Source of the DNA: Aequorivita sp.
GTDB taxonomy: Bacteria > Bacteroidota > Bacteroidia > Flavobacteriales > Flavobacteriaceae
NCBI GenBank assembly: GCA_026646335.1
Contig: JAPKFY010000016.1
Coordinates: 1-33,104 of the forward strand
Length of the DNA stretch: 33,104 nt
Direction: 5' to 3'
Numbering within the stretch: the stretch's first letter is position 1; every line of letters starts with the position of its first letter. The translations under genes were made by a program, and so were the position numbers. The notes under the pieces are model-generated. The model saw nothing but the letters and a program-made list of their open reading frames with translations. It made no database searches and was not told the origin of the DNA. Positions 1 to 33,104 of this stretch are shown here, piece by piece.

Positions 1-228
1 TTCAGGAAACAGGACTTGAGGGAAACAGGAAACAGGACTTTAGGGATTCAGGAAACAGGACTTGAGGGAAATAGGAAACAGGACTTTAGGAATTCAGGAA
101 ACAGGACTTTAGGGATTCAGGAAACAGGACTTGAGGGAAACAGGAAACAGGACTTAAGGGAAGCAGGAAACAGGACTTAAGGGAAGCAGGAAATAGGACT
201 TAGGAGATTCAGGACTTTGGGGAAATGG
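1..228. repeat. 23-bp tandem repeat array (minisatellite), cut by the window edge
   Basis: Nine consecutive units of exactly 23 bp run from 1 to 207, followed by a degenerate piece to about 228. The invariant core is CAGGAAACAGGACTT (one unit has T for the C in AACAGG). Variation is confined mainly to the first three bases (TTC, AAC, AAT or AGC) and the base after the core. Each unit contains the word CAGGA twice, so it may itself be an older duplication. The period is not a multiple of three and stops occur, so it is not coding. There are no unique spacers between units, so it is not CRISPR. The array probably continues to the left of the window. Confidence 0.93.
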
Positions 229-243
229 TTTTAAATTCTCATT

Positions 244-366
244 ATATTCTGAAACTGTCTTGACTCTTGTAGCGTCCGCCTATCGCCGAAGCTTTAGCGG
301 AGGCACAAACAGTCTTGGTTCTTGGCTCATTTCTCAATATATCCTGAAACCGTCTTGTCTCCTGTA
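244..366. repeat. Imperfect 28-bp direct repeat pair (244-271 and 339-366)
   Basis: The two copies match at 24 of 28 positions, and both are followed by an ACAAA...GTCTTGG tail. In the left copy a 33-bp palindromic segment (272-304) separates the repeat from the tail; in the right copy the two are contiguous. Together with the neighbouring 23-bp array, this makes 1-380 a non-coding patch built of short repeated words. Confidence 0.6.
272..304. repeat. 33-bp palindromic element, possibly a small mobile repeat
   Basis: The ends are near-inverted repeats (GCGTCCGC at the left, GCGGAGGC at the right, 7 of 8 complementary). An inner TCCGC(C)TA/TAGCGGA stem has one bulged C. It is GC-rich in an AT-rich setting and sits between TGTA and ACAAA, which are adjacent in the second copy of the surrounding direct repeat (366/367). 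That arrangement looks like an occupied and an empty site. Its identity as a named repeat family was not established. Confidence 0.5.
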
Positions 367-383
367 ACAAAGCGGTCTTGGGT

Positions 384-920
384 CTAAAGCTTCACCGTTT
401 CCGAAATATGCGTAACTACTTGTGAGGTTTTGTTCACCTTAAATTTAAGGTCGAATACAATTCCTTGGTTGCTTTTTTCAACTAGAAGCTTTCCATCAGT
501 TATGGGGTAATAACCCGCTTCGCCCCTGCAAAAGCAGTGTTTTCCGTAGAGCAGTTTTACATCGCTTAAGGACGCGTTCTCTTTGCTAAAATTTTCGGTG
601 TCTGCAGGTATTTCAAAGTGAATGGTTTCAGAGTAATTGCCGTCTGCCGTTCCCGGAGGGCCTTCTTTAAAATAGGTGTATTCCACAACTGTATTGGTGC
701 TTTCCACCAGCTGTGGATATAAGGCGCCCGTGTCATCTTTTTGTATGGACAAGCTTTTGTTTTTATGGACTACTACGCTGCAAGTTCCTTCCTCTGGGCA
801 GCCTGTTGATTTGTTTTCCATTTGTTGCATAGTTGTATTTTCTGAAGAGGTTACGGCACCTGTTTGCGTTTTGCAGGCATTTACCATAAATAATGGGATT
901 AAAAAATAGAGTGCTTTCAT
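384..920 (-). CDS. Hypothetical lipoprotein, 178 aa
   Basis: The N-terminus is a short hydrophobic signal ending in VNAC, a plausible lipobox with Cys16 as the lipidated residue, so the product is probably an envelope lipoprotein. The mature part starts with a Ser/Thr-rich linker. It has four further cysteines: a CPEEGTC pair near residues 41-47 and a CFC pair near residues 128-130. These could form disulfides. The C-terminal half looks beta-rich (VFDLKFKVNKTSQVVTHISETVKL region). I do not recognise the family. The ATG at 920 is well placed in front of the signal peptide. No partner gene is close; the next minus-strand gene ends 264 bp upstream. Confidence 0.8.
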   Translation of the reverse strand: MKALYFLIPLFMVNACKTQTGAVTSSENTTMQQMENKSTGCPEEGTCSVVVHKNKSLSIQKDDTGALYPQLVESTNTVVEYTYFKEGPPGTADGNYSETIHFEIPADTENFSKENASLSDVKLLYGKHCFCRGEAGYYPITDGKLLVEKSNQGIVFDLKFKVNKTSQVVTHISETVKL

Positions 921-1184
921 CTTATTATCTGTTTAGTATTAATTTGTGATCCGTGGTTCGTTAATTCGGGATTGGTTGATTCGATTTTTTTCAAACTACC
1001 CCTTCCGTCAGCTGGATTGTAAATTTAGCGCTTAATCAAGCTATTTCCCAGCTGCCACCCTGCCAAAAAAGGGCAGGCAGGCTTCCCCTAAAAGAAACTT
1101 CAGTCCTATTGTTTAAGTTAGTAACAAGGGGAAGGAGCAAATAGTCAACCTATATCAGGGACATCTTTTACGATTTCCGACTCG
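921..1184. other. Intergenic spacer with a GC-rich hairpin
   Basis: No ORF with coding character is present. At 1058-1077 there is a perfect 7-bp stem (CCCTGCC/GGGCAGG) closed by an A6 loop, with a further CTG/CAG pairing outside it. It is not followed by a T-run on either strand, so it is not a typical intrinsic terminator. Positions 945-985 carry the loose ATTCG/GATTGG word repeats seen in other spacers of this window. Confidence 0.5.
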
Positions 1185-1925
1185 CTATTTCTCCAGTTCT
1201 ACCTCCAAGTCCAGCAAATCTGGGTTTTTAAAATATTCTAAAAAAGGTTTTTGGACAGTTACGGTTTTTCTGTCTGCAGAAAATGTAGCTTTAGGATTGG
1301 ATGTTTTCTTTATCTTCTTCGGAAAAGTATATTTCAAGGTATAATTGGAACCTCCCATAAAGGCTTCGGCCTGTTGCATGCTGTCCACTTGCTGTTGATG
1401 TAGCTTTTCATCCTTTATGTATGCGTCGCGCAGAAAAATCCCTTTTTTGAAAGAATAGTTAACGCCCAACACTTCGGGAGAATCTTCTTCCTTTTTCACT
1501 TCTGTATTGGAATCTTGGTTGGGCATTAAATTTCCCGCTTGTTCAAGACCGTTCAAGATATCGTTCGCCTCGCTTATGTTCTTGAAATTGGTGGAAATAT
1601 CATAAACCATTTCAGAAGTCTCCGAGTCCATTTTTATATGAATGTTGAAGTTCTCCAGCTTTTTCAATTTCTGTTGTTCGGTGACGGAAAGTTTGGAGAT
1701 ACTGTCTTTCTTTTCCTCCAAAAATTGTTTCATATAAACAATGGTGTCCATTTTCACTTGTATGGAATCTTTCATAGCGTCACCGCCAAAAGCCATCATT
1801 TCGTTGAGGTTTACTTCTACTGTAATGATGCCACTTCCATCTTCGTTCATTACCATGGTTTCAGTGAATTGGCAGCTTGCCACAGTAATGGCAAGAGCGG
1901 ACAGAAAAAGAAATTTTTGTAACAT
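1185..1925 (-). CDS. Lipoprotein, LppM-like, 246 aa
   Basis: The signal peptide ends in TVASC, giving a lipidated Cys18. The mature N-terminus (TETMVMNEDGSGIITVEVNL) has the 'signal of a dosed beta-strand' look of LppM/DUF3153-type lipoproteins. The C-terminus (YTFPKKIKKTS, then FSADRKTVTVQKPFLEYF) fits the closing strands of that fold. The middle (about residues 60-105 and 150-190) is charged and probably helical. The LppM link is a family-level impression, not a firm assignment. The ATG lies only 3 bp after the stop of the YqaE-like gene, so the two are almost certainly co-transcribed. Confidence 0.8.
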   Translation of the reverse strand: MLQKFLFLSALAITVASCQFTETMVMNEDGSGIITVEVNLNEMMAFGGDAMKDSIQVKMDTIVYMKQFLEEKKDSISKLSVTEQQKLKKLENFNIHIKMDSETSEMVYDISTNFKNISEANDILNGLEQAGNLMPNQDSNTEVKKEEDSPEVLGVNYSFKKGIFLRDAYIKDEKLHQQQVDSMQQAEAFMGGSNYTLKYTFPKKIKKTSNPKATFSADRKTVTVQKPFLEYFKNPDLLDLEVELEK

Positions 1926-1928
1926 AGG

Positions 1929-2087
1929 TTATCTTTTAGGATTGTTTAAAATGATAAGCGCGGCAATCACCCCCGGAACCCACCCACAAACGGTGAGTAT
2001 AAAAACGATCAGTACAGATCCACAGCCCTTTCCAATAACGGCAAGTGGCGGAAAAAGGATTGCTAGTAGGACTCTCCAAAAATTCAT
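1929..2087 (-). CDS. YqaE/Pmp3-family small membrane protein, 52 aa
   Basis: The reverse complement reads MNFWRVLLAILFPPLAVIGK, then GCGSVLIVFILTVCGWVPGV and IAALIILNNPKR, then stop. This is the complete Pmp3/YqaE (UPF0057) pattern: a first transmembrane helix with a double proline, a short G-K-G-C-G loop, a second helix containing the LT.CGW.PG motif, and a short tail. Members are tiny inner-membrane proteins linked to membrane potential and stress; the exact role in bacteria is not settled. It lies 3 bp upstream of the LppM-like lipoprotein gene. It is easy to miss because of its length. Confidence 0.93.
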   Translation of the reverse strand: MNFWRVLLAILFPPLAVIGKGCGSVLIVFILTVCGWVPGVIAALIILNNPKR

Positions 2088-2116
2088 AGAAAACAAAGCT
2101 ACGATTATTATTTAAG

Positions 2117-2260
2117 ATTCGTTATTCGTGAATTGTGATTCGTGAATTGTGATTTGTTCATTTGTTACCTTCAACAGTCATTCCATTCTTTGCTCTATTT
2201 TCTTTATTCTTTTTTCTAATTAAGGCATTTCGTATTTCCACTTCGTAATTCGCACTTCAA
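2117..2260. repeat. Short word repeats in the spacer upstream of lysS
   Basis: ATTCGTGAATTGTG occurs twice in direct tandem at about 2123-2150, with decayed relatives on both sides and TTCGTAATTCG further on (about 2233-2243). The spacer is AT-rich and non-coding. Similar decayed words occur at 940-985, 28120-28191 and 31380-31512. Confidence 0.6.
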
Positions 2261-2265
2261 TTCCC

Positions 2266-2273
2266 TATCTTTG
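2266..2273 (+). promoter_or_regulatory. lysS promoter -7 element (TATCTTTG)
   Basis: It is an exact match to the Bacteroidota TAnnTTTG element, 25 bp before the lysS ATG, which gives a leader of about 20 nt. No clean TTG is seen at the expected -33 distance (TTC-rich instead), so the upstream half is weak. Confidence 0.6.
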
Positions 2274-2298
2274 CAGACTTATTTTTAGAAACAATTTT

Positions 2299-3990
2299 AT
2301 GCAACTGTCTGAACTGGAAATCATCCGAAGAGAAAAACTACAACAACTGCGCGAGCGTGGAATAAACCCCTATCCCGCAGATCTATATCCTGTAAACAAC
2401 ACTTCAAAAAAAATAAAGGACAATTTTGAGGAAGGGAAAAAGGTAGTGGTTGCCGGGCGGTTGATGTCACGTAGAATCCAAGGTTCAGCCTCTTTCGCAG
2501 AACTTCAGGATGCAGACGGGCGTATTCAGGTTTATTTTAACCGCGATGAAATCTGTCCTGGCGAAGACAAAAGCCATTACAACGAAGTCTATAAAAAATT
2601 GCTCGATATAGGTGATTTCATAGGGATTGAAGGCGAACTCTTCAAAACACAAGTAGGCGAAAAAACCATTATGGTGAAAAATTTTACCCTTTTGAGCAAA
2701 GCGCTAAGACCTTTGCCACAACCGCGTGTTGATGCCGAAGGAAAAGTTCACGACGCCTTTACAGATCCAGAACAACGCTACCGCCAGCGCTACGCAGATT
2801 TGGTGGTAAACCCACACGTAAAGGAAATTTTCGTAAAGCGCACCAAGCTTTATAACGCAATGCGAACGTTCTTTAACGAGCGTGGTTATTTTGAAGTGGA
2901 GACTCCAATTTTACAGCCCATTCCAGGTGGTGCTGCGGCGCGACCTTTTATTACGCACCACAATGCGTTAGACATTCCTTTGTATCTGCGAATTGCGAAT
3001 GAATTGTACTTAAAAAGATTGATCGTCGGCGGTTTTGACGGCGTTTATGAGTTTTCCAAAAACTTCCGAAACGAGGGGATGGACCGCACCCACAACCCAG
3101 AATTTACGGCAATGGAAATTTACGTTTCCTATAAAGACTACAACTGGATGATGGATTTCTGCGAGCAATTGCTGGAATTCTGTGCGATAGAAGTAAACGG
3201 AACTTCAAAAGCTACTTTCGGGGAACATCAAATAGATTTCAAAGCCCCTTACCCAAGGGTAACTATGGCTGAGTCAATCCAACATTTTACAGGATTTGAC
3301 ATTACGGGAAAGACAGAGGATGAAATCCGAAAAGCGGCTTTGGACATGAAAATTCCAGTGGACGAAACTATGGGCAAAGGAAAATTGATCGACGAAATTT
3401 TCGGCGAAAAGTGTGAAGGCAATTATATCCAGCCAACTTTCATTACAGATTACCCAAAGGAAATGAGTCCGCTATGTAAAGAACACCGCGACAACCCTGA
3501 ACTAACCGAGCGTTTTGAACTAATGGTCTGCGGCAAGGAAATAGCAAACGCATATAGCGAGTTGAACGACCCAATAGACCAACGCGAGCGTTTTGAAGCC
3601 CAGCTAAAACTCGCAGACAGAGGCGATGACGAAGCAACTGCCTTTATAGATTACGACTTTCTTAGAGCGTTGGAATACGGAATGCCCCCAACCAGCGGCA
3701 TGGGCATCGGGATGGACCGGTTAATTATGTTTTTGACCAACAATCCTTCCATACAGGAAGTGCTTTTCTTCCCGCAGATGCGCCCCGAAAAGAAAAAGGT
3801 GGAAATGACCGAAGATGAAAAAGCAGTTTATACAATCTTAAAAGCCAACTCACCAGTTGCTTTGGAAACACTAAAAACCCAAAGTGGCCTGAGCAACAAA
3901 AAGTGGGACAAGGCCATAAAAGGACTTACAGCTTCCAAAGTTGCGAGGGTTGAAAAGACTGATGATACCTTAACGGTTTCGGTTTTATAA
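2299..3990 (+). CDS. lysS: Lysine--tRNA ligase, class II, 563 aa
   Basis: This cytoplasmic enzyme charges tRNA-Lys with lysine using ATP. An N-terminal OB-fold anticodon-binding domain (about residues 50-150: VVVAGRLMSRRIQGSASFAE) is followed by the class II catalytic core. Motif 2 (FRNEGMDRTHNPEFTAMEIY) starts near residue 256 and motif 3 (GMGIGMDRLIMFLTN) near 467. After the core there is an extra C-terminal segment of about 60 residues, with a compact helical/winged-helix look (AVYTILKANSPVALETLKTQ). E. coli LysRS, at about 505 aa, lacks it. The extension appears to be common in Bacteroidota, but I could not test that here. A strong terminator follows at 4013. Confidence 0.97.
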   Translation: MQLSELEIIRREKLQQLRERGINPYPADLYPVNNTSKKIKDNFEEGKKVVVAGRLMSRRIQGSASFAELQDADGRIQVYFNRDEICPGEDKSHYNEVYKKLLDIGDFIGIEGELFKTQVGEKTIMVKNFTLLSKALRPLPQPRVDAEGKVHDAFTDPEQRYRQRYADLVVNPHVKEIFVKRTKLYNAMRTFFNERGYFEVETPILQPIPGGAAARPFITHHNALDIPLYLRIANELYLKRLIVGGFDGVYEFSKNFRNEGMDRTHNPEFTAMEIYVSYKDYNWMMDFCEQLLEFCAIEVNGTSKATFGEHQIDFKAPYPRVTMAESIQHFTGFDITGKTEDEIRKAALDMKIPVDETMGKGKLIDEIFGEKCEGNYIQPTFITDYPKEMSPLCKEHRDNPELTERFELMVCGKEIANAYSELNDPIDQRERFEAQLKLADRGDDEATAFIDYDFLRALEYGMPPTSGMGIGMDRLIMFLTNNPSIQEVLFFPQMRPEKKKVEMTEDEKAVYTILKANSPVALETLKTQSGLSNKKWDKAIKGLTASKVARVEKTDDTLTVSVL

Positions 3991-4012
3991 AAAAACAAGC
4001 TATCAAATATTT

Positions 4013-4046
4013 AAAAAGGAAATTACAGCGATGTAGTTTCCTTTTT
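4013..4046 (+). terminator. lysS terminator, copy 1 of a duplicated 36-bp hairpin
   Basis: The stem is AAAAAGGAAA/TTTCCTTTTT, then a T-G pair, then TACA/TGTA, closed by a GCGA (GNRA-type) tetraloop and ending in a T-run. The symmetrical A- and T-tracts would let it act in both directions. The same sequence recurs at 4781-4814 with one base changed. Confidence 0.85.
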
Positions 4047-4129
4047 TATGATAATCTCACGTAGTTGTGGTGCATAAAACCACATACTAGAAAACGCAAT
4101 CTCAATTATTATAATTCAAAAAAATAATG

Positions 4130-4153
4130 TAAATTTGTATCCAGATAGATACA
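4130..4153 (+). promoter_or_regulatory. Toxin-antitoxin promoter -7 element with overlapping palindromic operator
   Basis: TAAATTTG at 4130-4137 matches the TAnnTTTG element. It overlaps a perfect inverted repeat TGTATC-N6-GATACA at 4136-4153, placed over the expected transcription start and just before the toxin ATG at 4160. That is where an HTH antitoxin would bind to repress its own operon. Operator function is inferred from position and symmetry. Confidence 0.55.
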
Positions 4154-4159
4154 GATTTT

Positions 4160-4459
4160 ATGTATTTTATTGAGAAAACAACTGAATTTGACAAATGGCT
4201 TAGAAAGTTAAAAGACTTAAAAGCCAAGGCAAAAATCTTGTTTAGAATTCAGAAAATTGAAAATGATGGACATTTTGGTGATTGTAAGGCTGTTGGGGAC
4301 GGAATAATTGAATTACGAGTGAATTACGCAAAAGGATACAGAGTTTACTTCAAAGAAAAAGACGGGAAAATTATTTTACTTCTTATTGGAGGAAATAAAT
4401 CTACGCAACAAAAAGACATTGCGAAAGCGAAAGAAATTTCAGAAAAATTAAAAAAATAG
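4160..4459 (+). CDS. RelE/ParE-superfamily toxin (HigB/addiction-module killer type), 99 aa
   Basis: The sequence reads MYFIEKTTEFDKWLRKLKDL with KAKAKILFRIQKIENDGHFG, then DGIIELRVNYAKGYRVYFKE, and ends in NKSTQQKDIAKAKEISEKL. This is the layout of the probable addiction-module killer family: an alpha-helical start, a central 'ELR..YGKGYRVYF' sheet, and a 'GGNKSTQ.KDI.KA' end. Such toxins are usually translation-dependent mRNA interferases. The order is toxin first, antitoxin second, with a 5-bp gap, as in higBA-type modules. The whole module lies between two copies of the lysS terminator. Confidence 0.9.
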   Translation: MYFIEKTTEFDKWLRKLKDLKAKAKILFRIQKIENDGHFGDCKAVGDGIIELRVNYAKGYRVYFKEKDGKIILLLIGGNKSTQQKDIAKAKEISEKLKK

Positions 4460-4464
4460 AAAAT

Positions 4465-4749
4465 ATGGAAACTTCAAAATTTGACATAGCAGATTATTTA
4501 GACAGCAAAGAAATGATTGCTGAATATCTCAATACTGTTCTAGAAGAAGGAAATAGCGCAGCAATAATTAGTGCGATTGGTCATATTGCTAAAGCTATAG
4601 GAATGACAAAAATAGCGGAAGAAACCGGATTGAGTAGACCGAGTTTATACAAAGCATTATCTGATGGAGCCAAACCTCAATTTGCTACAATAATGAAAGT
4701 TTTAAAAGCAATTGGAGGACAAATTCAAGTAAATCCAATCTCCGGCTGA
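4465..4749 (+). CDS. HTH antitoxin of the addiction-module antidote family, 94 aa
   Basis: The N-terminus METSKFDIADYLDSKEMIAE with YLNTVLEE, followed by the HTH region (IAKAIGMTKIAEETGLSRPS, LYKALSDGAKPQF), fits the antidote protein family paired with the killer proteins above. The HTH occupies about residues 45-90. The protein should neutralise the toxin and repress the shared promoter through the palindrome at 4136-4153. It starts 5 bp after the toxin stop, so the genes are one transcript. No third gene follows; a terminator comes about 30 bp later. Confidence 0.9.
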   Translation: METSKFDIADYLDSKEMIAEYLNTVLEEGNSAAIISAIGHIAKAIGMTKIAEETGLSRPSLYKALSDGAKPQFATIMKVLKAIGGQIQVNPISG

Positions 4750-4780
4750 AAAATTTAATGGGGCATCCATAAACGAACTT

Positions 4781-4814
4781 AAAAAGGAAATTACAGCAAT
4801 GTAGTTTCCTTTTT
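4781..4814 (+). terminator. Terminator copy 2 after the toxin-antitoxin pair
   Basis: It is the same hairpin as at 4013-4046. The full repeats 4011-4046 and 4779-4814 match at 35 of 36 positions. The single change is in the loop, GCGA to GCAA, and both are GNRA tetraloops, so the structure is preserved. It ends in a T5 run. Confidence 0.85.
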
Positions 4815-4872
4815 CTATTCAATAAAAATCAATTCTTTAACATTTTTTCGAATTTCTTTCTGCTCAAACCTT

Positions 4873-4902
4873 TTGATTTATAAATCTTTACAACTACTTT
4901 TG
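4873..4902 (+). promoter_or_regulatory. Promoter of the metallopeptidase gene (TTG-N19-TACTTTTG)
   Basis: TTG at 4873-4875 and TACTTTTG at 4895-4902 are separated by exactly 19 nt, a full match to the Bacteroidota housekeeping promoter. The predicted leader to the ATG at 4938 is about 30 nt. This is the clearest promoter in the window. Confidence 0.75.
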
Positions 4903-4937
4903 GCAATCTATTCACAAATTCTAAACCTAATTTTTTT

Positions 4938-6185
4938 ATGAAAAGACTATTATTCACTTCGCTATTTTTGTGTTTAACGCAGTTTTTCTTTGCCCAGGTA
5001 AGCAAGGAAAGTGTTGCACAATCTTGGATGGACACCAATATGCCCATCAACAAAACAAATCAAAGTTTCGCCATGTTGAACAGCCATTCCGGCCCTTCGG
5101 GCGAAACATTTCGTTTCTACCATACCGTAAATGGGGTGGAAGTTTTTGATTCTTCCGTGGCCGTTCACGTTTCAAACAACAATCAGGTGACCTATCACGC
5201 CAGCACTTTTAACAATGCGGTGGAAACAATAGACACCAATCCTTCAATTTCTGAAGATGATGCGTTGAACGCTGCAAAATCTGCTTTGAACATTGAAGGG
5301 TACATTTCCCAAAAAGAAATAAAACTATATGTTTATAACAAGTTAGGAAGCACTCAGTTGGTTTACCGAGTAACCACTATGTCTGAATTCCGCATGGGAA
5401 ACTGGGAAACTATTGTTGATGCAAAAACAGGAGCTGTTTTAAGCACGCAAGACATTGCTATCTACCACAAAAAAGGAGGTGAAAACAATCCAAAAGGAAT
5501 AAAAAACCCAACAACAACCGTGGCAACTGGTACGGCAATGGTTTTTGATCCAGACCCCCTTACCAAAACCGGAAGTACTTACGGTGGAAATTATGTGGAC
5601 AATAACGACCAAACCAATGCCCAACTTGACGCTGCCCGAACCGCAGTTACTCTTTTGGATATTGAGTTTGACGGTACAAACTATAGGTTGAGAGGGCCAT
5701 ATACAGAAATAGCAGAATTAGGCGCTCCTTCTACTGGATTATTTCTTCAAACCTCGCCAGATTTTGACTTTACACGTGACGAACAAGGTTTTGAAGCCGC
5801 AAACTGCTATCACCATATAGATAAAAGTTTCCGTTACATCAATGATGATTTGGGCATTCCTTTGGTTTCAATATACAACGGTGGTGTGGTTCGTTATGAC
5901 CCACACGGAGCCAATGGTGCAGACAATTCTTTTTACAGTGCCGGTAGCCTTCAGTTTGGCGAAGGGGGTGTAGATGATGCAGAAGATATGGACGTAGTGC
6001 TTCACGAATTGGGCCATGGGCTTCACGACTTTATTACCAATGGAAGCCTAAGCCAAGTAAATGGGTTAAGTGAAGGAACAGGCGACTACTGGGCAAACTC
6101 CTACAAAAGAAGCACAGGTTTTTGGGATATTACGGACCCACAATATTTCTGGGTTTTCGGATGGGATGGACACAATCCATTCTGA
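4938..6185 (+). CDS. Secreted zinc metallopeptidase (gluzincin), N-terminal part of a frameshifted gene
   Basis: A signal peptide (to about residue 20, ending FFFAQ) is followed by an FTP-type propeptide (SFAMLNSHSGPSGETFRFYH region), a PepSY-like segment (about 100-165) and the catalytic domain. The zinc site is HELGH at residues 356-360; the third ligand is probably Glu379 in GLSEGTGDYWA. This architecture belongs to the M4/M36 (thermolysin/fungalysin) group, and M36-like is my best fit. Translation stops at TGA 6183-6185, in the middle of a conserved stretch (GWDGHNPF). One extra G after 6184 would restore TGG AAA GGA and fuse it to the next frame as a protein of about 707 aa. It is therefore one gene, broken by mutation or by a sequencing error. 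Confidence 0.88.
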   Translation: MKRLLFTSLFLCLTQFFFAQVSKESVAQSWMDTNMPINKTNQSFAMLNSHSGPSGETFRFYHTVNGVEVFDSSVAVHVSNNNQVTYHASTFNNAVETIDTNPSISEDDALNAAKSALNIEGYISQKEIKLYVYNKLGSTQLVYRVTTMSEFRMGNWETIVDAKTGAVLSTQDIAIYHKKGGENNPKGIKNPTTTVATGTAMVFDPDPLTKTGSTYGGNYVDNNDQTNAQLDAARTAVTLLDIEFDGTNYRLRGPYTEIAELGAPSTGLFLQTSPDFDFTRDEQGFEAANCYHHIDKSFRYINDDLGIPLVSIYNGGVVRYDPHGANGADNSFYSAGSLQFGEGGVDDAEDMDVVLHELGHGLHDFITNGSLSQVNGLSEGTGDYWANSYKRSTGFWDITDPQYFWVFGWDGHNPF

Positions 6186-7060
6186 AAGGAAGGGTAACCA
6201 ATTATAGCGCAATGTATCCTGGTGGGCTTACCGGTTCTATCCATACAGACGGACAAATTTGGGCTTCAGTACTGCTTGAAATTTGGGAAATAATAGGAAG
6301 AGAAAAAATGGATGCCGCAGTTTGGGAAGGCCTAGCTATGACCAATAGCGGTACCAACCAACAAAACGCAGCAATCGCAGTGCGTCAAGCCGCAATAGAT
6401 ATGGGCTACACTTGTGCAGAAATCGATGCCTTTACAGATAGGTTTACTGCCAGAGGTTATGTATTGCCAAACTATACTTGCGATCCAAATGCCTGTGATA
6501 TTTCTGTTATTGATGCTACAAACATCTCTCCGTGTAATGACAATGGAACGCCCAGCGATGGCAGTGATGACTTCTTTACAGCAGATATAATTGTTGGTTT
6601 TGAGAACCCGCCAGCAACAGGAACCTTAGATTTAACTGGTGATGGAACCGCTTCAGTTTCCGTAGTAGGTTTAACTTCACCACACATGTTTGTGGGCGTA
6701 CAGATGCCGTCTGATGGTGGGCCAATTAACCTTACCGCAACTTTTTCAGCAGATGGAACTTGTAATTTAAACGTGCCAAATGCAGGAACAGCACCAGCCC
6801 CTTGCGTAACCGTAGGAATAAATGAAAACGAAGCCCTGAGCAACGTTTCCATATATCCAAACCCAGCAAATACCACCATTAATTTATCAAACCTTAATGA
6901 AGAATACAACGTGGCCATCTACAATATGCTTGGCCAAAAAGTAAAAGAACAAACCGTTGATGCCAGCAACAGCAGCATCAATATTTCAGATCTTACTTTA
7001 GGCGTTTATGTGTTGAAGTTTGAAGACCATAACAACGTCTTGCGTTTTGTGGTAGAATAA
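6185..7060 (+). CDS. Secreted metallopeptidase, C-terminal part with T9SS sorting domain
   Basis: This is the continuation of the preceding gene in the frame one base back. KGRVTNYSAMYPGG through DMGYTCAEIDAFTDR completes the catalytic domain. A beta-sandwich region follows (CDISVIDATNISPCNDNGTP, then ADIIVGFENPP). The end is a type A T9SS sorting domain: NVSIYPNPANTTINLSNL, then YNMLGQKVKEQ, then LTLGVYVLKFEDHNNVLRFV. ATGs at 6122 and 6212 are in this frame, but neither has a signal peptide after it. This part is unlikely to be translated and exported alone. A terminator at 7086 closes the gene. Confidence 0.85.
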   Translation, partial: KGRVTNYSAMYPGGLTGSIHTDGQIWASVLLEIWEIIGREKMDAAVWEGLAMTNSGTNQQNAAIAVRQAAIDMGYTCAEIDAFTDRFTARGYVLPNYTCDPNACDISVIDATNISPCNDNGTPSDGSDDFFTADIIVGFENPPATGTLDLTGDGTASVSVVGLTSPHMFVGVQMPSDGGPINLTATFSADGTCNLNVPNAGTAPAPCVTVGINENEALSNVSIYPNPANTTINLSNLNEEYNVAIYNMLGQKVKEQTVDASNSSINISDLTLGVYVLKFEDHNNVLRFVVE

Positions 7061-7085
7061 TTTTTAAATACTAATTAGTTTATAT

Positions 7086-7117
7086 AAAAAGGAACCGTTG
7101 TAAAGCGGTTCCTTTTT
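7086..7117. terminator. Bidirectional intrinsic terminator
   Basis: A perfect 12-bp stem AAAAAGGAACCG/CGGTTCCTTTTT has an 8-nt loop. T-runs read out on both strands. It serves the peptidase gene (+) and the convergent lipoprotein gene (-) that ends at 7137. Confidence 0.9.
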
Positions 7118-7136
7118 GTTTTTTAAAATAAATTTA

Positions 7137-7679
7137 TTATTCCGTAAACCGCACATCAAAACGCCCTTCACGTATCTTGTGCACCATACCATTACTATCT
7201 TTCACATCATACCAAAAGGTTCCCGCTACAATATGATTGTCAAAATCTAATTTTGTTATTTTTAATTCTCCATTATTATTTTGTGAAGTATAACTTGTAT
7301 TGGTTGCATAAGAATAAATTCCCGAAGCATTTCCTTCTATAAATTCCACCAAGGAATAAGTTTCGCCTTCATTTATTTCTAATCTATTTGTTCCAATGGC
7401 AAGAGTTATTCTGTTATTATTACTATCTCGCTTATTCGATTGAAGAGCAAAATAATATCCACTATTTACATATTGATAAACGCAATCTAGATTATTAGAA
7501 CTATTACCTGGCAAAAAAACCTCCCCATCCAGCAAACACCCAAATGTTCCAGCACCAGTTTGGGTAGCAGGGGGCAGTTGGTCCACGGGGTCTGGGGGTG
7601 GGTTGTCATCGTCCTTGTTGCAGCATGATATTGTTATGGTTAGAAAAAATAATAAGAAGGTAGATTTTAGTATTTTCAT
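7137..7679 (-). CDS. Small lipoprotein, DUF6252-like, 180 aa (paralogue A)
   Basis: The signal peptide ends in TISCC, followed by an acidic/proline linker (NKDDDNPPPDPV) typical of surface-exposed Bacteroidota lipoproteins. The mature domain starts GAGTFGCLLDGEVFLPG and ends ELKITKLDFDNHIVAGTFWY with REGRFDVRFTE. This pattern of small beta-rich proteins fits DUF6252, whose function is unknown. The next gene is a paralogue 40 bp upstream. The two share nearly identical 5' and 3' ends but a diverged middle. Confidence 0.85.
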   Translation of the reverse strand: MKILKSTFLLFFLTITISCCNKDDDNPPPDPVDQLPPATQTGAGTFGCLLDGEVFLPGNSSNNLDCVYQYVNSGYYFALQSNKRDSNNNRITLAIGTNRLEINEGETYSLVEFIEGNASGIYSYATNTSYTSQNNNGELKITKLDFDNHIVAGTFWYDVKDSNGMVHKIREGRFDVRFTE

Positions 7680-7719
7680 AATTTAAATTTTTTAGCCTTT
7701 GTATAAATTAATTATAATT

Positions 7720-8283
7720 TCATTCCGTAAACCGCACATCAAAACGCCCATCACGTATTTTGTGCACTATTCCATTTGAGTCCTTAACATCAAACCAAAA
7801 GGTTCCCGCTACAATATGATTGTCAAAATCTAATTTTGTTATTTTTAATTCGCCTGTTTCTATTTGATTTGTATAATTAAAATCAGTATTAAAGAAATAA
7901 GTGCCATATGCACTTTGATCGATATTCTCTTTTAGCATGTAAGTGGTGCTAGCATTAATTTCCATGTTTTTGGTGCTTAAGCCTATTAATATTACATTGT
8001 TATTAGAATCTCTTTTACTCCCTTGTAAAGAAAAATAATAACCACCATTTACAAATTGATATACGCAGTCCAATTTATTTGGAACATTCCCTGGCAAAAA
8101 AACCTCCCCATCCAGCAAACACCCAAATGTTCCAGCACCTGTTTGGGTAGCAGGGGGCAGTTGGCCCACGGGGTCTGGGGGTGGGTTGTCATCGTCCTTG
8201 TTGCAGCATGAGATGGTGGCAGTTAAAACCAATAATAGAATTAATTGTGAGGGTGTTATAAATTTAATAATTGAGTTGTTCAT
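7720..8283 (-). CDS. Small lipoprotein, DUF6252-like, 187 aa (paralogue B)
   Basis: It has the same layout as paralogue A: lipobox ATISCC, linker NKDDDNPPPDPVGQLPPATQ, then GTFGCLLDGEVFLPG, and the end GTFWFDVKDSNGIVHKIRDG with RFDVRFTE. The DNA at 8090-8211 matches 7507-7628 at 120 of 122 positions, while the core (about residues 75-140) differs throughout. The ATG at 8283 gives a longer polar start (MNNSIIKFITPSQL) before the hydrophobic segment. Being upstream, it probably heads a two-gene transcript. Confidence 0.85.
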   Translation of the reverse strand: MNNSIIKFITPSQLILLLVLTATISCCNKDDDNPPPDPVGQLPPATQTGAGTFGCLLDGEVFLPGNVPNKLDCVYQFVNGGYYFSLQGSKRDSNNNVILIGLSTKNMEINASTTYMLKENIDQSAYGTYFFNTDFNYTNQIETGELKITKLDFDNHIVAGTFWFDVKDSNGIVHKIRDGRFDVRFTE

Positions 8284-8803
8284 GAAATTTTGTTTTAGGG
8301 ATACCTCTATTTGGAATTAGGATAGGAATAAATGTAGGAAAATAATTACTACAAAAAATACGTGCTTATACTTATTTTTCAAAAATCCATATTTTTTTAA
8401 TATTAATCTTTAAAACCTTGAAACCATGGCATTACCGACATTGGTAGGTCACAAAAAAATGTCGAGAACTTGAAAAATATCTTTTCATTTTATTTTTCAA
8501 ATCGAGCAATCCAACAATCTTAAAAAAAACCACCGCCCACATTTTTCCTCCTCCCGACACTTCGGGATTGGCATAAGGGGCCTGGCATCCCTGCCAGAAA
8601 CGCGAGCGGTGGCATTCAATATTTAATAAGTTAAAACTGTCACATTCAACAAAATCAGAAAGCCTCTTTTTAGGCAAGTGGTCCTTTCATTGAGTAAAGA
8701 ATACGTTTTTAAGTTTTTTTGCTCACAGCTAAAAATGTTGTGGACGTTAAACTTATTTCAGTTTTCAAGGTCATAGAATTGTTAAACATTAAAAATAAAA
8801 ACT
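8284..8803. other. 520-bp intergenic region between divergent genes
   Basis: It is AT-rich except for the structured GC-rich element at 8522-8613. No supported gene is present: an 81-codon minus-strand ORF at 8432-8677 runs through the structured element and has no recognisable features. The regulatory regions for paralogue B (-) and the small exported protein at 8804 (+) must lie here, but I found no clean TTG/TAnnTTTG pair. Confidence 0.5.
8522..8613 (-). ncRNA. GC-rich branched RNA-like element ending in a U8 run (candidate)
   Basis: Three nested helices are visible. P1 is CCACCGC/GCGGTGG (8530-8536 with 8606-8612). P2 is TCCCGA/TCGGGA with a 4-nt loop (8552-8567). P3 is CTGGCA/TGCCAG with a 4-nt loop (8582-8597), which on the minus strand reads GGGA, a GNRA loop. 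Read on the minus strand, P1 is followed at once by eight T residues (8529-8522), as at an intrinsic terminator. It could be a small RNA, a complex terminator, or a palindromic intergenic repeat. No promoter was firmly identified. Confidence 0.4.
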
Positions 8804-9232
8804 ATGAAAAATGTACTGCTAATTTTTATGGCGCTGGCCACTTTCGCAATGAATGCACAAAACAAGGCTGTCAATAAACAAGAAGACCGCCAGGAGGCAA
8901 GAGCCAACTTTACCCCCGAACAAAGAGCCGATTTAAAAACCAAAAAAATGACATTGGCATTAGATCTTACTGCTTCACAACAAGAAAAAGTGAAACAAGT
9001 TTTTTTAAAAACGGAAAGTAACAAGCCAGAACGCCCTAAAAACAGAGAAGAAATGACAGACGCCCAAAAGTTTGAAGCCAAAAGCGCTATGCTGGACCGT
9101 CGTATAGCGATGAAGAAGGAGCTAAAAGAAATTCTTACGGAAGAACAAATGGTAAAATGGGAGGCTAAACAAAGCCAGAGACACGGTCAAGGAAGGACTA
9201 AAGGAGATAAGGAAAGGAAGGGCCAAAATTAA
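8804..9232 (+). CDS. Small exported Spy/DUF4890-like protein, 142 aa
   Basis: The signal peptide ends in FAMNAQ. The mature protein is highly charged and helical, with repeats of the Spy/LTxxQ type: FTPEQRADLKTKKMTLALDL, TASQQEKVKQVF, then LTEEQMVKWEAKQ. Periplasmic proteins of this kind include Spy/CpxP chaperone-like proteins, and DUF4890 is the closest Bacteroidota family I know. The tail is basic (GQGRTKGDKERKGQN). A related small gene follows 94 bp downstream on the same strand, and one terminator closes both. Confidence 0.8.
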   Translation: MKNVLLIFMALATFAMNAQNKAVNKQEDRQEARANFTPEQRADLKTKKMTLALDLTASQQEKVKQVFLKTESNKPERPKNREEMTDAQKFEAKSAMLDRRIAMKKELKEILTEEQMVKWEAKQSQRHGQGRTKGDKERKGQN

Positions 9233-9326
9233 AATATTCTTAAAATGTACAGTTTTGGTGCGGTTATTGTTTTAATTAGATACAAAATAGTTACATTAGT
9301 AACTTTAAAAATTAAAATTTAAAACA

Positions 9327-9674
9327 ATGAAAAACATACTTACAGTATTTGCATTTGCAATAACCATGCTTTTGGGAGTTCAATCAATCTCTGCACAGGA
9401 GTTGTCACAAGATAAAAGCAGGCCAGAAGTAATAGCCAAAACCGAAACTGCAAACCTTACTGAAACATTAGGTTTAAACGGTGACCAAAGTCGCGCTGTA
9501 TTTAGAGCTCTTGTAGCAAAGGAAGTTGGCTACCAAAAAAATGTTGAGGGCAAAGATGCCTCTAATGCTTCAGTTGTTGCTGAAAAGAAAAAACTGGACG
9601 ATCAGTTAAAGGAATCAATGAAAAAAACCTTGACTGCAGACCAGTACGCCAAATGGCTCAAAACGAATAATTAG
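9327..9674 (+). CDS. Small exported helical protein, Spy-like, 115 aa
   Basis: The signal peptide ends in SISAQ. The mature part holds TANLTETLGLNGDQSRAVFR near the start and ends in LTADQYAKWLKTNN. The 'LT..Q...W' ending matches the end of the preceding gene's domain (LTEEQMVKW), so the two are probably diverged paralogues of the same periplasmic family. A GTTAC-ATTA-GTAAC palindrome lies about 20 bp before the ATG (9290-9303) and could be a regulatory site. Confidence 0.75.
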   Translation: MKNILTVFAFAITMLLGVQSISAQELSQDKSRPEVIAKTETANLTETLGLNGDQSRAVFRALVAKEVGYQKNVEGKDASNASVVAEKKKLDDQLKESMKKTLTADQYAKWLKTNN

Positions 9675-9695
9675 TGATTAATTATATTTAAAGTC

Positions 9696-9730
9696 AAGAC
9701 CCTTTCTAAATTTAGAAAGGGTCTTTTTTT
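9696..9730. terminator. Perfect 30-bp palindromic terminator
   Basis: Positions 9696-9725 are fully self-complementary (AAGACCCTTTCTAAA and its complement), followed by T7. It lies between the small exported genes (+) and the convergent hemL (-), and is symmetric enough to serve both. Confidence 0.88.
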
Positions 9731-9745
9731 ATAAATTAAAAACAA

Positions 9746-9770
9746 CTCTGTGCTCTCTGTGCCTCTGTGG
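9746..9770. repeat. CTCTGTG triple word repeat
   Basis: CTCTGTG occurs three times with a 9-nt period just after the hemL stop. On the minus strand it reads as CACAGAG words. Similar CACAGAG-type words occur in spacers of unrelated bacteria; that comparison is from memory. Confidence 0.5.
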
Positions 9771-9779
9771 TTTCCTTTT

Positions 9780-11069
9780 CTATTTCAAGGTTTTCGCAAC
9801 TTTCCCACAAGCCGCAATGGTAGCATCCAAATCTTCATAACTCAGCGCATCACAAATAAACCAAGTTTCAAAAGCACTGGGCGCAATATAAATGCCTTCG
9901 TTGAGCAATGCGTGGAAGAATATTTTAAAGTTTTCGTTGTTCGCTTCTGCAGCAGAGGCAAAGTCGATTACGGGTTTTTCTGAAAAATGCACTGAAATCA
10001 TAGAACCGATACGGTTTATTGTAAACTTCACATTTTCAGAAGAAAGCGCTTTTTCCAAACCTTTATGAAGGTATGCTGTCTTTTTATTTATGGAGTTGAA
10101 AACTTCTTTATTTTCGTTCAATTCTTTCAACATTGCCAAGCCCGCAGCCATCGCCAAAGGATTTCCGCTCAGCGTTCCCGCTTGATAAACCGGACCAATG
10201 GGCGCTAAATAATCCATTATTTCTGCTCGTGCTGCAAACGCACCAACGGGCAATCCGCCGCCTATAACTTTTCCGAAGGTTACAATATCGGCTTTCACGC
10301 CGAACAGTTCCTGCGCACCGCCGGCGGCAAGGCGGAAACCGGTCATTACTTCGTCAAAAATTAAAAGAATATTGTTTTCGTCGCAAAGTTTTCGCAAGCC
10401 TTCCAAAAATCCTTTGGCAGGAGGGATGCAGCCCATATTTCCCGCAACGGGTTCAAGGATGATGCAGGCTATTTCATTTTTGTTTGCAGCTATTACTGCT
10501 TCCACATTTTTTAGGTCGTTGTAGGTTGCCAAGAGTGTGTCCTTTGCAGTTCCTTCAGTAACGCCGGGACTGTTTGGGCTTCCGAAAGTAACGGCGCCAC
10601 TTCCTGCCTGAATTAAGAAAGAATCGCTATGTCCGTGATAACAGCCTGCGAATTTTATGATTTTATCTTTTGCAGTGAATCCGCGTGCCAACCGCACGGC
10701 ACTCATACAGGCTTCTGTCCCGCTGTTCACAAAACGGATTTTATCAATATTTGGAACCATGGATACTGCTAGGGCAGCGATTTCGGTTTCAATTTCCGTA
10801 GGCATCCCGAAGGAAGTTCCCTTTTGAGCTTTTTCAACAACGGCGTTTACCACGGGTTGATGTGCATGACCTAGAATCATAGGTCCCCAGGAATTTATGT
10901 AATCTATCAGTTTATTACCATCAACATCATATAGGTAAGCTCCTTTGGCCTTTTCAACAAAAATGGGCGTGCCACCAACGGCTTTAAATGCACGAACAGG
11001 CGAGTTGACGCCGCCAGGAATAACTTTTTGTGCCTCTGCAAATAAGGCACTGCTTCTTTGGTAATTCAT
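9780..11069 (-). CDS. hemL: Glutamate-1-semialdehyde 2,1-aminomutase, 429 aa
   Basis: This PLP enzyme makes 5-aminolevulinate from glutamate-1-semialdehyde in the C5 route to haem and other tetrapyrroles; it is cytoplasmic. The length is typical. The start [20 protein letters not shown] is diagnostic, the PLP-binding region includes [16 protein letters not shown] and [14 protein letters not shown], and the Schiff-base lysine is Lys267 in [16 protein letters not shown]. It is the last gene of a probable three-gene unit, 45 bp after the glucosaminidase gene. Confidence 0.97.
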
Positions 11070-11114
11070 AATCGGATTCGAGGATTTATTAATTTTGAAA
11101 ACTGAACACTTTTA

Positions 11115-11951
11115 TTACTGATTTTTCACAGGATGTAAATACAAGACTTGGCCAATAGCTAGATCATTGCTTTTTAGGCCATTATATCCCTTTAAGGTTT
11201 CCACCGTAAGGTTAAAACGCCTTGAAATGCTGTAAAGCGTATCGCCAGGTTTTACGGAATAGGTGCCTATTTTAGAAACATCGGGGTTTGTGGTACTCAC
11301 TTTTTCGCCCAAGACCTCTTCGTCGAACGCCTCCAGATTATACCGTTCAATAATACCAATAAGTTTATCGGGATATTTTGGGTCTGTTGCGTAACCGGCT
11401 TTCTTGAGGCCTTTTGCCCAACCTTTGTAATCGTCTTTTCGCAATTTAAACAAATCTTGGTAGCGGCTGCGTTGTGTTAAAAATAGGGAATGATCTCTAT
11501 AAGAATACTTTGGATCGTTGTATTTTCTGAAACATTCCCCGCGTTCGTCATCATCGTGATATACGGTATCGCCTTCCCAGCCAGTATGGCATTTAATTCC
11601 GAAATGGTTGTTGGCCTTCATGGTAAGTTCGCCCGCACCTGCGCCGCTTTCCAATATTCCCTGTGCAAGGGTAATACTGGCGGGAATTCCGTATTGCAGC
11701 ATTTCTTCTTTTGCAATATCACGGTATTCGTTTATATAATTAGCTACGCGTTCGCTGTAAGGAATATTTGCGGCAACTTCAATAACTGTCGGCTCTTCTG
11801 CCTTAGTATCTCTTTCTTTTACGGGTTGCTTCACTCTAACAACACGTTCGGTATTATGCTTTTTTTGATTTCTTGTTGAAGTTTTTTTTGATTTGCAACT
11901 GCTAAAACAAATAGTGCTAATAAGAAGAAGTGTAAATATTCTGCCGATCAT
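11115..11951 (-). CDS. Glucosaminidase (GH73) lipoprotein with C-terminal LysM, 278 aa
   Basis: It hydrolyses N-acetylglucosaminyl bonds in peptidoglycan and is probably anchored in the envelope. The signal ends in CFSSC, followed by a basic linker. The GH73 domain covers about residues 65-210; the probable catalytic Glu lies in LAQGILESGAGAGEL, and the fold is supported by NNHFGIKCHTGW and YATDPKYPDKLI. One LysM repeat (GTYSVKPGDTLYSISRRFNL) binds glycan near the C-terminus. I chose ATG 11951 over a TTG at 11960: the ATG starts 1 nt beyond the upstream stop and avoids an 8-bp overlap. The upstream gene is the ACC-deaminase-like gene. Confidence 0.92.
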   Translation of the reverse strand: MIGRIFTLLLISTICFSSCKSKKTSTRNQKKHNTERVVRVKQPVKERDTKAEEPTVIEVAANIPYSERVANYINEYRDIAKEEMLQYGIPASITLAQGILESGAGAGELTMKANNHFGIKCHTGWEGDTVYHDDDERGECFRKYNDPKYSYRDHSLFLTQRSRYQDLFKLRKDDYKGWAKGLKKAGYATDPKYPDKLIGIIERYNLEAFDEEVLGEKVSTTNPDVSKIGTYSVKPGDTLYSISRRFNLTVETLKGYNGLKSNDLAIGQVLYLHPVKNQ

Positions 11952-11952
11952 G

Positions 11953-12876
11953 TTATTCAATTATAGGTAGATTTTTCTTTTTCAATTTTTGGTTCATTCC
12001 GGCAATGCCTTGCAAGCCTCCGGTATGGACCGCAAAAATACGGCTATTTTCTTTGAAATGCCCCTTTTTTAGTAGATCCATGATGCCAAACATCATTTTT
12101 CCCGTATAGACCGGATCCAGTGGAATGTTGGTTTTTTCTTTAAACTCATTAATGAAACGAATCAAATCCATATCTATTTTGCCATAACCGCCAAAACAAT
12201 AGTCATCTGTGATGTTAAAATTGTTTTTGGAGGTATGTTTTTCAATTTCTGAAGCATGAAAAGTTCCTTTTAAGGATGAAAACCCGATAACTTGTTGATT
12301 TTCATTAGAAGCTTTTACCAATCCGGCCATGGTGCCACCTGTGCCAACGGGAACACAGATATAATCAAAAGAATCATTTTCATGTGATAAGATTTCCTCA
12401 CATCCTTTTACGGCTAATGCATTGGTGCCGCCTTCGGGCAAGAGATAAAAATTGCCAAATTGGTCTTTCAAATTACTGATAAACTCAATTTCGTCTTTGT
12501 GTCTATATGCTTCGCGCGAAATAAAATGCAACTGCATTCCGCAATCAATGGCGAAGGAAAGTGTAGGGTTTTCTGAAATTTTATCTTTGAGTTCATCGCC
12601 GCGAATAATTCCAATAGTTTTAAAATCCAATTCTTTACCCGCAGCCGCTACCGCCGCAATATGGTTTGAAAAAGCTCCGCCAAACGTTAGTAACGTATCG
12701 TGATCCTGTTCTTGGGCTGCTTTTAGGTTGTATTTCAGTTTTCTGAATTTGTTGCCAGAAACAAAAGGGTGCAATAGATCTTCCCGCTTTAAAACCAAAG
12801 AGTAGCCCGTAATTCCATACTTAGAAAGGTCTATTTCAACAGAGGCTATTGTGTTATTAACTAAAAAAGAGTCCAT
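11953..12876 (-). CDS. ACC deaminase / D-cysteine desulfhydrase-family PLP enzyme, 307 aa
   Basis: This is a fold-type II PLP enzyme. The lysine region is HPFVSGNKFRKLKYNL (Lys in GNK), followed by the substrate motif FGGAFSNHIAAVA and a phosphate-binding loop VPVGTGGTMAGL. Members deaminate 1-aminocyclopropane-1-carboxylate or desulfhydrate D-cysteine. Which activity applies cannot be read reliably here, and flavobacterial homologues are often only generically annotated. It heads a likely operon with the glucosaminidase and hemL. The promoter lies so close to the ATG that the mRNA may be leaderless. A decayed copy of its 5' end is found at 14891-14996. Confidence 0.9.
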   Translation of the reverse strand: MDSFLVNNTIASVEIDLSKYGITGYSLVLKREDLLHPFVSGNKFRKLKYNLKAAQEQDHDTLLTFGGAFSNHIAAVAAAGKELDFKTIGIIRGDELKDKISENPTLSFAIDCGMQLHFISREAYRHKDEIEFISNLKDQFGNFYLLPEGGTNALAVKGCEEILSHENDSFDYICVPVGTGGTMAGLVKASNENQQVIGFSSLKGTFHASEIEKHTSKNNFNITDDYCFGGYGKIDMDLIRFINEFKEKTNIPLDPVYTGKMMFGIMDLLKKGHFKENSRIFAVHTGGLQGIAGMNQKLKKKNLPIIE

Positions 12877-12881
12877 AAGGG

Positions 12882-12914
12882 CAAAGATAGTTAATGACCT
12901 AGATTATTGGGCAA
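12882..12914 (-). promoter_or_regulatory. Promoter of the ACC-deaminase-like gene (TTG-N22-TATCTTTG)
   Basis: On the minus strand TTG (12914-12912) is followed after 22 nt by TATCTTTG (12889-12882), then CCCTT and the ATG at 12876. Transcription should begin at or next to the A of the start codon. The decayed copy at 14989-14996 retains TATATTTG-CCCTT, which supports this as a real element. Confidence 0.65.
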
Positions 12915-13088
12915 TGTCTTTTGAGTCGTTTTTATACCCCCAGGGATTTAAGCATCAAAGGTCTTTTATAAGTAAAACTTTATGATTAAATCTTTATATG
13001 TTAAAATAGATGCCTTTTAATCCTTAAAACTTGCGTTTTATCGGATAATGACTTATATTGTATCAGTAATTTTCAATGTCCCTAAATT

Positions 13089-14732
13089 ATGAAAACACAC
13101 CTACTTCTAAAATGTGCACTACTTTGCGCCTTGTTCTTTCTGCCAATATTTTCCACTTATGCCCAAGTGGGTATTGGCACAACTACACCGGATACTTCCT
13201 CGTTGTTAGACATAAATGATATTACGGGAAGTAAAGGATTGCTTATTCCAAGGGTTGCACTATCTGCGACCAATGTTAGCACGCCAATAACACCAACTCC
13301 TGCAGTAAGTTTGCTGGTTTACAATACCGTCACTTCTGGATCGGGAGATACTGCCGTTTCTCCGGGCTATTATTACTGGGACGGAAGTCGTTGGTATGCA
13401 ATGGACGGCACCAATGGGAAAGATTGGTCTCTAAACGGGAATTATGGCACGAATGCCTCCAACAATTTTTTAGGTACTGTCGATGTTAATGATTTGGTTT
13501 TCCGAACCAGCAATACTGAGCGTATGCGCTTTGCTGCTGCAGGAAATGCGGGGATTAACCATGCTCCTTATTCGAATGTGAAACTTAACATAGAAAGCGA
13601 TAATCTGGATTATGGATTGTACGTGAGTTCTAATAGTCCAGATAATTACCCAAGTCCAAATGGCGCGACCATTTATGGAAGGAACAGTGGTTTTGGCCCT
13701 GGTGTTTCGGGTTATGCCACAAGTTCCCATGGAGTTGTAGGGCAGACCTCATATACAGGCGGTGCCTTTTTGACTGCTGGTACAGTGGGAATGGGCACAG
13801 GGGCAAATAATTCCAACGGAATGCTTGCAGCCACAGTTTATCCTGCAACAACAACTTTAAGTGCTGCATTCCGTGCAATAAGCGGAGGAACTACTTCTAT
13901 TACCAATAGTGCTTATTTGAATGTGGGCGTAAATACCAATTCAAAACAGTTAGGGCTTTATTCCTTAACGGAAGGGCCAATTAATTTATCTGGTACCAAC
14001 CATATTTTTGAGAGTGCGATGTTTCATACTAACTATGAGGGCAGTTTAATAGATGCTGATGGACGGGATCCCATCGCAAAGTTAGCAGGATACGCAGGAA
14101 ATATAACTGTTAGTACAGGCGGTACTGGAACAACCTCTGGACATACCTTTTACGGCGGTTATTTTTACAGTGGAGGCGTTGCAACCAATGCTTCATATGC
14201 ATACGCAGGGGCAAGAGTTGGTAGTACCAACTATAAAATAATTGGTAACGGAACAGTTTCAACTGTTGTGGACGGTGCAACCGAAAATTCCAGTAAAAAG
14301 ATAATGTTCGCACCCGAAGCTCCAGAAGTACTTCTGGAGGATTATGGGACCGGCCATTTAGTTAATGGTACCGCAATCATAAATATTGATCCAATCTTTT
14401 CAGCAAACATAGATGTAAACAGTGCGCGTCCATTAAAAGTATTTATTCAGCTTGAAGGTGATTGTAATGGCGTTTACGTAACCAATAAATCTGCTAATGG
14501 GTTTACAGTTAAAGAACTACAGAACGGACGTTCCAGTGTTGCTTTTTCATGGCACATTGTGGGCAATCGCAAGGATGATGCAGGAAGAAATGGCAGTGAA
14601 GGTTCTGCCTACGCCAGTCTTCGTTTCCCTGACGCTCCAGCACCTATGGAAATAAAATCTGGAAAAGCCACAGAAGTTGCTCCTGGAAAAAAGATTACTC
14701 CAAAATTAATATCCACTACTTCAAAAGAATAG
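13089..14732 (+). CDS. Secreted surface protein of the VGIGT tail-fibre-like type, 547 aa
   Basis: The signal peptide ends in FSTYAQ, followed directly by VGIGTTTPDTSSLLDI, the hallmark start of a large class of Bacteroidota exported proteins that resemble phage tail-fibre shafts. A second such unit is NTERMRFAAAGNAGIN (about residues 140-155). The centre is Gly/Ser/Thr/Asn-rich and beta-structured. The C-terminus (EAPEVLLEDYGTGHLVNGTA, then IDPIFSANIDV, then GFTVKEL) is a compact beta domain seen in related proteins. I see no T9SS sorting domain and no phage genes nearby. The function is unknown; adhesion or surface structure is a guess. A strong terminator follows. Confidence 0.8.
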   Translation: MKTHLLLKCALLCALFFLPIFSTYAQVGIGTTTPDTSSLLDINDITGSKGLLIPRVALSATNVSTPITPTPAVSLLVYNTVTSGSGDTAVSPGYYYWDGSRWYAMDGTNGKDWSLNGNYGTNASNNFLGTVDVNDLVFRTSNTERMRFAAAGNAGINHAPYSNVKLNIESDNLDYGLYVSSNSPDNYPSPNGATIYGRNSGFGPGVSGYATSSHGVVGQTSYTGGAFLTAGTVGMGTGANNSNGMLAATVYPATTTLSAAFRAISGGTTSITNSAYLNVGVNTNSKQLGLYSLTEGPINLSGTNHIFESAMFHTNYEGSLIDADGRDPIAKLAGYAGNITVSTGGTGTTSGHTFYGGYFYSGGVATNASYAYAGARVGSTNYKIIGNGTVSTVVDGATENSSKKIMFAPEAPEVLLEDYGTGHLVNGTAIINIDPIFSANIDVNSARPLKVFIQLEGDCNGVYVTNKSANGFTVKELQNGRSSVAFSWHIVGNRKDDAGRNGSEGSAYASLRFPDAPAPMEIKSGKATEVAPGKKITPKLISTTSKE

Positions 14733-14756
14733 TAATTTGCAATATTCCCAAAACCC

Positions 14757-14790
14757 AAAACCGCCAATATATTGGCGGTTTTTTTTTTTT
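14757..14790 (+). terminator. Terminator after the VGIGT protein gene
   Basis: AAAACCGCCAATAT and its exact complement form a perfect palindrome at 14757-14784, extended by a T12 tract (14779-14790). It resembles the terminator at 18531 (CCGCCAA...TTGGCGG), and the DNA following each is also homologous, so the two are copies of one ancestral terminator. Confidence 0.9.
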
Positions 14791-14796
14791 GAATAT

Positions 14797-14870
14797 TTAC
14801 TCTTCAAATTTTGTAAGCAAACTACTGTCCGTTATATTGCCTTTTTATCCTAATTCACAGGTTTTAGGGA
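14797..14870 (-). pseudogene. Relic of the 3' end of a TapB-like gene
   Basis: On the minus strand the last codons read KGNITDSSLLTKFEE-stop. They match GKVTGSSLLTKFQE-stop, the end of the intact gene at 18575-19261. The flanking GAATATTTACTCTT and AAACTACTG blocks are also shared. A one-base deletion and a TAA stop break the frame just upstream. It is only a fragment, directly adjacent to the relic of the ACC-deaminase-like gene. Confidence 0.8.
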
Positions 14871-14890
14871 TATCACTCTTCTCGAAATCC

Positions 14891-14996
14891 ATCTTCGTGT
14901 TTTAAAACCAAAGAATAGCCCGTAATTCCATATTTAGAAAGGTCTATTTCCATTAAAGGGATATTGGAATGGGTAAATTGTATAAGGGCAAATATA
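14891..14996 (-). pseudogene. Relic of the 5' end and promoter of the ACC-deaminase-like gene
   Basis: Positions 14891-14950 match 12778-12837 at 55 of 60 positions and would encode EIDLSKYGITGYSLVLK on the minus strand, as in the intact protein. The start codon position reads ATA (14983-14981) where the intact gene has ATG (12876-12874). The promoter box survives as TATATTTG (14996-14989), followed by the same CCCTTAT. The N-terminal codons between are scrambled. Confidence 0.85.
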
Positions 14997-15114
14997 CTTA
15001 GTATTCCCCTACAAAAAGATCTATGTAATTATTATGAAAAAGCTTGGTTTTGTAAGAAATGGCTGATAATTAGTTGGTTATTTCTTAAAAATTTTAACTT
15101 TTTACCTAAAAAAT

Positions 15115-15333
15115 TTGCACTTTATCGGAATTATGTTTTATTATTGTACCAAGTATTTTCAACAAGCCCAAATTATGAAAATAAACCTACTTATGTTGTG
15201 GCCTGCTTTTGCGGCCGCTCTTTTCTTGGCCAATAGTGTTCCTACGCTCTGTAGAATTTATCTTTATGACCGAATAATCACAATTCATCCAAATTATACT
15301 TTGTATAGTTATACCAAAAACCTACATTTATGA
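15115..15333 (+). pseudogene. Relic of the promoter region and signal-peptide start of a VGIGT-type gene
   Basis: Positions 15115-15205 align with 13030-13120 upstream of and into the intact gene. Shared pieces include TTTATCGGA, the TTTTCAA block, AAATTATGAAAA and ACCTACTT. From ATG 15175 it reads MKINLLMLWPAFAAALFLAN, comparable to MKTHLLLKCALLCALFFLP, then leaves homology. The remaining frame closes at 15333 with a TGA that overlaps the ATG of the next gene. A functional peptide is unlikely. Confidence 0.7.
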
Positions 15334-18300
15334 AACGATTATTACAATTCTTTTTAATGCTTAGCGCCCCATTGCTTTTTTCGCAAACCCCATGTGTTGG
15401 CGGAATGGCGGGTGGTTTTCCTTGTGAGGGCCTTACTTTGCAAGGACATATAAGCATCGCAAATTTAGGAGGTAAAGCTTATCCTGGAACTAACCCAATG
15501 GAAGCTCAGGATTCTTGGGGATGGACAGATCCGTTAGATAATAAAGAATATGCAATTGTAACACTAAATGATGGTACTGCCTTTGTAGATATTTCAGTTC
15601 CAACAAGTCCTCGATTTTTGGGAAAATTAAATTCTACTTATACTTCTCCAAATTCTTCAGCGACGAGCTGGTGGCATGATGTAAAGGTCTATAATAATTA
15701 TGCCTATATAGTGAGTGAAGCCACAAACTTTGGAATGCAGATTTTTGATCTTACAAGGCTTAGAGGCCTTTCTACAAGTACTACTAATACTAGTGGGCCA
15801 AACCAAATGAGGATTTTCACAAGAGATGGGTTGTATACTGGCGTTAGCAAAACCCATAACTTAATCATTAATGAAGATACTGGCTATCTATATCTTTTAG
15901 GCTCTAACGTTAATAGCGGAGGCCCAAGAATCCTAAATCTTAACAGCAACCCTACAAACCCATCAGTTGTTGGTAACATGTCAACTTGGGGGTATTGTCA
16001 TGATGCTCAAGTTGTATTGTATGACGGTCCAGACCCAGATTATCAAGGTCGCGAAATATTCGTTGGAGCTTTTAGTGGAAACAAAAAAATCAATATTATA
16101 GATGTTACAGATAAAAATAATCCGACATTCATTTCCTCAGTAACCTATGCTAATAAATACTATACACATCAAGGGTGGTTCACAGAAGACAAACGATTTT
16201 TTATTGCGGGCGACGAAGTTGATGAAGAAACCATAGGTATTAATACACGCACACTTGTGTTCGATTTAAATGACCTAGATAATCCTTATCTGTACCATTC
16301 ATATTCTGGTCCCACAGCAGCCATTGACCATAATGGTTACGTTGTAGGAAATCGTTTTTATTTGGCAAATTACAATGCAGGCATGAGGGTTTTAAAAGTG
16401 GATAATTTATATAATGCTTTGCCTTCAATGACTGAAATAAACCATTTTGACACACATCCAAGTACAGATATAGCTTCTTTTTATGGGGCTTGGAACGTAT
16501 ACCCTTTCTTTAAAAGCGGAAATATTATTATAAGCGATTTAGATGAAGGGCTTATTATTGTAAAAGATCCATTTTTTGATAATGTGGCTCCAGTTGCCAA
16601 TTGCCAAAACTACACTGCTACCTTAGACAAAAACACAGGCAGTATTACCATACTCGCTACAGATATAGACAACGGATCAACCGATAATTTTGGAATCACA
16701 AAAAGAACCCTTACAGGCCAAACAACATTTACCTGTAAAGATGTTGGCCAAACATTTAACGTAACTCTTACTGTTGAAGATGATTACGCAAACAAGGCGT
16801 CTTGTACTGCTACCGTCACTGTTGCGGCTGCCACAACAACTTATTCTGGAAGTAACTGGAGCAACGGTGCTCCTGGGCTTGGTTCCAGCGTAAAAATAAG
16901 TAGCGACTACAATACTGCCACCAAAGGGAGTATTGATGCTTGTAGCTGTGAAGTAGATGTCAATAAAACGCTAACTGTTGCTGCTGAGGATTATCTTAAT
17001 GTCACCAAGGACATTACGGTAAATGGAAATCTTATTGTGGAACACAAAGGAAGCGTAGTCCAATATGAAGATAACGCGGTTGTAACCAACAATGGAACCA
17101 TCAACGTTAACTACACCACACCTTTTATGGTGCCAAGAGTATTTGTGGTGGTGGGAAGCCCCATGACAACAGAAACCCGTAATGGTGCTTTTGGGAATTC
17201 GTATATGTTCCTAAACCACCTTACCGAAAACTTTGTGCCAAATCCGGATGTTGCTGCAGCTTTTCCAGGTGCTGAAAACTTTGCCGATGACAACTACAAC
17301 AACTGGGTTAATTTCACAGGAACAGTAAACCCTGGCGAAGGATATATTGCCCGTCCGCAGTTAAATGGAAATGATGGCAACAAAACCTATGATATGACCT
17401 TTGAGCAAGGAACGCTGAATACTGGCGATGTTGAGTTCACGGTAAAATACAATGTAGACAGAAACAGTAGTCCCAATGTATTGGCTAATCCATATCCATC
17501 AGCCATCAGTGCTGTAGACTTCATAAACGCCAATTCTATGGTTAACGAAGTGTATTTTTGGAATCCGAACACGCCGCCGAGCCCACTGTTACCAGGTGCA
17601 TACACTATGAATTTCAGTATGGAAGATATTTCCATGTACAACCTAATGGGAGGTACACCTGCGCCTTCAGATCCTTTACAATTAGATCCAAGTGGATATA
17701 TTTCCACAGGACAGGGATTTGGAATTAAGGCAACTGCCGCAGGTATTGCTACTTTTTCAAATGCTATGAGAGTAACTGGAAACAACAATACCGGTAACCG
17801 TCCAATGATGGATGGCAATGATAGGGTATGGGTACAAGTTAAAAACGAACAATACCAAATGCAGAACAATACGCTTATTGGTTTCTCTACATTGACCACT
17901 GCGGGTATGGATCAAGGTTATGACAGCCGAAGACTGGCAACGGTACTTTCGCTTTACACCCATTTTGAAGATGGCAGTAAAGAATTGGGTATCCAGAGCC
18001 GCGAAGTTTTTGAGGATGGAGCAAAGGTGCTTATGGGTTTTTCCAGTTTGTTAGATGAGAATCTTGAATACACTATCTCTATAAAGGATATTCAAGGCCC
18101 TGCTTTTGATGATGTAACCGTGTTTTTAATAGACAATGAACTCAATATAACCACCAATTTATCGCAACAAACCTACACCTTCAAAGCTGAAAAGGGAACT
18201 TATAACAGCCGTTTTACATTACAATTCAGAGGCAATGAAGTTTTAGGAGATGCAGCAAGTGCATTAGATAAAGTTTCTGTATTTCCAAATCCTACGAGCA

Positions 18301-18500
18301 ATTTGCTGAACATTGCATCGCCAGAAGCCAAAATCAGTACTTTGGAAATTTATGATATAAGCGGAAGAAAGCTTATGAACCTAGATTTGTCAGCCAATAC
18401 TCATTATCAAGTAGATGTTAGCACTTTGCAAAGTGCTGTGTATTTTGTAAAAATAAGTACAGATATGGGTTCCGTTACAAAACAGATTATCAAACAATAA
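15330..18500 (+). CDS. Choice-of-anchor B / LVIVD-type secreted protein with T9SS sorting domain, 1056 aa
   Basis: The signal peptide ends in LLFSQ. Residues about 30-420 form a choice-of-anchor B (beta-propeller, LVIVD-like) region: AYPGTNPMEAQDSWGWTDP, WWHDVKVYNNYAYIVSEA, YCHDAQVVLYDGPD and YYTHQGWFTED. An Ig-like segment follows (CQNYTATLDKNTGSITI, about 425-505), then a long beta-rich region with Asn/Thr-rich strands. The end is a type A T9SS domain (VSVFPNPTSNLLNI, EIYDISGRKL, AVYFVKISTDMGSVTKQI). It should be exported through the outer membrane and attached or released; the ligand is unknown. Its 5' end abuts gene relics, and its terminator is the duplicated one at 18531. Confidence 0.9.
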   Translation: MKRLLQFFLMLSAPLLFSQTPCVGGMAGGFPCEGLTLQGHISIANLGGKAYPGTNPMEAQDSWGWTDPLDNKEYAIVTLNDGTAFVDISVPTSPRFLGKLNSTYTSPNSSATSWWHDVKVYNNYAYIVSEATNFGMQIFDLTRLRGLSTSTTNTSGPNQMRIFTRDGLYTGVSKTHNLIINEDTGYLYLLGSNVNSGGPRILNLNSNPTNPSVVGNMSTWGYCHDAQVVLYDGPDPDYQGREIFVGAFSGNKKINIIDVTDKNNPTFISSVTYANKYYTHQGWFTEDKRFFIAGDEVDEETIGINTRTLVFDLNDLDNPYLYHSYSGPTAAIDHNGYVVGNRFYLANYNAGMRVLKVDNLYNALPSMTEINHFDTHPSTDIASFYGAWNVYPFFKSGNIIISDLDEGLIIVKDPFFDNVAPVANCQNYTATLDKNTGSITILATDIDNGSTDNFGITKRTLTGQTTFTCKDVGQTFNVTLTVEDDYANKASCTATVTVAAATTTYSGSNWSNGAPGLGSSVKISSDYNTATKGSIDACSCEVDVNKTLTVAAEDYLNVTKDITVNGNLIVEHKGSVVQYEDNAVVTNNGTINVNYTTPFMVPRVFVVVGSPMTTETRNGAFGNSYMFLNHLTENFVPNPDVAAAFPGAENFADDNYNNWVNFTGTVNPGEGYIARPQLNGNDGNKTYDMTFEQGTLNTGDVEFTVKYNVDRNSSPNVLANPYPSAISAVDFINANSMVNEVYFWNPNTPPSPLLPGAYTMNFSMEDISMYNLMGGTPAPSDPLQLDPSGYISTGQGFGIKATAAGIATFSNAMRVTGNNNTGNRPMMDGNDRVWVQVKNEQYQMQNNTLIGFSTLTTAGMDQGYDSRRLATVLSLYTHFEDGSKELGIQSREVFEDGAKVLMGFSSLLDENLEYTISIKDIQGPAFDDVTVFLIDNELNITTNLSQQTYTFKAEKGTYNSRFTLQFRGNEVLGDAASALDKVSVFPNPTSNLLNIASPEAKISTLEIYDISGRKLMNLDLSANTHYQVDVSTLQSAVYFVKISTDMGSVTKQIIKQ

Positions 18501-18530
18501 ATCCCCACAATCAATTATTTGCTTAACCTT

Positions 18531-18563
18531 AAAAAACCGCCAAAAAACTTTGGCGGTTTTTTT
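18531..18563. terminator. Terminator between the anchor-B gene and the TapB-like gene
   Basis: The stem AAAAAACCGCCAAA/TTTGGCGGTTTTTT is closed by an AAAC loop and has T- and A-tracts at its two ends. It lies between convergent genes, so it may serve both. It is homologous to the terminator at 14757. Confidence 0.9.
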
Positions 18564-18574
18564 ATCAGGAATAT

Positions 18575-19261
18575 TTACTCTTGAAACTTAGTGAGCAAAC
18601 TACTGCCGGTAACTTTGCCGTTTTTATCATAATTTACAGATTTAACTGTACCTATATTTTCTGTAACCCACTGTTTTGATGTTGAGCGCTGGCTTATGCC
18701 CATTTTCATGTCTGTGGTATAGGTTATAACAAAACAGTTAAAACTGCCTGCTGGGGAGGAAATAGTTTCTTTGCCAATTACCTTCCGGTCTGTAATTTCT
18801 ACCGTCATATTCATATTGATACCACTCATGTTTATCTTCATATCCATCGTTGCATCTGGCAACTTCTGTCCAACGGAAAGTTCATTTGGCCACTCCATAT
18901 TGGTGCCCGATATTTCATAATCCATATTGCCAAATTGTTCAAAAACCTGTGGATTGATCAGGGATTTAAAATCTATGGAAACCACTTTTCCGTTGCAGCT
19001 GACATCAAAAGAGGTTTCGGTAATTTGCTTTCCTTTTCCATCAGTCATCACAGAATTGATGGTGCCAATTTTATCGCCACCGGATTTTCTTACATTCACA
19101 ACGTCGTAATCTATGATGGCAGATGGTTTTTCTTTATTGTCATAAACCGTGATTTGAAATTTTGTGCCTTCGTTCAGCGGATAGAACTTGCTGCAATTGT
19201 TCTGTGAAATCCCGATAGACGAAATAAACAATAAAACGAAAGTATGGATCAATGTTTTCAT
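18575..19261 (-). CDS. Exported TapB-like / DUF3108-like protein, 228 aa
   Basis: The signal peptide ends in GISQN. The mature protein starts YPLNEGTKFQITVYDNKEKP and continues with long beta-strands: DYDVVNVRKSGGDKIGTINS, LPDATMDMKINMSGINMNMT and SSPAGSFNCFVITYTTDMKM. It ends VKSVNYDKNGKVTGSSLL. The 'G.F.C..I.Y' and 'G.V....Y' signatures are those of TapB/DUF3108-type proteins, which are lipocalin-like beta barrels of unclear function. It follows the small lysine-rich protein gene by 57 bp. A decayed copy of its 3' end lies at 14797-14870. Confidence 0.75.
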   Translation of the reverse strand: MKTLIHTFVLLFISSIGISQNNCSKFYPLNEGTKFQITVYDNKEKPSAIIDYDVVNVRKSGGDKIGTINSVMTDGKGKQITETSFDVSCNGKVVSIDFKSLINPQVFEQFGNMDYEISGTNMEWPNELSVGQKLPDATMDMKINMSGINMNMTVEITDRKVIGKETISSPAGSFNCFVITYTTDMKMGISQRSTSKQWVTENIGTVKSVNYDKNGKVTGSSLLTKFQE

Positions 19262-19318
19262 TAGGATTTAATTTTTCTTGAATGATATTTTAAAATTCTT
19301 CTAAGATCTCTAGAGTTT

Positions 19319-19633
19319 TCAGTCTTCGTCTTTTGGGTTTTCGGTTGTATCACTATTTTGTGTACTTGAAGTATTTGAATTGTCTTCAATTGGATCGCCG
19401 CCAATTATATTTTTACCAGAAGATTTCTTTTTACTCTTTTTCTTTTTTTCCTTTTTTTGGGAATCTACTATAGTATCCAGTACGCGGTCGGTACTTTTTC
19501 TGGTTTCAGTTTCTACACGTCTTTCCACCGTACGCTCTGCTGCATTGACGGCTTTATCGCCCAGTTTATCCAAAAATTGTGCGTTGCAACAACTGGCAAT
19601 ACAAATGAATAGGATTGTTAAAATTGTTTTCAT
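19319..19633 (-). CDS. Small exported lysine-rich protein, 104 aa
   Basis: The hydrophobic start ends IASCCNAQ (possible lipobox at Cys14, or signal cleavage after NAQ). A helical segment follows (DKLGDKAVNAAERTVERRVE, TETRKSTDRVLDTI), then a Lys/Ser stretch (KKEKKKKSKKKSSGK, about residues 60-75) and a polar acidic tail. The helical segment resembles the start of some Bacteroidota OmpA-like proteins, but here there is no OmpA domain, so it may be a shortened relative. It is likely co-transcribed with the TapB-like gene. Confidence 0.65.
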   Translation of the reverse strand: MKTILTILFICIASCCNAQFLDKLGDKAVNAAERTVERRVETETRKSTDRVLDTIVDSQKKEKKKKSKKKSSGKNIIGGDPIEDNSNTSSTQNSDTTENPKDED

Positions 19634-19652
19634 ACAGCTTGGTTATTAAGGT

Positions 19653-19802
19653 TCATTTCTTAAAGGTTACTTCTTTTATCACTTTATTGTTGAGCGTTAT
19701 TTTTAAAATATATATCCCTTTTGCCAGATTATTGATGTTCAAATAGATCTGTTTTCCCGGTACAATCCCCAGGTTACCTGAATATTGTTTTGCTTTTTTC
19801 AT
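19653..19802 (-). pseudogene. Orphan T9SS sorting-domain-like ORF, 49 aa
   Basis: The minus strand reads MKKAKQYSGNLGIVPGKQIY, then LNINNLAKGIYILKITLNNK and VIKEVTFKK, then stop. The pattern 'I.L.I.NLAKGIYILKI...K.I...F.K' is the last half of a type A T9SS C-terminal domain. There is no signal peptide or cargo in front, so it cannot be exported as it stands. It is probably the surviving tail of a deleted secreted-protein gene, or a chance start in such a tail. Confidence 0.5.
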
Positions 19803-19925
19803 AATTGGGGAAAAGGTGTGTTAAAAATAGAATGAAGATGGAAATAAGGCTGTAATTATTGTAACCAAAACTATAACAGATGTAACAAATCTGTATTTAA
19901 AGTCCTTTTAAGTGGGTATAGACTT

Positions 19926-22718
19926 CTATTTTGAAAGATATTCTGACGGGGAACACCCAAACTCCTGTTTGAAACATTTTGTGAAATAGGAGGGGTCGTT
20001 AAAGCCAACGGTATAACCAATTTCAGAAATAGAAATTTTATTGGTTTTTAATAAAGCCGCAGCTAACTTTAAACGTTGTGAACGAAGGAATTCAGTGGAG
20101 GACTGGCCTGTCAACGCTTTTAGCTTTCTGTACAATTGCATGCGGCTTACGCCCATTGCTGTGCTAAAAGTTTCTGCAGAAAAATCTGGGTTGGTCAAAT
20201 GATCATCAAGTACTTTTTGTAGCCTTTCCAAAAACCTTTCGTCTTCTGAAGAAACGGCAATGTCCTTTGTTGTTAAAATAACTTCCTGCGCGAAACGCCG
20301 CTGTAGCTTTCTTCGGTTTTCAATGAGGTTGTCTACGTTTGCCCGAAGCAACTGAGGATTAAAAGGTTTGGTTACATAGGCATCTGCACCTATACCCATA
20401 GCTTCCAGTTTTGCGGTCACTTGGTTTTTTGCGGTAAGCAGTATCACGGGAATATGCGATGTAAGTTGGTGTTCCTTTAAATTTTTGGTCAGTCCAAAAC
20501 CATCTTCTTCGGGCATCATAACATCGCTTATTACAATATCGGGTACATACTCCAGTGCCATTTCAAATCCTTCTTTCCCATCTTGGGCACAGAGGACGTG
20601 ATAGGTGTTTTCAAAAATAGAGCTTACATAGGCGCGGATATCTAGGTTGTCATCAACCACCAAGAGTATGGGGGCATCTTCGGGTGTTACAATGGTTTTT
20701 TCAAGTCTAAATTGTTTCTGTGTTGGGGCAGCAACTTCCGTTTTTGAGATTGCTGCACAAAAAATTTCACTGCTCTCAAAAGCATCTTTGTCGATGGGTA
20801 TTTTGACTGCAAATTCAGTCAGTCCATCTTTTTCACTGGTCATGGAAATACTTCCGTGGTGCAGTTCGGACAGCTCTTTGGCTAGGGCAAGCCCTATGCC
20901 TGCGCCGGGACTTACGATATTCGATTTATAAAACCGTTCAAATATTTTTTCTCGCTCTTCGGGTTTTATGAAGTTTCCAGAATTTTGAACGCAGATTTCA
21001 TAGGTGCGATCTTTTCTCCTGCCTTTCACCGTTATGGTTTCTTGGTCTGGAGTATATTTTATGGCGTTGCCTATGAGGTTGTAAAATATTTTTTCAATCA
21101 CATCTCTGTCAAACCAATCCACAATTTCATCTTTTTCAATACGTATATTATAAGTTATATTTTTTTCGGCACAACTAAAAGAAAATGCTTCCGCTTGAAC
21201 CAGTAAAAATTGTGGGAGGTTGTCTTGCTGTACTTGAAGTTTAAGGTTTTTGCTTTCCAGTTTTGAGAGGTCCAATAATTGGTCTACCAAATCCTTTAAC
21301 CTTTGCACACTGCGCAAGGCCATATTGAGATTTTTCCGATCGCTTTTTGACAATTTTTTGGAAGTGAGCTGATCTTCAATAGGGCCATTGATAAGTGTAA
21401 GCGGAGTGCGGAACTCGTGTGAAATGTTTGCGAAAAAAGTAGACTTTGCCTTATCTATTTCTTTAAGTTTTCCATTTGTTTTTTGTCGGTTTCTATATTG
21501 AAAAAAGAAAAACAAACTTGCTATAATTAAAAGAAATAGGCTTCCAAGAAACAGTAGGCGTTCATTTTTCTTTTGTTGTTCGACCAATTGCTTTTGGGAG
21601 GCGAGCAGTGCAATTTGCTGCTCTTTTTTTTCACTTTGATATTTGGTTTCCAGTTCGCGGGTTAGCTCGTTATTTGCTTTGTTTACTAAATCTCTTTTGG
21701 TTTCGTAGGCTTTTTGATAGAAAACATAGGCTTTTTCATAGTTTTTTGTTTCAGCATAACACAATCCCATTCCCTCCATAAGATACATATAGCGGTCGCT
21801 CAACCTTAAATCGATACTGTCGTAAATTATTTTGGCCTTTTCAAATTGTACCAAAGCATTTGCGCAATCACTTCTGCGTTTTCGGAAAAAGGTGCCGTAA
21901 GCCGTGAGCATACTAGCCAATTGTTCGGGGTTGTCCTTTTTGGAAAGATATTCAATGCCTTCTTCCAGTTTTTTTCCTGCACTGTTGTAATCGTCAACGG
22001 CGTAGTAATAATTCATATAAACAAGATATACACGCGCCATTCTTTCAACATTATCCTCTTTTTGATAATAATTGAATGCCAAATCTGCATAGTATTTGGC
22101 TTTTGGATAGTTTTCTATCAGGCCATTCATATCGGCCAAACGTAGGTAGAGGTCGTTTATGAGTTCTTCGGAATTTATTTTTTTGGCCAGTTCAAGCGCT
22201 TGCATTTGAAGCTTGTGACCCTGCTCAACTCCTTCGTGGGTAAAAGTGGTGCGTGAAATTTCAGACCGCGCCATTAAAGCTTTTACAACAGTTTCATTTA
22301 AAAAGCCGTGCTTGTTGGCCAAGGAATCTACTTTGAAGAAATAAGGCATTGCTTCGCCCATTTCCCTGTTATCATATAGCACGCGCCCTTTCATATAATA
22401 AACCTCAGATAAAAGCTTTGGGTTTTGCGTTTTCAGCGCTTTTTCCTTTGCCAGGTCAAAATATTGGGATTGCTCCCCGTAATTTATGTAGTTGGTAGTA
22501 TAAAGCAATTCCTTAGCGGCAAAAGCCGCTAAGGAATCGTTCTTAAGATTTTCAAAAATAGTTAGGCCATCTTTGGCAGCAAAGTAAGCGCTATCCCAGA
22601 CTTTTTCTTTGTTGAAGGTTTCAGCTTTTTCAAGCAACTTAAGTCCACGGGCGAAATCTTGGGAATTTGCGGAAACCCCAAAGAATAACAATAGGAGGAA
22701 GTATATTGCTCTTTTCAC
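19926..22718 (-). CDS. Hybrid sensor kinase: TPR, histidine kinase, receiver, AraC, 930 aa
   Basis: This is a one-protein two-component system. The signal peptide (to about residue 20) is followed by periplasmic TPR-like helices (about 25-370) and a transmembrane helix near 386-407 (LFLGSLFLLIIASLFFFF). HisKA has its phospho-acceptor at His434 (FFANISHEFRTPL). HATPase boxes are NLIGNAIKYTPDQ and GAGIGLALAKEL. The receiver has its phospho-acceptor at Asp732 (IVISDVMMPEEDG). Two AraC helix-turn-helices follow (about 825-930: MGVSRMQLYRKLKAL, EIGYTVGFNDPSYFTKCFKQ). Common Bacteroidota hybrids sense with a beta-propeller; this one uses TPRs. It starts with GTG, the only in-frame start after a stop that fits the signal peptide. 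The target genes are unknown. Confidence 0.95.
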   Translation of the reverse strand: MKRAIYFLLLLFFGVSANSQDFARGLKLLEKAETFNKEKVWDSAYFAAKDGLTIFENLKNDSLAAFAAKELLYTTNYINYGEQSQYFDLAKEKALKTQNPKLLSEVYYMKGRVLYDNREMGEAMPYFFKVDSLANKHGFLNETVVKALMARSEISRTTFTHEGVEQGHKLQMQALELAKKINSEELINDLYLRLADMNGLIENYPKAKYYADLAFNYYQKEDNVERMARVYLVYMNYYYAVDDYNSAGKKLEEGIEYLSKKDNPEQLASMLTAYGTFFRKRRSDCANALVQFEKAKIIYDSIDLRLSDRYMYLMEGMGLCYAETKNYEKAYVFYQKAYETKRDLVNKANNELTRELETKYQSEKKEQQIALLASQKQLVEQQKKNERLLFLGSLFLLIIASLFFFFQYRNRQKTNGKLKEIDKAKSTFFANISHEFRTPLTLINGPIEDQLTSKKLSKSDRKNLNMALRSVQRLKDLVDQLLDLSKLESKNLKLQVQQDNLPQFLLVQAEAFSFSCAEKNITYNIRIEKDEIVDWFDRDVIEKIFYNLIGNAIKYTPDQETITVKGRRKDRTYEICVQNSGNFIKPEEREKIFERFYKSNIVSPGAGIGLALAKELSELHHGSISMTSEKDGLTEFAVKIPIDKDAFESSEIFCAAISKTEVAAPTQKQFRLEKTIVTPEDAPILLVVDDNLDIRAYVSSIFENTYHVLCAQDGKEGFEMALEYVPDIVISDVMMPEEDGFGLTKNLKEHQLTSHIPVILLTAKNQVTAKLEAMGIGADAYVTKPFNPQLLRANVDNLIENRRKLQRRFAQEVILTTKDIAVSSEDERFLERLQKVLDDHLTNPDFSAETFSTAMGVSRMQLYRKLKALTGQSSTEFLRSQRLKLAAALLKTNKISISEIGYTVGFNDPSYFTKCFKQEFGCSPSEYLSK

Positions 22719-22755
22719 TTTTTATGGGGATAGATAAATTAATACTACAAGGTAG

Positions 22756-22763
22756 CAAATTTA
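22756..22763 (-). promoter_or_regulatory. Putative -7 element of the hybrid kinase gene (TAAATTTG)
   Basis: It is an exact TAnnTTTG match on the minus strand, 37 bp before the GTG start. No TTG is seen at 17-23 nt upstream, so only half the promoter is supported. Confidence 0.45.
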
Positions 22764-22827
22764 CAGCAATCAAACCGTATATTCTGGGAACTGTTTTAAT
22801 AATCAGGGAATTAACGCAGTGTGTTTT

Positions 22828-25302
22828 CTATAATGAATACATTAAAACAGCGTCTGCTTCCCCCTTCACCACAAGATTTTTGGAGCTTTTTCCATTGCTG
22901 TCGTCCAATGAAGCCGCCGAGGTGCCATAAACTGGAAACCCGTTCAAAAGCGAGCCGTCCTTGTCAAAAACATAAACCTTTTTTTCTTGGGTTTCAGTAA
23001 TGGTAACGTAGCTATTTCGGTTTATGTTGAAGAGTTGTGGCCTTGTGTATAGCCCCAACGGAAGTTCAGTGAGTTTTCCATTTACCCGAAGTTTGTTGTC
23101 GTCCAGTGTTACTTTTGTATTTCCTAAAATAGCGAACCAATAATTACTGCCCACATCCAGTTTTTGGGAAGAAACTTTTCCACTTTCGGAAATGCGTTCT
23201 TTGGTGTTTTCCTTCGTAATAACTACAAAAGCATTGTCTTCTTCCGCAATCGGTATTTCAGAAAAATTGAAGTTTTTTGAAACCGAAACCCGTGATTTCC
23301 CTACACGGCTCAAAATATTGAGTTTTCCGCTTTCTTCGGCAATCACGATGTAGTCTTTATTGCCCATCCTAATATGTACGGGCGATTGTGTTATGTTGCT
23401 TTTCGCTTTGCTGAAACCGAAACCTTTCACGGTCTTGCCGTTTTTGTCATATAAAAACATTTCTTTTCCCTGAACAATCACAAACCGATAATTGCGGTTG
23501 TTGTCATAATCAAAAACTGAAAGTGGTTGGGTTACTTTGTCTTTAAATTTTATAGGAAACCCTTTTGTATCCTTTCCGTTTCGGTCTAAAATATGGAATG
23601 CATCTTTTGTGGCAAAGGCTATGTTTTTATTGCCCGAAATTTCCACTTCTTCAATATTGCCCAAAATGGCTGAGCCCAGGTTTTTGGTCCAAAGAATTTT
23701 TCCGCTTTCCGAAATAAAATAGAGCTTGTTGCCCATGTCTTGCACTACAATACTGTTGGCTCCGCTCTGTCCTTCAATTAGCTGGGGTTCGCCCAATACA
23801 GCACTTTCAAGTTTTAAACTGAATTTTTCAGTAACCGTTCCCGAAATACTTTTTGCTGCTGCGCCCGCCTCTTTGCAAATTAAAGTTAGGTGCGCAAAAT
23901 TCCTGTCATAGCTAAACTGAAGCGCAGCTAACGGAAATTCATCAAACGAAATATTTTTGATCTCCGCTTTGCTTTTTGCATTGAAAAACCCTGAAATAGC
24001 TTCCGAAAATTCTCCTTTCATTTTGAAAATCAATAGCGAAGAGGCCGTGCTTAAGTCTGTTGCAGTATTTTCGAAATAGGAAGTGTTTTTCAAGGTATTG
24101 TTGTTTTGAAAATCACTGATGATTTGCTGTGCGGTGATTTCACTTTCGGTAAAAACAAAGAAATTATCCAGTTGAAAGACATAGTTTGACTTTTCGGAAT
24201 TTATAAAAGGCGAAAACGTTTTTCGGAATAGCTGTGGTTCGCTGAAACTGCTTATTGCAATCTCGCGAAATTCACTCTTGGCAGAGACATAGCGCGCCAA
24301 AACATCATTTGTTAAAGAGGCATCAATGCTTTTTATAAAAACTGCGGTTTCGGTTTTAAACTGAATGGAGCCAACTTCACTAACGGAGCCGAAGATTCCT
24401 GTGGTTTGAACAGCATCTTTCTCCCCACGGAAATTTCGAAGGTTTTTTTGAAATTTTTCGGCATCATTAAACGTAAAACTCACTGCGCCCAGCGCATCTG
24501 TTGGGATTAAAGCCGAAACATCGTTCTGCTGAGGCACTTGCCCTTCAAAAACATTTAAGAGTTGCGGGATACTATCCGTTGCCAAAGTGATTCCGGTAGC
24601 TTTGAAAGATTCCGGAGCAATTGCAACATCCAATGCGCTCCACGAGGTGAAAGCTACTTTTGTGGAATCGTTCAGTGCAACTTTATCTCCACGAACCAAA
24701 GCTGTAAATCCGTTTGAAGACGGCAGGTTGAAAACTTTTTTGAAGGCATCATCCCGCTCGGTTTTTCTATTTAAAATATCCTGCAATAGCTGTTGCGAAG
24801 AAGAAACCACAAACACGCTGTCTATGATTGCAGCATAGGCAATTTCCTGCCCAATGGCAGGCAGGCTCTTGTCAAGGGTAATCCGCTGGAACGATTGGCC
24901 GTCTAGTGTTAAGGACTCAATGGTTCTGTTTTTAAGAGAGTCTGGCTGGAAAAGGTTCTTTGTATGTTTTGAAATAAAAGTATATGCCGAAGCGGAGTCA
25001 TTTACTTTGTTAATACAAAAAAGACTTTGCGAAGAGGGATGCAGATTTTTCAGCAACGCTTTCTTTTCAGTAAAAAAAGAATAAGGCGATGTATTTCCAA
25101 ATTTGGAAAGCAGCGAATTGTTTTCAATATCTGCCTGCAAGTTTTCAAAATTTGAGATTTTGAAAACCAAGGAAGCATTTTCGGGAACAAAATCCATCAA
25201 TGTTCCCGTTTTTGGAGGTGTTTTGTCACAACTTCCAAAAATCCCTAAACCCATCGGGACGAAAAGTAAAAATGCGATCAGTTTGCCCAGAATTTTTCCC
25301 AT
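22828..25302 (-). CDS. Lipoprotein with DUF3352-like and PQQ-like beta-propeller regions, 824 aa
   Basis: The signal peptide ends in GIFGSC (lipidated Cys25). The N-terminal 500 residues (MDFVPENASLVFKISNFENL and later SALIPTDALGAVSFTFND, FREIAISSFSEPQLF) resemble DUF3352-type proteins. The C-terminal third has propeller-like strands with recurring turns: GKILWTKNLGSAILGNIEEV, DRNGKDTKGFPIKF, YDKNGKTVKGFGF, DKDGSLLNGFPVYG. I am not aware of a defined function. The promoter box ends 4 nt before the ATG. It ends 109 bp before the hybrid kinase gene, on the same strand. Confidence 0.8.
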   Translation of the reverse strand: MGKILGKLIAFLLFVPMGLGIFGSCDKTPPKTGTLMDFVPENASLVFKISNFENLQADIENNSLLSKFGNTSPYSFFTEKKALLKNLHPSSQSLFCINKVNDSASAYTFISKHTKNLFQPDSLKNRTIESLTLDGQSFQRITLDKSLPAIGQEIAYAAIIDSVFVVSSSQQLLQDILNRKTERDDAFKKVFNLPSSNGFTALVRGDKVALNDSTKVAFTSWSALDVAIAPESFKATGITLATDSIPQLLNVFEGQVPQQNDVSALIPTDALGAVSFTFNDAEKFQKNLRNFRGEKDAVQTTGIFGSVSEVGSIQFKTETAVFIKSIDASLTNDVLARYVSAKSEFREIAISSFSEPQLFRKTFSPFINSEKSNYVFQLDNFFVFTESEITAQQIISDFQNNNTLKNTSYFENTATDLSTASSLLIFKMKGEFSEAISGFFNAKSKAEIKNISFDEFPLAALQFSYDRNFAHLTLICKEAGAAAKSISGTVTEKFSLKLESAVLGEPQLIEGQSGANSIVVQDMGNKLYFISESGKILWTKNLGSAILGNIEEVEISGNKNIAFATKDAFHILDRNGKDTKGFPIKFKDKVTQPLSVFDYDNNRNYRFVIVQGKEMFLYDKNGKTVKGFGFSKAKSNITQSPVHIRMGNKDYIVIAEESGKLNILSRVGKSRVSVSKNFNFSEIPIAEEDNAFVVITKENTKERISESGKVSSQKLDVGSNYWFAILGNTKVTLDDNKLRVNGKLTELPLGLYTRPQLFNINRNSYVTITETQEKKVYVFDKDGSLLNGFPVYGTSAASLDDSNGKSSKNLVVKGEADAVLMYSL

Positions 25303-25306
25303 AACA

Positions 25307-25314
25307 CAAAAGTA
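25307..25314 (-). promoter_or_regulatory. -7 element 4 nt from the start codon of the DUF3352-like gene (TACTTTTG)
   Basis: On the minus strand it reads TACTTTTG-TGTT-ATG, so the transcript would start at or just inside the start codon. No TTG lies in the usual 17-23 nt window; the nearest suitable one is 25 nt away. Confidence 0.5.
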
Positions 25315-25363
25315 ACAAGGATAAGTGATGGTTTTGTAGCAAATGAAAATAGTTTATTGACGG

Positions 25364-25398
25364 GTTTTCAACAAGATTTGACCAAAGGGGTTGAAAAC
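25364..25398. other. 9-bp inverted repeat after the LytTR gene
   Basis: GTTTTCAAC (25364-25372) and GTTGAAAAC (25390-25398) are perfect complements with a 17-nt loop. There is no T-run, so it is a poor intrinsic terminator. It could be a protein binding site. Confidence 0.4.
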
Positions 25399-25402
25399 TG
25401 GT

Positions 25403-25834
25403 CTAGCAATCAAGCCAGGTTTTGAAGGAAGCGTTTTTGGACCGGCTGAGTATTTCTTTGTAACCGTTTCTTAGAACTAGCTCTATCCTGCTTTTGGAGA
25501 GGATGTTTATTTTTTTGAAGCTATCGATATTTGCGATACACCTTCTGTTTATCCTGAAAAATTCCTGCGGATCCAATAAGGTTTCTAGAGTTTCCAAACT
25601 GTATTTTACAATATAATTGCGGCCCGAGGTTGTTGTTAAGATTGTTGCCCCATCCTCAAAAATAAAGCAAAGCACCTCTTCCACCGGAATGCAAAAGATG
25701 GAATGGTTTATCTGTGTGAAAAAACGGGACTTGTGATGAGTAGGATTATAGTTCGCTTTTACATCCTTTTGAACAATCGTCGCCATAATGACAATGATTT
25801 TTTTTTCGTATTGGGAACGGTACTTATTAGCCAT
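25403..25834 (-). CDS. Orphan LytTR-domain DNA-binding protein, 143 aa
   Basis: The LytTR domain covers about residues 40-140: INHSIFCIPVEEVLCFIFED, then SLETLETLLDPQEFFRINRR (with CIANIDSFKKI), then ELVLRNGYKEILSRSKNASF. These are the core motifs of the family (the 'F.RI.R..I.N...I' signature). There is no receiver domain and no histidine kinase of the matching type beside it, so it is a stand-alone regulator. The first 35 residues are basic and probably disordered. An internal ATG at codon 17 is a possible shorter start. It is on the same strand as the beta-helix gene 65 bp upstream. Confidence 0.88.
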   Translation of the reverse strand: MANKYRSQYEKKIIVIMATIVQKDVKANYNPTHHKSRFFTQINHSIFCIPVEEVLCFIFEDGATILTTTSGRNYIVKYSLETLETLLDPQEFFRINRRCIANIDSFKKINILSKSRIELVLRNGYKEILSRSKNASFKTWLDC

Positions 25835-25899
25835 AGCATAAAATTACCGGAAGGGGGCCGATATAAAAAATCAAAGCAGGCTACTCTATGTAAGAATAA

Positions 25900-27285
25900 T
25901 TATTTTTTAATAAGTTTTATAGTAATGGGTTTCCCAATGTTGTTGGTTATGCGCAACAATCCAGAAGTGCTAATTTCCAATGGAACCAGGTTTTTTCCGA
26001 GGTTTAAAGTAAGGTCTTGCTTCTGAAAAAGCATTTTTCCATCAACTGAAAAGTATTGTAGGTTTATATTGACTATTTCTTTTGAAGTGATATAAATACC
26101 TTCATTGTTATAAGGATTTACATATTGAACTAGTATTTTTTTAGAGCCCACTTCATATTCAGTTTTACCAAGAATTACAGCAGAACCTTGCCCTCCATAA
26201 GCTCCCATGTCATTTCTAAGTGTGCCCATTGCTGGAAATAAAGCATTTCCTGGATTTGAAGGGTCTTCTGTATCGTTGTACTGCGGATCCGGGTTTCCGG
26301 TGTCTATACAGGGCGAAGACGGACTAAGGTAAAAGGTATTTGTATCCTCAAACACGGGATTATCGGTGATCATACCCTCTTCATTGCCTATACCGTCAAA
26401 ACCACCTTCAATGGCGGTATAGGTAAGTGTGGCATTGCCCCCGCCAAAACGTTTGAAAATTTGTGGGAAACCGTTGGTGGCGGTATTGCCATATATAATA
26501 CAATTAACGATGACGGTGCTGGTGCCGGTAGAGATAATCCCGCCGCCTTTATCGCCAGAATGGTTGTTTACAATGGTGTTGTTTTCAAGTGTTATCGGTT
26601 CCCAATCTACATATACGCCTCCGCCACCGTTGAATGAACCTGTGGCCATGTTGTAGGCTATGAGATTGTTTTTTAGGACCGCTCCCCCGCAAAAGGCAAT
26701 CATAATGCCTCCAGCATAACCGCCTATGTTGTTCTTAATTACGTTGTTCGCTATTATAGGTTGCCCAAAGCCCATACGGATTCCTCCCCCACCTGCGCCA
26801 AAAACACCCGTCTCTGCCACACAGGCGTTGCCGGTAATAATATTATGTATTACCGTGGGTGAGGCATGGTCAATTAATATTCCACCACCGGTTCTAAAAT
26901 AGAGATCTTCTACAGGGTTATATGTTTTGGTGCCACTACCCCCAGTAAGGGTGAAGCCTTTTAAAATAGAAGTTTCGGTTTCGTTATTGGCAAACCTCAC
27001 ACAGCTACCATAATCGGTGTCCGTGGGTTGGCTTCCGTCAATGATGGTGTTTATTATATCATTTACATTGCCCGTGTTATGGAAATTACTGGTAACCGTA
27101 ATTGCTTTGCCCAAAAAATCGATGTTTTCAACATAAGTGCCGTTTGAAACGATAATAACATCCCCAGGCGATGCTGCCACAATGGCTTCCTGAATTGTTG
27201 CATATTGTGAGGGAACCAGCAGTTCTGCAGCTGTTGTAGCAATTGTTGCCGCGAACATTAAAAATGTGAAAAAGATTGTTTTCAT
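25900..27285 (-). CDS. Secreted right-handed beta-helix (pectin-lyase-fold) protein, 461 aa
   Basis: The signal peptide ends in TTAAE, followed by VPSQYATIQEAIVAASPGDV, the classic start of parallel beta-helix 'polysaccharide-degradation-like' proteins. Helical turns are marked by GGGI/NN ladders: GGGILIDHASPTVIHNIIT, GGGGIRMGFGQPIIANNVIK, GGIMIAF and GGVYVDWEPITLENNTIVNN. The section ends with SPSSPCIDTGNPDP and RNDMGAYGGQGS, as in choice-of-anchor Q proteins. The final 90 residues (ILGKTEYEVGSKKILVQY to IKLIKK) are a beta domain that could be a diverged T9SS-type tail, but the match is weak. The substrate or ligand is unknown. Confidence 0.85.
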   Translation of the reverse strand: MKTIFFTFLMFAATIATTAAELLVPSQYATIQEAIVAASPGDVIIVSNGTYVENIDFLGKAITVTSNFHNTGNVNDIINTIIDGSQPTDTDYGSCVRFANNETETSILKGFTLTGGSGTKTYNPVEDLYFRTGGGILIDHASPTVIHNIITGNACVAETGVFGAGGGGIRMGFGQPIIANNVIKNNIGGYAGGIMIAFCGGAVLKNNLIAYNMATGSFNGGGGVYVDWEPITLENNTIVNNHSGDKGGGIISTGTSTVIVNCIIYGNTATNGFPQIFKRFGGGNATLTYTAIEGGFDGIGNEEGMITDNPVFEDTNTFYLSPSSPCIDTGNPDPQYNDTEDPSNPGNALFPAMGTLRNDMGAYGGQGSAVILGKTEYEVGSKKILVQYVNPYNNEGIYITSKEIVNINLQYFSVDGKMLFQKQDLTLNLGKNLVPLEISTSGLLRITNNIGKPITIKLIKK

Positions 27286-27505
27286 CTGTATTAATATTTA
27301 ATAGCGGAAGATGGAGTGCTTTAATACACCTTCAGTTAGTCTATAATTTATGAATGGACATTTCAAAATACTTGTAGTCCTTATTTTTCTTAAAATTAGA
27401 TCACCTATTTAAATATTTTTAAATGAAAAATTGTGAACGGAATATTATTGGGGTTGAATGGGGATTTTTTCAGTTTCAGTCAAATTTGAGGGAGTCAATA
27501 AATTT

Positions 27506-28105
27506 TTATAGAGGAAATTTCAATTGTTCTGGCAGCAACTTAAAACTTTTTCTGTGAAAAATAGTCGCTCCGTGGTCGCGGATTGCTTGTCTATGTTCCT
27601 TTGTGGGGTAGCCTTTGTTCTGTTTCCAGTTGTACTGCGGAAAATCATTGTGGAGCGCTGTCATATATTCATCGCGATAGGTTTTTGCCAAGATGGAGGC
27701 AGCGGCAATATGCAGAAATTTTCCATCGCCTTTCACTACACACTCAAAAGGGGTTTTTCCGAAAGGTTTAAAACGGTTGCCGTCAATGGCAATAAACTCT
27801 GGAATAGGGGACAATCCTTCAATGGCGCGGTGCATTCCCAAAATAGAGGCATTTAGGATGTTTATCTTGTCAATTTCAGCCATCATAACGTGGATTACTT
27901 TAAAACAGATGGCTTCGCGTTCAATAATAACTTTCAGTTCCATTCGTTTTTTTTCTGAAAGTTGTTTGCTGTCCGTCAAAAAAGGATGCTGGAAATCATC
28001 GGGAAGAATCACTGCAGCGGCGGTAACAGGTCCGGCCAGACAGCCTCGGCCTGCTTCGTCTGTGCCACATTCCAAGAGATTGGGGTTTATTTTTAACTTG
28101 AGCAT
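27506..28105 (-). CDS. rnhB: Ribonuclease HII, 199 aa
   Basis: It cuts RNA in RNA-DNA hybrids, including single ribonucleotides in DNA, in the cytoplasm. The metal-site residues are visible: Asp16-Glu17 in [15 protein letters not shown], the aspartate in AIDGNRF, and the downstream VKGDGK and [15 protein letters not shown] motifs with the final acidic residue. The length is typical for bacterial RNase HII. The ATG at 28105 lies 4 nt after a TAACTTTG promoter box. Confidence 0.96.
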
Positions 28106-28109
28106 GCGG

Positions 28110-28117
28110 CAAAGTTA
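28110..28117 (-). promoter_or_regulatory. rnhB -7 element 4 nt from the start codon (TAACTTTG)
   Basis: The minus strand reads TAACTTTG-CCGC-ATG, an exact TAnnTTTG match with almost no room for a leader. No -33 TTG is visible at 17-23 nt. Confidence 0.5.
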
Positions 28118-28121
28118 CTAA

Positions 28122-28191
28122 GTTATTCAGTTATTGAAAAAGGATGGTTTAAATGTATTTAATAACTCAATAACCTAATAACTCAATAACC
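28122..28191. repeat. 16-bp tandem pair with an inverted relative
   Basis: TAATAACTCAATAACC is present twice head to tail (28160-28175 and 28176-28191). GTTATTCAGTTATTG at 28122-28136 is nearly the reverse complement of it. It sits between the divergent rnhB and porin promoters. Confidence 0.7.
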
Positions 28192-28210
28192 CTTTCAGCC
28201 AAAAAAAATA

Positions 28211-28218
28211 TACCTTTG
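28211..28218 (+). promoter_or_regulatory. Porin promoter -7 element (TACCTTTG)
   Basis: It is an exact TAnnTTTG match, 20 bp before the porin ATG, so the leader is short (about 15 nt). The -33 position reads TTTC rather than TTG. Confidence 0.55.
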
Positions 28219-28238
28219 CCCTAAAGTTTACCCAAAGA

Positions 28239-30122
28239 ATGAAAAAGACACTTTTGCTCCTGCTTATTATCTGTGCTTCGGCAACTGTGTTTTCTCAAAC
28301 TACTCCTGGAAAAAAGGAAAAACCGCCCATCGATTACTACAAAATCATTTCGGCAGCCCGCGATACTACTTTTGTGGATACTACGCTTTCTATCAAGAAG
28401 AAATACAAATTCAATTATTTAAGAAAGGATAATTTTGAATTGCTGCAGTTTTCAAACGTGGGGCAAACCTATAACTCATTGGCATATTCGTTTGATCGAT
28501 TAAACTTGAAGCCGCTTTTTGTGGCGCAGTCGCACCATTTCAATTACAAAGAAATTGAGGATGTGAATTATTTCAACGTCCCAACACCTTTGACGGAGCT
28601 TTATTATAAGACCGCTTACGCACAAGGGCAGCAAATGGATGCTTTTTTCACCGTGAATACTTCGCCCCAGTTCAATTTTTCCATTGGTTATAAAGGCGTT
28701 CGCTCGCTTGGGAAATACCAACATATTTTAACAAGTACGGGGAACTTTCTTTTCACTTCAAATTATCGCACAAAAAACAAACGCTATGTTGCCCGCACCC
28801 ACGTGGCAGCTCAGGATATTTATAACCAGGAGAACGGCGGGTTGACCGATAATTCGCTCCAACTTTTCATAAACAACAACCCCGAATTTAGTGACCGAGG
28901 CAGGTTGGACGTAAAATTTGAGGATGCCGAAAACAAACTGGAAGGCCTGCGTTTTTACGGCGACCATTATTATGAATTGCTCAGCCAGCGCGACAGCACG
29001 GGATATTCGGTGCTGAGAATTGGAAATGTATTGAGTTATGAGGATAAATTCTTTCGGTATAACCAAAGCAATCCATATAAGCCTTTTGGGCCATCCTACG
29101 AAACGTCAAATCTAGAAACAAAAACAAAGCTGGAAGATTTTAACGTGAAAGCGTATGCAGATTTCAACAATTCCCTCATCGGAAAAATTACGGCTTGGGC
29201 AGGATATACTGATCTTAATTATGGTTATAATTCGGTTTTAATTTTAGATGAAGAACGCATTCCCAACCGAATTAAAGGAAGTATAATTGAGGCCGGAGCA
29301 GGGTACGAAAAGGAATATCGCGGCTTTAAACTTTCCGGAAAAGGTGCGATTAACGTTGCTGGCGATTTTGATGGAAACTATATTCAAGGAGCAGCTTCTT
29401 ATAATCTGAATGAAGAATACAATGCGAAAGCATCCATTACAGTTCATTCTGTGGCGCCTAATTTCAACTTCCTATTGTATCAGAGCGATTACCAAAACTA
29501 CAATTGGAAGACCGAGCTGAACAATGTAAAAACACAGGAACTGAACTTCGAAATCAATACCAGAAAATTCGGGAATGTTTCCGTAAGCTATACTGGAATT
29601 GATGATTACGCCTACTTTGGGGTTAAAGCAAATGACAGTACTCCTTCGCCGTTGCAGGCCTCGGAACGGGTGGATTATCTAAAAATAAAAGCTGAAAAGG
29701 AATTTACCTTCGGATCTTTTGCTCTGGACAATACAGTGATGTACCAACAGGTTTTAAGTGGGGAAACTGTTTTCAAAGTGCCACAAATCATCACGCGTAA
29801 TTCCCTCTATTATCAAGACCATTGGTTTAAGCGTGCTTTGTTTATGCAGACTGGGGTTACGTTTAAATACTTCACACAATATAACATGAACGCCTACGAT
29901 CCTGTACTGGCGGAGTTTTATGTGCAGAATGCTCAAGAATTGGGCGGTTTTCCGCTGGTAGATATATTCTTTAATGCGAAAATTAGGCAGACGCGTATTT
30001 TCTTCGTGTATGAAAACTTCACATCCATCTTTGGTGGAAAGAACGAATATTTTTCGGCTCCGGGCCAACCGTATCGCGATAATGTGTTGCGGTTTGGGCT
30101 AGTTTGGAATTTCTTCCTATAA
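28239..30122 (+). CDS. Putative outer-membrane porin, Porin_10-like, 627 aa
   Basis: The signal peptide ends in ATVFSQ. A periplasmic start follows (PPIDYYKIISAARDTTFVDT, then KKYKFNYLRKDNFELLQFSN), typical of the Bacteroidota 'putative porin' family. The rest is alternating beta-strands with aromatic girdles (HFNYKEIEDVNYFNVPTP, GYSVLRIGNVLSYEDKFFRY, YGYNSVLILDEERIPNR). The closing strand VLRFGLVWNFFL ends in phenylalanine and leucine, as is usual for outer-membrane barrels. The role is probably passive uptake; the substrate is not evident. The convergent acyl-CoA dehydrogenase gene shares its terminator. Confidence 0.88.
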   Translation: MKKTLLLLLIICASATVFSQTTPGKKEKPPIDYYKIISAARDTTFVDTTLSIKKKYKFNYLRKDNFELLQFSNVGQTYNSLAYSFDRLNLKPLFVAQSHHFNYKEIEDVNYFNVPTPLTELYYKTAYAQGQQMDAFFTVNTSPQFNFSIGYKGVRSLGKYQHILTSTGNFLFTSNYRTKNKRYVARTHVAAQDIYNQENGGLTDNSLQLFINNNPEFSDRGRLDVKFEDAENKLEGLRFYGDHYYELLSQRDSTGYSVLRIGNVLSYEDKFFRYNQSNPYKPFGPSYETSNLETKTKLEDFNVKAYADFNNSLIGKITAWAGYTDLNYGYNSVLILDEERIPNRIKGSIIEAGAGYEKEYRGFKLSGKGAINVAGDFDGNYIQGAASYNLNEEYNAKASITVHSVAPNFNFLLYQSDYQNYNWKTELNNVKTQELNFEINTRKFGNVSVSYTGIDDYAYFGVKANDSTPSPLQASERVDYLKIKAEKEFTFGSFALDNTVMYQQVLSGETVFKVPQIITRNSLYYQDHWFKRALFMQTGVTFKYFTQYNMNAYDPVLAEFYVQNAQELGGFPLVDIFFNAKIRQTRIFFVYENFTSIFGGKNEYFSAPGQPYRDNVLRFGLVWNFFL

Positions 30123-30126
30123 AAAA

Positions 30127-30159
30127 AACCCTTCCGGCATTCAAAATGCTGGAAGGGTT
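30127..30159. terminator. Terminator between the porin and acyl-CoA dehydrogenase genes
   Basis: A 15-bp stem (AACCCTTCCGGCATT/AATGCTGGAAGGGTT, with one G-T pair) has a CAA loop. On the minus strand it is followed by a run of T (30128-30121 region), so it is strongest for the dehydrogenase gene. It may also stop porin transcription. Confidence 0.88.
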
Positions 30160-30177
30160 AGTTTTGTATAATGTCTA

Positions 30178-31320
30178 TCAATCTCTCAAAAGCCCTCTGG
30201 AAATCACAATCTTCTGTATCTCTGAAGTGCCTTCGTAAATCTGGGTAATTTTTGCGTCGCGCATAAAACGTTCCACGTGATATTCTTTTACGTATCCATT
30301 TCCGCCGTGAACTTGCACCGCTTCTACGGAAACGTCCATAGCAACTTGGCTGGCATATAATTTTGCCATTGCGCCACTCATATCATAATTATTGCCTTGA
30401 TCTTTGTCCCAAGCCGCTTTCATTACTAAATGACGCGCAGCCTCAATGCTGGTGTGCATATCGGCAAGTTTGAAGGCGATGGCTTGGTGGTTGCAGATTT
30501 CGGTGCCGAAAGCTTTTCGCACCTTGGAATATTCACGGGCAAGATCGTAAGCGCCGGCGGCAATCCCCAAAGCTTGGGCTGCAATGCCTATTCGGCCACC
30601 AGCAAGGGTTTTCATAGCGAATGAAAAACCAAAACCATCTTCGCCAATTCTATTTTCCTTTGGTACTTTCACATCGTTAAAAATCAAGGAATGTGTATCG
30701 CTTCCGCGGATTCCAAGCTTGTCTTCTTTGGGGCCTATTTCAAAACCTTTCCAGCCCTTTTCAACTATAAAAGCGTTGATGCCCTTGTGTTTTTTCTCTT
30801 TATGGGTTTGCGCGATTACCAAATAATAATCAGCGGTTCCACCGTTGGTGATCCAGTTTTTGGTGCCGTTCAAAATGTAATGGTCACCTTTGTCAATTGC
30901 GGTAGTTTTTTGCGAAGTTGCATCACTGCCGGCTTCTGGTTCGCTCAGGCAAAATGCGCCCAGCTTCTCGCCAGTAGCTAACTTTGTAAGATATTTTTGT
31001 TTTTGATCTTCTGAGCCATACTTTTCAAGTCCGTAACAAACCAAGGAATTGTTCACAGAAACGATTACAGAGCAGGAAGCATCTATTTTGCTAAGTTCTT
31101 CCATCACCAAAACGTAGGAAACCGTATCCATTCCGCCACCGCCGTATTTTGGATCCACCATCATCCCCAGGAAACCGAGTTCGCCCATTTTCTTCACTTG
31201 TTCTGTTGGGAATTTCTGAAGGTTGTCGCGTTCTATAACGCCCGGAAGCAATTCGGTGCGGGCAAAATCGCGAGCGGCGTCGCGGATCATTAACTGTTCT
31301 TCGGATAGGTTGAAATCCAT
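30178..31320 (-). CDS. Acyl-CoA dehydrogenase, short-chain type, 380 aa
   Basis: This FAD enzyme catalyses the first step of beta-oxidation (acyl-CoA to enoyl-CoA) and passes electrons to ETF. The start MDFNLSEEQLMIRDAARDFA is diagnostic. Other family motifs are YGGGGMDTVSYVLVMEEL, FCLSEPEAGSDA (FAD/substrate), NGTKNWITNG, and IYEGTSEIQKIVISR, where Glu363 is the expected catalytic base. The length fits the butyryl/short-chain subgroup. I place the start at ATG 31320; a longer frame to 31437 is open but only translates intergenic repeats. Confidence 0.95.
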   Translation of the reverse strand: MDFNLSEEQLMIRDAARDFARTELLPGVIERDNLQKFPTEQVKKMGELGFLGMMVDPKYGGGGMDTVSYVLVMEELSKIDASCSVIVSVNNSLVCYGLEKYGSEDQKQKYLTKLATGEKLGAFCLSEPEAGSDATSQKTTAIDKGDHYILNGTKNWITNGGTADYYLVIAQTHKEKKHKGINAFIVEKGWKGFEIGPKEDKLGIRGSDTHSLIFNDVKVPKENRIGEDGFGFSFAMKTLAGGRIGIAAQALGIAAGAYDLAREYSKVRKAFGTEICNHQAIAFKLADMHTSIEAARHLVMKAAWDKDQGNNYDMSGAMAKLYASQVAMDVSVEAVQVHGGNGYVKEYHVERFMRDAKITQIYEGTSEIQKIVISRGLLRD

Positions 31321-31361
31321 AGGCTTTTTATAAGTAATAATTGTGTAGTAATAAGAATGCG

Positions 31362-31390
31362 TAAAGGTACTTATAAAAAGCAAATTCCAA
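31362..31390 (-). promoter_or_regulatory. Possible acyl-CoA dehydrogenase promoter (TTG-N18-TACCTTTA)
   Basis: On the minus strand TTG (31390-31388) is followed after 18 nt by TACCTTTA (31369-31362), one base from TAnnTTTG. The leader would be about 35 nt. The TTG lies inside one of the CAAATTCC word repeats. Confidence 0.4.
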
Positions 31391-31512
31391 AAAAACAAAT
31401 TCCAAATAACAAAGAAACAGCAAATCCCAAATTCCAAAACGGTCGCGGCTATTTGGAATTTGGGATTTGTCTTTTTTTGGGATTTAATTGGAATTTGGTA
31501 TTTGTAATTTGG
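31380..31512. repeat. Long foldback built of AAATTCC/GGAATTT words
   Basis: An 18-bp perfect stem (CAAATCCCAAATTCCAAA at 31421-31438 with its complement at 31452-31469) encloses a 13-nt loop. Outside it both arms keep loose complementarity for about 40 bp more through repeated CAAATTCC and GGAATTTG words. On the plus strand the stem is followed by CTTTTTTT, but it lies upstream of the anmK promoter, so there is no gene for it to terminate. Confidence 0.8.
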
Positions 31513-31541
31513 ATTTTTTAAAATCTTCTGTACTATCTTTA
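31509..31541 (+). promoter_or_regulatory. Possible anmK promoter (TTG-N22-TATCTTTA)
   Basis: TTG at 31509-31511 and TATCTTTA at 31534-31541 (one mismatch to TAnnTTTG) are 22 nt apart. The predicted transcription start leaves about 16 nt before the TTG start codon at 31564, consistent with that unusual start. Confidence 0.45.
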
Positions 31542-31563
31542 AACTTCAAATCTTCTCAAAACC

Positions 31564-32625
31564 TTGAAAAAAGATAATTACCATATCATTGGCGTAATGA
31601 GTGGCACCTCGCTGGATGGAATTGATTTGGCTGAACTGGGTTTTAATTATTCCGAAAAGAAATGGAATTTTGAAATCTTCGTAGCCGAAACCATTCCGTA
31701 TTCGTCATTTTGGAAAGATGAACTGCGCGAAGCAATAAAATATTCCGAAGAAAAACTGGAACGGCTCGATTTTAAATATACCGAAAAGCTTTCCGAAGAG
31801 ATTTCAAAATTCATAAAAAAGCACAACATTCAAGAAATTGATGCTGTTTGCAGCCATGGTCATACTATTTTGCATCAGCCCGATAAAGGTTATACATATC
31901 AAATCGGCAATCTGCCGCGCATTTCAAAAACGCTCCGGCAAAAGGTTGTCTGTGATTTTCGGGTGCAGGACGTGGAGCTTGGCGGACAAGGTGCGCCTTT
32001 GGTGCCCATTGGGGATAGGTTACTTTTTCCGGATTTTGATTATTGTTTGAATTTGGGCGGTTTCGCGAATTGTTCTTTTGAAAAAAAAGGCGAACGGATT
32101 GCTTTTGATATTTGCCCTGTGAATATTGTTTTAAACGAATATGCAGAAAGACTTGGGAAGGATTTTGACGAAGGCGGAAAATTGGCTGCTTCAGGAAAAG
32201 TGGATGAAGGATTGCTTCAAAAATTGAATACGCTTTCTTTTTATTCCGAAAAACCACCGAAATCCTTGGGCTTGGAGTGGGTGAAGTCAACCGTTTTTCC
32301 ACTTTTGGAGGCTGCCGCAATTTCTTCGGAAGATATTTTGCGAACATTTACCGAACACATCGCCCTGCAGCTTGCCAGTCAATTTTCTAAAAATGCTTCG
32401 GTATTGATAACGGGCGGTGGCGCCTATAATTCTTTTTTGATTGAACGGTTGAAAGACTTGGCTTCAATTGAAGTGATTATTCCTTCCCCAGAAATTGTGG
32501 AATACAAGGAAGCCCTTATTTTTGGGCTTTTGGGCGTGTTGAAGTTGCGTAAGGAGGTGAATTGTTTGGCGAGTGTTACAGGGGCATCGAAGGATCATTC
32601 TTCGGGGAAAATATTTTCAACATAA
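31564..32625 (+). CDS. anmK: Anhydro-N-acetylmuramic acid kinase, 353 aa
   Basis: It phosphorylates 1,6-anhydro-MurNAc from wall turnover to MurNAc-6-phosphate, a cytoplasmic step of peptidoglycan recycling. The sugar-kinase/actin-like fold is shown by IIGVMSGTSLDGIDLAE (first phosphate loop, about residues 8-23), SHGHTILHQPDKGYTYQIGN, VCDFRVQDVELGGQGAPLVP (with the catalytic Asp in DFR) and the late glycine loop LITGGGAYN. It begins with TTG: no in-frame ATG exists before the essential first loop, where the ATG of VMSGTS comes too late. It is followed after 11 bp by the lipoprotein gene, so they may be co-transcribed. Confidence 0.95.
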   Translation: MKKDNYHIIGVMSGTSLDGIDLAELGFNYSEKKWNFEIFVAETIPYSSFWKDELREAIKYSEEKLERLDFKYTEKLSEEISKFIKKHNIQEIDAVCSHGHTILHQPDKGYTYQIGNLPRISKTLRQKVVCDFRVQDVELGGQGAPLVPIGDRLLFPDFDYCLNLGGFANCSFEKKGERIAFDICPVNIVLNEYAERLGKDFDEGGKLAASGKVDEGLLQKLNTLSFYSEKPPKSLGLEWVKSTVFPLLEAAAISSEDILRTFTEHIALQLASQFSKNASVLITGGGAYNSFLIERLKDLASIEVIIPSPEIVEYKEALIFGLLGVLKLRKEVNCLASVTGASKDHSSGKIFST

Positions 32626-32636
32626 ATAATCAATAA

Positions 32637-33104
32637 ATGAAAAATATATTGTTTTTTAGTTTCTTCTCAATCATTACTCTATTGGGTTGTGAAGAGAAAC
32701 ACGAAGGTTTCGTTTTGAATGGAGAAATTGAAGGCGATTATACTGGATACTTGTATTTGGAATATGACAAAATCAAAGATAGTTGCCTGATTAAAGACAA
32801 AAAATTTTATTTTCAAGGGAGAGTACATCGACCAACATCAGCATTTCTATTCGCAGAAGGATTCTCAACAAACGATCGAAATTTTTATATTGAAAATACA
32901 AATATGATTGTAAATGTTTCTTTTGAAAAAAGGAAGGTTCAAGAGTATGAGTTAAATTGGGTTATCATCGATACCGTAATAGGCACGGAGACTTCCAGGC
33001 TTTTGCGCGGCGCGGCGGCTGCTCGCCGAGCAGCCGGCCCATGCCGACGCGCTGCATCTCGCGGCGCTCGCGAGCCATCGCCAGGGCCGGGCCGCGGAGG
33101 CGAT
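32637..33104 (+). CDS. DUF4369-like lipoprotein, 5' part only, fused to foreign DNA
   Basis: From ATG 32637 the frame reads MKNILFFSFFSIITLLGCEE (lipobox LLGC, Cys18). FVLNGEIEGDYTGYLYLEYD and KIKDSCLIKDKKFYFQGRV follow, the usual start of DUF4369 domains found at the N-terminus of Bacteroidota thiol-disulfide lipoproteins. It continues to DTVIGTETSRL, where such proteins normally go into a helix. The frame stays open to the window end, but after about 33004 the codons become GC-rich and lose any likeness to the family. Only about residues 1-122 can be trusted. Confidence 0.75.
   Translation, partial: MKNILFFSFFSIITLLGCEEKHEGFVLNGEIEGDYTGYLYLEYDKIKDSCLIKDKKFYFQGRVHRPTSAFLFAEGFSTNDRNFYIENTNMIVNVSFEKRKVQEYELNWVIIDTVIGTETSRLLRGAAAARRAAGPCRRAASRGAREPSPGPGRGGD
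33005..33104 (+). other. Foreign high-GC segment, TPR-protein fragment
   Basis: By hand count 81 of these 100 bases are G or C, against roughly a third in the 100 bases before. In the frame beginning at 33007 it reads RLLAEQPAHADALHLAAL, then ASHRQGRAAEA: a TPR repeat of the kind common in proteobacterial TPR proteins, with G or C at 29 of 32 third positions. This frame differs from that of the lipoprotein it interrupts. The junction falls at about 33000-33005. Confidence 0.85.

Follow-up and report, generated by a model that had tools for sequence, protein, structure and literature searches.

Results

The last 100 bases of contig C68 of an Aequorivita sp. genome are almost certainly an artefact of sequencing or assembly, in which a fragment of an alphaproteobacterial gene has been attached to an interrupted native lipoprotein gene. 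Three independent results lead to this reading: the lipoprotein gene most likely continues on a different contig of this assembly, the terminal 100 bases are identical to the genome of a member of another phylum, and similar GC-rich tails are present on other contig ends. The initial annotation, made from the letters alone, had likewise judged the end to be misassembled or ligated rather than acquired by natural transfer, and these results support that judgment. The window, i.e. the whole stretch of DNA analysed (33,104 bases), is the entire contig C68, one of the 163 contigs of genome G000 (3,052,277 bases, 94.4% complete, 0.11% contamination), and base 33104 is therefore a contig end. The features at this end are as follows:

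31564..32625, plus strand: anmK, anhydro-N-acetylmuramic acid kinase, native (Pfam PF03702, E 3.3e-61)
32637..33004, plus strand: 5' part of a lipoprotein gene (about residues 1-123 of 344), native (78% DNA match to G025; Pfam)
33004..33005, no strand: junction, chimeric, without extended microhomology
33005..33104, plus strand: foreign tail (100 bases, GC content 81%), a piece of a TPR/methyltransferase gene from an alphaproteobacterium (100/100 identity to MAG.417)

The mean GC content of 100-base windows over C68 is 39.3% (SD 6.9%), and none of those starting at positions 1-32900 exceeds 60%, as against 81% in the last 100 bases. All of the ten top change points by composition fall between 32979 and 33005, the best being 32981, with 33004 nearly equal. 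Position 33004 is also the break point by homology, as the DNA alignment with G025, a relative of the same genus, reaches this base and then ends; the foreign part begins at 33005, as defined by its identity to MAG.417. The abrupt rise in GC previously described at about 33004 is thus confirmed. Immediately before the join, C68 and MAG.417 agree at 6 of 30 bases, and the two sides have no extended homology in common.

The source of the tail was identified by searching the genome contigs with a degenerate pattern derived from it, which returned a single stretch, JAKLKW010000102.1, the record title of which reads "MAG: Alphaproteobacteria bacterium isolate MAG.417". All 100 bases are identical (L055:3764-3863, equal to G059:C70:11764-11863), and positions 33005-33104 were the single match when window positions 32604-33104 were compared with the MAG.417 genome. 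In MAG.417, these bases are located inside an intact open reading frame (L055:3577-5220) with TPR repeats and methyltransferase/PRMT_C matches; the C68 tail equals this gene at every one of its bases, but the gene is intact in MAG.417, encoding 547 amino acids, whereas C68 has just 100 bases of it. The reading frame of the tail is open (peptide AARRLLAEQPAHADALHLAALASHRQGRAAEA) and lies one frame off that of the lipoprotein. A coding segment in a different frame, with a TPR motif and an origin in high-GC Proteobacteria, was what the initial annotation had predicted, and each of these points was borne out. A search with the tail, which it had also suggested, led to MAG.417, and comparisons of the native side led to G025 and contig C31. 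The organism represented by MAG.417 and the Aequorivita genome presumably came from the same sample; no paper was found for the accession prefix or the isolate name of MAG.417. A blastn comparison of the final 125 bases against plasmids gave ten records (Streptomyces, seven; Burkholderia, Gemmatirosa, and Variovorax, one each) with short matches that covered 20-40%, none covering most of the query, and the tail peptide had no match in plasmids using tblastn.

These data also bear on the possibility that the join is real, i.e. that alphaproteobacterial DNA entered the lipoprotein gene through horizontal transfer or insertion, in the whole population or a part of it, and that the contig was broken 100 bases into the insert. 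Such an event would be consistent with a tail that is a coding fragment, intact in the genome of another organism, and with the visibility of just 100 bases of the insert. However, an identity of 100/100 to the genome of another phylum argues against this explanation, as does the absence of any mobile-element domain in both the open reading frame at the seam and the frame of the tail itself, which agrees with the earlier remark that no mobile element lies at the seam. Moreover, no far junction with native flank beyond an insert was seen in the assembled G000 sequence. Together with the results from contig C31 and from the other contig ends described below, these observations leave a real join with practically no credibility.

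On the native side, the stretch from 31564 to 33104 was searched in 59 genomes, including that of the window, and was matched somewhere in 44 of these. Apart from the window's own genome, a DNA match continued through the lipoprotein gene only in G025; the next-longest matches end at window base 32662, in the first codons of this gene. The G025 homologue is 344 residues long, of which Pfam assigns 26-122 to DUF4369 and 210-329 to AhpC/TSA, and is followed by a dehydrogenase-type gene, which, from its sequence, we take to be a glutamate/leucine dehydrogenase. The window gene breaks off near residue 123 of these 344; thus, the interruption noted in the initial annotation stands, but its placement in mid-domain does not, as the cut coincides with the end of DUF4369. 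C68 lacks the linker as well as the complete AhpC/TSA (thioredoxin-like) domain. We assume that the protein belongs to the TlpA/AhpC-TSA family with DUF4369, of a Bacteroidota type. Similar to members of this family, the native 5' part has a lipoprotein-like start, judged by eye, and DUF4369, assigned by Pfam; unlike them, C68 is devoid of the thioredoxin-like half, which is found on C31. A pattern search of the genome contigs with the lipoprotein 5' part gave 128 stretches, none of which was a relative by tblastn.

From its very first bases, contig C31 of the same genome can be read as native lipoprotein sequence. C31:4-477 encodes residues 187-344 (G025 numbering) with 74% identity, and behind it, in the same order as in G025, comes the dehydrogenase-type gene, at C31:618-1277 with 87% identity. 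About 63 codons, a gap of about 190 bases, would be absent between C68 and C31. In all 19 of the relatives' loci compared (L003-L021), anmK is followed within 1.3 kb by the dehydrogenase-type gene in the same orientation; in L010, which reaches a contig end here, only part of this gene is present. A lipoprotein gene was found between the two only in L005, the locus of G025. In G000, the missing lipoprotein segment is spanned by just one other match, a weak paralogue on C99 with 24% identity over residues 109-330. Because the 3' part of the lipoprotein gene and the expected next gene open C31, C68 would natively be followed by C31 across some 190 missing bases, and the high-GC tail would be false. 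Judged from these sequence comparisons, C31 is most likely the continuation of C68. The fit to a simple assembly gap counts further against a real join. A variant of that explanation, in which the junction is present in part of the flavobacterial population as a recent cross-phylum acquisition and C31 represents the intact allele, is likewise extremely improbable.

Similar tails were observed on other contig ends of G000. A total of 62 of the 326 ends were sampled (41 starts and 21 ends), using stretches without N plus the window. The sample was non-random, comprising the starts of C1-C40 and C68 and the ends of C1-C19, C31, and C68, with C68 and C31 included because of the finding itself. The threshold was set at the 99th percentile of 5000 positions drawn at random from the interior of the C68 window; GC-rich tails exceeded it at 17 of the 62 ends, compared with about 0.6 expected. 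Sixteen of these, all but C68, were tested further, using 70 bases of each. None of the 16 matched any of six genomes of the same genus. Within G000, every tail was found at its own place and 15 of the 16 nowhere else; the C19 end tail is repeated in C19 and C65 and is therefore probably native. None of the 16 matched MAG.417, although the C68 tail did.

Three of these ends were aligned with the relatives, and at two of them homology set in no more than a few bases away from the change in GC. First, the initial 197 bases of the C23 start are GC-rich, and all six relatives start to match at base 198-200. Second, the initial 54 bases of the C35 start are GC-rich, and alignments start at base 55 in G005, 59 in G016, and 55 in G025; G004 and G013 match only from base 151, and in G012 the piece from base 55 lies about 3 kb away from the main match. 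Third, at the C12 end, the six main alignments stop at 365-376, well short of the GC change near 521. The tails at C68, C23, and C35 are thus backed by homology breaks. GC-rich tails foreign to the six relatives are difficult to reconcile with a real join at C68, as tails so numerous, each located at a contig end, would require transfer into that many places, which is not credible.

Contig starts from G012, a relative, and from G019 were used as composition controls. For G012, 20 starts were fetched, of which seven were all N and 13 readable, and four of the 13 were over the threshold (three of 12 when a start with a single N was dropped). For G019, 20 starts were also fetched, three were all N, and none of the 17 readable starts was over the threshold. 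The four GC-rich G012 starts form two near-identical pairs (99.2% and 98.8%) and had no match in an Rfam search, and are therefore read as repeats. One such stretch, shared by the starts of C1 and C12 of G012 (L120 and L131), has a GC content of about 65% over some 240 bases, which is odd for the genus, and is likewise read as a repeat. The control was thus mixed, and the count by composition alone is no proof; the argument rests on the homology breaks. In the reciprocal comparison, AT-rich tails over the threshold were found at one of 20 MAG.417 ends, so that reciprocity is not clear.

Discussion

We propose that the assembly of native sequence on C68 would have halted in the lipoprotein gene, at a coverage gap, and that 100 bases of alphaproteobacterial DNA, presumably originating from the same sample, would then have been added by one of two routes: a chimeric read, formed when two unrelated fragments were joined as the library was prepared, or an incorrect edge in the assembly graph. 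These two routes are the likeliest, and the join may accordingly go back to the library, through ligation or PCR, or to the assembler. That a fixed k-mer overlap alone produced a tail of exactly 100 bases is not favoured, since the tails differ in length, those on two other ends appearing to be about 54 and 197 bases. The same spread of lengths (about 54, 100, and 197 bases) would fit random template joins, and a further sub-case of artefact is that amplified DNA, for example from single-cell multiple displacement amplification (MDA), was joined to other community DNA, in place of errors in library ligation or in the graph. However, the high completeness and low contamination of the genome speak against amplification, the title of the record that matches the tail is that of a metagenome genome, and chimeras from MDA are mostly joins within one genome. 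Amplification is therefore an improbable origin, and we retain a library or assembly error as the preferred cause.

In their passages on chimeric scaffolds, Chen et al. (2020, PMC7111523) describe interspecies chimeras in metagenome assemblies as rare in their experience. The scaffolds treated there resemble C68 in that sequences of two organisms are present in one scaffold. In comparison with those cases, about one quarter of a non-random sample of contig ends of a single genome appears to be affected in the present study, in the form of short terminal tails, three of which (C68, C23, and C35) are supported by homology breaks.

The C68 tail is not a biological feature and represents no biological novelty; its relevance is one of data hygiene only. 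Foreign tails as short as these probably do not show up in completeness and contamination figures (0.11% contamination for this genome), but they still give rise to spurious truncated genes and spurious fusions of genes from different phyla in databases. Trimming each contig back to the break in homology or composition near its end would be the remedy.

Several minor observations were made elsewhere in the window. A pair of genes at 4160-4749 presumably encodes a RelE/HigB-type toxin and its antitoxin, which it resembles. At 4938-7060, a gene for a secreted metalloprotease-like protein, as read from the open reading frames, appears to be divided between two overlapping frames (4938-6185 and 6122-7060), possibly reflecting a frameshift. 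On the minus strand at 7137-8283, two adjacent small lipoprotein-like genes (7137-7679 and 7720-8283) appear similar by eye and are probably a tandem duplication.
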